A DNA stretch of 64,000 nucleotides from Acidisarcina polymorpha (GTDB taxonomy: Bacteria > Acidobacteriota > Terriglobia > Terriglobales > Acidobacteriaceae). The position numbers and the translations under genes are program-made. The notes below the pieces were generated by a model that had not been told where the DNA came from, did not search any database, and worked only from the letters and a program-made list of their open reading frames with translations. The DNA lies in NCBI RefSeq assembly GCF_003330725.1, contig NZ_CP030840.1:372001-436000 (forward strand). The letters are read 5' to 3'. This document shows, in pieces, positions 1 through 64,000 of the stretch (position 1 is its first letter; each line of letters begins with the position of its first letter).

Positions 1-604
1 TGTGGTCTTCGGAGAGGCCATTGCCATTCTTGCCGGGGATGCCCTCCAGACACAGGCCTACGAGACCCTGGCGACCCTGCCTCGATCCGCTGCCGCGGTG
101 GTCGAGATCATTCGGCTCGTTGCCCAGGCGACCGGTACGATCGAGGGAATGATCGGCGGTCAGGTGCTCGACCTCGAAGCCGAACATCACCAGCCAACCG
201 CAGCGATGGTCGACGCAATCCACCGTGCGAAAACCGGCGCGCTGATCCGGGTGAGCCTTGCCGCCGGGGCAGTTTATGGAAGTAACGCGGGAAACAGTGG
301 CGGCACTCCTGACGGAGGAGCCGATGTCGACCGACTCACTGAATTCGGGCGAAAAGCCGGGCTTGCCTTCCAGATCGTCGATGACATTCTCGACATGACT
401 GAGGACTCTGAACATCTGGGCAAGACTGCCGGGAAAGACCTGGCGAGCGACAAAGCCACATGGCCAGCGGTCTTCGGTATTGAACGTTCACGAGAAGATG
501 CAAATCGGCTGATCACCGAAGCATTTACCTACCTTGAGCCCTATGGAGAGCGCGCCGACGCTCTGAAAGCGGTCGCGAGATACCTGGTGGAGCGGAAAAA
601 TTAG
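1..604 (+). CDS. ispA: Polyprenyl (farnesyl/geranylgeranyl) diphosphate synthase, C-terminal part
   Basis: Only the last 200 residues are inside the window; the N-terminus with the first Asp-rich motif lies upstream. The visible part begins in the region VFGEAIAILAGDAL that follows the substrate-binding helix of trans-prenyltransferases, and carries the second Asp-rich motif (FQIVDDILD, about residues 122-130 of the fragment) that binds the Mg2+-diphosphate. The family condenses isopentenyl diphosphate with allylic diphosphates in the cytoplasm to make C15-C20 isoprenoid precursors. The exact chain length cannot be told without the first motif. A Gly/Asn-rich stretch (fragment residues 92-107) replaces the usual short loop before the catalytic helix. 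It ends 60 nt before the SufT-like gene on the same strand. Family assignment is firm; the gene symbol is the likeliest of several paralogues. Confidence 0.85.
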   Translation, partial: VVFGEAIAILAGDALQTQAYETLATLPRSAAAVVEIIRLVAQATGTIEGMIGGQVLDLEAEHHQPTAAMVDAIHRAKTGALIRVSLAAGAVYGSNAGNSGGTPDGGADVDRLTEFGRKAGLAFQIVDDILDMTEDSEHLGKTAGKDLASDKATWPAVFGIERSREDANRLITEAFTYLEPYGERADALKAVARYLVERKN

Positions 605-664
605 CCATTCGGCCTGGAGATCAGGCAGTTCATTTGGTGCAGAAGGAACAAGCGTGGAGTTGAA

Positions 665-997
665 ATGCCATTGACCGAAGCAGAAATCCGTGATGCATTG
701 CGGGATGTTTACGATCCCGAACTGCCGGTCAACATCGTCGATCTCGGGCTTGTCTATAAAGTTGATTTAGCGGCGGACCCGGATGCCCCCGGGTTAGTAC
801 CAAAACAAAAGGTGATCATCGATCTCACCTTGACGACCCCAGGGTGTCCATCTCACGCCCAGATCACGGAGCAGATCCGCAATCGCCTTGCTGGTCTTCA
901 AGAGGTGAGTACGACCGAAGTCAACCTGGTATGGGAACCGAAATGGAGTCCCGCTAGGATCAGCCTTGAAGCGCAGCAAAAGTTAGGTATCGCTTAG
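665..997 (+). CDS. SufT/MIP18-like (DUF59) Fe-S assembly factor
   Basis: A 110-residue protein of the MIP18/DUF59 family, which helps insert or mature Fe-S clusters in the cytoplasm (SufT, PaaD and CIA2 are relatives). The N-terminal helix-turn DVYDPELPVNIVDLGLVY and the conserved TTPGCP segment (about residues 57-62), whose single Cys is the family's functional residue, are both present. The length is that of stand-alone SufT proteins. It follows the prenyl synthase gene with a 60-nt gap, so cotranscription is possible. No suf genes are visible nearby, so a specific SUF role is inferred from the family alone. Confidence 0.85.
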   Translation: MPLTEAEIRDALRDVYDPELPVNIVDLGLVYKVDLAADPDAPGLVPKQKVIIDLTLTTPGCPSHAQITEQIRNRLAGLQEVSTTEVNLVWEPKWSPARISLEAQQKLGIA

Positions 998-1138
998 GCT
1001 GTGACCCCTTCTACAGAAGAACTTTGGACTTATGTACGCGGGATTACGAGCGCAGTTCTGGAGGAGCCGGCCGGGAGGTACGAGGCAAACCATTGCTGAC
1101 CATCGGCAGAGAGCGATGGTTTGCCCATCGGGATGCGA

Positions 1139-1357
1139 TCAAGCCGCGGTTCCCAGACGTAGAACCGAATCAGCTTGGGGGCCTTTCTGCCCTTGAACGA
1201 TGTCGAACTCGACGTCGTCGCCCTCTTTGAGGCTCTTGTAACCGTCCAATTGAATTGCCGAATAGTGCACGAAGACGTCAGGACCGTCTTCACGGCCGAT
1301 GAACCCATACCCTTTTGCGTTGTTGAACCACTTCACTTTGCCTTTGTAAGCAGCCAC
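1139..1357 (-). CDS. Cold-shock domain protein (CspA family)
   Basis: A 72-residue single OB-fold nucleic-acid-binding protein. Both RNA-binding motifs are visible: RNP1 (KGYGFI, about residues 16-21) and RNP2 (VFVHY, about 29-33). The family binds single-stranded RNA or DNA and melts mRNA structure in the cold or in growth transitions. The GTG at 1357 is chosen as start because GAGGAAGG lies 8 nt upstream of it and the protein then begins just before the canonical first strand (KGKVKWFN); an in-frame TTG at 1375 would overlap the Shine-Dalgarno sequence. The gene stands alone between SufT and the NUDIX gene. Confidence 0.92.
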
Positions 1358-1501
1358 GAGCCGTACCTTCCTCAAGAGCCAGATCGAAACTTGAGTGTCA
1401 CCCCAATTCCGCCTTCTTCAAGAGACGCACTCCAGGGAAGATTGGTTTTCCATGAAACTGAGGAAGCCGTGATAGTGGCAACACGCTTCCATTCCACTCT
1501 C

Positions 1502-2164
1502 TCAAGACTTTGTCTTCTGCTTCCGGTTCCGCGCGTAGAACTGAACCCCAATCAACGTCTTGCCATCCAGAATGGCTCCAGCATCGATTAAGCGAAGAAC
1601 TTCGGAAAGCGAGATCAGATACAGGTCGATGCGCTCATCCTCTTCCGGCCTCGCATCGCCAAGTGTCAAGCCCTCAGCGAGAAAGATCTGCATCCACTCT
1701 CCGAGAAATCCCGGGCTAGCGAAATAGCGAACGAGCGGCGACCATTTCTTCGCCCGGTAGCCGGTTTCCTCGATCAGCTCGCGCTTCGCTGCTGCCAACC
1801 GACTCTCGTCGCCATCGATCTTGCCAGCCGGAAGCTCCCAGATGTACTGACCGGCGGCGTGCCGATACTGCCGCTCCATGACAATCATCGGATCGCGTTT
1901 GCTTTGAGAATCATCGACCGCCAGGATGACCACGGATCCACCGTGCCGGACGACATCACGGGTGCACTCGACGCCATTCGGTTCGACGATATGATCACTG
2001 AAGACGCTGAAGAGCGGCCCCTGATATTGAAGCTTCGACGAGAGCACCTCGGCGGTTTCGGGCTGTTTGGATCTGGACTTCGCCGCGGCCGTAGCGGAAA
2101 CGGATTTCTCCTTCCGTTGCTTCGCGTCCTTCTTTTCTTTCTTATTGGATTTTTCCTTTGCCAT
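1502..2164 (-). CDS. NUDIX hydrolase, ADP-ribose pyrophosphatase type
   Basis: A 220-residue cytoplasmic hydrolase of nucleoside-diphosphate derivatives. The full Nudix box (G-x5-E-x7-REL-x2-EE-x-G) spans about residues 114-136, and the preceding LPAG and the arrangement of strands resemble ADP-ribose pyrophosphatases (NudF type), which clear ADP-ribose and ADP-sugars. The first 35 residues are a Lys/Ala/Ser-rich tail unlike the globular domain, probably disordered and able to touch nucleic acid; this extension is unusual for the family. It diverges from the DUF2520 gene, the two start codons lying about 65 nt apart. Substrate not determined. Confidence 0.88.
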   Translation of the reverse strand: MAKEKSNKKEKKDAKQRKEKSVSATAAAKSRSKQPETAEVLSSKLQYQGPLFSVFSDHIVEPNGVECTRDVVRHGGSVVILAVDDSQSKRDPMIVMERQYRHAAGQYIWELPAGKIDGDESRLAAAKRELIEETGYRAKKWSPLVRYFASPGFLGEWMQIFLAEGLTLGDARPEEDERIDLYLISLSEVLRLIDAGAILDGKTLIGVQFYARNRKQKTKS

Positions 2165-2229
2165 GTCGTTTGTCTCTCCGATGCTGCACTTCCGTGCTGA
2201 TAGCCAAATTCAACGGTACCATCCGGTAT

Positions 2230-3144
2230 ATGAGCGCAGCCTCTTCAGGGAAAAAAGCAGCACGTTTCCCCCTTCGCCGAGGAATATCGGTAATTGGCGC
2301 AGGAAATTGGGGAACTTCTCTCGCGCTGGCGATCGTGAAGTCTGGATTAAGGCTCGCTGAAGTGGTCAATCGCGCCAAGAGCGATCGTCCGCCGCCCTGG
2401 GGCAGCCCGAATGCGGTGGACTGGGAAGAGGCTCAACTCGATGCTGAGGTCCTGTGGATCTGCGTTCCAGATAGAGAAATTGCTGGAGTTGCACAACAGA
2501 TTGCGGAGCGCAGGGCAGATCTGCGACGGCAGACCGTTCTGCACTCGAGCGGAGCGCTGACGGTGAAGGAACTGACCGTGGTAAAACAGCGCGGAGCGGC
2601 AGTGGCCGCTATTGCGCCGATTTTCAGCTTTCCGACGCGAGAGCCGGTTGGGCTTGAGAATGTCCTTTTTGCCGTGGAATCCTCGCCGCCGCTCTCGAGA
2701 AAGCTGGCGGCGCTGGTGCGAAGACTCGGCGGCAGGCCGATCCACGTTCATTCCAGTAAAAAGGCGCTCTACCACGCAGCAGCCACGATGGCTTCCCCTT
2801 TACTTGTCAGCGCCATCGATGGCGCAGTCTCAATGGCCGGAATGGCTGGGCTCACGAAAGCGGACGCCGAGGCGGTCGTCCAGACGCTGGCTATGGCGAC
2901 CTTAAGGAATTACTTCGAGCGGGGCAGGACGGCGAGCTTCAGCGGAGCCTTTGCCCGGGGCGACGTTGGCACCGTGAAACTGCATCTTCGGGGATTGCTG
3001 GCGCATCCCAACCTGTACACGCTCTACCAGGCCTTGGCCCAGAATGCGATCGCGACCCTTCCGGTCAAGAATCGGTCCGATTTGGAAAAGGCAATGCAAT
3101 TGAATATTCCGGCCGCGCGGATGAAACGGCGGCCCGGAAAATGA
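2230..3144 (+). CDS. Rossmann-fold protein with DUF2520 domain
   Basis: A 304-residue protein with an N-terminal NAD(P)-binding Rossmann fold, shown by the motif SVIGAGNWGTSLA near residues 19-31, and a C-terminal all-helical DUF2520 domain, the pairing seen in F420-/NADP-dependent oxidoreductase-like proteins and in relatives of pyrroline-5-carboxylate reductase and 3-hydroxyisobutyrate dehydrogenase. The segment LHSSGALT corresponds to the substrate-side signature of that superfamily. The ATG at 2230 is preferred; an in-frame TTG at 2158 would run back over the divergent NUDIX start. Substrate unknown. The next gene, bshC, starts about 160 nt downstream on the same strand. Confidence 0.82.
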   Translation: MSAASSGKKAARFPLRRGISVIGAGNWGTSLALAIVKSGLRLAEVVNRAKSDRPPPWGSPNAVDWEEAQLDAEVLWICVPDREIAGVAQQIAERRADLRRQTVLHSSGALTVKELTVVKQRGAAVAAIAPIFSFPTREPVGLENVLFAVESSPPLSRKLAALVRRLGGRPIHVHSSKKALYHAAATMASPLLVSAIDGAVSMAGMAGLTKADAEAVVQTLAMATLRNYFERGRTASFSGAFARGDVGTVKLHLRGLLAHPNLYTLYQALAQNAIATLPVKNRSDLEKAMQLNIPAARMKRRPGK

Positions 3145-3303
3145 AGAAGCGAGAGAACGGATTTAGCATTCATCCCGTTAGAGGAGCGCGGGCTTTTCCT
3201 CCCGAACTGCCTAACTTAATCTTGAGTTGATTTGACTTGTCCCACCTCTAACTTTGGCAAAGATAGGCCAGGGTTAAGGGATCCAGCTTGGAAGCGAGAG
3301 GCA

Positions 3304-4929
3304 ATGACGCAACATACGGAGTGTTACCCGATATCGATCCTTCCGCACTCCAGCAAGCTCTTTTTGGATTATGCCGAGCATCGTGAACCGTTGCTGCCGT
3401 TCTTTCCATCCAGCCCTTACTCGAACGGCTGGATGCTCCATCGCTCCCTTCTTCCCGAGACGTCGCGGCAAAGGATAGCCGATGTCCTTGAGGAGCAGAG
3501 TCGTGAATTTGGCGCCGGGAGGAAAGCTTCGGACAACATCGAGGCGCTGCGGCGAGGCGCCAACGCAGTTGTGACTGGACAGCAGGTGACGCTGTTAGGC
3601 GGTCCACTGTATACGCTATTTAAGGCAGCAACCGCAATCCGGAAGGCACATGACGCCAGCGCCGCCGGTCATCCGCATGTTCCGATATTCTGGCTGGCCA
3701 GCGAAGACCATGATCTGGCCGAAGCCGATCACGTGACCTTTCCGTCCCGGCATGAACTCCATACGCTGAAGCTCCGAATGCCGGAGGGAGCCGTCGTCTC
3801 CCCGGTCGGAGGATTGGCCTTGGGTGACGCCATCCAGAGGGTGGTGAGCGAAGCTGCCGGATTACTCGAGCCCGGTCCGGTGATGGAGGCTCTCGAGGAG
3901 TTCTATCAGCCAGGAGAACGGTTTAGCCGCGCCTTTGGGCGGCTGCTTTCGCGGGTCTTCGAGGCCGAAGGATTGATCGTTCTTGATGCGTCGAGCCGCG
4001 AATGTCATGCCTTGGGAGCAGAGGTCCTGCGCCAGGCGATTACTTCAGCGGAAGTCCTGCACAACGCGCTGATCGAGCGGGACAAGCTCCTGGTGGAGCA
4101 CGGATACCACTCCCAGGTGCTGGTAACGCCGCAGTCCGGGCTGCTGTTCTTGATCGATGCCGAAACCGGGGCGCGCCTGCCGCTCAAGCGGGTGGGTGGA
4201 CGCTCCGGAAGTGGCGAGTTTGCTGCAGGCAGAAAGAACTATTCTGAGTCAGCGTTGCTCGAGATCCTAGAGAAAGAGCCGGAGAGGCTAAGCCCCAATG
4301 CGTTGCTGCGGCCGGTCTTTCAGGACGCCATTCTGCCTACCTCGGCATATATCGGCGGACCAGCCGAGATAGCCTATTTCGCCCAGTCACAGGTGCTCTA
4401 TGAACGAATGCTGGGACGGACGACGCCGGTATTACCAAGGCTGAGCGCGACCCTAATCGAGCCGTCCGCCGCGGAATTGTTGCATCGGCACGAACTGGCC
4501 TTAACGGATGTGATCTCCCTGCGCCCCGAGGAGTTGGCGGTCCGGCTGGGTGCGCGGGCGATGCCAATCGAAAGCAAGCGCAAACTGTCGGCAACCGGAA
4601 AGTCTCTTGAGGCCGAACTGGATGAACTTACCGCTTACATGGGATCGCTCGATGAAGGCCTGGGACGATCTGCCCTGGTAGCGGCCTCGAAAATGCGCTA
4701 CCAGATGAACCGGCTGCGTCGACTGAGCGCGAACTATCAATTGCAGCGCGAAGCAAGCCTGCGCCGCCATGCCGATTCGGTAGCTCTAGCCCTCTTTCCC
4801 GATCATCACCTCCAGGAGCGGCTTATCGGAGCAGCCTGGTTTCTTTCGCGCTATGGCGAGGCACTGCCTTCCCTGCTGGTTGAACATGCGGCGCAGGAAT
4901 GTCCGGGACATAAAGCTATATTTCTCTAG
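3304..4929 (+). CDS. bshC: Bacillithiol biosynthesis cysteine-adding enzyme
   Basis: A 541-residue homologue of BshC, the cytoplasmic ligase that adds cysteine to GlcN-malate in the last step of bacillithiol synthesis. Typical blocks are TGQQVTLLGGPLYT (about residues 91-104), the nucleotide-binding-like segment FWLASEDHD (about 124-132) and a C-terminal coiled-coil region with Arg/Leu-rich heptads (about 440-490). The length matches the family (about 530-540). The ATG at 3304 is chosen because the protein then begins at the conserved N-terminal strand; an upstream in-frame TTG at 3232 lacks support. bshA and bshB are not in the window. Bacillithiol in acidobacteria is inferred from genomes rather than widely shown biochemically. 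Confidence 0.93.
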   Translation: MTQHTECYPISILPHSSKLFLDYAEHREPLLPFFPSSPYSNGWMLHRSLLPETSRQRIADVLEEQSREFGAGRKASDNIEALRRGANAVVTGQQVTLLGGPLYTLFKAATAIRKAHDASAAGHPHVPIFWLASEDHDLAEADHVTFPSRHELHTLKLRMPEGAVVSPVGGLALGDAIQRVVSEAAGLLEPGPVMEALEEFYQPGERFSRAFGRLLSRVFEAEGLIVLDASSRECHALGAEVLRQAITSAEVLHNALIERDKLLVEHGYHSQVLVTPQSGLLFLIDAETGARLPLKRVGGRSGSGEFAAGRKNYSESALLEILEKEPERLSPNALLRPVFQDAILPTSAYIGGPAEIAYFAQSQVLYERMLGRTTPVLPRLSATLIEPSAAELLHRHELALTDVISLRPEELAVRLGARAMPIESKRKLSATGKSLEAELDELTAYMGSLDEGLGRSALVAASKMRYQMNRLRRLSANYQLQREASLRRHADSVALALFPDHHLQERLIGAAWFLSRYGEALPSLLVEHAAQECPGHKAIFL

Positions 4930-5071
4930 CGCCTCGTACGAAATTCTCTCGGAACAATCCTGCTTGCCCTGCGTATAAACCCGCAGAGGCCATCAAACCG
5001 CTCGATGGAGCTTGCACGTTCTGCGAGCATTTCCCCTTCGTCTTGTTGGCTGTAATCCCGAGGAGCAAGTC

Positions 5072-5575
5072 ATGGGTAAGACCACTGTTGGTGTTCTATT
5101 CGTCACGTTGATCTTGGCCGTCGACGCCACTGCCGCTCCGGTAGCTGCTGATGACAGCGGCACGGTAGTCATCGTCTTCCGGGATGGACACCAACAGAAA
5201 ATTCCCGCTTCCGCTATTTCCGCGATGGAATTCAAGAATGCCGCGGGCGTCACCACCCCGATCGCGATCCCAGCTCTGCTGGTTCCGGGCAGAGGGCATT
5301 TCCTGGGGAAATGGATTGCCGGACAAGGTAATGGCTCTGACTTTAGCATCGAGTTGGAAGACGATGGCGAGGCCAAGAAGTCGATTGGCTCCCATCATGG
5401 TACCTGGACCTACGTCGATGGGGAGGCACGAGTCAGCTGGGACGATGGCTGGCATGATGTCATTCGCAAAGTGGGCACCAAATATCAGAAGTTTGCCTAC
5501 GCGCCAGGAAAGACGTTCTCCGACACTCCCGACAACGTGACCGAAGCTCACAATACAAGCCCGAAACCGATCTAA
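5072..5575 (+). CDS. Secreted protein of unknown function
   Basis: A 167-residue protein with a clear signal peptide: Lys at position 3, a hydrophobic core VGVLFVTLILAV and an Ala-rich cleavage region ending near residue 24. The mature part starts with a strand resembling DGTVVIVFRDGHQQKIP, seen in small acidobacterial periplasmic proteins, and then a lipocalin-like stretch (GKWIAGQGNGSDFSIELEDDG and HHGTWTYVDGEARVSW) suggesting a small beta-barrel. The ATG at 5072 has AGGAG about 9 nt upstream and starts directly at the signal peptide, so it is preferred over an in-frame ATG at 5012. No function can be assigned. It stands alone after bshC. Confidence 0.75.
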   Translation: MGKTTVGVLFVTLILAVDATAAPVAADDSGTVVIVFRDGHQQKIPASAISAMEFKNAAGVTTPIAIPALLVPGRGHFLGKWIAGQGNGSDFSIELEDDGEAKKSIGSHHGTWTYVDGEARVSWDDGWHDVIRKVGTKYQKFAYAPGKTFSDTPDNVTEAHNTSPKPI

Positions 5576-5807
5576 CCGTCGTCATCTCAGATTGCCAGGC
5601 ACTGAACGCGGGAGGGGCTTCATGCTGAGCCTGAATTCCTCCAGGCGACTTGCATCTGACGACCCATCGCCAACTTGAAACCCTGGCCATACCTGCGCGC
5701 TTGCGCAAAAGGTCGTTGACCGTAGGGCTCTGAGCAGCTACCGCGTCCGATTCCTTTGTCTATCCAGTATCGCGGCAATGCTCTAAAATCGGCTTTCGGA
5801 AGGTGTT

Positions 5808-6134
5808 ATGGCGACTTCGGCAAAGAACAAAAACGACAATCAGATCTTCGAACTCGTTTGCCCGGACTGTGGCGCGATGTTGAAGGTGGATGCTTCAACC
5901 CGGTCCATCATTGCTCACACTCCGGCTCCTCGCAAACGCACTTTTGAGGATCTGGAATCCGCTGCTCGAGGGATGCGGGAGCAGGATGAGCGCAAAGAAA
6001 GCATCTTCCGGCAAGCCGTCGATGCAGAGAAGAATAAGACGGATCTGCTGGAGAAGCGTTTCGCGGAAGCCTTACGCAAGGCCAAGGAGACCCCAGGAAC
6101 GGGCAAGCCGCTTCGGGAATTTGATCTGGATTAA
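5808..6134 (+). CDS. Small protein with a CxxC zinc-ribbon-like start
   Basis: A 108-residue protein with good ribosome binding (GGAAGG just before the ATG). Residues 15-27 hold one CPDCG knuckle, half of a zinc ribbon; no second Cys pair is present, so metal binding would need dimerisation or His ligands. The rest (about 45-100) is predicted to be a highly charged helix or coiled coil rich in Glu, Lys and Arg. This layout resembles short conserved acidobacterial proteins of unknown role. Cytoplasmic; no membrane segment or signal. Confidence 0.7.
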   Translation: MATSAKNKNDNQIFELVCPDCGAMLKVDASTRSIIAHTPAPRKRTFEDLESAARGMREQDERKESIFRQAVDAEKNKTDLLEKRFAEALRKAKETPGTGKPLREFDLD

Positions 6135-6265
6135 TACGATTGGCGCCCCCTTCAACTCGCGGGAAGGTGTGAAATGCTCAAAAAAGGAGCGACCACCTCC
6201 AAAAACGGGAGACGAGGGCACCATATTGTTTGCGCTATGCATCTCCTAACTTGAAAGAAAAACCT

Positions 6266-6592
6266 ATGAGCCTATCGAACGTGACAAAGCAAATTGAAAG
6301 CAGCCTTCCCTCTAACCTGAGTTCTGTGCCTTGGACGCGATCCTTGGCCGCCGGAACTCTATTGACCAGCGCCGTCCTTCTCTTAACGGGAAGGCGCAAA
6401 GCTGCCCTGGCAGTGGTCGCGGCAGGTGCGGCCGTCGCGTTGCTGGAAGATCCAGAAGGGGTGCGAAAATTTTGGAGCGATGTGCCAGACTATGTCAAGG
6501 CTGGACAGCGACTGCTCGGACGTTTGGAAGGCATCATCGAGCAGGTGGCCGATCAGGGGCAGACCTTAAAGGATGTATTACGCAGAGGTTGA
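6266..6592 (+). CDS. Small membrane-associated protein of unknown function
   Basis: A 108-residue protein with one or two adjacent hydrophobic segments (about residues 25-42 and 46-62, separated by the basic turn TGRRKAA), followed by an amphipathic C-terminal half (FWSDVPDYVKAGQRLLGRLEG). The ATG at 6266 is preferred over an in-frame start at 6230. It lies about 130 nt after the CxxC protein on the same strand. No recognised domain. Confidence 0.6.
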   Translation: MSLSNVTKQIESSLPSNLSSVPWTRSLAAGTLLTSAVLLLTGRRKAALAVVAAGAAVALLEDPEGVRKFWSDVPDYVKAGQRLLGRLEGIIEQVADQGQTLKDVLRRG

Positions 6593-6755
6593 AAGTAGAA
6601 CGAGACGTGGTGCAGACGTTCATCCTGATTGCCGTCCTGGTAGCGGACAACGGTCCAGTTTATGAGAGACTGTCCGCGCTAATCGTCCTTCGACGAAGAC
6701 CGCTCTGCCTTCTTCGATCTAAAAGGCGCAGAACTTCCAGATATCCGAATAGAAC

Positions 6756-6795
6756 ACTGCCTCCCAAGGTTCCTTGAGGAACCTTGGGAGGCAGT
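6756..6795 (-). terminator. Perfect 18-bp hairpin after the PL22 gene
   Basis: Positions 6756-6773 and 6778-6795 form a perfect 18-bp inverted repeat with a 4-nt loop (ttga), about 15 nt after the stop codon of the oligogalacturonate lyase gene on the minus strand. The stem strength fits a transcription terminator, although neither side is followed by a long U tract. It could also insulate the plus-strand gene that ends at 6592. Confidence 0.65.
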
Positions 6796-6809
6796 CGTGT
6801 TTAGGACAG

Positions 6810-8162
6810 CTACTTGTTCACGCTGACTGCGTAGACCTCGCTTTGCCCGCTCTGGGTGGAGGAATAGATCACCCATTGATCGTCGGGGGTGAAGATCACA
6901 TTCGGCTCGCGCTTGCTGTAATCATTCTGCGCCACGCTTGCCAGTGGCACCTGCTGCAGCGTCCCATTCGGCTGTGGCAGGAGTAGCTGGATCATCGGAT
7001 TATGCGAGCCGCCGGTGTCTCCATCGCCAACGAAGATTTTGCCACTATGCGAGATGTTGTAGTGCCGGGAAAACTCCGGCTGCTCAATTGCATACTGTTT
7101 CTCCGCGCCGCCCTGTACGCTACGGCCCGTCAAGAAACGGCCTTTGCCATTGTTCTGGGAGAGGTCGAACCAAATCGTTTGCCCGTCCGGACCCCAGAAT
7201 TCATGGCCGACCGCATCTGTAGGCGTCTGTTTAGGACGGAAGCTGACCAGGCCACTGCCGTCTGCGTGGATCAGGTGCAGCCGGTCCGTCTTGTCCCACG
7301 GCCCTTCATAATCGAACAACATTAAATTCGGATCTGTCGGTGAAAACTGCACATGGTCATACCAATCCGTACCGCGCAGGATGACGTTGATCTTGCCGGA
7401 ACGAAGGTCCACGGTATACAGGAAGCTGGGAAGATGAGCCTGAAAGGTCGCTTGAATCTTGTTTTGCCGCGCCGCAGCAGCCTGCGCGCTGCTCGCCCCT
7501 GCGGGCGCCTGGCCGATCTTGTCGGCACCCGTAGTCACCGCGCCCGCCAGCAAAGTCTCATCCGCGTTGATGCTCAACCCCTGGGTGCCCGAGACCGACA
7601 TGTCCCAGTCTGCAGGCGTGGTCGCGATCGTCCGAGTCTTCAACGTGTCCAGATTGGTGGCTAGAATGCTGTGATCATTGATGTAATAGACATCTCTGCT
7701 CTGTTTGCCCACTACCGGGAAACCGAGGAGACGGATGGTGTCGGCAAGATGAGTGCTTTTACCGCTCCCGAACGGCTGCCCACCGCTGATGTCGGTCGAC
7801 CAAAGGCTCTGACCAGGACCCGCATTGATATGGGTCCAAACCACTTTGTCTCCGGTTCCTGTGAATACGTTCTGATGGAAATAAATGCTGTACGAACCCC
7901 GTCCCGGTTCCCGGGAGAGACGCACTACCTTGTGGCCGGTCATTGGATCGACATACGAATCGGCGGAGGAGCTCGGGGGAGCTTGCGCACCCGCGGCTGG
8001 GGTCGCTGCCGCTCGTCCTGGTGACAAACATCCGCTTACTACCGGCAATACCAGCATAAAAGTGACAAATCGGACTGCGGTTCGGCGCGAGCGAGTGGAA
8101 ACCAGAGACCGCGAAAACTTACATGCTGACGAAACAAACTGATTCATAGATGACTTCTCCAT
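6810..8162 (-). CDS. Oligogalacturonate lyase, PL22 family, probable lipoprotein
   Basis: A 450-residue seven-bladed beta-propeller enzyme related to PL22 oligogalacturonate lyases, which cleave pectin-derived oligomers by beta-elimination with a Mn2+ centre. Family blocks are visible: D-P-x-T-G-x-K-V-x-R-L near 71-83, YDHVQFSPTDPNLMLFDYEGPW (about 268-289, H270), GHEFWGPDG (319-327, H320) and SRHYNIS (365-371, H367); the His residues fit the metal/catalytic set of the family. The N-terminus is basic, then hydrophobic, ending in VVSGC at 41-45, a plausible lipobox, so it is probably exported and lipid-anchored, unlike the cytoplasmic enterobacterial enzyme. AAGGA lies 7 nt before the ATG. Its partner for pectin use may be the beta-helix enzyme at 18.4 kb. 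Confidence 0.82.
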   Translation of the reverse strand: MEKSSMNQFVSSACKFSRSLVSTRSRRTAVRFVTFMLVLPVVSGCLSPGRAAATPAAGAQAPPSSSADSYVDPMTGHKVVRLSREPGRGSYSIYFHQNVFTGTGDKVVWTHINAGPGQSLWSTDISGGQPFGSGKSTHLADTIRLLGFPVVGKQSRDVYYINDHSILATNLDTLKTRTIATTPADWDMSVSGTQGLSINADETLLAGAVTTGADKIGQAPAGASSAQAAAARQNKIQATFQAHLPSFLYTVDLRSGKINVILRGTDWYDHVQFSPTDPNLMLFDYEGPWDKTDRLHLIHADGSGLVSFRPKQTPTDAVGHEFWGPDGQTIWFDLSQNNGKGRFLTGRSVQGGAEKQYAIEQPEFSRHYNISHSGKIFVGDGDTGGSHNPMIQLLLPQPNGTLQQVPLASVAQNDYSKREPNVIFTPDDQWVIYSSTQSGQSEVYAVSVNK

Positions 8163-8388
8163 GCTATTCCTTTCTTACTATTGCGAATAACCCCATTACG
8201 TTCTGATAGTCGCAGCTATTCCATATTGGGATTCATCTGCCTACCCCGCTGTCGCCTGCTTCTGCGAAAAGTCGAACAATTCTCAAAGCCGATACCCACT
8301 CGCCGCCGCCTGTTTCCCACTATCACACAGTGTCGTTTGTTGGAGATAATCGCGAGAGCATCCTTCTCTTGCCGGCTGCTCTTTCTCT

Positions 8389-10224
8389 ATGGATAACCGT
8401 CAGATTGCCAATCTTCTCGCCGAAACCGCCGACCTGCTCGAAATCGCTGCCGGCGACCCATTCCGCATCCGCTCTTATCGCCGCGCCGCGGAAGCGGTTG
8501 AGTCCTCCACTATCCCCCTCAGTCAACTGGCTGTTGAAGACCCCAAAAAACTGCTTACGATCGCCGGCATTGGCAAGGGCATGGCAGCGAACATTCTGGA
8601 GATCGAGAAGGCCGGGACCCTGCCGCTTCGCGAGGAGTTGCTGGTCAAGTACAAACCCTCGATGCTCGAACTCCTCAAGCTTCCTGGCATGGGGCCGAAA
8701 TCCGTGGCGCTCTTCTGGGAGGTCCTCCAGGTTGCCGACATCGACCAGCTCGAAGCCGCCATTGCGGCGGGCAAGCTCGAGGAACTTCCCCGCTTCGGCG
8801 CCAAGGCGGCCGAAAAGCTGAAGAAAGGCATCGCCGAATACCGCAAGAACTCCGGCCGCTTCCATCTTGACGATGCCGAGATTGCCGCTGAAAAAATAAC
8901 CGCCTACCTGCTTGAGTTTCCCGGCATCGACCGGGTCACGCCTGCGGGATCGTTGCGGCGCGGCCGCGATACGGTTGGCGACCTGGACCTGCTCGCGACT
9001 GGTCCCATTTGCGAGGAAGACAAAGTCGGGCCAGCGGTCGACTACATGGCCGCCTACCCTCCAATCGCCTCGCTGATTGCCAAGGGCGCGAACAAGGTCA
9101 GCTTCCGTCTGCGCTCCGGCCTGCAGGTCGATGTACGGCTGCTCCCGCAAGGCTCGTACGGGGCTGCGCTCCAATATTTCACCGGGTCCAAGATGCATAA
9201 CGTGACCGTCCGCCAGCGGGCCTTGAAGCGCGGCTACACGCTCTCTGAGTACGCCCTGGCCAAGGTTGAAGATGGCGCCTTTGTTGCCGGCGCCACTGAA
9301 GAGGAGATCTACGCGGCGCTCGGCATGGACTGGATCGCCCCCGAACTCCGCGAGAATAACGGCGAACTCGAAGCCGCCCTCGAACACCGCCTCCCGCAAC
9401 TGATCACTCAGGCCGACATCCGCGGCGACGTCCACATGCACACCGTCGCCACCGATGGCTCGAATACCATTCGCGAGATGGCCGAAGCGGCGCTGGCGCG
9501 CGGCTACGAGTACATCGCCATCACCGACCACTCCAAAAATCTCGCCATGACCAACGGCCTCGACGACCAGCGGGCATTGACCCACATCGCCGCCATTCGC
9601 CAGGTCGAGAGGGACATGGCTGAGGAATTCTACGAGAGGGAAAAAAGAGAGCCTGAGGGTAGTCCACTCAAGCCCCGCCCTGGCTCGAGTGGAACGGCCA
9701 CCTCCCCAAGGCAATTGCCGATCCGGGTCCTGGCAGGAATCGAAGTCGATATACTTGCCGACGGCCAACTCGACCTCGCTGACGAGACCCTCGCTCAGAT
9801 GGACATTGTCATCGCGAGTGTGCACACTCTCTTTAGCCAGTCGATCGAGGAGATGACTGCCCGGGTGCTGCGCGCGCTCGAAAACCCCTACCTCAAAATT
9901 CTCGGACACCCCACCGGCCGCAAGCTGCTCCGCCGCGACGCCTACCAGATCCACCTGCCGCAGATCTTCCAAGCTGCGGCCGCAGCGGGAGTCGCCATGG
10001 AACACAACTCCAACCCCAACCGCCTCGACCTATGCGATCGCGATCTGAAGATGGCTAAAGAAGCCGGCTGCAAGATCGTCGTCAATACCGACGCCCACCA
10101 CACCAGCGAGATGGAGAATATGCGTTATGGAATTAGGCAGCTGCGGAGGGCCTGGCTGACCAAGGAAGATGTGCTGAATACGCTGCCGGCGGATGAATTC
10201 CTCGAAACCGTAAAGCGTAGATGA
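8389..10224 (+). CDS. polX: Bacterial family X DNA polymerase / PHP 3'-5' exonuclease
   Basis: A 611-residue repair polymerase. Order of parts: N-terminal 8-kDa-like domain with helix-hairpin-helix segments (IAGIGKGMA about 58-66, LPGMGPKSV about 98-106), nucleotidyltransferase core with GSLRRGRDTVGDLDLL (187-202; metal Asp198 and Asp200) and the third Asp in VDVR (about 248), then a C-terminal PHP domain with HMH (349-351), TDHS (380-383), the segment ending EVDI (about 452-455), GHP (506-508) and NTDAHH (566-571). These match the metal ligands of active PolX exonucleases, which act in base-excision repair in the cytoplasm. A Pro/Ser/Gly-rich insert (about 415-443) sits inside the PHP domain, between its early His/Asp motifs and IEVDIL. 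Single gene, divergent from PL22. Confidence 0.94.
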   Translation: MDNRQIANLLAETADLLEIAAGDPFRIRSYRRAAEAVESSTIPLSQLAVEDPKKLLTIAGIGKGMAANILEIEKAGTLPLREELLVKYKPSMLELLKLPGMGPKSVALFWEVLQVADIDQLEAAIAAGKLEELPRFGAKAAEKLKKGIAEYRKNSGRFHLDDAEIAAEKITAYLLEFPGIDRVTPAGSLRRGRDTVGDLDLLATGPICEEDKVGPAVDYMAAYPPIASLIAKGANKVSFRLRSGLQVDVRLLPQGSYGAALQYFTGSKMHNVTVRQRALKRGYTLSEYALAKVEDGAFVAGATEEEIYAALGMDWIAPELRENNGELEAALEHRLPQLITQADIRGDVHMHTVATDGSNTIREMAEAALARGYEYIAITDHSKNLAMTNGLDDQRALTHIAAIRQVERDMAEEFYEREKREPEGSPLKPRPGSSGTATSPRQLPIRVLAGIEVDILADGQLDLADETLAQMDIVIASVHTLFSQSIEEMTARVLRALENPYLKILGHPTGRKLLRRDAYQIHLPQIFQAAAAAGVAMEHNSNPNRLDLCDRDLKMAKEAGCKIVVNTDAHHTSEMENMRYGIRQLRRAWLTKEDVLNTLPADEFLETVKRR

Positions 10225-10435
10225 AGGTCTTCTGTCGATTGGCGGATAGTTGAGTCCAAGATTTACCCTCCGTGAAGTCTTGTCAAGCCGGATCGGAATG
10301 GACCGGCCAACAACGAGAACGAGAGCGCGCCAGTTTATGAGACCACGCTTCATCGGGGAGCACGAAGGATAGGACACCTTCATCCGTCGTTTTTCTCAAG
10401 CAGTAGAATCTTTCCCATACTCCGAGGAAGTGGAT

Positions 10436-10717
10436 ATGACCATCCCCAGCAAAGTCACTAAAAGCCGTTTCGAGTTTGAAGAAGACGGAGAGGTAGCGTG
10501 GCTCGAGTTCGATCGCGACGACCAGGGATGGATGACCCTCTGGCACACCGAAGTTCCACCACCCCTGCGCGGACGAGGCATCGCCGCAACCCTCGCCCGC
10601 ACCGCGCTTGAATACGCCCGCGACGAGAATCTCAAAGTCGATGTCATCTGCCCGCTGGTCGCCAACTACCTCCAAAAGAACCCGGAGTTCAACGGCCTGG
10701 TTGGTATCAAGCGCTAA
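10436..10717 (+). CDS. Small GNAT-fold N-acetyltransferase (YjdJ/Gtn type)
   Basis: A 93-residue minimal acetyltransferase of the COG2388/YjdJ group. The acetyl-CoA pyrophosphate-binding loop is seen as PPPLRGRGIAATL (about residues 39-51), followed by the helix TALEYARDEN and the C-terminal VICPLVANYLQKNPEF block that is typical of the group. GAGGAAG 5 nt upstream supports the ATG at 10436 rather than the GTG two codons earlier. The substrate of these proteins is unknown. It converges with the DUF2277 gene. Confidence 0.88.
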   Translation: MTIPSKVTKSRFEFEEDGEVAWLEFDRDDQGWMTLWHTEVPPPLRGRGIAATLARTALEYARDENLKVDVICPLVANYLQKNPEFNGLVGIKR

Positions 10718-10736
10718 TCGATGCAGGTAGAAAAGC

Positions 10737-11006
10737 TCAGCCGGCAAACCGGGTAGCGTTGCGCGCCTTTGCCTTGGCTGCCTCTTCTTCCCGGCTCTTC
10801 GCGGGAGCGCTGGTTTCGAGTAGGTGCAGCAAGCGGCTCGATGCCTGGGCGATCTCCTCGACCGCAGATAAGAATGCTGGTTCATTCGCCTTCGACGGCT
10901 TGTTGAACCCGCTGATCTTCCTTACAAACTGCAACGAAGCTGCGCGGACCTCCTCCTCAGTGACTGGAGGATCGAAGTTGAAAAGCATTTTGATATTCCT
11001 GCACAT
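10737..11006 (-). CDS. DUF2277 family protein
   Basis: An 89-residue protein that matches the DUF2277 family along its whole length: it begins MCRNIKMLFNFDPPVTEEEV and has the block ASLQFVRKISGFNKPSKANEPAF, then a helix and a charged C-terminus. The family is widespread in actinobacteria and acidobacteria and has no established function. The CRNI motif at the very start (Cys2) is invariant, as far as I know, and could be a modification site. Cytoplasmic. It ends 20 nt from the GNAT gene on the opposite strand. Confidence 0.9.
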   Translation of the reverse strand: MCRNIKMLFNFDPPVTEEEVRAASLQFVRKISGFNKPSKANEPAFLSAVEEIAQASSRLLHLLETSAPAKSREEEAAKAKARNATRFAG

Positions 11007-11221
11007 CCGGGATCCTCCGATCTAGTTGGAACGACAGCACCCGTGAGAAAGCCATCATAAATTTCCAAAGCGAGCAAGTGAAGGGGCGGTGCAAGGAGCC
11101 CCGACTTCGGGGAGCCGCCGCATTCAAGCTCCCCGGCCCGAATGCCGATAGCAGAAAGAGGACTGACTCGAAGCCATCCATCGCCAGGCAACGTTCACAG
11201 CCATGTGACGTTTCGCGATGA

Positions 11222-12913
11222 ATGAATTCGCTGTACGGGTACAAACGATGCAACCAATCGCAACGACAACGATTCACTGGCTGGTCGCCCGTTTCAGTGC
11301 TGATATCAATCGCTGCTTCGTACGGCGCCTTCAGCTTTGCGCAACGATTCGCCAACTCCAAAGGAGTGGCGCATTGGGTGTGGATGGCTAGCGGTTCGCT
11401 GGCTATGGGTCTCGGCATATGGTCCACGCACTACCTTGGCATGTTGGCCGTCCGCCTTCCGGTAGAAGTCTTTTACCACATCCCTACCGTGTTGCTTTCC
11501 CTGCTTCTCGCAGTTGCCGCCTCAGTTATCGCTCTCATGGTCGTCAGCAGAGAAGAACTTCGCAAGTGGCAGATCGGTATAGGAAGCGTACTGATGGGGT
11601 CCGGCATCGGTGCCATGCATTACACCGGCATGCATGCCATGCGGTCCACGGCAATGCACCAGTACCATGCGCCGCTGGTTCTGCTTTCGGTTGTGGTTGC
11701 GGTCGGATTCTCGTGGACGTCGCTGTGGATCGCGTTCTCGGTACGCAAGCGCTATGACCACCGGGAGGTTTTTCGGCTGGGTGGAGCCACGCTGATGGGC
11801 CTGGGGATTGCAGCGATGCATTACACGGCGATGAGCGCGGTCACCTTCCGATCCGGGGGGATGATGGCCTTCTCTACGGAACACACGATTCGCATCTCGA
11901 ACCTGGGCGTCGCTGCGGTTGTTCTGACCACTGGTTTCGTCTTGCTGGGCGCTCTGCTGACCACGATCCTCGACCGAGAGCTCTACCAGCGATTGAGCGA
12001 AGACCGCGACCGGCTGCGTGCAGTGACGGAAGCCAGCACGGATGCCTTATTTATCTGCACGGCGGTGCGAAACACCCGCGGAGAGATCGAAGATTTCCTT
12101 CTCACCTACCTGAACAAGAACGTCGAACTGATAGTCGATCAGCCCCCTGAAAAGCTGTTGGGCAATAAGATGTTCGAGATGTTTCCCCTTCACCGGGCTG
12201 CTGGTCTTCTCGAGCTCTACCAGTGCGTTGTAATTACTGGAGTACCGCTGACTTACGAGTTTGCCATCAAGGAAAATGAAGTCATCAGCAACTGGATTCG
12301 CGTCCAGGCGGTGAAGTTGAAGGATGGGCTTGCGATTTGGGCATCCGATGTGACTATGCGAAAGCTGAAGGAGCAGAGCGTCTTCTATAAGGCTCAACAC
12401 GATCCCCTGACTGGCTTGGTGAACCGCAGCCTTTTGAACGATCGAGTTGCGCAGGCGATCGAGCGGGCTAAGCGCTGTGCGAATAAGGTGGCCGTGCTTT
12501 TAATCGATCTTGATAATTTCAAGCGGATCAATGACAGCCTTGGGCATGCCGCCGGGGATGGAGTTCTCTTAGCTGTGGCTGGCCGCCTCAGCAATTCGGT
12601 ACGCGCGTCCGACTCGGTGATCCGCATCGGCGGCGATGAATTTGTGATCGTCATGCCAGGAATCGACCGTCCGGCGGATATCAACGCGCGCGCCGAAAGG
12701 ATCATTGAATCGTTCCAGCCCGCCGTAGCGCTTGAGGGAGTGGAACTTCAGGTAACGTGCAGCCTCGGCATCGCACTGTACCCGGATTCGGCGCTCGATG
12801 TTGAGGAACTGCTTGCAAAAGCCGATTCCGCTATGTATGTCGCCAAACATCGCGGCAAGAACCAGTATGAAGTCTTCCAATCCAGCAAGTCGCTTATGGC
12901 CACCGTCGTCTAG
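11222..12913 (+). CDS. Diguanylate cyclase with MHYT sensor, PAS-like and GGDEF domains
   Basis: A 563-residue inner-membrane signalling enzyme. About seven hydrophobic helices (residues 22-250) carry three MHYT-type motifs: THYLGM (69-74, the first degenerate), MHYTGM (132-137) and MHYTAM (199-204), proposed to bind copper and sense O2, CO or NO. A PAS-like segment follows (about 262-385), then GGDEF at 470-474 with DNFKRINDSLGH (about 431-442) upstream, so the cyclase site is intact. An RxxD inhibitory site (RASD, 461-464) sits five residues before GGDEF, so c-di-GMP feedback inhibition is likely. No EAL domain follows. No clear Shine-Dalgarno sequence precedes the ATG at 11222, and the first 20 residues look unlike usual MHYT N-termini, so the start is uncertain. 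Confidence 0.9.
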   Translation: MNSLYGYKRCNQSQRQRFTGWSPVSVLISIAASYGAFSFAQRFANSKGVAHWVWMASGSLAMGLGIWSTHYLGMLAVRLPVEVFYHIPTVLLSLLLAVAASVIALMVVSREELRKWQIGIGSVLMGSGIGAMHYTGMHAMRSTAMHQYHAPLVLLSVVVAVGFSWTSLWIAFSVRKRYDHREVFRLGGATLMGLGIAAMHYTAMSAVTFRSGGMMAFSTEHTIRISNLGVAAVVLTTGFVLLGALLTTILDRELYQRLSEDRDRLRAVTEASTDALFICTAVRNTRGEIEDFLLTYLNKNVELIVDQPPEKLLGNKMFEMFPLHRAAGLLELYQCVVITGVPLTYEFAIKENEVISNWIRVQAVKLKDGLAIWASDVTMRKLKEQSVFYKAQHDPLTGLVNRSLLNDRVAQAIERAKRCANKVAVLLIDLDNFKRINDSLGHAAGDGVLLAVAGRLSNSVRASDSVIRIGGDEFVIVMPGIDRPADINARAERIIESFQPAVALEGVELQVTCSLGIALYPDSALDVEELLAKADSAMYVAKHRGKNQYEVFQSSKSLMATVV

Positions 12914-13428
12914 AACAGCCGCCCAGTCTTGGTTATCTGAGGCTTATTGGTGTCCTGGCCGCGACGGCGTTCGGCTGTTTGAAGCTGTTAGACGGTGCGC
13001 AATTCGGCGTCCAGGAGGTCGGCCTCTGCTGAAGCTCCGGAGCGTTCCCCTCGGATGATCTGCGCTGGCTTGGATCCCGACAAGTCTCAATTCACGACCG
13101 TCAGTGTCAATGTCTCTCCAGTTGGGGGGACCGAGCTATTAAAGGCGCGAATCCGGCCACTCCCTCACTGCCCCCTTGCACTCAATCGATCCTTGATGGC
13201 TTCCATCTACACGAAACGTCCGCCGCCGACATGCATGTACTTTGCCTATCCTCCTCAGTTATTTGGGAATTCTTTGCCTGCCCTCAGCCATGCCACTCCT
13301 TTCCCCAAGCAGATTAAAAGGTGAAGAAAATCTCTGCCTTAGATCATCTTCTTCGGGAGATCTTTCGGCGGAAGAGACCTCTAAGTCTTGAACGGCAGCA
13401 TCAGAAAACGATTCATGGGAGACTCACA
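12914..13428. other. Intergenic region, 515 nt, no gene seen
   Basis: Between the diguanylate cyclase and the Tat microprotein. The reading frames that cross it (for example 12995-13324) encode compositionally odd peptides with no recognisable motif. The 3' part may hold the promoter of the microprotein/malic enzyme unit; no convincing -35/-10 pair was picked out. Confidence 0.4.
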
Positions 13429-13575
13429 ATGAACAGAGTTGGGTCGGTTGCCATGTTAAGTCGCCGCTTCACCGTAACCGGAGCCTTAACCGGCGCACTG
13501 TTCCCGCCCAACGCCCTCTTCGCAAAGGAGCAGAAACATGTCGAGCGGGCGATCTATCCCGGTTCTGCTAAGTAA
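13429..13575 (+). CDS. Tat-signal microprotein of unknown function
   Basis: A possible 48-residue product starting at the ATG at 13429, preceded by GGGAGA. Residues 11-28 resemble a twin-arginine signal (SRRFTVTG, a weakly hydrophobic run, then PPNALFA), leaving only about 18 mature residues (KEQKHVERAIYPGSAK at the end). It ends about 45 nt before the malic enzyme start on the same strand. It may be a small exported peptide like the Tat-target proteins seen beside some redox operons, or the surviving 5' end of a longer lost gene. An in-frame start at 13321 would give 84 residues but hides the signal peptide. Confidence 0.45.
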   Translation: MNRVGSVAMLSRRFTVTGALTGALFPPNALFAKEQKHVERAIYPGSAK

Positions 13576-13621
13576 GAGCAACAAATGTTGATGCGATATC
13601 GATCTAAACCGGACAGGAGGA

Positions 13622-15343
13622 ATGAACATGAACGTTCAGCAGCAAGCCACCTCTGAGGAAGCGACCCTTCAGGTTTCTCTTTCGGGATTTGACCTGATCA
13701 ATTCCCCACGTCTCAACAAGGGAACAGCCTTCACCGATAGAGAGCGCGACATATTTCATCTGCATGGCTTATTGCCTCCGCATGTCGGAACGCTGGATGA
13801 ACAAGTGGAGCGCCGGATGCAGGGATTAAACGACCAATCGACGCCGTTTAATAAATACGCCTTTCTCCGCGACCTGCAGGATTCGAACGAGACGATTTTC
13901 TATGCCCTCCTAGTTCGCAACGTCGAAAAGATGCTGCCCCTGGTGTACACCCCAACAGTTGGTGAAGGCTGCCAGCGCTTCAGCGAAATATGGCGGAAGC
14001 CGCGAGGATTGTTTCTAAGCTATCCAAACAAAGACCGGATTACCCAGATCCTGAGCCATCCCCGGTACGACGGTATCAAATGCATCGTGGTCAGCGATGG
14101 AGAGAGAATCCTCGGCCTCGGCGACCAGGGCGCGGGCGGTATGGGCATTCCGATCGGAAAGATGGCACTTTATACCGCCCTCGGTGGGATTCATCCAGAG
14201 CATTGTCTTCCGATTTTGCTTGATGTGGGTACGGACAATGAGGAGAGATTAAGCAGTCCGATCTATGTTGGCTGGAAACACCACCGGATCCGTGGCCAGG
14301 AGTACGACGACTTTGTCGATACTTTTGTCTCTGCCGTGAAGGCGCGCTGGCCACACGTTCTACTGCAATGGGAGGACTTTGCCGGCTCGAATGCCGCTCG
14401 CTTCCTGGCTCGCTATAGAGACCAGCTCTGTACCTTCAACGATGACATCCAGGGTACCGCAGCGATAGCTGCGGCTACGCTGATCTCGGCGATCAACGTT
14501 ACCGGCATTCCGCTCAAGCAGCAGAAAATCGTGGTCGTCGGATTCGGGACCGCTGGTCTTGGCATCACCAACCTGTTAGCCCAGTTCATTGAGGACGAAG
14601 GCGTCTCTCCAGACGAGGCTCGTCAGTGCTTCTATGCGATCGATCGATACGGCCTGGTTACAGAACACGGCAAGGATGTGCGCCCCGAGCAGATGCCCTA
14701 CGCGCGCAAAGAACAGGAAGTGCAGGGCTGGAGCTCACAAAATGGCGAGATTACGCTCCTCGATGTGGTCCGCAACGCCAAGCCTACCGTCCTCATCGGC
14801 GTCTCCGGTCAAGCGGGAGCCTTCACTGAACAAGCCGTTCGCGAGATGGCGAAGCACACTGCCCGCCCAGTCATCTTCCCCCTATCGAACCCGACCTCGC
14901 GCAGCGAAGCTATTCCGCAAGATCTTATCAACTGGACAGAGGGCCGCGCCCTGGTTGGCACTGGCAGTCCCTTCGATCCCGTTGATGTCGATGGAAAGAA
15001 GGTTCCCATCGCACAGACCAATAACTCCTATATCTTTCCCGGCCTGGCTCTCGGCATTGTTGCTTCCAAAGCGAGGCGCGTGACCGATGCCATGGTGAAG
15101 GCCGCCGCTACGGAATTGATACGACATGTACCCACACAGAAGGATAAGTTGGCCAGCCTTCTCCCGCCTATCTCCGAGGCCCGCGCTCTCGGACGCTTGA
15201 TCGCGCAGGCTGTTGGTAAGCAGGCGATTCTCGATGGGCAGGCGCAGATATCAGACGAAGATGCCCTCAGGCGCGAACTCGATGCAAATATCTGGGAGCC
15301 AGCCTACGTGCCGTACGAACTTCAACGAGGTGCGGCCTCATAA
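13622..15343 (+). CDS. maeA: NAD-dependent malic enzyme
   Basis: A 573-residue oxidative decarboxylase of malate to pyruvate and CO2, of the long (SfcA/eukaryotic-like) type. Seen motifs: YTPTVGEGCQRF (109-120, with the catalytic Tyr), GLGDQGAGGMGIPIGK (165-180, catalytic Lys180), WEDF (250-253) and FNDDIQGTAA (272-281) with the metal-binding acidic residues, and the dinucleotide-binding GFGTAGLG (307-314). Residues after the GxGxxG strand favour NAD over NADP but do not prove it. A strong AGGAGG directly precedes the ATG. The fumarase gene follows 95 nt later on the same strand, so both enzymes act around malate: fumarate to malate to pyruvate. Confidence 0.95.
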   Translation: MNMNVQQQATSEEATLQVSLSGFDLINSPRLNKGTAFTDRERDIFHLHGLLPPHVGTLDEQVERRMQGLNDQSTPFNKYAFLRDLQDSNETIFYALLVRNVEKMLPLVYTPTVGEGCQRFSEIWRKPRGLFLSYPNKDRITQILSHPRYDGIKCIVVSDGERILGLGDQGAGGMGIPIGKMALYTALGGIHPEHCLPILLDVGTDNEERLSSPIYVGWKHHRIRGQEYDDFVDTFVSAVKARWPHVLLQWEDFAGSNAARFLARYRDQLCTFNDDIQGTAAIAAATLISAINVTGIPLKQQKIVVVGFGTAGLGITNLLAQFIEDEGVSPDEARQCFYAIDRYGLVTEHGKDVRPEQMPYARKEQEVQGWSSQNGEITLLDVVRNAKPTVLIGVSGQAGAFTEQAVREMAKHTARPVIFPLSNPTSRSEAIPQDLINWTEGRALVGTGSPFDPVDVDGKKVPIAQTNNSYIFPGLALGIVASKARRVTDAMVKAAATELIRHVPTQKDKLASLLPPISEARALGRLIAQAVGKQAILDGQAQISDEDALRRELDANIWEPAYVPYELQRGAAS

Positions 15344-15438
15344 GGTATCAGCGACGATCGAACCGTCCTAATAGGGTTGTTCACCTGGTATGGCGCCTAC
15401 CCCGATAAGAAGACTAAGTAATTTGTAGGAGGAAATGA

Positions 15439-16857
15439 ATGACCGAGACAGAGATGAGGATAGAAAGGGACTCCATGGGGGAGGTGCCGGTTCCAGCCGG
15501 CAAGCTCTGGGGGGCGCAGACGCAGCGCTCCCTTGAGTATTTCAGCATCGGTTCCGACCTTATGCCTCGGGAGATGATCTGCGCTTATGCAGTTCTGAAG
15601 AAAGGTGCGGCCAGTGCGAACCATGCCGGACGAAGACTGGATGATGAACGCCATAAATTGATCGTTCGGGTATGTGACGAAATCCTCGCCGGTCAGCACG
15701 TCGATATGTTTCCGCTCCATGTTTGGATGACGGGCAGCGGCACGCAATTCAATATGAACGTGAACGAGGTAATCTCGAACCGCTGCTGCCAGCTGACGGG
15801 CACGCCGCTCGGGAGCAAGACGCCGGTTCATCCGAACGACCATGTGAATATGTCACAATCGACCAATGACTCTTTTCCAACTGCCATGAACATCGCGGTA
15901 GCTGTCAACGTGAAGCAACGGCTGCTGCCGTCTCTGCAGCTTTTACATAACGCGATTCATGCTAAAGCCGAGGAGTGGAAAGACATTGTCAAGATCGGGC
16001 GCACCCACTTGCAGGACGCCACGCCTCTGACCCTTGGCCAGGAGTGGTCAGGCTACGTAGGCATGCTCGTCGACAATCTCGAACGCATCGAGTGCGCTCT
16101 GCAGGGCGTATACCATCTGGCTCTAGGCGGTACTGCGGTCGGTACCGGAATCAATTCAGATCCCGGTTTCGCCGAGTCGGTTGCGGCTGAAATTGCCTCG
16201 CTGACAGGCCTTCCTTTCGTTACCGCGCCGAATAAGTTTACTGTACAGGGTGCTCACGATGCCCTGGTGCAATTTTCCGGATGTCTACGCACCCTGGCGG
16301 TATCGCTATACAAGATCGCCAACGACATACGGCTTATGTCCTGCGGTCCGCGTGCAGGTTTTGCAGAGTTGTTGATTCCAGAGAACGAGCCGGGCTCTTC
16401 CATTATGCCGGGCAAAGTAAACCCGACTCAAGCTGAAGCTCTCACCATGATTGCCGTCCAAGTCATGGCCAATGACGTCGCGGTAGGATTCGGAGGAGCG
16501 GGCGGTTATTTGGAAATGAACGTTTACAAGCCCCTGATGATATTCAATATCGCTCAATCAATCACGATCCTGACCGATGGATGCACAAACTTCCGCAAAT
16601 TTCTTATCGAAGGCACGAAGCCAAATTTGAAGAAGATCAAGGAATACGTGGACCGCTCGTTGATGCTGGTGACAGCGCTCGCGCCGATCATCGGCTATGA
16701 CAAGGCGTCCGAAGTTGCGCATTATGCGCTGGAGAATGATCTCACTTTGAAAGATGCGGCGCTGAAGCTTGGTCTCGTCAACGAGGAGGAGTTTGATCGC
16801 GTGGTCGATCCGGCCAAAATGGTCAAGCCGTATATTGCTGGAGCTGACGCGAGGTAG
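15439..16857 (+). CDS. fumC: Class II fumarate hydratase
   Basis: A 472-residue iron-independent fumarase converting fumarate and malate in the TCA cycle. Signature [13 protein letters not shown] (319-331) with the catalytic-loop Ser, [14 protein letters not shown] (131-144) of the B-site region, and [14 protein letters not shown] (189-202) with the catalytic His190 are all intact. Length is normal for FumC. AGGAGG lies 7-8 nt before the ATG. Placed after malic enzyme, with which it is probably cotranscribed. Confidence 0.96.
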
Positions 16858-16886
16858 AGAATGGCCTATGGTCGACGCGCTAATGT

Positions 16887-17160
16887 TTAGGTGGCGCTTA
16901 CGGCCTGCAGGAACTTCAGTAGCTGGTCACTGACGATGGCAGAGGCTTCGTGATGCACCCAGTGGCCCACATCGTCGATTTCGAAACTCCCCACGAGACC
17001 AGGAAGGTTGGCGCGAAGTTTTTCGAAGGGTGGATAGAGTTCCGCCAAGCCATCCGCCTTTCCCGCCACGTAAAAGGATGGTTGATTGATCTTCGAGGGT
17101 TGACTGATCTACGCGTCTTTCCAAGCGCCAAACAGATAGGAATGCGGCTGGGTCCCATAA
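16887..17160 (-). pseudogene. C-terminal relic of an alpha/beta hydrolase (epoxide hydrolase-like)
   Basis: On the minus strand one frame reads SYLFGAWKDA, then an in-frame TAG (17109-17111), then ISQPSKINQPSFYVAGKADG and ends FEIDDVGHWVHHEASAIV...KFLQAV before a TAA. This is the usual C-terminal part of epoxide-hydrolase-like alpha/beta hydrolases, including the catalytic-His segment (GHWVHHEA). No N-terminal part with the nucleophile elbow is found in the 300 nt upstream. With only about 70-90 residues and a stop codon inside, it is a dead remnant. Confidence 0.65.
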
Positions 17161-17431
17161 CGCCGGTCGGTCCTAGATGGCACGTGCGTTCTTCCACAAA
17201 TTTGCTGGGCCGCTGGAAAGCACAAGCTCTTTCGGCGGGAACAGAATTCGGAGGCCACGTTCATCCCGCCACCGAACCAAAAGCGCGGCTCGATCGCGAC
17301 TCCTCAATCGAGTTTTCATCCGCGTTCGAACATTTGGCCGTCAAGCTTACGCGCCTGGTTGAGACGGGTCGTAGCTACATGAACTTGCCGGACTCATCTC
17401 GCTCGGTCGGACATCGTCTCTCCGTCCGCCT

Positions 17432-18306
17432 CTACTGCAGAGCATAGATGCGCAGCGATTTTACGAACATGTCATGGCCCTCAGGATGGTCCGGAATGCC
17501 CGGATAGATCAGCGCGCTCGACAACATGACATCGGCGTGAGCTTTGATCGAGTTGTTCGTGACAGCCGCGGCAACGGGCTCTCCGTCGACTTCAAAGATC
17601 AGCTCTTTAGGGGTCCAAAGTACGCCGTAATCGTGGAAACCGGCCGATAGATCGTCGACGAATTTGGCTCCCCATCCCATCCCGGTATGCTTCACGCTGG
17701 AAGAGCGACATTGTTCAGTTTGGCCGGGTACTGTTGCAGCCCGATGTGATCATAGCTTGGGTACTGCACCTCGGAGACGTCGATCTCGAAATAGTCGCCA
17801 GTTGCCGGCTGGTTCTCCGTGTTCATCCAGAACGCGTCGTTCATTCCTTTGACGTCGGCTATTTTTATAGTAGCTTCGAAAAAGCCATAACCGTAGTCTG
17901 CTTTACTTTGAATAGAGCCAGTGGACCATTTCAAGCTCTGGTTGTGGCAGTCTGCCTTGGCGGCTAATGTTTTCAGTCTCAGGCCACTGCTCGTCGCTTC
18001 CACGTTCCCAGGTCGTCGACACATCCTGCCATCATCCGAAATCAGTGTCCAATCCGCTTGAAGTTCGGCAGCGTCGGCGAAATTGGTAGAAAAGACGGGC
18101 AGCTTGTGTCCGGAGCGATAGCTCTGGATGGCAGAGCGGTCGGCAGCAGTAACCGGGCGCCGCTTGGCGTAAGGCTGGTCCGGCGACCCCCAATTCACCG
18201 GTTTCGCGAGCGTGGCTGCTCGGTCTGCGGCGCTCGTGCCGCCAAGAGATAGGAATGCAAGCAGCGCCGAGCCGATGACAGCGGTAGTGTGAACTCGAAA
18301 CGTCAT
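17432..18306 (-). pseudogene. GH16 family endo-beta-glucanase-like enzyme, frameshifted
   Basis: Two adjoining minus-strand frames together make one GH16 glycosidase of about 290 residues. The first (from ATG 18306, GGAGGAAG 6 nt upstream) has a signal peptide (to about residue 27), and the active-site motif EIDVSE (174-179; the two Glu are nucleophile and acid/base). It stops at a TGA at 17692-17694 after NNVALPA. The next frame resumes at once with VKHTGMGWGAKFVDDLSAGFHDYGVLW and ends in VKSLRIYALQ, the normal last strands of the jelly roll. One missing base (GCG-GTG read as GCGTG) explains the break. The stop and an in-frame GTG overlap (GTGA), so restart is conceivable, but a split jelly roll would hardly fold. 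A sequencing error cannot be excluded. Confidence 0.75.
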
Positions 18307-18392
18307 AGTCACTTCCTCCAATACCATCAACTCAAACCCTCGACTTTCGCCACTGTCTGGCGGTCGCATCGATTGAGCCGACAATCCCCTTC

Positions 18393-20456
18393 CTAATGCG
18401 CCGCATGAAGCAACGCACTGGCAGACACAGGCTCACGCATCATCCCAGGCCCCTCCCAGAGCAGCACCGGCTCCTTGGATGACGCCGCGTTTTCTATCTC
18501 AGGTCCGCGATCTATCTCCACCCGATGCAAGCCAGCCGCGAGCGCCACACTTACGCGCACCGCCTGCACCGCTGCCCCCTTCGACCCGCACACCTGCGGT
18601 CGTAGCATTCCACTTTGCGTCCGCTCTCCATCGACCGATAGTGAAGCCGTGGTGCTAGTCAGCAGCGTCAACGTGTACCCTCCATCCGCCGGTATCCTCA
18701 CCATCCCTTCGTAACTAGCGTCGCTTCCGGCGATCTTCACTAACCCTTGTGGCATGCCCTCCTCTGTTTGTGCTGCCATGAGTGAAGGCCTTACAACCAA
18801 CGTCCGAGAACTCCACCGTGTGCGGCCACTAGCATCAGTCGCCGCCAGCAGCACACGATAACGCCCCGTCCCATCGAGTAAGGTGCCATCCGCATCCGCA
18901 AACGAATGCTGGATCACCGCACCGTCTGCTGCCGCCCCATCCCCAAACAGCCAGTGATAGCGCACTCCAATCGCGGCGGGCACCGTAAAAGTTACCTTTC
19001 TTCCCGGCCTGATCAACCCACCCGTATAACTAAAGTCCGCCGCTTCAGCCGAGTGACCATAGGCAGGTTCAGCTGCCCCATCCATCACTTGCAACGGAAT
19101 ATTCGCGTCTTCCCGAACATTGCCGGCCCCAAGGTTGACATCTCGAAACGTCACGCCACTTACATCACCCTTCAACTCAGAAGGTGCAAGCCCCGGCCCA
19201 TCCATGGCCGAGATGTTTTCGAAATGTACATCGCGGATGGCCGGATTTGGCTGTCGTAGCTGAACAAGCGAGTACCAGTCCTCCAGCCGAACATCCTCGA
19301 TGCGATAATTTGACTGTAGCCCCTTCCCCGCTGGATCAGCCCATAGCTCCACCAGCGCGAACGGAACTCCGCAGCTTCCCATTCCCATGTGAATCACGTC
19401 CGAGTCACGCAGCGTAAAATGGTTGCTGTCGAAGATCTTCTTTGGCCAGTTCGCCCGCACCACGTTCGAGATACTTGTCGACAACACGCTGCTCTCGATT
19501 GTGATATTGCTTACCTCATGACCTGGCGTCGCCAGCGCCTCTTCCGTGTACCCATCCCAGTTCCCATACATCGCGAAGATATCGTCGGCCGCGCGAATAA
19601 ATGAATCCTGCACAAGGGTATCCCCGCCCCCAAGCCAGTCCATTCCATCCTGATTGGCATTTCCCGGGCTCCCGCCAACCACCTTTACGTTTCGAAACGT
19701 CACCCCACGCGAATCCCGCATCTGGATCATCCACGTTCGGCTTCGCACCACCGCAGTTATCCCCTCAATTTCGATACCATGCGCACTGTCCATCGTGATC
19801 ACGTGCCAATTCAGTTTGTGCATCCAACCAGTGTCGTGATCCGGATCCTGCGGTCCGTTATAGAGCAACATGCCAAGCCCGGAAACGTGCACATTATCTA
19901 CCTGCCAGATATTCAGCGCTCCCATTATTACTGCCCCTGCCGCCAGGTAAATGTTGTCTCCCTCATGGGCGTCTATATTCTCGCGATGCACCCCGGGCCC
20001 GTAGTACCGGACCCCCGGGGTGTTCGCCGTGATCCTGTACCTTTCTGGCTTATTAGCAAACAGAAACAGCATCTCCGAATCTGCATAATGTTCGCCGGGC
20101 CGTGTAATGGTTAACTTTGCCGGCTGCTCCAGAGGAAACGTAATCGACGCCCCGTCCCTTCGCGGGCGAATCCCGAATCGCATAGGCTGCACTTCGACTC
20201 CCCGATCCCAATAATGCGGATCGCTCGCGGTTACCGTCACCTGAACCGGGGACGAAATGTCAAAGTTCAGCAGGTAATACCCACTGGCAGCGCTCACTAC
20301 CGGCGTACTCTTGTGGCCGATTTTCACAGTGAAATGGGTGGAACTCACCTCCGGCGGGATAGACGCGAACGTCACCTGCCCCCCCGCTGCGTTCCACGCC
20401 ATGCACAATGCAGTTGCTGCACTCAACAACAGTACACAAGCAGCTTTGCGCCTCAT
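18393..20456 (-). CDS. Secreted beta-helix pectinase/glycosidase with PKD-like domain
   Basis: A 687-residue exported enzyme of the right-handed parallel beta-helix type, closest in look to GH28 polygalacturonases and related GH49/GH28-like proteins. The signal peptide starts MRRKAACVLLLSAATALC. An N-terminal beta-sandwich (about 25-150) is followed by the helix, with GVHRENIDAHEGDNIYLAAGAVIMG, repeated N/G-D strands, NQDGMDWLGG and AADDIFAMYGNWDG, in which Asp pairs resemble catalytic Asp sites. After about residue 480 come a PKD-like domain (YHWLFGDGA) and a C-terminal sandwich binding-type domain. Start ATG 20456 is chosen for the signal peptide; 50 more residues are open upstream. Substrate probably pectin or another plant glycan; this is inferred. 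The GH16 gene lies about 90 nt downstream on the same strand. Confidence 0.7.
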   Translation of the reverse strand: MRRKAACVLLLSAATALCMAWNAAGGQVTFASIPPEVSSTHFTVKIGHKSTPVVSAASGYYLLNFDISSPVQVTVTASDPHYWDRGVEVQPMRFGIRPRRDGASITFPLEQPAKLTITRPGEHYADSEMLFLFANKPERYRITANTPGVRYYGPGVHRENIDAHEGDNIYLAAGAVIMGALNIWQVDNVHVSGLGMLLYNGPQDPDHDTGWMHKLNWHVITMDSAHGIEIEGITAVVRSRTWMIQMRDSRGVTFRNVKVVGGSPGNANQDGMDWLGGGDTLVQDSFIRAADDIFAMYGNWDGYTEEALATPGHEVSNITIESSVLSTSISNVVRANWPKKIFDSNHFTLRDSDVIHMGMGSCGVPFALVELWADPAGKGLQSNYRIEDVRLEDWYSLVQLRQPNPAIRDVHFENISAMDGPGLAPSELKGDVSGVTFRDVNLGAGNVREDANIPLQVMDGAAEPAYGHSAEAADFSYTGGLIRPGRKVTFTVPAAIGVRYHWLFGDGAAADGAVIQHSFADADGTLLDGTGRYRVLLAATDASGRTRWSSRTLVVRPSLMAAQTEEGMPQGLVKIAGSDASYEGMVRIPADGGYTLTLLTSTTASLSVDGERTQSGMLRPQVCGSKGAAVQAVRVSVALAAGLHRVEIDRGPEIENAASSKEPVLLWEGPGMMREPVSASALLHAAH

Positions 20457-20648
20457 CGTTTGATCGGAACCTCTCCGGAAAAGTCGGCGTACCTGAAGAA
20501 AATATTTGAACAAGTTTGCGCTAACGCCATAACTTCGCCATCCTCTCATTTCTAACCGAAACAGTGACACTTCACACAACCGCATTGTACGGGCGCTAGC
20601 AAACACCTTGCTTCATCCTTTCATTGGCTCCAAATGTGTCTATAAAAT

Positions 20649-20960
20649 TCAGGTGGCAAACGAAACCGGATCGTAAACTACGCGATATCCGTCGAAGTAC
20701 TCAACAGCATAGCTTGCTGGCGGCATGAGGTATCCCAGAAGATGTGGCGGTACCGAGGTGAATATGCACGACCGCCGAATAGAATGCCACCGGCGCTGAC
20801 GAAGTGCAGGCGATTGTGATCGATCTGTCCGAAGTTGGGTTGGTAGTACCGACGCGGAGTTCGTCATCGTTCGGCTGGAAACTGATAGTTGCCGGGAAGT
20901 GCGGCGATCTCGATTGGATGGTCTCGATGGTAGCGGGCGATGCGGCCGAGCTGGCATCAA
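20649..20960 (-). pseudogene. Possible decayed coding remnant
   Basis: Protein-like segments appear in different minus-strand frames of this stretch. One reads RIARYHRDHPIEIAALPGNYQFPAER before a TGA; another ends GYLMPPASYAVEYFDGYRVV then DPVSFAT and a stop. No single frame joins them, and I do not recognise the family. It may be a broken gene between the beta-helix enzyme and the porin, or chance. Confidence 0.3.
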
Positions 20961-21014
20961 GTTAGCTTCATCCGAGCTTGGCGCCAATCTCTGAATGATT
21001 GCTCATTCGCTCTC

Positions 21015-22364
21015 TCAATACAGAAGCGTGACTCGCATGGTGACGGCCGTTGCAGCGGACAAGCTAGGGGTCTTGCCGGGGTCAGGAACATACGTCAACG
21101 TGGGTTGGAAGTAGATGCCTCCCACCAGGTGGATCTGATAATATCCCTGGATTATAGCCTCGCTGTTTCGGAACCCATCATTCTTATTCAATCGCGACAC
21201 TCCCGCGCCTATGCCTAGAGAGTCGTTGGGACGCTTGGGAACCAGGCCGAAACCGGTGACGCCGCCACCTATATACTTGTCTACAATCAGCGTTTTGGAC
21301 TCATTCATGCCGAATTGGAAGAAGCTGGTGACTCCGCTGTTATCGATGCCCGGTTTCGTTAGCCACAACCGTTGGCTGGCGAATGCATAGAACCCCTGGG
21401 CGCCGTCTTCTGTCTTCCCTCCGCCCGACAACTTACCAGTCTGCCCCCATGCGCCCACAGCGAAGGTGCCGGGCATTTTAAGCGAAGCAAGCTGCCAGGC
21501 GTAACCGATTTCTCCAACGTTGAAGAAATAGCCGTTGAACGCGGGTACGGCACGCAGCCCTGTCTGATCGCCCCGAGCTCCCGTGCCATCATACAGCCCA
21601 TAAGACATATAAACATTCTTAGTCGGCGCCAAACTCGCCGTGATGCCATAAGCCGAGTTGTAATAGCCCGGCATGACACCGAGTAGAGTCGGATTTACAA
21701 ATACGGGCGTATAGATTAAGCCCGACACCGCTGGGATGGAAAGAGTCAGGTCGTGAAGCTGTAGCGGTCGAGTCACGTTGTTAAAGTCATTCGTCGGAAC
21801 AGTTTTTCCGACTCGTAACGTAAGCTTGTCGCGAAAGAGGCGTTGCCGCCACCACAACTCATAAAGTTCACTGCGCGCCAATGGCGACAGTCCGGGAAGG
21901 CTGTTATACCCTGCCACGACCCCCGCCTGTGCATTCGACGTTTGGCCGTTGAACTGAAGGTAAACGACACCGAACTGGGCTCCCGGAATCTCCATCCACT
22001 TATTTAGGTCCAGATCTAGATCCAGCAGCAGCAAGCTGTTAAAGCTTGACTTGCCAGGTTCAACTCCGCCGGAAATTAGATAATTTGCATCCCCGAGCCA
22101 CACGCCTCCGAGATGAACACCTGACGTTTTGTCGAGGCCGAGCAGGCGTCCCAGTTGACCAGTGCCAATTACAATATCCACGGCACCGGGGTTTGCGCTG
22201 AGGCCGCTTTCCTCAGAGCTTTGGGCTGGTAGAGGGAGCACTGCAGCTATCCCGCAAAGCAAAACCAACATATTCTTACGAAGGAGTTTTTTTGCGACAG
22301 AGTATCGTGGCGAGGTTGCCCGGTACATCTTGCGCAACCTAGTCCCGCATCCACATTTTGCCAT
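21015..22364 (-). CDS. OprB-family carbohydrate-selective porin
   Basis: An outer-membrane beta-barrel of about 450 residues of the OprB type, which lets sugars diffuse into the periplasm. After a basic leader, KKLLRKNMLVLLCGIAAVLPLPAQS gives the signal peptide; the mature part has the family blocks SGVHLGGVWLGDANYLISGG, LWWRQRLFRDKLTLRVGK and the repeated amphipathic strands ending in VTMRVTLLY with a C-terminal aromatic residue, as usual for barrel insertion. The start is ambiguous: ATG 22364 is used, an ATG at 22397 is in frame, and a start nearer the signal peptide (around KNMLVLL) is possible. Same strand as the beta-helix/GH16 genes, which may supply its substrates. Confidence 0.88.
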   Translation of the reverse strand: MAKCGCGTRLRKMYRATSPRYSVAKKLLRKNMLVLLCGIAAVLPLPAQSSEESGLSANPGAVDIVIGTGQLGRLLGLDKTSGVHLGGVWLGDANYLISGGVEPGKSSFNSLLLLDLDLDLNKWMEIPGAQFGVVYLQFNGQTSNAQAGVVAGYNSLPGLSPLARSELYELWWRQRLFRDKLTLRVGKTVPTNDFNNVTRPLQLHDLTLSIPAVSGLIYTPVFVNPTLLGVMPGYYNSAYGITASLAPTKNVYMSYGLYDGTGARGDQTGLRAVPAFNGYFFNVGEIGYAWQLASLKMPGTFAVGAWGQTGKLSGGGKTEDGAQGFYAFASQRLWLTKPGIDNSGVTSFFQFGMNESKTLIVDKYIGGGVTGFGLVPKRPNDSLGIGAGVSRLNKNDGFRNSEAIIQGYYQIHLVGGIYFQPTLTYVPDPGKTPSLSAATAVTMRVTLLY

Positions 22365-22598
22365 GAGCGAATGGATCCTATCATTCTGTTCATGCATAGT
22401 CCACGCAATATGAGGGGGAGGTCAGGGCAACAAGATCGTATTTACATTACTGATGTTACTTATGAATTATGTTGCGCCCATGCGGTCGACCGGTAAGATT
22501 AGCTGAACGGTCAGCCGGGTACCTAAGATGATCAATTATGCGCATTCTGGTCGCCATGCCCTCGTTAATGGCTCTTTGCTTTGAGGGAGAATGCGCAA

Positions 22599-23573
22599 GT
22601 GCCGAATGTCGTTAGCAAAGCCGGTGAAGTAGATCAAGACCTAGTTACGATCGTCACGCAGACGAGACCAATCGCTGGACAAGAGGATGCCTTCAGAAGC
22701 TGGCAGGATGAAATCCGCACGGAGGTATCGAAGTGGCCTGGCTTTGTTGAGCAGAAAGTTATTCCACCGCACCCACCTCTCCAATTCGATTGGGTGATTC
22801 TGCTCCGCTTTTCCTCTCTTGACGCCGGAACCGGATGGCTGCGTTCACCTGAACGCCTTAGGCTGATCGAAAAGCTGCAACCGATTCTCGCTGGTATTGA
22901 TGATGTGCACATCGTGAAAGACGGTGCCTCCGGGGTACTCCCAGCAGCTGCTTCTGTCGTCATTTCGACACGTCTGCTACCGGGTCAGGAGAGCCAGTAT
23001 CGCAGCTGGGAACAGCGTATTGCAGCCGCCCAATCTAGGGCAGCCGGCTTTCAAGGATATAGGCTGGAGCCTCCGATTGAGGGTGTTCAGGATGATTGGC
23101 TGTCGATCATCCGGTTTGATTCTCAGCAAAACCTAGACAAGTGGCTTAATTCCCCCGAGCGGCTCAATCTCATCAAAGAATCAGAATCATTCACCGAACG
23201 TTTTGACACTCGCGTCGTGCACAGCGGGTTCGACCAATGGTTTCCCCGCTCAACTACGAGTGCGCTATCCGCACCGGTATGGAAGCAGAACATGATCGTA
23301 CTTCTGCTGCTTTATCCGGAAGTGTTTTTGTTTGGAGCGTTTGTTCAGCAACCACTTCTAGTCAGGCGCCTACACTGGCCGTTCTGGTTAGCACTCTTCG
23401 CGGGAAATCTCGTGGGCGTCCTGCTGATGAATCAGATCGTACCGTGGACCAGCGACCGCTTTGCCTGGTGGCTGACCTCGGCGAAGTCGACGGAGAGAAA
23501 AACCACCTTAGTCGGGCTTGGACTGGTCATTGCCCTCTATGCTCTGCTGCTCATTGCGTTCTCACGCTTTTAA
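22599..23573 (+). CDS. Membrane protein with two antibiotic-biosynthesis-monooxygenase-like (ABM) domains
   Basis: A 324-residue protein with two dimeric alpha/beta-barrel ABM repeats (about residues 12-105 and 112-205); both carry the same pattern, Q/S-T-R-x(2,3)-GQE..F/YRSW at the start and W..SPERL..I at the end. The C-terminal 110 residues hold three membrane helices (VLLLLYPEVFLFGAF, FWLALFAGNLVGVLLM, LVGLGLVIALYALLLIAF). This matches the COG3224-type ABM-membrane fusion. Single ABM domains act on quinones or polyketides; the role of the fusion is unknown. GTG 22599 is chosen for GGGAGA upstream; a TTG at 22581 is also in frame. The gene diverges from the porin. Confidence 0.82.
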   Translation: MPNVVSKAGEVDQDLVTIVTQTRPIAGQEDAFRSWQDEIRTEVSKWPGFVEQKVIPPHPPLQFDWVILLRFSSLDAGTGWLRSPERLRLIEKLQPILAGIDDVHIVKDGASGVLPAAASVVISTRLLPGQESQYRSWEQRIAAAQSRAAGFQGYRLEPPIEGVQDDWLSIIRFDSQQNLDKWLNSPERLNLIKESESFTERFDTRVVHSGFDQWFPRSTTSALSAPVWKQNMIVLLLLYPEVFLFGAFVQQPLLVRRLHWPFWLALFAGNLVGVLLMNQIVPWTSDRFAWWLTSAKSTERKTTLVGLGLVIALYALLLIAFSRF

Positions 23574-23723
23574 TGGACGCCGAAGAGCAGCCAGAATAGT
23601 ATGACTCTCCGGCACACACTCACCTCGATGGATTTCTATCGGATGGATGCCCGCTGCATGCCACAAGCCTAAGCCGTGGTGCCTCTTCCGAGTGGGTGGA
23701 CGTGCTTCGGAGCGCTCCACCTG

Positions 23724-24326
23724 TTAGCGCTGTCTCCCCGCGCTCTTCTTGCGTGCCACCTTCTTCGCAAAGGTACTAGCGGACGCAACCTTCCGTGGCA
23801 AAGACCGGGAGGTCTTCACCGGGACTGCTTTTTTCGCCTGCACTTTCTTAACCCTGGCCTTCTTCTGTGCCGGCATAGAACGCTTTCCTGCAGCTTTCTT
23901 ATTGGCTGCTGATCCATATGCGGTGGCCAGTTGTTTGCTCGGCGTGTCCGAGGCGCCCAACGGATGGTTTTCTTTCGCAGGCGATCCTCCGTTGTTCATT
24001 CCTGAATTTGCGGAGCTCGATGCAATCAATGCAAAAATCTTCTTCCCATCCGGGATCGGGATGAAACGCGTTCGGGTAGGAGTAATCTCGATGATCCCAG
24101 CAGGGATGACAGACACCTGTCCGCCGCCTCCACCGCCGCCAGCTTCCTGAGCCATCCGGCGATATGGCGCAGGAGTGCTTCCACCTGCACCGAAGTCGTA
24201 TCTCACCCAAGCGACTGGGATGACGGTTCGATCTGCCACTGAAACAGGCTCGGCAAAGGCCAGCTTTCCGCTCGCGAATGTGCTGATCTGTTCGCCAATC
24301 GTCTTCAATACCTTTGCTATGTCCAT
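23724..24326 (-). CDS. GerW/YtfJ-like protein with Lys/Ala-rich histone-like tail
   Basis: A 200-residue cytoplasmic protein. Residues 1-100 match the GerW (YtfJ) sporulation-protein family: an N-terminal amphipathic helix (KVLKTIGEQIS), strands with TVIPVAWVRYDFGAG, a seven-glycine run at 63-69 and VSVIPAGIIEIT. Members are also found in non-sporulating bacteria. From about residue 140 the chain is Lys/Ala/Arg/Val-rich with repeated KKA, AKK and RKV units, like histone H1-type tails, which suggests binding to nucleic acid. Acidobacteria are not known to make endospores, so the role is open. GGAGAC lies 9 nt upstream of the ATG. Confidence 0.72.
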   Translation of the reverse strand: MDIAKVLKTIGEQISTFASGKLAFAEPVSVADRTVIPVAWVRYDFGAGGSTPAPYRRMAQEAGGGGGGGQVSVIPAGIIEITPTRTRFIPIPDGKKIFALIASSSANSGMNNGGSPAKENHPLGASDTPSKQLATAYGSAANKKAAGKRSMPAQKKARVKKVQAKKAVPVKTSRSLPRKVASASTFAKKVARKKSAGRQR

Positions 24327-24520
24327 TGTTATGTCTCCAGTCAGAATCGTTCCTGCGCGGGTCTCTGAAGGCCCTTAGCTATCGCTACACCTGCTGCTCC
24401 ACTACTAGCTCGAATGAAGGGCCGGGCTGTGTTGAGCGCCCATCTCGCAAGCACGAGTCAAGGTGAACATCATGGATAAGTTCGAGATTTCGCACCAGCA
24501 GTAGGCCGGCTGGCGAAGAC

Positions 24521-25027
24521 CTATCCGATTGATGCGAAAGTCCCCCGCGCATTTTGCGGAAGTAGTGCCGGGAACACGCTATCGGCGGCTGGTCGAGATG
24601 ATCGTAGCCGAGAGCAACACGCTCGAGTCCCTGCGCCGCTTTTCTGGCTAATTCCACCTGATCCCTTCGCCGCATCGAACGCACCGCCCACAGAAGGTAT
24701 TCTTATGACGAAGTAAACTGTCGCGGTGAAGCCGGGGCAAATGGGGCAGGCTAACAGCAGTCGATACATACCTACGAAGGTTCTGAAGACGACATCAAAT
24801 CGCCGACTAGCACAGAGCATACACCCTTTCCGACTTAAGGCCTTTCGCAGAGTTGAAGAGCCAGTCATCCAGCGCCTTGGAGACACCAAGTCGACGGCGC
24901 CTTGAACCGCCAAAACGCCATCCCAGTCGCCAGCAAGCGGAAAGATGTCAGGATCGGATTGGGCGACGGCCCGAGGAGAGAGAAGTCCCCAAACGAGCAG
25001 CATTGCGCACAGCAAAACCGGCTTCAT
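24521..25027 (-). pseudogene. Broken gene for a secreted protein
   Basis: The minus-strand frame from ATG 25027 starts with a good signal peptide (MKPVLLCAMLLVWGLLSPRA, cleavage near AVAQ) and continues DPDIFPLAGDWDGVLAVQGAV, reminiscent of the N-terminus of secreted alpha/beta-hydrolase or peptidase-like proteins. It then turns into Cys/Arg-rich nonsense, while another frame continues with RLGVSKALDDWLFNSAKGLK before a stop, so a frameshift near 24895 is likely. No later part of a known domain is found down to 24385. The family is unresolved. Confidence 0.4.
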
Positions 25028-25214
25028 GCAGTTTCCGCCTTCGGACGGCTCAATCTTAATCCAGAATGTTGCGAGACGCTTTGTTTGCCACCGCATTGGG
25101 TACAACGCTCTGCGCAATCCTCTGTACCCTTCATTCCAACGCTAATGGGTGCACCTGCAGGAACGCCCGCGCCAAAGAGCGGATCCCGGATTCTAGCGGA
25201 GAGCAGCCGCTCAA

Positions 25215-27515
25215 TTAGCCGCAGCACTCCTCATCAAAGCCCCTGAGGTAGACGGTGCTGGGAGCGGCTCCCCCACTGGGAGTCAGCGTCAGAATGTCGT
25301 TATGATAGCCCAGCGCTTGCGGGATAAATTCCACCTGCAATGTGCAGGTGCTGCCCGCCGTGAGGCCAGCAGTACAGGTACTGCCGACAATTTTGTAGCT
25401 CTGGCCGTTGATGCGAGTGCTCACCGTCACCTTACCGGGAACACCGAAGTTGTAAATCGTGAGTGCGACAACCGGAAAGGGGTCGCCCTGCCCGTCCTCG
25501 TAGTCGGGGAATTGAACGATCTTGTTAGCTTCGAGAGCACCGACTCCGGTACCGAGGCCCCTAAGAGCGACGTTCGCAGTGGTCGGCCCATTGTTGAGCG
25601 ATTCATTGGTGACCAGGGTCAGGTTGTCATTGTGGTTCCCAACAGAAACCGGAGCGAATTCCACCTGCAAAGTACAGCTCTTGCCTGCGGCCACTCCCGC
25701 CGAGCAGGTGCTCGACGCGATCGTATAGCTGGGCCCGTTGATCGAGGGCGCAAGCGTCAGCGTGCCACCGCCAATGTTGGTGATCGTCAACGGAAGCGTC
25801 GAGCTGGTGGAATAAGCGATGCTCCCAAAGTGCAGCGTCGTCGCCGAAAGCTTGGCCATTGGCGGGTCGCCAATGGTTCCCGCCAACTCGATGACCTGGG
25901 CCGCGCCACACTTGTTCAGCGCGTTGTCCGTGAGCGTAATCGAGCCGGTGGTCACGGCTTCCGAGTCTGGCCTGAAGGTGACGCGGAGTTCGCATCGCCC
26001 ACCCGGCGCGAGAGAAGAGCCGATTGTGCAGTCCGAGGAAGCGCCCGAAAGCGTGGCAAATGGTCCGCTCGCAGTGATGCCGCTGAGCGTGAGTGATGCA
26101 TTACCGGTGTTCTGAACATTGATTGACAACGGGATGCTGGTGGTTCCCAACGGGGTTTCGGGGAAGCTTAATGGGGGCGGTTGGGAACGATGCAGCTTGA
26201 CCAGATCGCCACTAGGTAGGATGGAAAAAACATCGCCGGCGGGATTGACTGCCACGTTCTGATGGTCCGAGTATTCAGGCTTCGGAAAAGTGCTGATCGT
26301 AATAGCTGAGCTCGAGCCGGCCGGAATCTCCTCGATCTGGGGAGCGTTGCCAACGAATAGATTGCTGGCAGCGTCCGCCGCCATGTACCCTCCGTCGACA
26401 TTAAAGGTAGGGGGTAGCACCACTTGACTGCCGCCACCAGCCGGCACTTCGTATACTTGCCCGGTGAAGCCAGGGAAAGTAACAAACAATACGTAAACGT
26501 TGCCCAGACTATCTATAGTCAGCGATTCTGCGCGAGCCCGATAGTCGTCGCTCGGGAAGGCGAACGGAAGGGGGATTTCAGGGCCGCCCCCGGCTGGGAT
26601 TTCCGCGACCGCAAACATTTGAATTCCCGAAACATAATGCTCGTATAAAACGAAGAGATTTCCAGACCCGTCCACCGCCATGTCCAATGCCTCATCGAAG
26701 CCATCACCGAGGAGAAGGGCGGTAGGTTCACCACCGCCGGCTGGCAGCTCGACGAGGTCCAGACTTCCTCTCACAAAAACATTGCCTGCGCCATCCAATG
26801 CCGAAGGAGCGCCTACGTCCAGTCCTGCGGTGTTCAAAATGGTCGGAGTTCCGCCATCGGGAGGAATCTTCGCTATCCCGTCGATTACTCCGTCGCCAGT
26901 GTAGGCAACATAGAAATAGCCTAATTCGTCGACTTCAAAAGGACTGCCGAAGGAGGAGGAAGCTATGGCGACGGTCGTTTGTACGGCGGGATCGAACGCA
27001 ATCTGTGGGGCTACTCCTATTCCATGAATCAGCGTCGTCGCCTGTAGTTTGCCGGTTGAGTCTACGATCTCGACCGCGCCCTTGCGCAATCCCGAGAAGC
27101 GCGGCGTGAATTTCAATTTAACCGTGCAGGACGTGCCCTGTGTGACCAGGCCGGTGCAGGTACTGCCGCTGGCCAGGGTGTAGTCGAGTTTCGGCGTCCC
27201 TTTGGTGACGGCTTTCGGCGTGCCAAGGGTTCCAGTCGCTGTGACCCTGTAAGTCAATGTCAGCGTTTTGTTGCAGGGCGAGGGGGAAGTTGAACCCGCT
27301 GGACAGACGTTGACGTTGCCAAAATTGAGGGCTGGCGATGCCCCGGTGTGGACTACCGATTGCCCATGCAACGAGCTTGAGGCGAAAAGAGCGAAAGCGG
27401 CTAACGGGAAGGCAGAGAGACGAAACGTCACGCGAAGGCGGAGTAGATACTTCAAGGCGGCACTCCTAGCACCAGCGGGGGACCAACCGAGGGCTTTCCA
27501 GTCGCCCCAGATCAT
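25215..27515 (-). CDS. Secreted choice-of-anchor-D protein with NHL-like propeller
   Basis: A 766-residue exported protein. A long N-terminus with a hydrophobic signal (LSAFPLAAFALFASSSLHGQ, around residues 33-53) is followed by an Ig-like ASPM/choice-of-anchor-D domain (FGNVNVCPAG...KTLTLTYRVT), a propeller-like stretch with repeated I-PAGGG-P units (about residues 180-440), and then three more Ig-like choice-of-anchor-D repeats with the block T.(C)T/SAG..AG..CTLQVEF.P....GN/YHND.LTL. These proteins are frequent in acidobacteria, on the cell surface or secreted, and of unknown role; adhesion or binding is likely. The true start may be an internal codon nearer the signal peptide. Confidence 0.75.
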   Translation of the reverse strand: MIWGDWKALGWSPAGARSAALKYLLRLRVTFRLSAFPLAAFALFASSSLHGQSVVHTGASPALNFGNVNVCPAGSTSPSPCNKTLTLTYRVTATGTLGTPKAVTKGTPKLDYTLASGSTCTGLVTQGTSCTVKLKFTPRFSGLRKGAVEIVDSTGKLQATTLIHGIGVAPQIAFDPAVQTTVAIASSSFGSPFEVDELGYFYVAYTGDGVIDGIAKIPPDGGTPTILNTAGLDVGAPSALDGAGNVFVRGSLDLVELPAGGGEPTALLLGDGFDEALDMAVDGSGNLFVLYEHYVSGIQMFAVAEIPAGGGPEIPLPFAFPSDDYRARAESLTIDSLGNVYVLFVTFPGFTGQVYEVPAGGGSQVVLPPTFNVDGGYMAADAASNLFVGNAPQIEEIPAGSSSAITISTFPKPEYSDHQNVAVNPAGDVFSILPSGDLVKLHRSQPPPLSFPETPLGTTSIPLSINVQNTGNASLTLSGITASGPFATLSGASSDCTIGSSLAPGGRCELRVTFRPDSEAVTTGSITLTDNALNKCGAAQVIELAGTIGDPPMAKLSATTLHFGSIAYSTSSTLPLTITNIGGGTLTLAPSINGPSYTIASSTCSAGVAAGKSCTLQVEFAPVSVGNHNDNLTLVTNESLNNGPTTANVALRGLGTGVGALEANKIVQFPDYEDGQGDPFPVVALTIYNFGVPGKVTVSTRINGQSYKIVGSTCTAGLTAGSTCTLQVEFIPQALGYHNDILTLTPSGGAAPSTVYLRGFDEECCG

Positions 27516-27720
27516 ACGCCCGAAGATTAAGATCCGCCATCACCTAGTAAGTGAATAACCAAGATCCGATCAAATCGTGACCTGCCACCTATGCTTCAAC
27601 TCTGGCACGGGTCTCTCAAAAAATCCCTTGCAAGGACTTAAGCGAGCAGCCGAGATAGATAAGGCCGTGACCGACTTCGATTGCCGTTCTGAATTGGGCG
27701 GATACCGTGAGCACAGGCAC

Positions 27721-28386
27721 TTATCTGTAAACTGCGCAACCCTTGGCTTCCAACTCAAACAGCCAGACTGGCGGCGCCAGAGTAGGCACCCAACGGAGAT
27801 CCAACTTCTCCAGTTTCGGCAGTTGCAGCAAGGTATCGGGCAACGAGTGAATGGGATTCTGGCGGAGGTCCATCTGCCGGAGTTCTTTAAGACCACCAAC
27901 CGACTCGGGAAGTACCGTGATCTCGTTGTTTCGCAGGTGAAGCTCTCTCAATTGCGCGAGCTGACCGATTGCGTCCGGCAAATCGCGAAGTTGATTGTCA
28001 CAGAGTCGCAGTTCGATCAAGCTCTCCATTTCGCATACCGCCTCGGGCAAGACCTCGAAGCGGTTCTCACTAAGGTTTAGATAGCGAAGTCTCGTCAAGC
28101 GCCGAAGAGACACCGGCAATGTCACCAGCTCATTATCATGCAGATAAAGGAAATCGCGGAGCCCGATCAGCGCTCCAAGCCCTGATGGCAGTGCAGCAAG
28201 ATTGTTGTGCCCCAGGTCCAACATACGAAGTCGCGTAAGCGTGCCAAACCTCTCAGGAACTTCGGTTAGATCATTCTCCGCAAGAACCAGAGTTTCAAGC
28301 TGGGCGGCAACTTCCCAGACCTCCTCCGGCACCTTCCCAAGGTGTTTTTTCCAGAGATTTAAATTTACAGTGGACTCAGCTGACAT
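27721..28386 (-). CDS. Leucine-rich-repeat protein
   Basis: A 221-residue protein made of about seven 23-residue leucine-rich repeats of the LxxLxLxxNxLxxLPxxxxxL (bacterial LPX/ribonuclease-inhibitor-like) type, from about residue 28 to 205. No signal peptide or membrane segment is seen, so it is likely cytoplasmic and used for protein binding. The repeat sequence is uniform, which suits a partner-binding curve, but no partner can be named. It diverges from the HD-domain gene at 28426. Confidence 0.88.
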   Translation of the reverse strand: MSAESTVNLNLWKKHLGKVPEEVWEVAAQLETLVLAENDLTEVPERFGTLTRLRMLDLGHNNLAALPSGLGALIGLRDFLYLHDNELVTLPVSLRRLTRLRYLNLSENRFEVLPEAVCEMESLIELRLCDNQLRDLPDAIGQLAQLRELHLRNNEITVLPESVGGLKELRQMDLRQNPIHSLPDTLLQLPKLEKLDLRWVPTLAPPVWLFELEAKGCAVYR

Positions 28387-28425
28387 ACCTCCGATAGTAC
28401 GCAGCTGCCGAGCAGCAAAGGAAGA

Positions 28426-29088
28426 ATGATGAACTCTGATCTATTTGCGCCATTCAATGAACTTGCGAGCAAGCTCTTACCCATGTTGTCCGGAACCGAT
28501 GGTGCGCATGACGTCTCGCACCTCACGCGAGTGTGGCGGAATGTGAAGGAAATTCAGCATCATGAGGGCGGAGACTTGGAGCTTCTGGCCGCTGCGGTTC
28601 TCCTGCATGATTGTGTCGACGTGCCAAAGCAGTCACCCTTGAGGTCACAGGCGTCCCGGCTAGCCGCAGCCGAAGCGATCGCCCGGCTCACCGCCCTGGG
28701 ATGGAGCGCTACGCGAATCGACTTGGTAGCATCAGCCATCGAGAGTCACAGCTATTCGGCGGGGATCGCGCCGGTCACTCTAGAAGCTTGCATCCTGCAG
28801 GATGGCGACCGCCTAGACGCCATAGGTTTCACAGGCATTGCCAGGTGCTTCTACACCGCGGGCCGAATGGGATCGTCACTTTACGAACCTTCTGACCCTC
28901 GCGGAAAACGAAGGGCCTTGAACGATGCCGACTTCGCCCTGGACCACTTCCCGGCGAAGCTGTTGAAGTTGGCAGAAGGCTTTAGAACGGTTACAGGACG
29001 ATCCATCGCGGCACGGAGGCATGAGGTGATACGCAGCTTCTACTTAGGTATGTTAGAGGAGTTTGAAGATCCAGTAGAACGCGCTTGA
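28426..29088 (+). CDS. HD-domain phosphohydrolase
   Basis: A 220-residue metal-dependent phosphohydrolase of the HD superfamily. HDVSH at about 28-32 and LLHDCVD at about 59-65 provide the H...HD...D metal ligands, with a later D (LQDGDRLDAIG) completing the set. The layout matches YedJ/YpgQ-type HD proteins, some of which hydrolyse nucleoside triphosphates; the substrate here is unknown. The ATG at 28426 has AAGGAAG 6-7 nt upstream; an adjacent ATG at 28429 is also possible. It lies 140 nt upstream of selC. Confidence 0.87.
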   Translation: MMNSDLFAPFNELASKLLPMLSGTDGAHDVSHLTRVWRNVKEIQHHEGGDLELLAAAVLLHDCVDVPKQSPLRSQASRLAAAEAIARLTALGWSATRIDLVASAIESHSYSAGIAPVTLEACILQDGDRLDAIGFTGIARCFYTAGRMGSSLYEPSDPRGKRRALNDADFALDHFPAKLLKLAEGFRTVTGRSIAARRHEVIRSFYLGMLEEFEDPVERA

Positions 29089-29230
29089 CGTTGTCGCTTC
29101 CATAATGAATGGGGTCTTGGCCCATTCCGGGGAAGCGGCAGGTGAGCTTGCGAGCGCGTCTGCATCCGCCGAAGTCAGGTCGAGTGGAGAGTGCGAGCAG
29201 TGATTCGGCGGGTACGCTGCCGAATGCGCA

Positions 29231-29325
29231 GGAAGCGCTCAGGCTCCGGTGATCCTCCTGGTCTTCAAAACCAGTGGGCTTTCTTAACGGGCGACGGTGT
29301 GTTCGACTCACACGCGCTTCCGCCA
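29231..29325 (+). tRNA. selC: Selenocysteine tRNA (tRNA-Sec, anticodon UCA)
   Basis: A 95-nt tRNA of the selenocysteine type. The 8-bp acceptor stem GGAAGCGC (29231-29238) pairs with GCGCTTCC (29314-29321), followed by discriminator G and encoded CCA (29323-29325). The anticodon arm is CTGGT-CTTCAAA-ACCAG with UCA at 29265-29267; the 5-bp T stem GTGTG/CACAC encloses TTCGACT; the extra arm between them is long. An 8+5 acceptor/T architecture, UCA anticodon and the CTCCGGTGA D-region all agree with bacterial SelC. It decodes UGA as selenocysteine together with SelA, SelB and SelD, none of which is in this window, and no selenoprotein gene was recognised here. Confidence 0.95.
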
Positions 29326-29362
29326 GAATGTTGAGTACTCAACGCGAGCCGCCTCTGCGGCA

Positions 29363-30130
29363 TCATGCTCCCATTTCCAGCAACGACTCTTGGACAGTCG
29401 GAGCCCTCCCATTCTCGACATCGCGGCGGCGAAGCTGATGGAAGGCGGTTAGAACCTTGTTGGCATTCGCGAGCGTTTCGATTCTCTCGACATAAGCCTC
29501 AAGCTTGGCGCCCGGAATCGCAAAGAGGGCAATGTCGTCGGTGAGAACGTCAAGGTAGGCGCGGGCTCCGCAACACCCCAGACTGAGCGCGGCGCGACCG
29601 GTATTCATGACCTGCGGTACGACCGCGCATGCCGGCCTGCCCATGGCGGGGGGGTTCTGGTTCTCGACTTGTTGCGTGGCTTCGGAGAGAATCAGGCTCT
29701 GATTTGCCAGGACAAACAGAAGCACGACGTCCGGCACAAACGGCGCTCTAGACAGCGGCGAATAGAGAACATATTCGTGCTGAGACTCCAGCACTGGAAT
29801 GGTCGCGAGATCCTGCGCTGTCACATAGCCGAGCTCGCCAAATACCTTGAGAGCATCCATGAGATCGCTTTGCTGGGCTGGAGATTCCTGAAGACGGTGA
29901 GTATAAACACCGATCGCGCAGAGACTGTGGTCCGCGGCGGATGTCGCAAACGCGGCGTCTGCCGCATCCTCCCAGAACCTGCATCCTGCGGGTACCCGGC
30001 CTGTATGTTCGCTCATGCCAGAGGGGATGAACCTCGAAAAGCCAAGCGCCACAGGCGGCTGCCGAAGCTCGAGTGCAGCCGCAAGCCTGGCCGCTAAATT
30101 GGAGAGCCTATCTTCGCTCATTGTGTGCAT
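29363..30130 (-). CDS. DUF169 family protein
   Basis: A 255-residue protein matching the DUF169 family: N-terminal LAARLAAALELRQPPVALGF, a C-R-F-W segment (GCRFWEDAA, about residues 49-57), a C-A-I-G motif after SADHSLC (about 67-75) and a C-terminal SLGCCGARAYL. Conserved Cys residues suggest a metal or cofactor site; the family's function is unknown. No signal peptide or membrane segment. Both the ATG at 30130 and one at 30121 are possible; the GGAG upstream fits either poorly. It converges with selC from the other strand. Confidence 0.8.
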   Translation of the reverse strand: MHTMSEDRLSNLAARLAAALELRQPPVALGFSRFIPSGMSEHTGRVPAGCRFWEDAADAAFATSAADHSLCAIGVYTHRLQESPAQQSDLMDALKVFGELGYVTAQDLATIPVLESQHEYVLYSPLSRAPFVPDVVLLFVLANQSLILSEATQQVENQNPPAMGRPACAVVPQVMNTGRAALSLGCCGARAYLDVLTDDIALFAIPGAKLEAYVERIETLANANKVLTAFHQLRRRDVENGRAPTVQESLLEMGA

Positions 30131-30323
30131 TGCTCCTTGTTCGACTGCAGTCCTTCAACCTTTTCTGCTATGAGACTGTTACCAGAGATCATTCGTCCTC
30201 AGTCTCTGATTGGCTCGACCGCCGCTCGGTCGCTGGGCCGACATAGAGAGCACCGTTGATCCTCCCCAAACAACACTTCCGCCGTAAACGTAACATACTC
30301 GGGTCATTGGCCGGAGGTCAGTG

Positions 30324-30842
30324 CTAGAACAACGCGCCGCTCACCTGCTCGGCAATCAATTTGGCTTTTTCCTTGAGCGCTGGACGCGCCATCAACGGGT
30401 CATGGGCCATTGTCGAACTTATGGCCACGATGAAGAGACGATCGCGCACGCGCCCGATCACCTGCTCCCCGCGCGAGTAACCCACATCGGCGGAGCAGGA
30501 CACCGCTTCATTTCCTATGGCCTTGAGAGCGGTGGGCGTTGAAGTACACAAGGATTTGTGAGACACAATGGAATTATTCACATCCTTCAATGGCTGCACC
30601 ATAATGCGCAGAGCGGAGTAGTCCTTTGCTGTCTTCGAATTGGTGAACGTGCAGATGGTCTGATCATCCGGGGCACTCTCCAGAGTGAGGGTCACCGACC
30701 CGTTTAGCACACCCGATGCGGTGGCCTCATTCAACCAGGCGCAGTGACCTTCTTCAGCATTGCATAGTGCGGAGATCATCACCAATCCCGCTAGGACTAC
30801 CCAATCAAGCGCTTCGGTCTTAAGCTTGAAGAACTTTCTCAT
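30324..30842 (-). CDS. Small secreted Cys-containing protein
   Basis: A 172-residue protein with a signal peptide (LDWVVLAGLVMISALCNA). The mature part has four Cys in pairs: one in GHCAWLNEATASGVL, one in TICTFTN, and two in SLCTSTPTAL and AVSCSADV, suited to disulphides. A C-terminal helix RPALKEKAKLIAEQVSGAL follows. I do not recognise the family, but the pattern recurs in acidobacterial secreted proteins. Its ATG overlaps the stop of the cytochrome gene (TAATG), so it is translated with it and may be an accessory to the cytochrome. Confidence 0.72.
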   Translation of the reverse strand: MRKFFKLKTEALDWVVLAGLVMISALCNAEEGHCAWLNEATASGVLNGSVTLTLESAPDDQTICTFTNSKTAKDYSALRIMVQPLKDVNNSIVSHKSLCTSTPTALKAIGNEAVSCSADVGYSRGEQVIGRVRDRLFIVAISSTMAHDPLMARPALKEKAKLIAEQVSGALF

Positions 30843-33097
30843 TACTGTGCTCCTGAGGCCGGTTCGCTCATATCGTGGACGTCATCCGTGTGCATGTGCC
30901 ATGGCACACTTTCGATCGATATCTCAGGATGTTTTCGCAGAAAGTCGAGCGAGTAAGTGGGCGCGCCCGGATCGAATTTCTTAGTAACGAACAAAGCCTG
31001 CTGCTCTGCCGCCTTATCCTTCATGCCCGCGCGCCGATAGAGGATCGAGAGGTTGTAGTGCGCGGCAAGATCGTCGGGGTCGATCCTCTGCAGCTCGACA
31101 AACTGTGCCATCGCCTCATCGTTCTTATGCTGTTGGTAGTAGGAGATGCCCAGTTCCCGGCGTGCATCGCGGGAGTCCGGGTATTGCCGGACGACCTCTC
31201 GCAGGTCGGCGATCTCGGCGTCAGAGTGACCTGCCCGCCTTTCGAGAAGCGCCGCATAGTAAAGGGCCCTGGCATTATTGGGACTTAGCTCGAGCGCCTT
31301 ATCGATGCCCGCGCGAGCTGACCCGTATTTCTCCCACTCGATCTCGGTGAGTGCGATGTTGGTGTAAGCGTCAGCATAATCGGGCCTGAGCTTTACCACT
31401 TCATTGAATGCACGGATAGCGTCCGCGTATTGCAACTGGTCGAGGTACCCGATTCCCAGGTTGTTCCACCGCATCCAGTCGGCGTTATCGCCAGGTTCAG
31501 GTTGGGTAGGCTCATTCTTTCCTATATTCAGCGACTCGGTGCGGGAGGCGATCTCAACGACCGGATATGCCGGATGGTCAGGGCCGAAGACATTGTTCAA
31601 ATAACTCTGCCGGAAGTGACGGTAGTTCACCCGCGCCGTCAACTTGATCTCACCTTGAATCTGCGCGGGTATCCGGAATTGATACCGAACCAAAGCCGAC
31701 CGTCCCGCCTGAACCGAGTTGTCATAGGCGACGGAGTGGATCGTCCAGACTTTGTGGTTGTCGACGAACTCACCCTCCAAATTCACAGGGCGGTTGGTGA
31801 AGCTGTGGGCGCGCTCGTCCAGATACCCGTCTGGCTTCAGAAAGCCGCTGTGGTAGATGTCCTTGCCGGCGGCGTCCTGCACGGTGAACTCGATCCAAGC
31901 CTCATATAGGTCGCGTACTTCGGGGATCAACGAGTGTCCGATGTTCTTATTCTGGACGACCACCAGTGCCTCGATTGTGCTATTCGGCTCCAGGCTGAAA
32001 GGGACCGACCCGAGTGGCGCAATTAGCTTTTCATCACCCGACTTCTTCAATCCCACGATATCGACATTCAGGAAGTTCCCAGCCCGCAAGAACGCGATCG
32101 TTTTCTCCAGCTGCTCGTCGAAGCCGTAATAGAATGGCACCGCGGTGTTGCCGGCGAGCCAGCGATGCGATGCGAACGTGCCATTCTTCGCCCCGTAGTC
32201 CGGCAGGACATTGGCGGCTCGCTTCATATGGCAGTTTTGACAAGTGGTAAAGTCGCCGGAATAAAACGTCAATGGGTTCCGCTTGGAAAATTTCGAGTTC
32301 TGCCATTCGTCGTATGCAGTGAACGCCCGGATGAACTTATAGTCGTTCAGGGGCGCCGGCAGATTGGCTTTGTGGCAGGCGCCGCAAAACTCCGGGGTCC
32401 GGTAGAAGCTCTGCATGACTGCTTGAGAATGGCGGTCGGTATGCTCCAATATCTCCTTGTATGGAACTTCCCCGGGGATGCGGTTTCCATTCTCATCCAC
32501 CATCACCGACGGAATTCCCATAACAAAGCCGCCGTTCCCCTTGATCGACTGCAGTTTCTGAATCGAATGGCACGTGGCGCAGGTGAGCCCATCCTGGTCC
32601 ATTTTCCGATCAACTTTGGAATCCTCAGTCAAACCGCCCGCCATGACGGCGACGGGGTTGTGGCAGCTATCGCAATGGCGCGCAAACTCAATGCCCTTGG
32701 TATTGACCAGAATATTCACGCTCGCCCGATAGAAGGGTGTGCGGAAGGCATTTGAGTGGAGAGCCTGCCGCCATTGGCTGTATGCCTCCTGGTGACAGTG
32801 GGCGCAGTAAGCGGCATTTGGAAATGCACCGGGCTGAACAAAATCGTCACCTTGCACCTGCATTGTTCCGGGGACAAACAGGTTGTCCTTGCCGAAGCGA
32901 AAGTTATAGGTCTCGCGGACCTTTGCGGCGTATTGTTTGCGTTCTTGATCGGACCGATCTTTAGCGGCTTGATATTCAGTAGATTGATCTTTAACTTGAT
33001 CCTGGCTGAACCCTGATCCGGTAGAGATCGCGAAAGCAAGCAGACCGCCGACGGCAAAAGCCGCAACTAGAGTCAAACGCTTCCTGATGTATTGCAT
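30842..33097 (-). CDS. Pentaheme cytochrome c with TPR domain
   Basis: A 751-residue exported cytochrome. A signal peptide (basic MQYIRKRL then TLVAAFAVGGLLAF) precedes five CxxCH heme-binding sites at residues 98-102, 142-146, 173-177, 238-242 and 286-290; the first (CAHCHQEAYSQW) is of the cytochrome c554 type. A beta-rich middle part (about 300-545) is followed by tandem tetratricopeptide repeats (about 560-715). The ATG at 33097 is chosen because longer in-frame starts overlap the upstream gene and lack a signal peptide. It follows the ASPIC/UnbV gene (92-nt gap) and overlaps the small secreted protein (TAATG). Periplasmic or surface electron transfer is likely; donor and acceptor are unknown. 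Confidence 0.85.
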   Translation of the reverse strand: MQYIRKRLTLVAAFAVGGLLAFAISTGSGFSQDQVKDQSTEYQAAKDRSDQERKQYAAKVRETYNFRFGKDNLFVPGTMQVQGDDFVQPGAFPNAAYCAHCHQEAYSQWRQALHSNAFRTPFYRASVNILVNTKGIEFARHCDSCHNPVAVMAGGLTEDSKVDRKMDQDGLTCATCHSIQKLQSIKGNGGFVMGIPSVMVDENGNRIPGEVPYKEILEHTDRHSQAVMQSFYRTPEFCGACHKANLPAPLNDYKFIRAFTAYDEWQNSKFSKRNPLTFYSGDFTTCQNCHMKRAANVLPDYGAKNGTFASHRWLAGNTAVPFYYGFDEQLEKTIAFLRAGNFLNVDIVGLKKSGDEKLIAPLGSVPFSLEPNSTIEALVVVQNKNIGHSLIPEVRDLYEAWIEFTVQDAAGKDIYHSGFLKPDGYLDERAHSFTNRPVNLEGEFVDNHKVWTIHSVAYDNSVQAGRSALVRYQFRIPAQIQGEIKLTARVNYRHFRQSYLNNVFGPDHPAYPVVEIASRTESLNIGKNEPTQPEPGDNADWMRWNNLGIGYLDQLQYADAIRAFNEVVKLRPDYADAYTNIALTEIEWEKYGSARAGIDKALELSPNNARALYYAALLERRAGHSDAEIADLREVVRQYPDSRDARRELGISYYQQHKNDEAMAQFVELQRIDPDDLAAHYNLSILYRRAGMKDKAAEQQALFVTKKFDPGAPTYSLDFLRKHPEISIESVPWHMHTDDVHDMSEPASGAQ

Positions 33098-33188
33098 AGG
33101 CCATCCATAGTGTTTCAGTGCCAACTCAGTTGATATCTGCAAGGCGCTGGCATCGAGCCAGCTTGAAAAGCTCCTGCAGTGCCCGCTG

Positions 33189-35216
33189 CTAATTCCCAGC
33201 CGACCGTGGTTTAATCGCGGATGCAGCGCTGTTCGCGATCGCATCGTAGACACTCGGTACCAGACCTTTGCCTTCTTCGATAACAAAAAAGCGATCGACG
33301 CTCGGAAGATTGACGTGTTCGACTAAACCACTGTTCCATCGGACCTCGACGCTGTCAACCGCGCTCGCCGGTCCCAGACCAAAATGAAGCCGCTGATCGT
33401 TGGATGATTCGAAACTACCGCCGCTCATTACGTCGCCGCGTTGCCGTATCCCGCCTGCTGCTACGTAAACAGTCGCGCCGACCGCGTCGCGAGGACTCTT
33501 TGGACCGCCAACGAGCTTGAGGCCCACCCAGTGGTTAGTGTCCGCATTGACATTGCGGAGCAAAACGGGAGTGTGATCGATGCAGTTAATAACAACGTCG
33601 ATTTTGCCGTCATTAAAGAGGTCTCCGAACGCCGCTCCACGGCTAGGGACGACGATCGCCAGTCCCGTGCCCTCGACCGCGGGAACGACTTCAAACGCCT
33701 TCCCTTTCTTGACGTTGTGGAACAACTGGGGACGTTCGGCGAAGGTGGTGCCCCAGTCATACTTGTCCACCTCCGGATAGACATGCCCGCTGACCGACAT
33801 GATGTCCTTCCATCCGTCATTGTCGTAATCGATAAACTCTGTGCCCCAACTCAAGAATGGATAGGTGACCTCGGCGATTCCCATTTGCGGGGTAATTTCG
33901 GAAAAGTTGCCGTCGCCCTCATTGCGGAAGAGGGTCTTGTAGTCGTCGGAAAACGTGGTTGTATAAAGGTCAACCCTGCCGTTATTAAGGTAGTCTCCTA
34001 CGGCCAGCCCCATCGAAGCTGTTTCACGGGCGGCCTGGTTGAGCGCAAAGCCTGAATAGAAGCTGGCGTCATCAAAGGTGCCATCGCCCTTATTGATATA
34101 GAGGTAGTTCGGGGTCGAGTCGTCGGCGACAATAAGATCTACCTTACCGTCGTTATTTACGTCAACGAAGGTAGAGGAGAATCCATAGTAGTGATGCGTA
34201 TCACTCACACCGGCTTTTTCGCTGACGTCGGTAAAGGTCCCATCCCCATTGTTGTGAAAGAGATGGTCTGGCTCGCCCTGAAGCCCGCGCGGACCGCACA
34301 TCACAGGCGCCCCCCGGTACTGGCAGAATCCAAATCCCACCGCTGCCGAACCCGGCGCCGGCGGGTGACTAACATCATAATGGATGTACCCGGGGACAAA
34401 CAGGTCGAGCTTACCGTCACCGTCATAGTCACCGAAGCTGGCGCCTGTCGACCAGTTCCCTAGTGTCACTCCGGCATGTTCGGCAACATCGGTGAAGGTG
34501 CCATCGTGGTTGTTATGATAGAGCCGGTTTTTCCCGAAATTCGACACATACAGGTCGGGCCAGCCATCGTTGTCATAGTCTCCTACCGCGACTCCGAATC
34601 CCCATCTCCCGTTTGTTACGCCAGCCTGCGCTGATACGTCCGTGAACGTGCCATCGTGGTTGTTGTGAAAGAGCGCTGCGTGCGGTGGCTCGGCCTTTCC
34701 ATCCAATGCCTCATACGTGGAGCCGTTCACTAGATAGATATCCAGCCATCCGTCGTTGTCATAATCTAGCAGCGCCACACCGGATCCGATCGTTTCCAGA
34801 ATGAAAGGCTTCTGCGGCGTGCCCATCTTATGGCGCCAACCAGTAAGGCCTGCCTTCGCGGAGATGTCCTGATAGACGATCGGTCCGTTCTTGACGAAAC
34901 CACCTGCGGTAATGGGCCGCTTCTCCGAGTCAAGAACGGGAGCGAATGTGCCCGCCGTTGCGGAGCCGCCTTGCTGCGGTGTTGCGGCGCTGCCACCGTA
35001 AAGCGGGGGTGTTGCTGGTTGCTGTCCATGCGCTGTCGGAGTTCCAATAGAGACAGTGACCCCAAGCAGGGCGATGGCTACTAAGCTCCACCGGGACGCC
35101 CGGAGCAGACGCAAGAAAATGACTGCTGAGTTCGCAAAGACGTAATTGGCCACGGCGCTAATTATGCGCGTATCCTCACTCCTTGTCTTCAGCCCCAGGG
35201 TGGACAAAATCACCAT
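33189..35216 (-). CDS. CRTAC1-type protein (FG-GAP/VCBS repeats plus ASPIC/UnbV domain)
   Basis: About 675 residues, exported. After a hydrophobic signal (LVAIALLGVTVSIGTPTAHG) come repeated VCBS/FG-GAP units, each with DYDNDGW.DLY or DVNNDGK.DL and HNNHDGTFTDV; these bind Ca2+ in a beta-propeller. The C-terminal part (about residues 560-660) is the ASPIC/UnbV domain (HWVGLKLVGG...RDAVGA, SGGSFESSNDQRLHFGLG). Such proteins often sit next to cytochrome-TPR genes, as here. The start is uncertain: ATG 35216 is used, a GTG at 35153 is equally possible, and neither has a good ribosome site. It diverges from the TPR gene at 35816 over a 599-nt gap. Confidence 0.82.
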   Translation of the reverse strand: MVILSTLGLKTRSEDTRIISAVANYVFANSAVIFLRLLRASRWSLVAIALLGVTVSIGTPTAHGQQPATPPLYGGSAATPQQGGSATAGTFAPVLDSEKRPITAGGFVKNGPIVYQDISAKAGLTGWRHKMGTPQKPFILETIGSGVALLDYDNDGWLDIYLVNGSTYEALDGKAEPPHAALFHNNHDGTFTDVSAQAGVTNGRWGFGVAVGDYDNDGWPDLYVSNFGKNRLYHNNHDGTFTDVAEHAGVTLGNWSTGASFGDYDGDGKLDLFVPGYIHYDVSHPPAPGSAAVGFGFCQYRGAPVMCGPRGLQGEPDHLFHNNGDGTFTDVSEKAGVSDTHHYYGFSSTFVDVNNDGKVDLIVADDSTPNYLYINKGDGTFDDASFYSGFALNQAARETASMGLAVGDYLNNGRVDLYTTTFSDDYKTLFRNEGDGNFSEITPQMGIAEVTYPFLSWGTEFIDYDNDGWKDIMSVSGHVYPEVDKYDWGTTFAERPQLFHNVKKGKAFEVVPAVEGTGLAIVVPSRGAAFGDLFNDGKIDVVINCIDHTPVLLRNVNADTNHWVGLKLVGGPKSPRDAVGATVYVAAGGIRQRGDVMSGGSFESSNDQRLHFGLGPASAVDSVEVRWNSGLVEHVNLPSVDRFFVIEEGKGLVPSVYDAIANSAASAIKPRSAGN

Positions 35217-35815
35217 TCGTCTACCGAAGACCCGGAAGCTGAAGCAGGGATGTTGGCGGAACTGACCTAGTTGGCAGGGCGTCGGTAATGCCCGTGGGGA
35301 ACGAAAGAGTCTCAGAAGGATCATTTGTCCGCTCGTTGCAATCCCAAGGCCTCGAGCTCCAGAAAAGACGCCTTTACTAAGGGAAGGGCCGCATAACGAT
35401 CTCGACCGAATTCTCTTCGGGCGGTCACCAATTCTTGCCTGCTGATGTCGAGAAGGGGGAGTTGCAGTATCCAACGAATGCATTTAGACCAACTTCCCTG
35501 ACCTTCGTAGACAGCACTGGCTCCTTCGGTCGCCACGAAGATCATGCGAACCCTGGGCCTGCGTTGAGGACCGGAGACCCCAATCAGGTGGATGCAAAAT
35601 GTATTCTGGACTGAGTGGAAACGGTCCTTCATGATGGAGACGCGTGGGCTGGTGTCGAATGCCCTATTGCGTCGGAGGCAAGTTTACGGGCTCGGCGGCG
35701 GTCGTTGATCGCCCAAAGGGATGAATTTCGCGTGCCAACGTATCTTTGATAGCGCCGGCATGATTTCTATTCGCTCACCCATACGCGCTTAATTTGCTGT
35801 ACGATTTTGCACACC
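35217..35815. other. Divergent intergenic region, about 600 nt
   Basis: Between the ASPIC/UnbV gene (minus) and the TPR gene (plus). Frames such as 35321-35632 on the minus strand give Arg-rich peptides without motifs. It should hold the two divergent promoters; no clear -35/-10 pair was identified. Confidence 0.4.
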
Positions 35816-36910
35816 ATGGGTTGGCTTTCTGCTTACATCGTTTGCCTGGTTCTGGGCGCTGCCTCGCAGACGTTGAGTCAGACGCAATCTCGCTCCAACC
35901 CCGCCGCGGTTAAGGCCACAGAACCGCCGAGCGTGGTGATCACCGAAGATGCCACCCAGCTGATCAATGAGGGAAATCTCAAAGAGGCGCTCGGAAAGCT
36001 GGATGCGCTGGCTGTTGACCACCCGGGACTCGTTGGTCTCGAGTATCTGAGAGGTTTCGTCTATTATCAGCAGTCTGATCTCAGGAAGGCAGAAATCGCT
36101 TTCAGGAGAGCAATTTCCCAGAATCCGCAGGATCGCGAGTCGAGGCAGATGCTGGGAATCACGCTGTATCGTCAGGGTAGACCCGCCGACGCGATTCCGG
36201 TTCTCGAGGCGGAACACTCCTCCCCGGCTATGACGAATGTCGATCCCAGCTATCTCCTCGCCCTCTGCTACATAGATGTTGATCGGTACGACGACGCCCG
36301 GCATACCCTTGCCGCCGAATACGGTTTCGTTCCTGATTCTCCCTCCGCCTACCTGCTTACCGCGCGAATCCTGCTGCGCCGTGAAAGCATGGTTCCCGCG
36401 GAGTCGACGGCTCGGAAAGCGCTCCAACTTAACCCTCGATTGCCGCTCGCGCACAAACTACTGGGCGAGATCTATCTGGCGAAGAGCGATATCAACCAGG
36501 CGATCCAGGAGTTTCAAAGCGAGCGCAACTTCAATCCTCTAGACGCCACAATCTACGAACGCCTCGGCGACGCCTATTTCCGTGCTGGGGACGACGAGCA
36601 GGCGAGAGAGTCGCTCAACCGCGCTCTCCTGCTCGATCCGCACTCTACAGGGCCTTACATCCTGCTGGGGAAAGTGCTGGTTCGAGAGCGGAATCCATTA
36701 GTTGCTACCGGGTATCTTGAGCGCGCCTTGCATATGGATCCTGGGAATTACATTACCCACTACCTGCTCGGGCAGGCGTACCACGCGTCCGGGCGCACGC
36801 AAGACGCCTCTCGCGAATTCGAGAAGTCAGAGCAACTGCGATTTGGAGCAGATTCCTCGTCCGCACAAGCCCAATCACCCTCCCCCTATGAGGGCAAGTT
36901 GCCGAAGTAA
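35816..36910 (+). CDS. Exported TPR protein
   Basis: A 364-residue protein with a signal peptide (WLSAYIVCLVLGAASQTLS) and then about seven tetratricopeptide repeats over residues 40-345, recognisable from repeated A...Y.....A...L.RAL..DP units. The last 20 residues are Ser/Gln/Pro-rich. TPRs scaffold protein complexes; periplasmic location fits a partner of the divergent cytochrome/ASPIC-UnbV unit, but this is inference. ATG 35816 is preferred over TTG 35807. Confidence 0.82.
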   Translation: MGWLSAYIVCLVLGAASQTLSQTQSRSNPAAVKATEPPSVVITEDATQLINEGNLKEALGKLDALAVDHPGLVGLEYLRGFVYYQQSDLRKAEIAFRRAISQNPQDRESRQMLGITLYRQGRPADAIPVLEAEHSSPAMTNVDPSYLLALCYIDVDRYDDARHTLAAEYGFVPDSPSAYLLTARILLRRESMVPAESTARKALQLNPRLPLAHKLLGEIYLAKSDINQAIQEFQSERNFNPLDATIYERLGDAYFRAGDDEQARESLNRALLLDPHSTGPYILLGKVLVRERNPLVATGYLERALHMDPGNYITHYLLGQAYHASGRTQDASREFEKSEQLRFGADSSSAQAQSPSPYEGKLPK

Positions 36911-37560
36911 GAGTGGCACCGGCAGTGCTAATGTCAGTTCTTGCGGTGATCACCATCTAGTGCCGGTTGATTGCGCTATGCGATTGTTCTCCCTGTTGAC
37001 AGGTAGCGGCGAAGATTCACATCGCAATTGATCATGGGATACTTAAAAACTGGCCTCCGAAGTTGTCGGAAGACGGCACAATCTTGAGGCTCGGGCGCAA
37101 GGATGATACGAATGGACAAACAGCGGTTCCGCCGCGAGTCGAATATGAATCGACCGAGATGGGCTCGAGCCTGTTGACTGCCCTTGAAATCCTACCTTCT
37201 AGATCAGAGACACCTTGCCCCGAATGCCGGCGCACTTACGACGATGCTTGGAATAAAATGTTTCAGACGCGCTGCCGGAGCCTGACAAGACGATCCGCGA
37301 GTAACCACACGCGTTGCCGCGACCCGCCACGCCAGCGTCTTCCTTGCGTCTTCGCGCGGGGCATTCCTGATTCAATCGAATCGCTTTCGTTAATCTCCCT
37401 TCCCCATAAGCAGCCAAGGCTGAATTTGTTAATCTGCTTCATTCGCATTGCTTTGGACGGGAGAATCGATCTCGCTGCATCCACCGGCTATCGCACAGAG
37501 TCAAATGCGTAGCATCGGGATCGAAGGATTGTGAACGTGGCATCTTGGCCCTTAGACATC
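36911..37560. other. Intergenic region, about 650 nt, no gene seen
   Basis: Upstream of the nadA leader. A plus-strand frame at 37063-37512 (about 149 residues) has Arg/Ser/Cys-rich composition, no recognisable motif and no ribosome site, and is not called. Short inverted repeats are present around 37547-37560 but no terminator is certain. Confidence 0.4.
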
Positions 37561-37570
37561 TAAACGAGGT

Positions 37571-37764
37571 TGCTTCGAGCGGCTCCCCACCATCGGGAAT
37601 CAGCAGAGTCGGCACGAACGCCCGCGGGAGAGAAATTGTTATCAGTAGACGACACTATTCAGTTGATTCGCATAGGCGAACGGCCCGCGGGCACAAACGG
37701 GTCCGTGCCATCAGCCACCGGTGCATGCTCTACCGATTTGGCAGATGAGCCTTGGTTGTTTGAC
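37571..37764 (+). promoter_or_regulatory. nadA leader with tandem motif, possible riboswitch
   Basis: The stretch upstream of nadA repeats the sequence CGAACG(G)CCCGCGGG at 37615-37628 and 37677-37691; the first copy is preceded and the second followed by GGCACRAACG, and the second ends in a hairpin (GGCAC 37690-37694 / GTGCC 37705-37709). The element could pair as CUUC (37573-37576) with GGAG (37627-37630). NAD+-I (nadA) riboswitches, with two similar tandem domains, are known before nadA only in acidobacteria, so one is expected here. The conserved core I recall for that motif is not clearly matched, so the call rests on position and repetition. Confidence 0.3.
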
Positions 37765-38982
37765 ATGCAGGAGCCCGGTTATGGCCCTGGGGCGTCCATG
37801 CATGACACTCTGCCGCCCAGTTCGCCGCGCCAGGGCTTTCTTCCGCAGGAATATCGACAGGCCTCGAAGGGCGAACTCGATCAGCGGATCCGCACAGCCA
37901 AGGCTGCCCTGGGGGAGCGGTTGGTGATCCTGGGCCATTTCTACCAGCGCGACGAAGTCGTGCAATATGCCGACTTTGTCGGTGACTCCTTCCAACTCGC
38001 GAACGCCGCCAGAACCCGTCCGTTGGCCGAGTTCATCGTTTTCTGCGGCGTGCACTTCATGGCCGAAACCGCCGACATGCTTTCACGCCCCGATCAGGCC
38101 GTCGTTCTGCCGAACCTGGCAGCCGGCTGTTCGATGGCGGACATGGCCGACCTTGATTCCGTCAAGGACTGCTGGGAGGAGCTCACAGAGGTTCTTGGGG
38201 ACGCGCCAGACGGAGCAGGCCGCCAGCCGGTGGTCCCCGTAACTTATATGAACTCCTCGGCAGCCCTGAAAGGCTTCTGCGGAGAGCACGGGGGCATTGT
38301 CTGCACCTCGTCGAACGCGACCGAAGTGCTCAAGTGGGCTCTGGCTCGCGGTCAGCGCGCCCTCTTCTTTCCCGACCAGCACCTTGGCCGCAACACCGGT
38401 AAAGCGATCGGCATCCCGCTTGAGCAAATGCCGCTTTGGGATCCCAGCCGGCAGCTAGGCGGTTCAGACGCATTGACGCTGCAGAGGTCCCGCGTCATCC
38501 TTTGGCACGGTTTTTGCTCGGTGCATAAGCGCTTCACCGTGAATCAGATCGCAGCCGCGCGTCAGCGCTTCCCTGAAGTTCGCGTCATTGTGCACCCGGA
38601 GTGCCCAATGCCCGTCGTAGATGCGGCGGATGCCTCGGGATCGACAGACTACATTACCAAGGCGATCGCCGCTGCCCCCACCGGCAGTACGTTTGCCATC
38701 GGAACTGAGATCAACCTGGTGCAGCGGCTTGCCAACCAGTATCCGCAGCATAAAATCTTCTGTCTGGACTCAGTCGTTTGCCCCTGCTCGACCATGTACC
38801 GCATCCATCCGAGCTATCTGGCCTGGGTGCTCGAAGCGCTCAATCGTGGTGAGGTGCTGAATCGCATCACGGTGCCGGAGCAGATCGCCAAGCCCTCGCG
38901 CATCGCCCTGGAACGCATGCTTAGCCTCAAACCGGAGTCGAAACCGGAATCCAGGATCGAGAGCCCGGTGGCATCCCTATGA
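37765..38982 (+). CDS. nadA: Quinolinate synthase
   Basis: A 405-residue 4Fe-4S enzyme that condenses iminoaspartate with dihydroxyacetone phosphate to quinolinate, the second step of de novo NAD synthesis. The three cluster Cys are in AAGCSMADM (C122), HGFCSVHKRF (C251) and CSTMYRIHP (C341); substrate motifs LGHFYQRDEVV and HFMAETADML are intact. The ATG at 37765 gives a protein of normal start (MQEPGYGPG); the frame stays open 65 codons further up (to 37570) but that part looks like leader RNA rather than protein. The stop overlaps the nadB start (ATGA). Confidence 0.95.
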   Translation: MQEPGYGPGASMHDTLPPSSPRQGFLPQEYRQASKGELDQRIRTAKAALGERLVILGHFYQRDEVVQYADFVGDSFQLANAARTRPLAEFIVFCGVHFMAETADMLSRPDQAVVLPNLAAGCSMADMADLDSVKDCWEELTEVLGDAPDGAGRQPVVPVTYMNSSAALKGFCGEHGGIVCTSSNATEVLKWALARGQRALFFPDQHLGRNTGKAIGIPLEQMPLWDPSRQLGGSDALTLQRSRVILWHGFCSVHKRFTVNQIAAARQRFPEVRVIVHPECPMPVVDAADASGSTDYITKAIAAAPTGSTFAIGTEINLVQRLANQYPQHKIFCLDSVVCPCSTMYRIHPSYLAWVLEALNRGEVLNRITVPEQIAKPSRIALERMLSLKPESKPESRIESPVASL

Positions 38983-40547
38983 AGCGCATCCTTGTCGTCG
39001 GGAGCGGCATCGCCGGTCTCATCGCTGCTCTGGAGCTTAGCCGCAAGCACGCGGTCACCCTGGTCACCAAGGCGCGGCTTGAAGACAGCAACACCCGCTT
39101 CGCGCAGGGCGGCATCGCTGCGGCGATGTTCTCTGACGACAGCGTCGCTGAGCACATCGCTGACACGCTGCGCGCCGGCGCCGGCCTGTGCGATCCGCAG
39201 GCTGTGGAAGTGCTTTGCTCCGAGGGGCCGCGGCGCATTCGCGATCTCGTAAGGCTCGGGGTTGCCTTTGACCAGCACAATGGAGAGCTGGCGCGAGGAC
39301 TCGAGGCCGCTCACACCCGCGCTCGAGTTCTGCACGCCGGCGGAGACTCCACTGGACTTAACATAGAGCTGGCGTTGGCCCGCGCTGTCCGCGCGGCCGG
39401 TATCCCGGTGATGGAACACACCTTCGCTCGCGACCTTATCCTGCGTAAGGAACGGGTTGCAGGCCTTGACGTGTTGGAAGCCGATGGCGCCCTGCATGAA
39501 CTTTACGCTGACGCTGTAGTGCTGGCCAGTGGCGGCGCAGGCCAACTTTATTCGCACACCACCAATCCATCGGTCGCTACCGGGGATGGCCTCGCCATGG
39601 CACTCCGTGCGGGCGCGCAGCTTACCGATCTGGAGTTCTACCAGTTCCACCCGACAGCGCTGGCAGGCCCGGATACCTTCCTTATCTCGGAAGCGGTTCG
39701 CGGCGATGGAGCGGTCTTGCTCGACGCCAATGGGCGCCGTTTTATGCAGCACATTCATGCCGGCGCCGAACTCGCCCCGCGCGATGTGGTAGCCCGAGGG
39801 ATCGCCCGCCAGATGGCCGCGCAAAATGGCCTGCCGGTGATGCTCGACGCGACGAGCCTAGGTGCATCGTTCCTTGCCCGACGCTTTCCTACCATCGACG
39901 CCGCCTGCCGGACTCGCGGCCTCGACTGGTCCGGGACACCGATACCAGTGACCCCCGCAGCCCACTATTGGATGGGCGGCGTGCGCACAGATATTTGGGG
40001 ACGCACTTCCCTGCCAGGTCTCTTCGCTGTCGGCGAAGTCGCCTGCACTGGCGTTCACGGAGCCAACCGCCTCGCTTCCAATTCCCTGCTAGAAAGCCTA
40101 GTCTTCGCCTGGCGATGCGCGGAACTATTGCTTAAGGAAGATGTCAACGAGATAAAGTCCGCACCTTTTTCGCCCTTCATCACCGGAGCGAAGGAAGCCG
40201 CTGTGACATTTCCGCTGTCACCACATCTCTCCGCAAACAACAGCGAACCAGTAAGCCGGCAGGCGCTGCAAAGCCTGATGTGGAATGCAGCTGGAATTGA
40301 ACGAACTGCTTCCAGTCTCGGCGCTTGCGCAAAGCAGTTGGATCGATGGCGTCCGGGAGGAGGCACGATACACGACCTCGAAACCGCCAACCTGCTCGCG
40401 CTTGCAAGAGTGATGGTCGCTGCTGCTCTGGCACGGCGGGAATCGCGCGGCGCGCATTTCAGGGAAGATTTTCCTGAAACCTCCACCGGCTTTCAGCACT
40501 CCTTGGTCGCCTCACAGGAAGTTGCGAACACCACGACCACATGCTGA
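38979..40547 (+). CDS. nadB: L-aspartate oxidase
   Basis: A 522-residue FAD enzyme oxidising L-aspartate to iminoaspartate, which is passed to NadA. The N-terminal FAD-binding motif VVGSGIAGLIAALE (about residues 6-19), the block NTRFAQGGIAAAM (about 41-53), and the active-site motif DLEFYQFHPTAL (about 213-224) and the segment HYWMGG (about 329-334) are as in the family. Start overlaps the nadA stop by 4 nt (ATGA), and its end overlaps nadC by 7 nt, so the three are translated as one unit. Confidence 0.95.
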   Translation: MKRILVVGSGIAGLIAALELSRKHAVTLVTKARLEDSNTRFAQGGIAAAMFSDDSVAEHIADTLRAGAGLCDPQAVEVLCSEGPRRIRDLVRLGVAFDQHNGELARGLEAAHTRARVLHAGGDSTGLNIELALARAVRAAGIPVMEHTFARDLILRKERVAGLDVLEADGALHELYADAVVLASGGAGQLYSHTTNPSVATGDGLAMALRAGAQLTDLEFYQFHPTALAGPDTFLISEAVRGDGAVLLDANGRRFMQHIHAGAELAPRDVVARGIARQMAAQNGLPVMLDATSLGASFLARRFPTIDAACRTRGLDWSGTPIPVTPAAHYWMGGVRTDIWGRTSLPGLFAVGEVACTGVHGANRLASNSLLESLVFAWRCAELLLKEDVNEIKSAPFSPFITGAKEAAVTFPLSPHLSANNSEPVSRQALQSLMWNAAGIERTASSLGACAKQLDRWRPGGGTIHDLETANLLALARVMVAAALARRESRGAHFREDFPETSTGFQHSLVASQEVANTTTTC

Positions 40548-41398
40548 TCCGGCCGGGCACCGAAGCCATCCAGCGTCTTGTCCGCATAGCGCAGGAGGAA
40601 GACGCTCCGTGGGGCGACCTTACCTCGCAATCCCTCATTTCGGCGTCGGCACGCGTAAGTGCGCGCCTGGTAGCGCGGGAACCCGGCGTACTTAGCGGAG
40701 AAGATGTTTTTGCCGCCGCCATGTCGCTCACCGACTCCGCCATCGACACGCGCTTCCATCTGCATGACGCAGAGTCTTTCCCGGCAGGAGCAGTGCTCGC
40801 CACAGTGGATGGACCGGCCCAAGCCATCCTGCAGGCAGAACGTGTCGCTCTCAACTTCGTTCAGCGCATGTCCGGCATCGCAACCCAGACGGCGCAATAT
40901 GTAACAGCCGTTGCAGGGACACGGGCGCGGATCGTCGACACGCGCAAGACCACACCGGGTCTCCGTCTTATCGAACGTTATGCCGTCCGCTGCGGAGGCG
41001 GCCATAATCACCGCTACTCCCTTTCCGATGCCGTGATGGTCAAGGACAATCATCTTGCCATCCTGGCAGCCACGGGAGCCGTGAATGTGACGGAAGCACT
41101 GCAATCCATGCGTACCCGTCTTTCCCACACCACGCACGTCGAAGTAGAGGTCGACCGGCCTGAGCAGATCGAGGCAGTCCTCGCCGCAGGTGTCGATACA
41201 ATCCTGCTCGACAACTTCACCACAGCACAGCTCTCTTCGGCCGTAGCAGAGATTGCAGGCCGTGTGCTGGTTGAGGCTAGCGGCGGGGTTACGCTCGCCG
41301 GCATTCGCGAGATCGCCGAGACCGGAGTAGACATTATCTCGGTCGGAGCGCTGACTCACAACATCCGGTCCCTGGATCTCGGACTCGACATCGTCTGA
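40541..41398 (+). CDS. nadC: Nicotinate-nucleotide pyrophosphorylase (quinolinate phosphoribosyltransferase)
   Basis: A 285-residue enzyme that turns quinolinate and PRPP into nicotinate mononucleotide and CO2. Active-site segments ERVALNFVQRMSGIAT (about 100-115), DTRKTTPGLR (133-142), GGGHNHR (152-158) and KDNH (168-171) are intact, and the C-terminal phosphate-binding region has ASGGVTL. Length is normal. It completes the overlapping nadABC operon; nothing else follows before the convergent GH36 gene. Confidence 0.96.
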   Translation: MLIRPGTEAIQRLVRIAQEEDAPWGDLTSQSLISASARVSARLVAREPGVLSGEDVFAAAMSLTDSAIDTRFHLHDAESFPAGAVLATVDGPAQAILQAERVALNFVQRMSGIATQTAQYVTAVAGTRARIVDTRKTTPGLRLIERYAVRCGGGHNHRYSLSDAVMVKDNHLAILAATGAVNVTEALQSMRTRLSHTTHVEVEVDRPEQIEAVLAAGVDTILLDNFTTAQLSSAVAEIAGRVLVEASGGVTLAGIREIAETGVDIISVGALTHNIRSLDLGLDIV

Positions 41399-41652
41399 GT
41401 GGCAGTCGTCAATCGTTGAAGGATTGCTCTTGCCTCTCGCAAGAAAACTTCTCCTGGCGTAGTCAGCGTCAATCGTCTCGAATCTCTTTGGAAGAGAGCT
41501 ACACCGACCTCGCCGATGGTCAACTTGGCTGGCTAATGCGGCTCGGAACCTGATGACGAGGGATCGAACCAAGCTGATTTCATGCCCCTGGCAGATTTCA
41601 AATGCAATGAGCCCCCACCAAATGCAAGCCGCAGGAATTCCTGCCTGAAGAC

Positions 41653-44157
41653 CTACTCCTTTGTTGACCGAGGACGCATGATGTTGGACGGGTCGAAGGT
41701 CGTCGGCATATGACCAGAGATGCGGATGTGAAAACGATCTTGAGAACTCTCCCCGCCAAGGCCCGTTGCCGTAACAACAACGTGATATTCACCCGATTCT
41801 GTATAGGTGTGTTCCACATCAATGCCTTCCGATGTAACGCCATCTCCGAAGTCCCAACGATAGGAGATCACCGGATCGGCTTGGTGACTCCGGGCTGAGA
41901 ATCGAAGCACGGCCCCCGCCTTACCGTCCGAGGGATGGTTCGCCTCGACGGTGGGACCCGTCGCAGGAACACTTGTATCAATGATTTTCAGCACGCGTAC
42001 GGAATGCGCTGGCTGCTGGATCGATAAGATGCCACCGCTTAGGGTCGGCATCTCCTTTGTATCGAGAACATCTGTGACCACGTAGTGATGGCCTGCAGCA
42101 GGCAGTCCGATCGCTGAAAGGTCGATTGAGTGTGCCCGTTGTTTGTCGGTCCAGTCGAACACGGTCAACATGCTCTGTCGACGGTCCTCCTTAAGAAGGA
42201 AAATACTCGGCTGCTCATCCTCTACTGCATAGGTCATGAGATCGATCGGCACAGAGGCCTTTCCCAGCCGTATCATCTGGATCAGGTCGGGGTTTTCAAT
42301 GAGAGCTAAGCGAACAGGGTCCTTGGTCAACGACGTCAGATTGTCACCAATTTCAAACATGCCGCCCGAGACAGCAGCAAGCGAAATGGAGACCTCCGCT
42401 TCATCCAACGTTGCAGGCTTGGTGCTCTCGTGCCATGTACGATCCTGGATTGTTTGCGTCGATACGGTGAAGGCATCCGGATCTGCCACGAAATAATTAC
42501 GATTCATGTAGTACCTTGCAGCGATTCCAGTTGCGGCCTCTTTGCTGGCGCTGAAGGTATGCCCGGTATCCTGCGAGATCCGGCCGTAGTCCACGAAGCC
42601 TACTGGATTCAGCATGGCGCTTCCGTCCTTATCCAGGTAGACGTCGTTCCCAACAGTGTCTCTAATCGTTTGTAACCCAATCCGCTGCGCTTCCAAGGCG
42701 GTTGTATTTGGCTTGTAGTAATAGCCTTCTATAGCGCTGTCATCCATAAAATCCATCTTGATATATCGAACGCCCCAATCATTCACAAGCGTGGAATATG
42801 TCTTTCGCAGGTAATCCTGTGCGGCAGGGTTGGTTGTGTCGAGAACGAAAAGTTGATCTTTTTCATCCTCAACACTGCCCGCATGTATCGGCTGGCCCTT
42901 TTCATTCTTGACCAGCCATTCAGGGTGATTCTGATAGACCCACGAACGCTCCGATACCTCAAAAGGAGCCGTCCAGATACCCGGGGTCAACCCCAGCCGG
43001 TTCACCTTGTAATAGAGCGGCGCGAGACCGTCAGGAAATAAGGTTACGTTGGGTGTGCTATATTCTCCGCGAGCATACTGGTAGCCTTCGTCGATGTGAA
43101 AGATGTTATAGCCGAGGGATTTAAGATGCTCCGCTTCCCACTGAGCATTGGTCAGAGCGGCGCCCTGGTTCAGGCCGAAATAATAAGCCGTCCAGCTCCA
43201 CCAACCCATAAGTGGAGGAGCCGACGTTCTCGCGTGGTGGATCTCCCGGATCAGCGAGGCGTAGGTGTCAAGCTGGTGGTGGTAATCCTTGGAGACGCTG
43301 AAGAGCACGCGCTCCGAAGAGAGCTCCGCGCCCGGGTCGAGGGGAAGACTCAATGGCACCTGGTCTTCTGCGGGGGAATGTTCGAGCGAATTTTCCATCT
43401 GGAGCTCGGTAGTCCCAGTTGAATCGCCCTCGTAGGATGAGAGACTCGGTTCTCCGCCAGATGCGGTGACTAGATGAAGCCTCAGAACTGTCAGGAAGCG
43501 TTCAGATGTAAGCGCGCCCAGAAACAGACTCTCATGGCTCTGAAGGTTGTAGATGAGCTGGCTTCCCACAGCGCGATGCATCTGCTGTTTGGAATCCGCA
43601 AGGTTGTGAATTGTCATACCAGGACGATCTTCACTCCAGCTATCTGAGAGCACTCGGTCTTCGGCTGGGGGACCGCCCAGATCCAGGATTCGTCCGCCGG
43701 TTGAATCCCGGTCGGTCGCGTCCACAGAACGGATCCCACCAATATGGATCATTTTGTTGGTGGTATTCCTAACAGTCACCAGGACGTCCCCGAACGCCTG
43801 GTCTGAATACGCGCGGAGATGATAAGTCAAATCGGGCTTGCCCTTAATGCCCGAGTAAGTCACTTCCCACTCGGATGCCTTTCCGAGCAGTCCATCAACT
43901 TTAGATTGCTTGATCGTATGGTGCGGATAATCCGAAGCGTGAAGCCAGGTCCCATCTACCTGCACCGCGGCTCCTGCCTGAAGCGTGTAAGCGTCGGAGG
44001 CCGGCCTCGCGATCGTGTACCTTCCTGTCGTCGGATCGACTCCGATTTTAAGAGCGCCCTCATAACTGGACGTGTGCTCACCCCTGGCGGCCAGGCTACT
44101 TCCAGCAAGCAGTGCAGCCATGCACCATCGAACCGCGATCGTCGAACTATTTCTCAC
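41653..44157 (-). CDS. GH36 alpha-galactosidase with C-terminal PKD domain
   Basis: An 834-residue exported glycosidase. A GTG start with GGAGGAACG just upstream leads into a signal peptide (RWCMAALLAGSSLAARG). The N-terminal beta-sandwich is followed by a TIM barrel with LMGWWSWTAYYFG (about 316-328), FHIDEGYQ (about 353-360), the nucleophile Asp in YIKMDFMDD (D469) and the acid/base Asp in ISQDTG (D530), matching clan GH-D alpha-galactosidases. A C-terminal sandwich and a PKD domain (YRWDFGDG, about 765-772) follow. It would release galactose from alpha-galactosides in the periplasm or outside; specificity is inferred. It lies about 150 nt downstream of the TonB receptor on the same strand. 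Confidence 0.85.
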   Translation of the reverse strand: MRNSSTIAVRWCMAALLAGSSLAARGEHTSSYEGALKIGVDPTTGRYTIARPASDAYTLQAGAAVQVDGTWLHASDYPHHTIKQSKVDGLLGKASEWEVTYSGIKGKPDLTYHLRAYSDQAFGDVLVTVRNTTNKMIHIGGIRSVDATDRDSTGGRILDLGGPPAEDRVLSDSWSEDRPGMTIHNLADSKQQMHRAVGSQLIYNLQSHESLFLGALTSERFLTVLRLHLVTASGGEPSLSSYEGDSTGTTELQMENSLEHSPAEDQVPLSLPLDPGAELSSERVLFSVSKDYHHQLDTYASLIREIHHARTSAPPLMGWWSWTAYYFGLNQGAALTNAQWEAEHLKSLGYNIFHIDEGYQYARGEYSTPNVTLFPDGLAPLYYKVNRLGLTPGIWTAPFEVSERSWVYQNHPEWLVKNEKGQPIHAGSVEDEKDQLFVLDTTNPAAQDYLRKTYSTLVNDWGVRYIKMDFMDDSAIEGYYYKPNTTALEAQRIGLQTIRDTVGNDVYLDKDGSAMLNPVGFVDYGRISQDTGHTFSASKEAATGIAARYYMNRNYFVADPDAFTVSTQTIQDRTWHESTKPATLDEAEVSISLAAVSGGMFEIGDNLTSLTKDPVRLALIENPDLIQMIRLGKASVPIDLMTYAVEDEQPSIFLLKEDRRQSMLTVFDWTDKQRAHSIDLSAIGLPAAGHHYVVTDVLDTKEMPTLSGGILSIQQPAHSVRVLKIIDTSVPATGPTVEANHPSDGKAGAVLRFSARSHQADPVISYRWDFGDGVTSEGIDVEHTYTESGEYHVVVTATGLGGESSQDRFHIRISGHMPTTFDPSNIMRPRSTKE

Positions 44158-44305
44158 CGTTCCTCCATCAATCCAGGAATGCTTACCGATAACAGCAGTA
44201 TCGATTTCTTACAGGCCGGTAACAGCGAAGAAATCGGAGCTCTTACGAGCCATGATGAAGCAATGCAGAAAAGTGATCTGCTATATGCTCGCTTAGCGTA
44301 CGGCT

Positions 44306-47300
44306 TCAGAATGAGAGCCGTAAGGCCATCTGGAGGATTCGGGGATCGAAAGCGGAAGTGATCTGGCCAAAACCGCTATCAGTCAGCCCGGCATCCGGTG
44401 CGCCGAAGTTTACGTTGTTGAAGACGTTGTAGAACTCTGCCCGGAACTCAAGCCCAACGCGTTCATTGATCTTTGCGTCTTTTAACAGGGCCAGATCGGT
44501 GTTGGCGAATCGCGGTCCGCGAAGAGCATTCTTTCCTGTGTTGCCAAAGGTTCCAACCTGGTTTGGGGCGAAGTCGCTGGTGTTAAACCATTCGTTGACT
44601 AAGTTCGCATGGGATCGCCCGTTGCTTAACACCACGTTCTTGATGCTAGGAGCTGTGAGGTCCGCGCGATCGGCCCCCATTCCGCTGAAGGAGTTATCAA
44701 AATCGCTGAATACAGTAAATGGAAAGCCTGTCTGCCAGTTCATGATGGCGGTCAGATTCCATCCATTCACGACCTTATCTAGCACCCCTTTGAACCGAGC
44801 GTTAGGAAATGCATAGACACCGGAAATCCTGAAGACTTTATTGACATCTCCGCCGTCCGGGCCGTAATCGAAATAGCGGCCGCAGCTACATGAGTTCGTA
44901 TTGAGCGCACCAGGCTGGCCGTAAGGACCAAAGTTATTGAGGGACCGGGACCAGGTGAAATTTGTCAGAAATGAGAGCCCGTGGGTCAAGCGCTTCTCCA
45001 GCGAGAGTTGGAGGGAGTTATAGTTGCTGATAACTCCGGAATTGATCGAATCCACAAAACCGAACGACGGGTAAATACGCCGTTGCTGGGTGTTATCTTC
45101 CGTTGACTGTCCTGGGATGTAAACAGCCGGATTGACCGCTAGCAGTCCAGCTTCCTGATCTCCGGTGCCTCCAAGATGAGTGCCTTTGTTCCCCAAGTAT
45201 GCGGCACGTACTAGCCAGTTTGCTCCAAATCCATGCTCCAAAGTCATGTTCCACATCAGGATCTGCGGCGGACGAAAGTGCCGATCGAAAATCTGCGTGA
45301 ACGAAATGTCCTGAGGAAATGTGGCAGCCGCACCAGGGGTGTTGGGACCGAACTGCGCGGGAAATGGATTTGCTATGCCGCCGCTCCCATAAGGATCGGT
45401 GAAGTTCACGGCCGAAAGATTCACGATAGGGGCGAACGGAGGGATTCCGACAACATCTTCAAAAGCTACCAGGTTGGGCGGTTGGTAGTAGTAGCCTGCT
45501 CCGCCGCGCACACTTGTCTTTCCATCTGACGTGAGTTGGTATGCGAATCCCAGGCGTGGTCCGAATTCGCTGAAGGTGCTATAGATCGAAGACGAAGGAC
45601 AGCCCGGATCGTGATTACTCCCACCGAAAATCAGCCCTGCGGGCGCGTTTGGATACCTCAGAGATTGTGCCCCGGGAACGAAACAGCCCACTCGGCCCTG
45701 GCTGTCTTTGTAAGGAATGAAAGGGTCCCAGCGTAAGCCGGCACTCAGCGTCAGCCGTGGAGTTGCTTTCCAATTGTCCTGGACGAAGGCGCTCCAGTTA
45801 AAGCCGGTGAAGTTGAGATACAACCCGCCGGCCTGCGTGAAGCTTGAGACAGCACCAAGTTCGAAGTCGGCGACATTGTCGCCGGTGAGGCTGTTTGAGA
45901 AAGTAAATACACCGTCCGCCTGATAGGAATTGCCCATCGGTGCGGTCACCCGCATGATTTCGCCGCCGAATTGAATCTGATGAGCGCCCTTGATGTAGGT
46001 GGCCACTTCACGAAGCGATTGGTCCCCCCGGTCCCAGGTGCCGCTGGCCGGCTGTTCCCCAATCGTGAAGTTTCCCGCCACTCCCACGTTGAGCGTGGGT
46101 TTGAAGTTGGTGGGTTGCGCGATCAGCGAGCCGGCATCCTGGATAGTGAAAGGAGCAGGAGAAAGGGTCTGTCCGGTTTGACTCGTATATCCGAAATAGC
46201 TGTTCAAAAGAATCGTCGGAGAGATCGTGTAAATATCTACGACGCTGATGTTCTTAAGCCCCAGACTTTGAGGAAACTCTGTGTTGCTTGCAAGAATGTT
46301 GTCTGCGGGGGGCAGAATCACCGGAATATTGTAGTTCAGCTGAAAGTAATGCACGCTTAAGTGATGTTTCCCAATGTTGTAATCCACTTTCGCGAGATAC
46401 TCGTCGGTCTTCTGTATGGAAGGAGCGCCGTTGTAAGTTAGCTGGCGGCCGGGGCCATTCGGAAGAGGAAGGTGCTGTAACAGATAGCCGGCGGTCGGAT
46501 CGAGATCGGATAGCGGAACCTGATTGTTGTTGTAGCTTGCGCCTGTATTCGGGTTAACCAGCTGAATGGGTGTGGGATTCGAGGGCGAGACCACCAGCAG
46601 GTCCGAGAAATCGCCCGTGCGTTCCGCGGCAGTGGGCACAAAGGCGACCAGGCCATTGATTGCAGTGTTCTGCCGGGTGCCTTGATAGGAACCAAAATAG
46701 AACAGCCTTCGCTTGAGGATAGGTCCGCCAATCGTTCCGCCAAATTGGTTCTGCTTGAGGGGGTTTGGGGAAGTCGCAAAGTAGTTCTTCGCATCCATGG
46801 CGTAGTTCCGGAGGTATTCAAAGGCGCTGCCATGAATACTGTCTGTTCCCGACTTGCTGACGGCATTGACGACGCCGCCCGTCGCATTTCCATATGTCGC
46901 GCTCATGTTGCCGGTCTGGACATTGAACTCCTCAAGCGCGTCCGGGCTAGGAAAAGGCAGATTCGTATTCAGATAGAGATCGTTATAGTCAACGCCATCC
47001 AGAAGGTAGTAGACGCCGTTCGCGCCACCGCCGTTGACCTTGGCATACTGTTCCCCAGGCAGAACACCGCCTTCGCACCCGACGCCGCAGTTCAGCGACG
47101 TAACATCGACTGCTCCCGGGACGAGGAACACTAATTGCTGCGCTTCGCGCCCGTTCAACGGCAGACCTTGGATGCTCCTCTGCTCGATCACCTGTCCGAC
47201 CGCGGGGTCGTCAGTAGTCACGAGCGATGCATTCGCTTCCACGGTCACTTGCTGGCTCACGCCGCCTACGCTGAGTGTAACGTTCTGGTTCGCGGCCTGG

Positions 47301-47653
47301 CCGACTTCGAGGACAATGCCCTTTTGAACATACTCATTAAAGCCAGTCATCTCGACTGTGAGCTGGTAGCTGCCTACCGGAAGGCTTGGAAACGAGTATT
47401 CCCCCGTGGCACTGGTCTTGGCCGTTTGACTATAACCCGTCGTCACCTGCGAGACGGTCACCGTCGCCCCTGGCACAGCCGCATTCGTGCGGTCTGCCAC
47501 AATGCCGCTGAGCCGGGCGGTCGTGTACTGGGCAAGCGCCGTTGTCATCCCCGGGAGGCCGGCGAACAAAGATAAGAAAACGAAAGCAACCCTGAACGCT
47601 GGCCACTTAGGAATCTGGCGTTGGGGATTAGAAATGCAATCATTGTGTGACAA
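44306..47653 (-). CDS. Oar-like TonB-dependent receptor with carboxypeptidase-regulatory domain
   Basis: An 1115-residue outer-membrane transporter. A signal peptide (VAFVFLSLFAGLPG) ends before an N-terminal carboxypeptidase-regulatory Ig-like domain (LSGIVADRTNAAVPGATVTV...YSFPSLPVGSYQLTVEM), then a plug domain with GREAQQLVF and GVYYLLDGVDYND, and a long beta-barrel ending in ILQMALRLSF with C-terminal Phe. The layout is the large acidobacterial TonB/Oar family that takes up glycans. The TTG start at 47653 is chosen because GGAGGG lies 6 nt upstream. It precedes the GH36 gene, so its cargo may be galactose-containing oligosaccharides; that is an inference from position. Confidence 0.9.
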   Translation of the reverse strand: MSHNDCISNPQRQIPKWPAFRVAFVFLSLFAGLPGMTTALAQYTTARLSGIVADRTNAAVPGATVTVSQVTTGYSQTAKTSATGEYSFPSLPVGSYQLTVEMTGFNEYVQKGIVLEVGQAANQNVTLSVGGVSQQVTVEANASLVTTDDPAVGQVIEQRSIQGLPLNGREAQQLVFLVPGAVDVTSLNCGVGCEGGVLPGEQYAKVNGGGANGVYYLLDGVDYNDLYLNTNLPFPSPDALEEFNVQTGNMSATYGNATGGVVNAVSKSGTDSIHGSAFEYLRNYAMDAKNYFATSPNPLKQNQFGGTIGGPILKRRLFYFGSYQGTRQNTAINGLVAFVPTAAERTGDFSDLLVVSPSNPTPIQLVNPNTGASYNNNQVPLSDLDPTAGYLLQHLPLPNGPGRQLTYNGAPSIQKTDEYLAKVDYNIGKHHLSVHYFQLNYNIPVILPPADNILASNTEFPQSLGLKNISVVDIYTISPTILLNSYFGYTSQTGQTLSPAPFTIQDAGSLIAQPTNFKPTLNVGVAGNFTIGEQPASGTWDRGDQSLREVATYIKGAHQIQFGGEIMRVTAPMGNSYQADGVFTFSNSLTGDNVADFELGAVSSFTQAGGLYLNFTGFNWSAFVQDNWKATPRLTLSAGLRWDPFIPYKDSQGRVGCFVPGAQSLRYPNAPAGLIFGGSNHDPGCPSSSIYSTFSEFGPRLGFAYQLTSDGKTSVRGGAGYYYQPPNLVAFEDVVGIPPFAPIVNLSAVNFTDPYGSGGIANPFPAQFGPNTPGAAATFPQDISFTQIFDRHFRPPQILMWNMTLEHGFGANWLVRAAYLGNKGTHLGGTGDQEAGLLAVNPAVYIPGQSTEDNTQQRRIYPSFGFVDSINSGVISNYNSLQLSLEKRLTHGLSFLTNFTWSRSLNNFGPYGQPGALNTNSCSCGRYFDYGPDGGDVNKVFRISGVYAFPNARFKGVLDKVVNGWNLTAIMNWQTGFPFTVFSDFDNSFSGMGADRADLTAPSIKNVVLSNGRSHANLVNEWFNTSDFAPNQVGTFGNTGKNALRGPRFANTDLALLKDAKINERVGLEFRAEFYNVFNNVNFGAPDAGLTDSGFGQITSAFDPRILQMALRLSF

Positions 47654-47876
47654 TGGTGCCCTCCAGGGTAAAGCTGTATAAGGTGCGACGGTTGTATTCA
47701 GTCGTTCTCTTCACTTGCCAGTTCGATTTGGGAGCTTACGTGTCCGCTGCGGTTCGGTGCGGACCCCTATGAGTGCTTGTCGGGTGCTGCCATAAACAAC
47801 GGGCGTGGAGCGGTCAAGTGGCAAGCCATCAGCTTCTCTCTGAATCATCCGCGAAGTTCAATACCCGACCCTATAA

Positions 47877-49307
47877 TCAGGTGGGGCTGAGCGGCTCGTC
47901 GACAATCTCCTCGCGCAAAGCGTCCCAGTACAAGCGCTTTCCTGACCAGTACGATTGCGCGGCCATCATGCAGACGATAGAGTGCGAGAAGCCATGATCA
48001 ACAGTGGCGTTCGGTTGTTTACGCGCCTGCATGGCCTCGAGCCAGTTCACCAGATGGCCGGCATCGTCATCGTCGGGCCCTAGCGATGTAGCGGGCGGCG
48101 CTCCGGGAACCTGCAGTGTCTCCGCCCCTTCCCCGAGGGGCATCGGTAGCGATTTCGGGGTGTAGACGGGGCCTGACTCCCACGGGTCGAATTCCCGCCT
48201 GCCGCCTTCCTGAGTGGTAACGAAGAGGGAGGCGCCTTCGCCTCCGTAATTCTCGATGGTCCCATTCCGCCCGAGGATGCGCGAAAAGCTCCGATAACTG
48301 TTTCCGAATGTCGTCTTGTAGGTATACAGAAATCCATTAGGATAGGTCACGGCAGCCACGCAGGTATCAGGATTTTCACGACCATCTTTCCAGATAAAGG
48401 TCCCGCCGTTAGCGACTGCGCTTACAGGATGGGTCTGGTCTGTCCACAGGTGAACCAGGTCGCACCCATGACTAAGCCACTGGTCGAAGATCCCGGAGGA
48501 AAAATCCTTGTAAAGCCGAAACTCAAGATAGACGTGCGGATCGAACGGCCGATCTGGTTTGCCGAGCAACCAGCGCTTCCAGTCCGTATCCTCCTCGCGA
48601 AGTTGGGATGGCCGGCCATACAGCCAGCTCTTCCATTCCATCTTCTTGTCCATCAGCATCTCTGGCGAAATGCCCGTGTCCACTCCCACAAACCGCCAGC
48701 GCTCTTCGTTGACGTTCCACTCCTGTTCGATCTGGACGATGTCGCCTATCTTTCCTGAGCGCAGGATGTCGCGAACGGCGAGCATGTAGGGCTGACTGCG
48801 ATGCTGCGTTCCCATCTGTACGATCTGTTTCGAAGCCTTGACTGCGTCGCGCGCGTTCTTAGCCTCGGCAAGCACATTGGCGAAAGGTTTCTCTACATAA
48901 CAATCTTTGCCAGCCTGGACCACCTCGATGCAAAGTTTTGCGTGCTGGTGGTCGCCAGTTGCGATCATCACGCCGTCTAGATCCTTCCGGCCTAGCATCT
49001 CTTCCGAATATTTGTAGCTTGCTGGCTCCTGGAGAAAGGCCTTTTTCACTTGGGCGGCACGACGTTCCCGCGCCAGGGTCCATAAGTCGCAGACAGCTAC
49101 AGTTTCTACCGGCATCTGCTTTGCGGCGAGTTGCACCATGTGTACATGGCCTTCGCTTCGGTCTCCGCACCCGAGCTGTCCCAAGCGGATACGATCGTTG
49201 GCTCCCAGGATCCGCGCATAAGAACGCGCATCCATGCAGGCGGCCATCAGCGCGCCTCCGGCGCTCTTCAGCAGTGTTCGTCGGTCGATCTGGCCTGCCT
49301 CATCCAT
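47877..49307 (-). CDS. Tat-exported Gfo/Idh/MocA-family oxidoreductase
   Basis: A 476-residue protein with a twin-arginine signal (DRRTLLKSAGGALMAAC, Arg9-Arg10). The Rossmann fold follows (IRLGQLGCGDRSEGH), with GDHQHAKLCIEVVQAGKDCYVEKP (EKP at 139-141), the usual family signature, and the C-terminal alpha/beta domain with DQWLSHGCDLVHLW and DHGFSHSIV. NAD(P)-dependent sugar oxidation or a GH109-like hydrolytic role are both seen in the family; the GH109 substrate motifs were not recognised. Export with bound cofactor is consistent with the Tat system. A sigma70-like promoter lies upstream (49392-49420). It ends the amino-sugar-like gene row. Confidence 0.87.
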   Translation of the reverse strand: MDEAGQIDRRTLLKSAGGALMAACMDARSYARILGANDRIRLGQLGCGDRSEGHVHMVQLAAKQMPVETVAVCDLWTLARERRAAQVKKAFLQEPASYKYSEEMLGRKDLDGVMIATGDHQHAKLCIEVVQAGKDCYVEKPFANVLAEAKNARDAVKASKQIVQMGTQHRSQPYMLAVRDILRSGKIGDIVQIEQEWNVNEERWRFVGVDTGISPEMLMDKKMEWKSWLYGRPSQLREEDTDWKRWLLGKPDRPFDPHVYLEFRLYKDFSSGIFDQWLSHGCDLVHLWTDQTHPVSAVANGGTFIWKDGRENPDTCVAAVTYPNGFLYTYKTTFGNSYRSFSRILGRNGTIENYGGEGASLFVTTQEGGRREFDPWESGPVYTPKSLPMPLGEGAETLQVPGAPPATSLGPDDDDAGHLVNWLEAMQARKQPNATVDHGFSHSIVCMMAAQSYWSGKRLYWDALREEIVDEPLSPT

Positions 49308-49391
49308 GCTGCCCCCGAGGAAACAATGAGACCCCTCAAGCAGAATCGCTTTCTGTTTCTTTTTATTACGTTTTTAACCTTAATGCTACGA

Positions 49392-49420
49392 AACATACCG
49401 CTGTTCGATCTCCTTGTCAA
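49392..49420 (-). promoter_or_regulatory. Sigma70-type promoter of the Gfo/Idh/MocA gene
   Basis: On the minus strand TTGACA (49420-49415) is followed after 17 nt by TATGTT (49397-49392), a strong -35/-10 pair. Transcription would start near 49385, about 75 nt before the ATG at 49307. A GTTTCGTAGC motif (49395-49386) overlaps the -10 and start and resembles motifs at 54255 and 55582, so it may be an operator. Confidence 0.6.
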
Positions 49421-49462
49421 GAAGTGAATGCGGGTTTCATCGTGTCTGGCCTGCTCCCGGGA

Positions 49463-49498
49463 GCCACAAGCCATTTCAGCCTGATAGGCTTGTGTGGC
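49463..49498 (-). terminator. Hairpin after the MFS transporter gene
   Basis: GCCACAAGCC (49463-49472) pairs with GGCTTGTGTGGC (49487-49498), with one 2-nt bulge and a 14-nt loop. It lies about 20 nt beyond the stop of the minus-strand MFS gene and before the promoter of the next gene, where a terminator is expected. No U tract follows. Confidence 0.4.
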
Positions 49499-49519
49499 CG
49501 CGATTCTTTGAATGACAAC

Positions 49520-50854
49520 TCAGCCATTGCCAACAATCTCGTTTTCTATTGCTTCGCCGGGGCTGCGAATCAATAGGAATAATGCAGCAGTAGCAGCAAG
49601 GGGCAAAAGCCCGGCGGCGAGAAATGCGGGTCCGTACGAGAATCGGTCTACTGTGAGCCCCACGACGAAAGTGAAAGCGGCCCCCGCCAACCCTGCGGCC
49701 AAACCGCTAACGCCAGTCACCGTGGCAACGATCTCTTCTGGGAAGAGATCGGACGGCAGCGTAAGGCCCATCGTGGACCAACTCGCATAGCCCCATAACG
49801 CCACGCAGATGAGAGTCAACGCGGCATAGGCATTATGCACGCGTGCCGCAGGAATACCGGCGAGGATCGGCAGACAGCTAACCGCACAGATCCATGTGCG
49901 CGCTCGGATGACGGGTATACCTCGCCGAATGCAGTAACCGGAGATCAGGCCGCCGGTAAAGTTTCCCAGGTCGGCCGCGACAAATGGTATCCAGGCGAAC
50001 AAGGCAATGCGTCTCAGGCTGAATCCCTGGGCATCGCTCAAATACTGAGGAAGCCAAAAGACATAAAACCACCAGATCGGATCGGTAAGCGCGCGGCCTA
50101 CAACGATCCCCCAGACATTCCTATTGCGGAGCAGAGAGGGCCAGCGAGATAGACCTTCTCCCGGCTGAGATAAGGGAACAGTGTTATGGCCAGCGCGAAT
50201 CAGAGCCACTTCTTCCCTGGTCACCCGCGGATGACGGTCAAGCGGATGGTAAACGTGCAGCCACACTGCGAGCCAACCAAATCCAAGCATCCCTGAAAAG
50301 ACAAAGGACCAGCGCCAGCCGAGGGTGAGGGCAATCCATGGGATGATCAGAGCGGCAAGGGCTCCGCCCACACTGGATCCGCTGTCAAAGATCGCCACTG
50401 CCACGCTGCGCTCTTCGTTGGGGAACCACTCTGCGACTGCTTTGCTGGCTCCCGGCCAATTCACGCCCTCGCCCATTCCAAGAAGAAACCGAGAAGCAGC
50501 GAAAGTGAATACCGAACCGGCAAAACCGGTGAAGATATTGACCAATGACCAGAAGATAACTGCGACCGCAAGACCGAGGCGCGTACCGACCGCATCCAGA
50601 AACATTCCTCCCAAGAGCCAGGCGAGCGCAAAGGATATTTGAAAAGCGCCGAGTATCCTGCTGAGTTCCACATGACTGAGATGGAATTGGGCGGTCAGCA
50701 GCGGCGCCAGTACGGAGAATGTTTGCCGGCTAATGTAATTGATCGTGGTCGAGAGGAATAACGTCCAGACAATCCACCAGCGCGCGCGTTCAGGCCTCTT
50801 GCCATGAGTAAAGGCATTGACCATCGGAGGCTTCACGTCGCTGAATGTATCCAT
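49520..50854 (-). CDS. MFS transporter, hexuronate/ACS-family type
   Basis: A 444-residue inner-membrane permease with about 12 hydrophobic segments. The family look is that of ExuT/anion:cation symporters: NYISRQTFSVLAPLL in TM1, the loop-2/3 motif GGMFLDAVGTRLGL, FLLGMGEGVNWPGASKAVAEWFP in TM4 and DSGSSVGGALAALIIPW in TM5. Such carriers import hexuronates, tartrate, and other sugar acids with H+. The surrounding AgaS, NagB and PfkB genes suggest an amino sugar or sugar-acid substrate. It lies about 30 nt downstream of nagB, so cotranscription is likely. Confidence 0.85.
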   Translation of the reverse strand: MDTFSDVKPPMVNAFTHGKRPERARWWIVWTLFLSTTINYISRQTFSVLAPLLTAQFHLSHVELSRILGAFQISFALAWLLGGMFLDAVGTRLGLAVAVIFWSLVNIFTGFAGSVFTFAASRFLLGMGEGVNWPGASKAVAEWFPNEERSVAVAIFDSGSSVGGALAALIIPWIALTLGWRWSFVFSGMLGFGWLAVWLHVYHPLDRHPRVTREEVALIRAGHNTVPLSQPGEGLSRWPSLLRNRNVWGIVVGRALTDPIWWFYVFWLPQYLSDAQGFSLRRIALFAWIPFVAADLGNFTGGLISGYCIRRGIPVIRARTWICAVSCLPILAGIPAARVHNAYAALTLICVALWGYASWSTMGLTLPSDLFPEEIVATVTGVSGLAAGLAGAAFTFVVGLTVDRFSYGPAFLAAGLLPLAATAALFLLIRSPGEAIENEIVGNG

Positions 50855-50883
50855 CTGACTTAGCTACTTCTATCTGCTCCTAT

Positions 50884-51681
50884 TTACATCGCCAGCAAAT
50901 CATCCAGTTCGGCTGAGGAATCTTCATCCAGGTAAACCGTCACATCCGGATGTGTTCGCAGGATGGTTGCGGGGCACGCTGTCGAGATGTCTTCTTTGAT
51001 GGTGCGGCGCATGATTGCAGCCTTTCGCGGTCCCGGCACGGAAACGATTAGTTTAGGGACACGCAGCAGGGCCGGAATGGTGAGAGTGATCGCCTCCTCC
51101 GGAACATCCTCAACGCGGGCAAACCAACCCTCGGCCGTCTGCTGTTCTCGGCACAAGGCATCCAGACGCACGACCTTCACATCGAGCGGATCATCGAAGT
51201 CAGCGACCGGCGGATCGTTGAAGGCGAGATGGCCATTCTCGCCAATCCCGAGCAGGCATAGTTGCGGATCAGCCGAGCGGAGTTTCTCGGCATAATCGCG
51301 GCAGGTCTGCACCGGGTCGAGCGCCGATCCGTCGACTTCAAAGAACTCTCTCATCGACACCTTCAGGGTCAGCTTCTCGCGCAGATAGCGGCGGAATGAA
51401 GCCGGATGGTCTGCGGAGATTCCGACGTACTCGTCCATATGAAAACCCGATATACGGTTCCAGGGAAGGTCGGCAATGCTGGTGAGTGCCTCGAGCGTAT
51501 CGAACTGCGAAGCCCCGGTCGCAAAGATGACACCAATCACATCGCGCGTCACCTTCAGCTGCTGCAATGCTCCGGCGGCCGCATGGGCGGCAGCGGCGCC
51601 CGCAGACGCGCGGCTCGGATGTACTTCTATCTTCATCGTCCCAGCGCGAAGATGCTGGACCTGTGACATTGCAGGTTTCAT
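50884..51681 (-). CDS. nagB: Glucosamine-6-phosphate deaminase-like protein
   Basis: A 265-residue aldose-ketose isomerase of the NagB family, converting glucosamine-6-phosphate to fructose-6-phosphate and ammonia. Active-site blocks FATGASQFDTLEAL (phosphate loop, about 53-66), FHMDEYVG (80-87) and LLGIGENGHLAFND (143-156) with the catalytic His are intact. AAGGAA precedes the ATG. The protein lacks the long C-terminal allosteric part of some NagB. It sits between AgaS and the MFS gene. With AgaS present, one of the two may act on galactosamine-6-phosphate. Confidence 0.9.
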   Translation of the reverse strand: MKPAMSQVQHLRAGTMKIEVHPSRASAGAAAAHAAAGALQQLKVTRDVIGVIFATGASQFDTLEALTSIADLPWNRISGFHMDEYVGISADHPASFRRYLREKLTLKVSMREFFEVDGSALDPVQTCRDYAEKLRSADPQLCLLGIGENGHLAFNDPPVADFDDPLDVKVVRLDALCREQQTAEGWFARVEDVPEEAITLTIPALLRVPKLIVSVPGPRKAAIMRRTIKEDISTACPATILRTHPDVTVYLDEDSSAELDDLLAM

Positions 51682-51869
51682 ATAGTTTCCTTCAGCTCAC
51701 GCGTATTCGGCTTACAATTTCCTCTTTGCGGCCGGTCACCAAATTGGACCAATAAGTCAACTGGCAGTTTGCATCCGCTTTGATAGGTGCCTACTCTATT
51801 CACCCGCAACCAATAAAGTGATTCGCTTCGAAACTGACATGACGATCTGTCACCGCGCGTGGCCAGTCT

Positions 51870-53060
51870 CTACTGGTAGATCTCAATGGGTTGGACAACC
51901 CGGCTTATGGCGCCATTTGGGCTTGGCGCGTCCGGAGCAAGACCACAGCGCAAGCTTGAAAAGAGTCCTAGAAGCTGACCGAACAGGATGTCTACTACGG
52001 GGCGGTAAGTATCGGGAATCGCATACTGCCCGGCCGGCGCCACCATGCGCGTGCCCTTCAACTGCGGGAGCGGAGTCGATCCGCAGCCCACAATGGCCAC
52101 AGAGGCGCCGACAAGCTGCTTGCGCTCAACCTCGCGAAGCAGATCGATCTCATAATGCCGCCGGATGCTTTGCGTCGAGAGAAAGCTCACTAGGAGAGTT
52201 TCACGATCGAGCGCCGCCATAGGGCCATGCCGCAGCGCGAGTGTTGCTTGCGACATCGTCTTGATCTTTCCGGCAGTCAGCTCCAGTAGTTTAAGCGCAG
52301 CTTCCTGCGCAGTCCCGGCGAGCAGGCCGGAACCTATGAAACAGGCGCGGCTGTAATCCTTCCCGGCAAGCTCTGCCGCGTTTTCAGCGGCAGTGGGGAG
52401 AAAAGCTCGTCCCGCTTCGCAGATCGCGTCGAGGATGGGCTGGTATTCCTCCGCGGTCCATGCGTGCGCGAGCGCCTGGCCAGCGATCACCATATTGGTG
52501 AAGGAGCTAGTCATCGCCAGACCCTGGTCGTTTGTCTTCGCTCCCAACACGATCTCGAGGCAGTTCGGCTTGCCTTCGATCATGCGAATCATCTTGCCAT
52601 CCGCATTGCACGAGACCACAAGGTTGTGGATGAGCGGATGTTCGGATAGACCCCGTTCCAGCACGGCGACTCCCTCCGGACTATCGCCCGATCGGGAGAA
52701 CGAGATCCAGAGATACGGCCGGCCTGGAAGGATGTAGTCGGAGAAGTCGATGAGCAGATCGGTGCTGGGTACTGGTATCACTTCACACTGCCAGCGCTGA
52801 CGCAAAAGGTGGTGCAACGAGCGCCCAATATAGTCCGAAGTGCCAGCTCCAATCAGGAAGACGGTCGGCCGCTCCCCCGGCGGGTTGCGGATGCCGGCGG
52901 ATTCAAGAAAGGACTGTATCTCCTGCTGGCGCTCCATGAAGATTCCCCACGTGCCAGCCCAGGTATCCGGCTGTTGCGCGATCTCCGGTGGTGTATGGAC
53001 GATCCCTCGCCTCTTCTTTTCGGTCTCCGGTAAATCCAGTAGCGCCATTAACGGGTTCAC
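51870..53060 (-). CDS. agaS: SIS-domain sugar isomerase/deaminase, AgaS type
   Basis: A 396-residue protein with two SIS domains of the AgaS group (galactosamine-6-phosphate deaminase/isomerase in the N-acetylgalactosamine pathway). Sugar-phosphate-binding motifs FLIGAGTSDYIGRSL (about 68-82), ISFSRSGDSPEG (about 118-129) and GSGLLAGTAQEAALKLLELT (about 235-255) with MSQATLALRHGP are characteristic. GTG start at 53060 with AAGGAG 9 nt upstream. Lies 166 nt after pfkB and 189 nt before nagB on the same strand. The N-terminal LLDLPETEKKRRGIVHTPPEIAQQP matches AgaS proteins, so the name is fairly safe. Confidence 0.85.
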   Translation of the reverse strand: MNPLMALLDLPETEKKRRGIVHTPPEIAQQPDTWAGTWGIFMERQQEIQSFLESAGIRNPPGERPTVFLIGAGTSDYIGRSLHHLLRQRWQCEVIPVPSTDLLIDFSDYILPGRPYLWISFSRSGDSPEGVAVLERGLSEHPLIHNLVVSCNADGKMIRMIEGKPNCLEIVLGAKTNDQGLAMTSSFTNMVIAGQALAHAWTAEEYQPILDAICEAGRAFLPTAAENAAELAGKDYSRACFIGSGLLAGTAQEAALKLLELTAGKIKTMSQATLALRHGPMAALDRETLLVSFLSTQSIRRHYEIDLLREVERKQLVGASVAIVGCGSTPLPQLKGTRMVAPAGQYAIPDTYRPVVDILFGQLLGLFSSLRCGLAPDAPSPNGAISRVVQPIEIYQ

Positions 53061-53225
53061 GCTGTATAGGCTCCTTAAACATGGTTAGGCTCTCAGGTCG
53101 CTCTGAAATGCGCTCAAGAGCGAGAGCAGCGATTTTGAAAGATCATCGAGCGAACTCTACGCCTTTGAAGGCACGCCATTCAAAAGACGTCCAAACCGCC
53201 TGCAAGCGACAACACTGAAAGCGAT

Positions 53226-54212
53226 TCATATCGTATGCGATTCCCGCTTGCCTCGGAGGACCTCGCCGCGCATAACGGGAAATTGGTGCCTTCGCAGAAA
53301 GGATGCAAGCTCCTTTGGTGAACGGAACGCTTCGGTTCCGCCGGGCCGCTGCGTTGAGAAGGCTCCCGTGATGTTGCCGGCCGCGGCACTCTCTTCGGCA
53401 TTGCAGCCGGAGAGCCATGCGGCAAGGAATCCCGCGTTGAAGCTGTCGCCCGCCCCGATCGTGTCGACAGGGTCAACTGGCACCGCAGCCACCCTAGTGC
53501 GTTTTCCATGGTCTTGGACAATGGCCCCATCGCGCCCGCACTTGACGGCAATGATAGGGACGACAGCTGCCAACTCGCCGAGCGCCTCGTCCAGGCTGTC
53601 GCGACGGGCTATGCGGCATAACTCATCTTTGTTCGGCAGCAGTATATCGACAAGAGGCAACAGTTCCTGAAGCGGACTGCCCCACGTATCCTCCGGATCA
53701 TCGTTTGTATCGAGCGAAATGGTGAGCCCGCGCGCTTTCAACTCCCGGAACAACTGAGGGAGGTCCGCCTTTAATGCGCGATGAAGAAAGAGCGACGAGA
53801 GATGAAAATGACGGGCGGAGGCGAGGTATTCAATGTCGAGATCGGCCCTCGACATCTCAAACATCGTCCCCGGATAGGTAATGATTCGACGCACTTCGCG
53901 ATGGTGCAACAAAACGGTCAAGCCTGTAGTTGTGGATCCGCTTGAACGGACCACGCGAGAGAGGTCGACGCCGCTTTGCGCCAGGCGATTGAAGGCGATC
54001 TCTCCTAGCTCGTCCCGCCCCATACGAGTGAAAAACCCTGTCGCGACGCCAAGTGTGGCAAGATTATGGGCAAGTATCGCCGAGGAACTGCCGAGCGTGA
54101 CCTCGAGACCGCTCGCGAGCACCTCACGCTCGACGGGTATCTCCCGAGGAAGGCCATAGAGGATAAGGTCGAGGTTGATCTCGCCGGCGATCGTGACATC
54201 CAGGGATTGCAT
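53226..54212 (-). CDS. PfkB-family sugar kinase
   Basis: A 328-residue ribokinase-like enzyme that phosphorylates a sugar or sugar phosphate with ATP. The N-terminal dimer-lid region (VTIAGEINLDLILYGLP), the TTGLTVLL strand and the PfkB signature 2 (DTIGAGDSFNAGFLAAWL, about 251-268, with the catalytic Asp) are intact. In the aga-type context it could phosphorylate tagatose-6-phosphate, N-acetylgalactosamine or another intermediate; sequence alone does not decide. Third gene of the row, after the amidohydrolase. Confidence 0.9.
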   Translation of the reverse strand: MQSLDVTIAGEINLDLILYGLPREIPVEREVLASGLEVTLGSSSAILAHNLATLGVATGFFTRMGRDELGEIAFNRLAQSGVDLSRVVRSSGSTTTGLTVLLHHREVRRIITYPGTMFEMSRADLDIEYLASARHFHLSSLFLHRALKADLPQLFRELKARGLTISLDTNDDPEDTWGSPLQELLPLVDILLPNKDELCRIARRDSLDEALGELAAVVPIIAVKCGRDGAIVQDHGKRTRVAAVPVDPVDTIGAGDSFNAGFLAAWLSGCNAEESAAAGNITGAFSTQRPGGTEAFRSPKELASFLRRHQFPVMRGEVLRGKRESHTI

Positions 54213-54251
54213 GTTAGCGTCTCAACTTCTGGCCTTCCGCATTGTTATCAT

Positions 54252-54263
54252 TTCTTACGAATT
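54252..54263. promoter_or_regulatory. TTACGAA motif upstream of pfkB
   Basis: TTCTTACGAATT (54252-54263), about 45 nt before the pfkB start, shares TTACGAA with 55579-55585 upstream of the amidohydrolase, and TACGAA with 49387-49392 at the Gfo/Idh promoter. Possibly a half-site for a DeoR-type repressor. Confidence 0.3.
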
Positions 54264-54323
54264 ATGGCAACTTCGAAGTCACGACGGGCCCCGCCCAGAG
54301 GCTGGTGATCGAGCGGAAACACC

Positions 54324-55421
54324 TCAATGCTGGCTCGCGGAATCATTGATGCCAGGCAGCCAGTGAACTGCGTTGTCGTGAAAAATCTTTTTTAGAACCT
54401 GAGCAGGCAGGTGCAGCCCCTGCACGGTGCGGCCGTTATAGTCGAAGCGATCTGCGCTTGCGAAGTAGCGCCAGTCGAGCGCTAGCTGCTTCTCCCATTC
54501 TTCGACTGCCGCGCTGCCCGTCTCCGGCCCTGAGAACTCGTTGTCCGTGCCATAAAGCACCCGGTCCTGATACTTGATCAGGAACGCGCGGACTTTGGCT
54601 GAGGACTGAATCGTTAGGTGAGGCACGCGTGCACCCGTATCGATGGCGAAGTTCGGATAGAGGTCGAAACGCTGCGCGATCAGGTTCACGTCCGACTCCA
54701 TGCTGCCAAGATGCGCGCCTATCACCCGCATGTGCGGATGAAGGGCGAGAAGGTGATCGCGGGCAGCCAGGATGGTCTGCTTTGACGGCGCACCGGGAAT
54801 TTTCTCCATATTCCATTCAGGATGTTCGGCATAGTAAGAGGCGTCGAGCGCTTTCGGGTCAGGCGGACCCCACGCCACGTCCGGCTCCGCCTGGTGCGCT
54901 ATGAGCGTCTTGTTGTGCGCCTCGATGTCGCGATAGATGGGTTCCAGCCGGGGGTCGTCTGGCATGACATAGCGATTGTCGCTGTCCTTGAGTTCCATAC
55001 CTATGTTTTTCCAGATCTTCACGGCAATCGCACCGTCCGCAAAGTCGGCATTCAGACCGTTGATCGTGCTCTCGATAAAGCCGGGCTGCGAAAACCGGAA
55101 TGGGTCGAAGGTGGTGCAAAGAGAGGCGTGCCCGTGCGCCGATCGCACGAAGCCGAGGGCTGCAGCGCGCTGTGCATTCAGCGACAAAGAGGAAGGCTGT
55201 TTGTCGTCCACGTAAAGAATGTCAAGAACATGGAGGTTCCATCGTTCGAGCATCGCTGTGAACTCAGGATCGGTCTTCCAAATGTGGACATGTGCATCGA
55301 TCGGATGCAGCGCTGCGAGCGCCCGAAGATTGGCCACTTGCCTCGCATCTTTGATCTCTTTATCAACAGCGCCAGTTGCGAGCAGAACTGTTGCGAACAA
55401 ACACGCAGCGAAAGACTTCAT
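54324..55421 (-). CDS. Exported amidohydrolase-family protein
   Basis: A 365-residue metal-dependent hydrolase of the amidohydrolase-2 type (PF04909). It starts with a short signal peptide (FAACLFATVLLATGA), then HPIDAHVHIW (about 39-48) with the HxH metal pair, KIWKNIG (about 135-141), AHQAEPD and GAHLGSMESD, and LYGTDNEFSG (about 294-303) with the catalytic Asp. The barrel motifs are complete, so it is probably active. Substrate unknown; in this context it might remove an acyl or other group from an exported sugar. A TTGACA/TAAAAA pair and the CGAAAAGTTTCG element lie upstream. First intact gene after the broken regulator. Confidence 0.83.
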   Translation of the reverse strand: MKSFAACLFATVLLATGAVDKEIKDARQVANLRALAALHPIDAHVHIWKTDPEFTAMLERWNLHVLDILYVDDKQPSSLSLNAQRAAALGFVRSAHGHASLCTTFDPFRFSQPGFIESTINGLNADFADGAIAVKIWKNIGMELKDSDNRYVMPDDPRLEPIYRDIEAHNKTLIAHQAEPDVAWGPPDPKALDASYYAEHPEWNMEKIPGAPSKQTILAARDHLLALHPHMRVIGAHLGSMESDVNLIAQRFDLYPNFAIDTGARVPHLTIQSSAKVRAFLIKYQDRVLYGTDNEFSGPETGSAAVEEWEKQLALDWRYFASADRFDYNGRTVQGLHLPAQVLKKIFHDNAVHWLPGINDSASQH

Positions 55422-55581
55422 GGCGGTCCTCTTCGACTTTTTAAATCGAACTATGTTTCTCTATCGGTGCGAGCCGATTCGAGATCCCGCGGCACACTCG
55501 ACCGACAGCTCGTCGTTCTCTTAAGGCGGCGTGCGCTGTGAGAGTTGACGACTGTATGATCCGTCGAATGATTATCGCTTA

Positions 55582-55593
55582 CGAAAAGTTTCG
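55582..55593. promoter_or_regulatory. Near-palindrome CGAAAAGTTTCG, possible operator
   Basis: CGAAAAGTTTCG lies immediately downstream of the predicted -10 of the amidohydrolase promoter, covering the expected start of transcription. On the minus strand it reads CTTTTCGTAAGC, like GTTTCGTAGC at 49395-49386. A repressor bound here would block the promoter; the DeoR protein encoded just upstream is the natural candidate, though its gene is broken. Confidence 0.4.
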
Positions 55594-55601
55594 AGTGCCT
55601 A

Positions 55602-55631
55602 TTTTTAGTATTGCTTCAAGCGTTTTGTCAA
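55602..55631 (-). promoter_or_regulatory. Sigma70-type promoter upstream of the amidohydrolase row
   Basis: Minus-strand TTGACA (55631-55626) followed after 18 nt by TAAAAA (55607-55602). Transcription would begin near 55595, giving a leader of about 175 nt before the amidohydrolase ATG. The -35 is perfect; the -10 matches 4 of 6. Confidence 0.45.
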
Positions 55632-55757
55632 GAGGATTAACTTGCGCAAGGGATTATGTTGCAGAGCCGCTCTGGACCGATTGGAGTTGGTCAGGCGCAT
55701 TGTTTCAGCCTCAATAGCCGTTCCGAGGGCCATCAAGCGGCGCAAGTCCCTCGAGCG

Positions 55758-56544
55758 TTACACCATCTTGACGGTAACTCCGGCTGCGGCCATGGCGCTG
55801 ACGTATTCCGGGGCGAGGTTCGCATCCGTGACTACCAGGTCGATTTCATTGGTCGGAACGATGAGTGCGAGACTCCGGCGCCCGAATTTACTGGAGTCGC
55901 GCACGGCAACGACCATCTGCGCGGCGCGCGCCATGGCGCGGTTAACGCGGGATTCGAGCACGTTGGGCGTGGTGACGCCGGTAGCTGGGTCAAATCCGTC
56001 CACGCCGAGGAAAACAATGTCGGCGTTGAGATCGTGCAAGAGATCCTCCGCCGGGTGGCCCACCAGGGAAAAGGAGTTCTTCCTTAGAGTAGCCCCGGTT
56101 CGTATCACTTCGAAGTGGGTACTGGAGAGTTCCGCTGCGATGTTGAGCGCGTTCGTGATCACGGTTAGTCGCGAGAACTTTCGCAAAGCGCGCGATGGCT
56201 GTCGTGGTGGTACCCGAGTCAAGAATGACACATTAGCCCTCGTTTACCAGCTTGACGGCAGCGGCCGCAATTCGCTGTTTCTCCTTACGATGGAGTTTTT
56301 CTTTCTCCAACAATGAAGGATCGAACAACGAGTCGGACTGCACGGAAAGCGCTCCGCCATGGGTCCGTTGAATTAAGCCCCTGGATTGGAGATGCTCCAG
56401 ATCTTTGCGAATGGTGATGCGCGAAATGCCAAGCTGCGCTGACGATTCGCCTACCACCACGCGACCCTCACGTTGAATGCGAGCTAAAACATGCTGACGC
56501 CGCTCTTCGATCAGCATCTCGCTCCCATTGACCGATTTCGCCAC
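55758..56544 (-). pseudogene. DeoR-family regulator, broken by a stop codon and a frameshift
   Basis: The N-terminal frame (from ATG 56544) has a complete DeoR helix-turn-helix (ISRITIRKDLEHLQSRGLIQRTHGGA, about residues 40-65) and ends at TAA (56233-56235) after AAAAVKLVNEG. Directly behind the TAA the same frame goes on with CVILDSGTTTTAIA, the start of the DeoR sensor domain, and then shifts: the rest (ALRKFSRLTVITNALNIA to GVTVKMV) is in another frame. Loss of one GC pair from the GCGCGC run near 56192 would explain the shift. Two independent lesions make sequencing error unlikely. Intact, it would be a repressor of about 260 residues responding to a phosphorylated sugar. Confidence 0.8.
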
Positions 56545-56717
56545 CTTCTAGCCTCGCTCCCGATTCACCCTGTGCGGGTTGGACACGCTATACGATAGCG
56601 CAGCGCACCCACCTTAAGCTTTAGCGGATGGCGAGGACGAGTCTACGATAGAAGCGGAAACCGTGTCTAAGGCTTTGCTGATCGCAGCGACAGTGTTTCC
56701 GTGGAGGCTAGATCGTC

Positions 56718-57482
56718 ATGAACCGGCTCCTGTCCGTTCGTTCTTATCTCTTGTGCGCGGTAATTCTCCCGGCTGGACTAAGCGGAATACTCGACGCACA
56801 GCAAGCCTCCGCTGATCCCGCGCAAGCTGCCGGAATTCCCGGTGCGTACATGGGCCGCATGGGCCACATGCACATGACTACCCAGCGGCCTGTGCAGGCC
56901 GGTGATCAGGCAAAGGCCGACGCGGTCGCAGCTGACGCGAAGGCCGCTATGGCCCACTATGTGGATTACCGAAAGGCTTTAGCCGACGGCTACCAGATCT
57001 TCCTCCCCGATGTGCCGCAACCCCAGTATCACTTCACGAACTATGAGTACGGACGGGAGGCGTGGTCTCACTTCGATCCGACCAAGCCGACCTCGCTGCT
57101 CTACAAAAAAACACCGGATGGCGGATATAAGTTGATCGGAGCGATGTACACCGATCGGGTAGACGCTACCGAAGATGAGTTGAATGAGCGGATCCCGTTG
57201 AGCATCGCTCAGTGGCATCAACATATCAACTTTTGCAAAGCGCCTCCCGATCATAAGTCTGAGTACTTTGGGCCGCGGGCAAAATTCGGTCTGGAGGGTT
57301 CGATTACGACGAAGGATGCCTGCGACGCAGCCGGAGGAGAGTTCCATCCTCATTTCTTCGGATGGATGGTCCACGTCTATCCGTTCGAAACCGATCCGAA
57401 GAAGGTCTGGTCCATCGATGATGATGATCAGGGGCACGACAACATGGACCACTCCGCGATGCCGGGTATGAAAATAAATTAG
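56718..57482 (+). CDS. Secreted His/Met-rich protein of unknown function
   Basis: A 254-residue protein with a signal peptide (LLSVRSYLLCAVILPAGLSG). The mature part has a Met/His cluster (YMGRMGHMHMT, about 44-54), a conserved core with HFTNYEYGREAWSHFDPTKPTSLLY, LIGAMYT and WHQHINFC, two Cys (about 178 and 199) and HPHFFGWMVHVYPFE, and a His/Asp/Met-rich tail ending in MDHSAMPGMK. The scattered His, Met and Cys suggest metal (perhaps copper) binding in the periplasm. I know similar proteins in acidobacteria and proteobacteria only as uncharacterised. It stands alone; the ATG follows a purine-rich stretch without a clear ribosome site. Confidence 0.78.
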   Translation: MNRLLSVRSYLLCAVILPAGLSGILDAQQASADPAQAAGIPGAYMGRMGHMHMTTQRPVQAGDQAKADAVAADAKAAMAHYVDYRKALADGYQIFLPDVPQPQYHFTNYEYGREAWSHFDPTKPTSLLYKKTPDGGYKLIGAMYTDRVDATEDELNERIPLSIAQWHQHINFCKAPPDHKSEYFGPRAKFGLEGSITTKDACDAAGGEFHPHFFGWMVHVYPFETDPKKVWSIDDDDQGHDNMDHSAMPGMKIN

Positions 57483-57673
57483 GAAACGTTCATTTGGCCC
57501 GGCTGCATTCACGTCAACAATTGCGACTGCCTGATGAACACCGCGGCCGCAAAATCGGAATGATCGCTACTACCGAAGGGTGCAGAACACCGCGACGGAG
57601 GAGCCCGTCGATGCCCTCCTCCCGGATAGAAAGAGAGTCCGCGCCCTTTGACCGGGCCGATCCAGCATTGTGT

Positions 57674-57940
57674 TCACTCGCCGCGATTGTGCCGTTCTTC
57701 GGGCGATGCGTAATGATTGGCGATCTCCTCTGGGGAAATACGAATTTCACTGTTCTCTTCAATCAGCTGCGCGATCTCCGCATCGCTCTTACCGCGTTTG
57801 CGAAGTGATTCTATCTCGTCACTGATCATGCCGACGAAAGCCTGTATCGGAAACATTTCGGGCCCGAGCCCACTCGCTGCTCGCAACGCTTTTTGCGCCT
57901 TTACGGCTTCTTCCACGGGATAAGTTTTTGGCTCCAGCAT
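57674..57940 (-). CDS. Small conserved protein of unknown function
   Basis: An 88-residue acidic, mostly helical cytoplasmic protein starting MLEPKTYPVEEAVKAQKALR, with FPIQAFVGMISDEIESLR, GKSDAEIAQLIEE and a C-terminal EIANHYASPEERH. The pattern (GLGPEMFPI and the I-S-x-E-I repeats) looks like a family common in acidobacteria, but I cannot name a function. The ATG at 57940 is preferred; the frame is open up to 58033. It diverges from the arsR gene. Confidence 0.65.
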   Translation of the reverse strand: MLEPKTYPVEEAVKAQKALRAASGLGPEMFPIQAFVGMISDEIESLRKRGKSDAEIAQLIEENSEIRISPEEIANHYASPEERHNRGE

Positions 57941-58086
57941 ATCTCCAAGATCGTCCTTTCGTATTACGAAGTACTTTACACCTTTGGTTTTCCCGCGCCT
58001 CAACAGAAGCGAGCAGGAGGTGGTTATTAACAATCCTTTGTTTTTCCTCCCTCGCGCTCCGCCGAATTTGGGACCGAAATTTACAC

Positions 58087-58116
58087 TTGACGCCGCTGTT
58101 CTGTTAGTCGTAACTT
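58087..58116 (+). promoter_or_regulatory. Promoter of the ArsR operon, possibly leaderless
   Basis: TTGACG (58087-58092) and TAACTT (58111-58116) are spaced by 18 nt. The predicted start of transcription (about 58123) falls at the ATG (58124), and no Shine-Dalgarno sequence precedes that codon, so the first gene may be translated from a leaderless mRNA. Confidence 0.35.
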
Positions 58117-58123
58117 ACGGTTC

Positions 58124-58465
58124 ATGCCGGCTTACCGACAGAAACAGTTGGACGCTCTTGGCGATACCACCCGGCGGGCCATCATGGAACGGCTCCGACG
58201 TGGTCCCGCCCCAGTAGGAGAACTAGCCCGGGCGGTACCTGTGAGCCGGCCGGCGGTTTCGCAGCACCTGCGCGTCCTCCAGCGGGCCCACCTCGTACGC
58301 CATCGTGCCGTGGGGACTCGGCACATTTATGAGCTGGATCCGAAGGGCTTTGCCGCACTACGGGCCTATTTCGACACCTTCTGGGGCGACGCCCTGGAAG
58401 CACTCAAAGTGAAAGTAGAGGAGACGGAAAATGAAGGACGTGAGCGCAACCACACAGGTCATTGA
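58124..58465 (+). CDS. ArsR-family transcriptional regulator
   Basis: A 113-residue winged helix-turn-helix protein (DALGDTTRRAIMERLRRGPAPVGELARAVPVSRPAVSQHLRVLQRA). There is no metal-binding Cys/His pair (ELCVCDL-type) in the helix, so it belongs to the group that does not sense metals. These regulators usually sit next to SRPBCC/AHSA1 genes and are thought to autoregulate the unit. Its last 35 nt overlap the next gene. Confidence 0.92.
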   Translation: MPAYRQKQLDALGDTTRRAIMERLRRGPAPVGELARAVPVSRPAVSQHLRVLQRAHLVRHRAVGTRHIYELDPKGFAALRAYFDTFWGDALEALKVKVEETENEGRERNHTGH

Positions 58466-58952
58466 ACTCGCCACAGCAAGCGAATTAGAACCAGTGCGTA
58501 AGAGTGTGCTGGTCCATGCCAGCCAGGCAAGCGCCTTTCGCGTCTTTGCCGAGCAGATGGATACATGGTGGCCTCGCACCCACCACATTGGCGACTCGCC
58601 GATGAAAGAAGTTGTCGTCGAGGGCCGTGCGGGAGGGCGTGTTTACACGAGCCAGGAAAACGACACGATCTGTCAGTGGGGAACGGTCCTTACGTGGGAG
58701 CCTCCGAGCCGGTTCGTGATGGCCTGGCAGGTCAGTCCGGAGTGGAAGTTTGAACCGGATCCTGCACGGTGCAGCGAGGTGGAAGTGCGGTTTACGCCCG
58801 CCGCGGGCGGCCAAACTCTCGTCGAGTTGGAGCACCGCGGATTACAGAAGCATGGCGGCGCGTGTGCAAAAATGCGCGGTCAGGTTGATTCCGAAGGCGG
58901 CTGGGGAAGCTTGCTGCGCCTCTTTAAAGAAAAGGTCGAGACCATCGCGTAA
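58431..58952 (+). CDS. SRPBCC (AHSA1-type) protein
   Basis: A 173-residue START-like fold protein. After an N-terminal extension, the strand KSVLVHASQASAFRVFAEQMDTWWP, then GGRVYTSQEND, WGTVLTWEPPSRFVMAW and the C-terminal LVELEHRGLQKHG form the usual AHSA1 layout with a hydrophobic cavity for small ligands. It overlaps arsR by 35 nt in another frame, and GGAGACGG lies before its ATG. The ligand is unknown. Confidence 0.88.
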   Translation: MKDVSATTQVIELATASELEPVRKSVLVHASQASAFRVFAEQMDTWWPRTHHIGDSPMKEVVVEGRAGGRVYTSQENDTICQWGTVLTWEPPSRFVMAWQVSPEWKFEPDPARCSEVEVRFTPAAGGQTLVELEHRGLQKHGGACAKMRGQVDSEGGWGSLLRLFKEKVETIA

Positions 58953-58968
58953 AAGAGGAGTAATCCAC

Positions 58969-59403
58969 TTGAAGGCATCGCTTCTTTTTCGAATCGCTGC
59001 TGTGCTCATCGTTCTATTTGCCGCTGGCCACACATTAGGCTTTCGGCAGATCGATCCAAGCTGGGGTATTCAGAACATGCTCGGTGCGATGAAGTCGGTC
59101 CACTTCCGCACGCAAGGCTTTAGCCGAACTTATTGGGACTTCTATGTCGGCTTTGGCCTGTTCGTGACTGTTCTTCTGCTGCTGGCTGCTGTGATCGCTT
59201 GGCAGCTTGGAGTTAGTTCGGCGCAGTGGCCGACTGTGCGCGCCATTGCATGGGCCCTCACCGTCTGCTTCGGCCTGGTGGTGATTCTGAGTTGGAGATA
59301 CTTTTTTGTCGCACCGGTTGCATTTTGTGCACTCATCTTCCTGTGTCTTCTTACAGGGACTCTGCTCGAAGACCGAGCGCTCGCCCTAACCAGGTTCCAT
59401 TAG
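58969..59403 (+). CDS. Small four-helix membrane protein
   Basis: A 144-residue inner-membrane protein with four hydrophobic helices (about residues 7-23, 60-81, 90-111 and 115-133) and the sequence SFVGHTLGF-like block FAAGHTLGFRQIDPSW and FSRTYWDFYVGFG, which recurs in small uncharacterised membrane proteins beside SRPBCC genes. A TTG start at 58969 is used because AGAGGAG lies 8 nt upstream; the open frame extends back over the previous gene but is not coding there. Third gene of the ArsR unit, 16 nt after the SRPBCC gene. Confidence 0.78.
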   Translation: MKASLLFRIAAVLIVLFAAGHTLGFRQIDPSWGIQNMLGAMKSVHFRTQGFSRTYWDFYVGFGLFVTVLLLLAAVIAWQLGVSSAQWPTVRAIAWALTVCFGLVVILSWRYFFVAPVAFCALIFLCLLTGTLLEDRALALTRFH

Positions 59404-59415
59404 GAGGAGCCCAGC

Positions 59416-59880
59416 ATGCCTGACATCATGCATCGCCTGAGCATCAGCTCGGACCCGCAACGAGTCTATGCGGCCATCACGACGACCGAAGGGGTCCGAT
59501 CCTGGTGGGTCCGCGATGCCGATCTCGAACCTTGGGTAGGTGGGTCCGGAGAGTTCCGCTTTTTGCATTATGGACCAGGCCACATCCACCGAATAACCAT
59601 CGAAGCATTGATGCCGGAACAGGAGGTCACGTGGCGGATCCAGAGCTCCTTTATCTCAGAATGGAACGGCACACAGATCGCCTTCCATCTCACTCGCAGC
59701 AATGCGGGCACCGACATTCGATTTGCCCACAGGGGCTATATGAAGGCGGACGATATATACGCCATGTGCACGACCGGTTGGGGCTACTACCTGGTAAGTC
59801 TCAAACAATACGTCGAGACTGGAGAAGGCGGCCCAAGTCCAAACGTCGACTTCAGCCGAATGCTTCAATCGGTGAGCTAG
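59416..59880 (+). CDS. SRPBCC-family protein
   Basis: A 154-residue AHSA1-like protein, shorter than its neighbour at 58431: HRLSISSDPQRVYAAITTTEGVRSWWVRD starts the fold, and FSRM precedes the C-terminus. It lies 12 nt after the membrane protein, with AGGAGG upstream, and closes the ArsR-SRPBCC-membrane-SRPBCC unit. Ligand unknown. Confidence 0.87.
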   Translation: MPDIMHRLSISSDPQRVYAAITTTEGVRSWWVRDADLEPWVGGSGEFRFLHYGPGHIHRITIEALMPEQEVTWRIQSSFISEWNGTQIAFHLTRSNAGTDIRFAHRGYMKADDIYAMCTTGWGYYLVSLKQYVETGEGGPSPNVDFSRMLQSVS

Positions 59881-59958
59881 CGGCGAGATCGAAAGAAGCC
59901 CGATGCCGGAGAATGTCGAGCTTCGGCTTGATTTCCTCGTGTTAGATTTGGAGGGTCA

Positions 59959-62214
59959 ATGCTGAACCGGCGCAGCTTCCTGAAAACGAGTCTCACGGCT
60001 GGAGCAGGAGTCATCCCGCTAACATCGAGGCTCTCAGAAACCACACCGTCTTCGTTTGTCGAGTCGGCTCACGCCGAGGATGGCGCAGGGGCCGGGGTGG
60101 AAATCATTTCCCTTCCCCAACGACTGCCTCCAATCGACCAACACAATGTTCCCTGGCAGCAAAAGATTCGACGGGTGGGGCAGACCAACTTTACCGAATA
60201 CGACCCGGCCGTGATGAACGTCGAGGAATGGGCAGACTACTGGCACTCTGCGCAGGCGGACCTGGTCTTTGTCAGTGTTACCGGCATTCTGGCTTTTTAT
60301 CCTTCCAAGGTAAAGTTTCATCGCCACGGCAAGTTCCTTCGCAACCGGGATCTATTCGGCGAGTGCACGGCGGCGGCGAAGAAGCGCGGCATGCGAGTCG
60401 TGGCGCGTATGAGTCCTGACCTGAATTGGGGAGATGCGCTGGAAGCCCATCCGGAATGGGCGATGCGTTATCAGGACGGATCGGTGCAGCACAGCGGCGA
60501 AGAACCTCGCTTGTTCAAGACCTGTATGTTTTCGACATACATGGACGACTATGTGCCGGCGATCATGCGGGAGGTCAACTCGCTCTACGACGTCGATTGC
60601 TTTTATACCAATGGCTGGCCTCCATTAGGCGCTCTGCCCGAATGCTATTGCTCCATCTGCATCAAGCTGCCCGCTAGCGGCACCCCTGCCTATTGGCGCG
60701 TCTTCACCGACCGTGTGCTGGCTTTATGGCAGAAATACAACTTGATTGCCAAAGAGAAGAAAAGCGACAGCTTCTTTTTCGCTAACTCTGGAGGCAACGT
60801 GCGTGGCGGCCCGAATCTCGAACGTCTTGGTCAAGTTGCTGACTGGTTCCAGGCCGACAATCAGGGCCGGACGTACGATGACGCAGCCATCTGGGGATGC
60901 AGCCTACAAGGCCGGGTTTGCAATGCAGTGCTCGATGGTAAACCCGCCGCTAACGTTACGGCCGCCTACTCGACAGGCAGCCCGGGATGGCGCAATGTCT
61001 CGAAGAGTCCGGATGAATCCGAGATGTGGCTGAATGAGACTCTGGCGAGTGGTATGGTGCCGTACTTTCACTTTGTCGGGGCGGAGAACGGATTTCGCGA
61101 AGACCGCCGTTGGCAGAGTGTTGGTAAAGATTATTTCTCCTGGAACGCGCAGCACGAGGCGCATTTCACGACGCGCCGCTCTATTGCCAACATTGGAGTC
61201 GTCTTCGGACAGAGCACGCAGCTTCTTTATCCAGGTCCCACTTCGGCGCGCTCGCGCCTCTATACCCACGAGACCATCCAAGGCATCTATGACGTATTGC
61301 TGCAGGGCCGCTTCGCCTTCGACTTCGTGCATGAAGACCGGCTCCAGGCGGAGCGTCTGAAGAAATATCGTGCCCTACTGCTGCCCAATGTTGCCATGCT
61401 CAGCGACAGTCAATGCCAACAATTGCGCGACTATGTGAGTTCGGGCGGATCGCTGATGGCTAGTTTCGAAACCAGCCTCTACGATCAGGACCTGAAACCG
61501 CGGTCGGATTTCGGCCTTGCAGATCTTATGGGCATAAGCAAGGCCGGCGATGCGATCGGCACGAACGGCAATGCATACTCTGCGCGCATTGAGAAGCCCA
61601 ACACAGACCGGATGCCACCCATCCTTGAAGGTTTTGCCGAGACGAACTGGATCGCGGGCGCTCAGAATCGCGTGCCATTAAAGCCGGTCGAGAGTCCGTT
61701 GCTCACCGTGGTTCCAGGCTTTGTCCGTTATCCTCCCGAACTGGCCTACCCGCCAGATTCACACACCAACGAGCCGGCGCTTGTTCTACGAGAGTTGGGA
61801 ACAAGCCGTACCGCTTGGATTCCAGGAGACATCGAGCGTACATACTGGCTTACTGGCCACCAGGATCTATCGCGATTGCTACACAACACAATCCGCTGGG
61901 TCACTCACGATGAACGGGTAATTGATGTAGATGGCGCCGGCTTTGTCGAGCTATTTTGCTGGGAGACTTCGTCAGGCTACGCCATTCACCTGCTCAATTA
62001 CTCCAGCCCCAACGCTCACCATGGTTGGCTGCGTTCAGTTAGCCCACTTGGCCCGCAAAGAGTGACGATGAGACTGCCCGGCCAGATGAAGGTCAAGGCG
62101 GTCGAACTTCTTAAGGCGGGTCAGGGTGCTTCGTTCGTGCTTCAGAACCAATTGTTGCAGTTCACGATTCCCTCTTTAAAGAACTATGAAGTGGCAGCGA
62201 TTACGGTTGAATAA
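59959..62214 (+). CDS. Tat-exported GHL6/beta-galactosidase-trimerisation-type protein
   Basis: A 751-residue protein with a Tat signal (LNRRSFLKTSLTAGAG, Arg4-Arg5). The N-terminal part (about 75-400) is a TIM-barrel-like region of hypothetical glycosyl-hydrolase 6 type (FVSVTGILAFYPS, GMRVVARMSPDLNW, DCFYTNGWPP, and a CYCSIC pair). The C-terminal part (about 405-600) has the beta-galactosidase-trimerisation-like fold (IGVVFGQSTQLLY...LLPNVAMLSDSQCQQLRDYVSSGGSLMASFETSLYD) and a closing sandwich. Catalytic residues are not established for this family; a periplasmic glycosidase, perhaps on a plant sugar, is likely. Start ATG 59959 is preceded by GGAGG. Confidence 0.8.
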   Translation: MLNRRSFLKTSLTAGAGVIPLTSRLSETTPSSFVESAHAEDGAGAGVEIISLPQRLPPIDQHNVPWQQKIRRVGQTNFTEYDPAVMNVEEWADYWHSAQADLVFVSVTGILAFYPSKVKFHRHGKFLRNRDLFGECTAAAKKRGMRVVARMSPDLNWGDALEAHPEWAMRYQDGSVQHSGEEPRLFKTCMFSTYMDDYVPAIMREVNSLYDVDCFYTNGWPPLGALPECYCSICIKLPASGTPAYWRVFTDRVLALWQKYNLIAKEKKSDSFFFANSGGNVRGGPNLERLGQVADWFQADNQGRTYDDAAIWGCSLQGRVCNAVLDGKPAANVTAAYSTGSPGWRNVSKSPDESEMWLNETLASGMVPYFHFVGAENGFREDRRWQSVGKDYFSWNAQHEAHFTTRRSIANIGVVFGQSTQLLYPGPTSARSRLYTHETIQGIYDVLLQGRFAFDFVHEDRLQAERLKKYRALLLPNVAMLSDSQCQQLRDYVSSGGSLMASFETSLYDQDLKPRSDFGLADLMGISKAGDAIGTNGNAYSARIEKPNTDRMPPILEGFAETNWIAGAQNRVPLKPVESPLLTVVPGFVRYPPELAYPPDSHTNEPALVLRELGTSRTAWIPGDIERTYWLTGHQDLSRLLHNTIRWVTHDERVIDVDGAGFVELFCWETSSGYAIHLLNYSSPNAHHGWLRSVSPLGPQRVTMRLPGQMKVKAVELLKAGQGASFVLQNQLLQFTIPSLKNYEVAAITVE

Positions 62215-62265
62215 ACGCAATAGGTGCAAGTCAAGATCGCATTTGGCCGCCTCTCCGCCACTGCG

Positions 62266-63153
62266 ATGCTTCAGAAATTGCGGGGCGCCAATTTGGAAGT
62301 CCACTTAATCGATGGGACGTATGAACTCTTCCGTCATTACCACGCGCTCCCATCGATGCGCGACAGCGAGGGCCATGAAGTTGCGGCTGTCCGCGGCGTC
62401 ATCGCGTCCATTCTCGGGATGATCGAGAAAGGCGCGACCCATATCGCAGTCGCAACCGATCACGTCATCGAATCGTTTCGCAATAAACTCTGGGCCGGCT
62501 ACAAAACCGGCGAAGGTGTCGAGCCTGATCTCCTGGCGCAGTTTTCGCTCCTCGAAGAGGCCCTCACCGCTCTGGGAGTCGTGGTTTGGCCAATGGTCGA
62601 GTTCGAAGCCGACGATGCGTTGGCGGCGGCCGCCTTCACTTCCGAGAAAGACCCTGCCGTTGATCGGGTGCTTATCTGCACACCCGATAAGGACCTCTCC
62701 CAGTGCGTCCGAGGAACTCGGGTGGTGCAACTTGATCGCCGCAAAAATATAATTCGCGACGAGGCCGGCGTCATTGCCAAGTTCGGCGTCGGACCGCTCT
62801 CAATCCCCGACTACCTGGCGCTCGTGGGAGACGCTGCGGACGGATATCCTGGTTTAGCCGGATGGGGCGCAAAATCCACGAGCAGAGTGCTTGCCAGGTA
62901 TCTCCACATCGAGCTCATCCCGGAAAGCTGGCGCGACTGGGGTGTCGACGTTGTGAACCCGTTCGCATTATCTGAGACGCTTCATCGAGAGCGCAAGCAT
63001 GCCCTTTTGTTTCGGGACTTGGCGACGTTGCGCACCGATATTCCTCTTTTCGAATCAGTGGAAGAGCTTCGTTGGCAGGGCGCCACCGCTGCTTTTCCGC
63101 CTCTCGCTGCGCGACTCGACGCTTCTCTGGGCCGTAAAGCTAGTCGGGGCTGA
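62266..63153 (+). CDS. 5'-3' exonuclease (PIN/H3TH) domain protein
   Basis: A 295-residue homologue of the 5'-3' exonuclease domain of DNA polymerase I and FEN-type nucleases. LIDGTYELFRHYHALP (about 15-30) gives the first metal Asp, AVATDHVIESFRNKLW and VEFEADDALAAAA (about 120-132) and CTPDKDLSQC (about 145-154) the further acidic ligands, followed by the helix-hairpin region (ALVGDAADGYPGLAGWGAKSTSRVLA). Start is uncertain: ATG 62266 is used; GTG 62224 and TTG 62293 are in frame, the last matching the usual protein start. It probably acts in DNA repair or flap removal; no polymerase domain is attached. Confidence 0.82.
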   Translation: MLQKLRGANLEVHLIDGTYELFRHYHALPSMRDSEGHEVAAVRGVIASILGMIEKGATHIAVATDHVIESFRNKLWAGYKTGEGVEPDLLAQFSLLEEALTALGVVVWPMVEFEADDALAAAAFTSEKDPAVDRVLICTPDKDLSQCVRGTRVVQLDRRKNIIRDEAGVIAKFGVGPLSIPDYLALVGDAADGYPGLAGWGAKSTSRVLARYLHIELIPESWRDWGVDVVNPFALSETLHRERKHALLFRDLATLRTDIPLFESVEELRWQGATAAFPPLAARLDASLGRKASRG

Positions 63154-63318
63154 ACCAACATCGTCAAACAACGAAAGACACCCGAAGGTGACCAGAAAAA
63201 TCGGGCGCCGACTCTCTCACCAAAGTGAAGATCCTCTGAAGTGAGCATCGTTCGTGACGGCAGGCCGTCAAGCAGCGATCGATGAAGTTTCGTTGAAGAT
63301 ACGGGGATGCCGCGTTTG

Positions 63319-64000
63319 CTACTGCTGAACTCCCTGCAATTTGCTCAAGTAGAGCAACGTCTGCTGGTCACCGGGCTTCAGTTGCAAAACCTTCTTATAG
63401 AAGGCCAACGCCTCCCGGTCTTGTCCGCGCTGCTGAAACATCACGCCCAGATCGAAGTACGCGTTCGAGTCGTTGGGGTTTACCGCAACGGCCTGTTTAT
63501 ACATCGCGATGGCTTCATCAAGGCGGCCCTCTTCGATGTACAGGCTCTCGAGGTCGACGTAAGCAGTGCTGTCCTTAGGAGCCAGTGAGATCACGTGCCG
63601 GTACTGGCTCTCGGCCTCCGCTTGACGCCCTGCCGTCTGTAGCGCTGCTCCATAATTGAGATTCATTAACACGCTTTCTGGCGTGGCCTCAAGCGAATGG
63701 CCGTAAAGCGCAATGGGGTCCTGCCAGTCCTCGACCCGCCTCATTAGCCTCCACGCTGACCACCCCATCCAGATCGCGAGACTGGTGAAAGCAATCTCTC
63801 GCGCTACGGGCCGGGCTGCCGCGGCCGCCGCCGTGATCCCCAACGCGAAACCGATGGATGCTAAATAAACGTAGCGCTCCGCCATGCCCTGGTAGATGTA
63901 AACGAATCCGCAATAAGGTAAGACCGCCACCAGCACTACGCTCAGACCCACAGCCAGCATGGGCGCCTGCCGGCGCAACTGAATCACGACGATCATGAGG
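63319..64000 (-). CDS. TMTC-like membrane TPR protein, C-terminal part
   Basis: About 225 residues of a larger protein whose N-terminus lies beyond the right edge. The visible part starts in membrane helices (LAVGLSVVLVAVLPYCGFVY), contains AERYVYLASIGFALG, the motif of TMTC/O-mannosyltransferase-like proteins (ERYxYLPSIGF), then a helix IAFTSLAIWMGWSAW, and ends with three to four TPRs (ALYGHSLEATPESVLMNLNYGAALQTAGR to YKKVLQLKPGDQ). It could be a glycosyltransferase with a periplasmic TPR tail. Stop TGA/TAA region near 63319. Confidence 0.8.
   Translation of the reverse strand, partial: LMIVVIQLRRQAPMLAVGLSVVLVAVLPYCGFVYIYQGMAERYVYLASIGFALGITAAAAAARPVAREIAFTSLAIWMGWSAWRLMRRVEDWQDPIALYGHSLEATPESVLMNLNYGAALQTAGRQAEAESQYRHVISLAPKDSTAYVDLESLYIEEGRLDEAIAMYKQAVAVNPNDSNAYFDLGVMFQQRGQDREALAFYKKVLQLKPGDQQTLLYLSKLQGVQQ

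Follow-up and report, generated by a model that had tools for sequence, protein, structure and literature searches.

Three genes, designated CRT, CYT, and SMALL, lie in this order on the minus strand of the window, which is the whole analyzed stretch of 64,000 nucleotides, and a fourth gene diverges from them on the plus strand. The features are as follows, with coordinates counted in the window.

33189–35216, minus strand: CRT, secreted FG-GAP/ASPIC-UnbV (CRTAC1-type) propeller protein (Pfam FG-GAP_3 6.3e-52, UnbV_ASPIC 2.3e-18)
30842–33097, minus strand: CYT, with a signal-peptide-like N-terminus, a pentaheme domain, an Ig-like domain, and a TPR tail (translation, Pfam)
32792–32806, minus strand: heme motif 1 of CYT, CAHCH (translation; His kept in 28 of 28 diverse sequences)
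32660–32674, minus strand: heme motif 2, CDSCH (translation; His kept in 28 of 28)
32567–32581, minus strand: heme motif 3, CATCH (translation; His kept in 28 of 28)
32372–32386, minus strand: heme motif 4, CGACH (translation; His kept in 28 of 28)
32228–32242, minus strand: heme motif 5, CQNCH (translation; His kept in 28 of 28)
31511–32083, minus strand: Ig-like beta-sandwich behind the heme domain of CYT, approximate (residues 301-491 of the AF2 model match beta-sandwich chains)
30974–31480, minus strand: TPR tail of CYT, approximate (Pfam TPR_16 1.6e-14, TPR_1, TPR_2)
30890–30913, minus strand: tail motif ESVPWHMH of CYT, putative metal or heme ligand (conserved pattern)
30324–30842, minus strand: SMALL, secreted four-Cys protein with a predicted PsbP/Mog1/PknH-sensor-like fold (AF2 pLDDT 94.1)
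35807–36910, plus strand: divergent TPR protein with a signal-like N-terminus (Pfam TPR)

The original prediction had placed the three minus-strand genes at these same coordinates, which was confirmed in the sequence, and the diverging TPR gene was also present as described. The distance from the CRT stop codon to the CYT ATG was 91 nt instead of the 92 nt given before, whereas the TAATG overlap between CYT and SMALL was found as predicted; it is preceded by AGGAG. Scans for promoters (3 against 3.0) and terminators (5 against 5.4) gave results no richer than those with shuffled sequences. Of the genes downstream of SMALL, two were scanned with Pfam and were assigned to DUF169 and HD.

Predicted products of the three genes

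Pfam found six FG-GAP_3 stretches and a C-terminal ASPIC/UnbV domain in CRT, both matches exceeding the cut-off, as expected for the predicted propeller protein. Among PDB sequences, CRT matched Cartilage acidic protein 1 (9etn, E 1.5e-12). The start codon of CRT is uncertain; orthologues of about 640 aa suggest that it lies downstream of 35216, possibly near 35123. No twin-arginine motif was found in the window CRT. In the whole genome, 23 ASPIC places were observed. When the distance to TPR domains was examined, 13 of these 23 CRT regions had a TPR domain at 1.5 kb or less, the TPR list comprising 150 of 514 candidates, against a mean of 0.81 and a maximum of 6 in 5000 random placements, in which clustered CRTs were placed independently. 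The spans of the CRT regions are approximate, and the 23 count both loci that contain the cytochrome as well as two frames that join TPR and CRT. None of the papers searched was found to state what CRTAC1/ASPIC proteins do in bacteria.

CYT contains five CXXCH motifs and was matched by Cytochrome_C554 and TPR in Pfam, in agreement with the predicted five-heme cytochrome with its own TPR domain. The AF2 model of the CYT core (pLDDT 85.1) resembled pentaheme cytochrome c552 (5ze8) with a Z of 22.9 (338 aligned residues, 3.5 A, 19% identity); the runner-up had a Z of 9.0, and most rows of the fold table covered the Ig domain (residues 301-491) only, so the table itself leaves room for other families. 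A CYT profile also retrieved 5ze8 from PDB sequences (E 9e-6), together with a remote match to selenoprotein MccSep (E 0.0044). Against the NCBIfam ExtKL equivalog NF040886, CYT scored 20.4 bits (E 1.6e-4), which is below the cut-off of 250 bits. Judged by these scores, CYT is a relative of ExtKL without being its orthologue. The cytochrome family of the module is already known: PMC11976967 groups c552 with ExtKL and the pentaheme cytochromes of cable bacteria, and the family is reportedly related to the archaeal nanowire AvECN (same paper).

Nine His residues were invariant in all 28 diverse sequences, including those of Shinella and Nitratiruptor; five belong to the heme motifs, and the four others are residues 115, 224, 312, and 389 of CYT (P0002). 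Among TPR-bearing CYTs, the tail motif ending in HxH occurred in 82 of 84 close relatives and in 12 of 15 divergent ones, against 0 of 50 other TPR genes; the Granulicella plasmid copy of CYT also has it. Five short CYTs, here called class 2, lack the motif, as do the homologues of Shinella, Nitratiruptor, and Aeromonas.

SMALL gave no match in Pfam or NCBIfam at E 1, and a PDB profile search at E 1 was likewise negative. Its model matched 3v7b (Z 12.0), 4esq (Z 11.6), 7cu8 (Z 10.9), and 2xb3 (Z 9.2), and over this range it resembles Dip2269, the PknH sensor, TiME, and PsbP, with a best Foldseek E of only 3.5e-3. Four of its Cys residues are conserved.

Conservation of the gene set and probable exchange of partners

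CYT relatives were found in 249 stretches among one genome each for 84,980 species, and the best 80 of the 249 loci were kept. CRT adjoined CYT on the same strand in 78 of these 80; the contig of L060 ends 462 bases past CYT, and L073 has only a shorter CRT frame, further off. Since this adjacency was kept in 78 of 80 relatives, the set of CRT, CYT, and SMALL goes beyond chance. SMALL was adjacent in 63 of the best 80 loci, fused in 3, and elsewhere in the locus in 2; it was not found in 12, several of which are at a contig end. In L113-L115, SMALL is fused behind the C-terminal tail of CYT in ORFs of 919-937 aa. Furthermore, the genome itself carries a second, reordered locus consisting of TPR, CYT (69% identical), CRT, and SMALL (32%). 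The trio predicted as one unit was thus co-conserved across relatives, fused in some species, and duplicated in its own genome, so that the lack of co-conservation named beforehand as a refuting condition did not apply.

The flanks were surveyed in 85 loci, namely the best 80, the window, L009, and L032-L034. TPR genes occurred in 45, receptors resembling TonB-dependent ones in 14, and the next cluster in 6. An orthologue of the TPR gene at 35807-36910 lay directly downstream of SMALL in L039-L043 and beside SMALL in L048. Because the orthologue follows SMALL in six loci, this gene, which had been described as separately promoted, is by gene order tied to the unit more closely than had been assumed. 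No porin was recognized by eye among the recurrent neighbor clusters. On a plasmid of Granulicella tundricola, a monoheme cytochrome c was observed behind CYT. A monoheme cytochrome c was considered as a module part and dropped, other flanking ORFs with CXXCH being few (8 in 85 loci).

The pairing had been said to recur in acidobacteria. This was right for CYT, which a heme-Ig profile detected in 118 of 396 sampled genomes of the phylum at E 1e-30 and in 49 of 80 genomes of the family; 278 of the 396 had no CYT at the threshold used for the phylum. As a single query, CYT was found in at least 4 of 41 genomes at E 1e-60, a count that understates the spread, probably because the 26 scored candidates were filled by TPR matches and single-sequence sensitivity is lower. 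SMALL is more restricted: the family survey yielded 11 matches in 9 of 80 genomes and none in the other 71. All 11 lay within about 3 kb of a CYT gene or inside it (tables compared by eye), and in G446 SMALL and CYT form one 957-aa frame. Accordingly, SMALL was not found without CYT in the 80 family genomes, by a profile that was built from CYT-linked copies and that distant unlinked forms could escape, and CYT was often found without SMALL.

Among 20 chosen divergent loci, CRT was directly behind CYT in 19, the exception (L148) having a 706-aa ORF with no Pfam match in the place of CRT; SMALL was found in none of the 20. A hydropathy scan indicated three or more N-terminal membrane segments in 19 of the 20 divergent CYTs. 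In two groups of five such fused membrane domains (A5 and A6), which are related to each other (hhalign 92%), four His were invariant in pairs 18 and 14 residues apart. This spacing would fit the pattern of a diheme b-type domain. That reading is based on these two of the three groups; in the third, which comprises nine fused domains, just two His were invariant. The DUF4405 score of the fused domain was under the Pfam cut-off, single-sequence hhalign against the Shinella and Nitratiruptor membrane proteins was weak (17% and 0.9%), and a PDB profile search with the fused domains gave nothing convincing. The class-2 CYTs (L161-L165) lack TPR and have four CXXCH plus one CX4CH; their longer CRT partner bears TPR instead, as judged by Pfam runs on three CRTs (L161, L162, and L163) and one CYT (L163).

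Two forms of the module were distinguished. Type A, that of the window, has the order CRT-CYT-SMALL, and type B has the order CYT-CRT-SMALL, often with an upstream TPR gene. In a FastTree tree of CRT, A (37) and B (37) each formed one clade, and each clade grouped with other paralogues from the genome of the window, apart from the other clade. A wide scan for the twin-arginine motif (RRxF[LIVM]) was positive in 41 of 41 type B CRTs and 0 of 33 of type A; an earlier count over the first 110 residues of possibly early-starting ORFs had given 41 of 41 and 1 of 33, respectively. The FastTree tree of CYT, with L060 and L073 left out, required 4 changes of CRT partner type. A quick CYT tree gave 5, with the otherwise unclassified L060 and L073 counted as type B and L073, lone inside a type A group, contributing to the number. 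These trees suggest that the cytochromes swapped their CRT partner repeatedly while keeping one.

Proposed function and alternatives

From the gene content, order, fusions, and co-occurrence observed here, together with the predicted folds and conserved ligands, we infer that the products act together, and we cautiously favor an exported electron-transfer complex of CRT, CYT, and SMALL with a TPR gene of varying position. The electron-transfer or oxidative complex suggested by the original prediction is supported as an interpretation in this form. CYT would belong to the c552/ExtKL family of pentaheme cytochromes and be either soluble or attached peripherally; its five hemes may make up a wire that spans the heme domain, and its Ig domain and TPR tail may serve as a docking arm. 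The CRT propeller, which has loops of the Ca-binding type, would dock on the TPR arm and work as an outer scaffold or in target recognition, and SMALL would be an optional accessory subunit placed at the TPR end of CYT. For some divergent relatives, quinol electrons may enter via the fused membrane domain, whose two His pairs recall a diheme b cytochrome; the window version would receive them from an unlinked donor. The final acceptor would lie beyond the inner membrane and is most likely a metal ion or some other oxidant.

The complex is favored by the adjacency in close and divergent loci alike, by the CYT-SMALL fusions, and by the trees, in which CYT keeps a CRT through the changes of partner type, and the pairing of CRT with TPR by the class-2 loci, in which TPR is on CRT instead of CYT, and by the CRT-TPR proximity in the genome itself. 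Electron transfer is favored by the c552 fold, the nine invariant His, the His pairs of the fused domains, and the DUF4405-type and FTR1 neighbors of the Shinella HZN7 and Nitratiruptor homologues. Several observations weigh against the favored reading: no quinone-linked or membrane heme gene was recognized in the window operon, FTR1 gave no match in the window genome, no porin was recognized among the recurrent neighbor clusters, SMALL was found in none of the 20 divergent loci and is lacking in 71 of 80 family genomes, and CYT is patchy. Quinol entry is disfavored by the sub-cut-off DUF4405 score, the weak hhalign results, and the third group with two invariant His.

Acidobacteria are abundant soil bacteria. 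In its widest form, which we put forward as speculative, the proposal would describe a phylum-wide electron outlet: a nanowire-related, partly quinol-linked pentaheme CYT whose TPR arm docks on interchangeable CRTAC1 propellers, of which one bears a twin-arginine motif and the other does not. Some species would add a PsbP-like subunit, and the outlet would reduce metals or other acceptors beyond the inner membrane. If true, the proposal would give a function to many CRTAC1-TPR pairs of acidobacterial genomes.

Five hemes are accompanied by only four further invariant His, and one CYT heme would therefore have no conserved distal His if all four are ligands. A catalytic multiheme enzyme complex using this heme, somewhat of the hydrazine-synthase (HZS)-like cluster type, is a rather unlikely explanation. 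PMC12758564 describes, for other bacteria, HZS-like clusters that contain CRTAC1-family genes along with c554 domains, and lists Paludibaculum fermentans among the species of the clade. This fits the catalytic view, as does the remote match to MccSep, but no HZS subunit was recognized in the locus and the fifth ligand may be a residue other than His or come from another chain.

The homologues outside acidobacteria bear on another possibility: the module might use quinol electrons to reduce ferric iron or another metal and so supply a metal-uptake system, and CRT and the HxH tail would handle the metal. Six non-acidobacterial records with a CYT homologue were found in a plasmid collection, two of them from Nitratiruptor with the homologue in the same place. 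The iron permease FTR1 adjoined the homologue in 4 of the 5 records opened: Shinella HZN7 and Nitratiruptor YY08-14 have the order imelysin, DUF4405-type membrane protein, cytochrome, and FTR1, and FTR1 also lies behind the cytochrome in Shinella PSBB067 and Aeromonas caviae. The locus of the Sulfurovum homologue has no FTR1. The identity to the CYT core was 26-27% over 93% for Shinella HZN7 and PSBB067, 25% over 87% for Aeromonas, and 27% over 72% for Nitratiruptor YY08-14, and the cytochrome of the FTR1/imelysin iron operon aligned with CYT at 26% over 483 columns (E 5e-45). Imelysin and ferritin are near the Nitratiruptor homologue; imelysin and the Ftr1-type EfeU are tied to iron uptake in PMC3143127, and a "Cytochrome c/FTR1 family iron permease" of Idiomarina is listed in PMC9230427. 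These arrangements, with the conserved HxH tail, speak for metal uptake. The gene orders also suggest that, in those bacteria, electrons travel from quinol to an acceptor in the periplasm, for instance Fe(III). For acidobacteria, the genome search led us to reject FTR1 as a partner: the window genome gave no match, and FTR1 occurred in 6 of 20 divergent genomes, always on a contig other than that of the opened CYT locus. Neither FTR1 nor imelysin was among the 25 commonest of 131 families of 72 flanking ORFs in the divergent loci. The iron link as such does not hold for acidobacteria, and the HxH tail is missing from the very class-2, Shinella, Nitratiruptor, and Aeromonas cytochromes noted above. 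With the FTR1 result, we lowered metal uptake from doubtful to distinctly unlikely and the phylum-wide outlet by a trace.

The reported kinship of the c552 family with AvECN (PMC11976967) would allow CYT to build a conductive filament outside the cell by polymerization, with CRT as its coat or tether, but this is very improbable, as the large TPR tail and the co-encoded propeller suggest a discrete complex. Gene order does pass to close relatives, but neighbors conserved by inheritance only, with no physical complex, are hardly to be expected given the partner exchange, the fusions, the changes in gene order, and the retention in divergent families.

The exported electron-transfer complex is the reading that we retain. 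Most probably, the module works in the cell envelope and hands electrons on to a target beyond the inner membrane, with CRT and TPR presumed to be a structural pair and SMALL an accessory subunit of an exported pentaheme module. It links one CRTAC1/ASPIC protein to a family of electron carriers of which one relative has a solved structure, and this makes the role of the protein testable.

Comparison with known systems

A description of the CRT-CYT-SMALL module was not found in the literature searched, the coverage of which left out many subscription papers. An outer-membrane porin, the partner in a conduit of the MtrCAB type, was not recognized by eye among the recurrent neighbor clusters of the module. 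SMALL shares a predicted fold with PknH sensor, PsbP, and Mog1-like proteins with no sequence match; unlike them, it goes with a cytochrome or is fused to it. In HZS-like clusters, as in the module, a CRTAC1-family gene is beside multiheme proteins with c554 domains (PMC12758564), whereas the module has the pentaheme c552 fold and no HZS subunit was recognized by eye among the window ORFs.

The operons of Shinella HZN7 and Nitratiruptor, comprising imelysin, a DUF4405-type protein, the cytochrome, and FTR1, encode a homologous protein with pentaheme and Ig domains, and their His-rich membrane partner resembles the fused domain of the divergent CYTs. In contrast, the acidobacterial cytochrome has CRT, TPR, and SMALL beside it, and the window genome is without FTR1. 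A likeness in domain content is seen with c552 of Thermochromatium tepidum (5ze8) and the PHC family (ExtKL, Gsu2801, and sPHC/lPHC of cable bacteria), which have five hemes and a heme fold with an Ig domain like CYT. Compared with this family, the module adds the HxH-bearing TPR tail, CRT, and SMALL, and the divergent relatives add a fused membrane domain.

Export signals of the propeller proteins

The gene orders propeller-cytochrome-small Cys protein (type A, as in the window) and cytochrome-propeller-small Cys protein (type B) carry different paralogues of the FG-GAP/ASPIC-UnbV (CRTAC1-type) propeller protein. When the propeller genes of the 80 loci with the best cytochrome relatives, of the window and of locus L009 were compared, a twin-arginine signal was observed in all type B proteins (41/41), whereas none of the type A proteins had one (0/33).

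Genes flanking the module

Window 29363-30130, minus strand: DUF169/COG2043 protein (E 1.5e-22), immediately downstream of the small Cys protein gene
Window 37570-41398, after the divergent TPR gene: run resembling nadA, nadB, and nadC

Related frames in the same genome

C1:498120-500081 and C1:2079284-2081977 (contig coordinates): single frames, each with TPR and FG-GAP/ASPIC regions
C1:2721620-2723524 (L011): propeller paralogue, 68% identity to that of the window, outside both cytochrome loci

The two frames that combine both kinds of region, of 1242 and 1318 aa, are thus natural TPR-propeller fusions.

Divergent arrangements elsewhere

The plasmid of Granulicella tundricola has, in the position of the small Cys protein gene, a gene for a monoheme cytochrome c (L166:9230-9571). 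In Aeromonas caviae, a 989-aa frame (L168:5372-8341) lies immediately before the iron permease gene FTR1, and approximately 550 residues precede its cytochrome part. These residues showed a weak beta-propeller match (NCBIfam TIGR03866, E 0.0016); should the frame prove to join a propeller to a pentaheme cytochrome, it would serve as a precedent.
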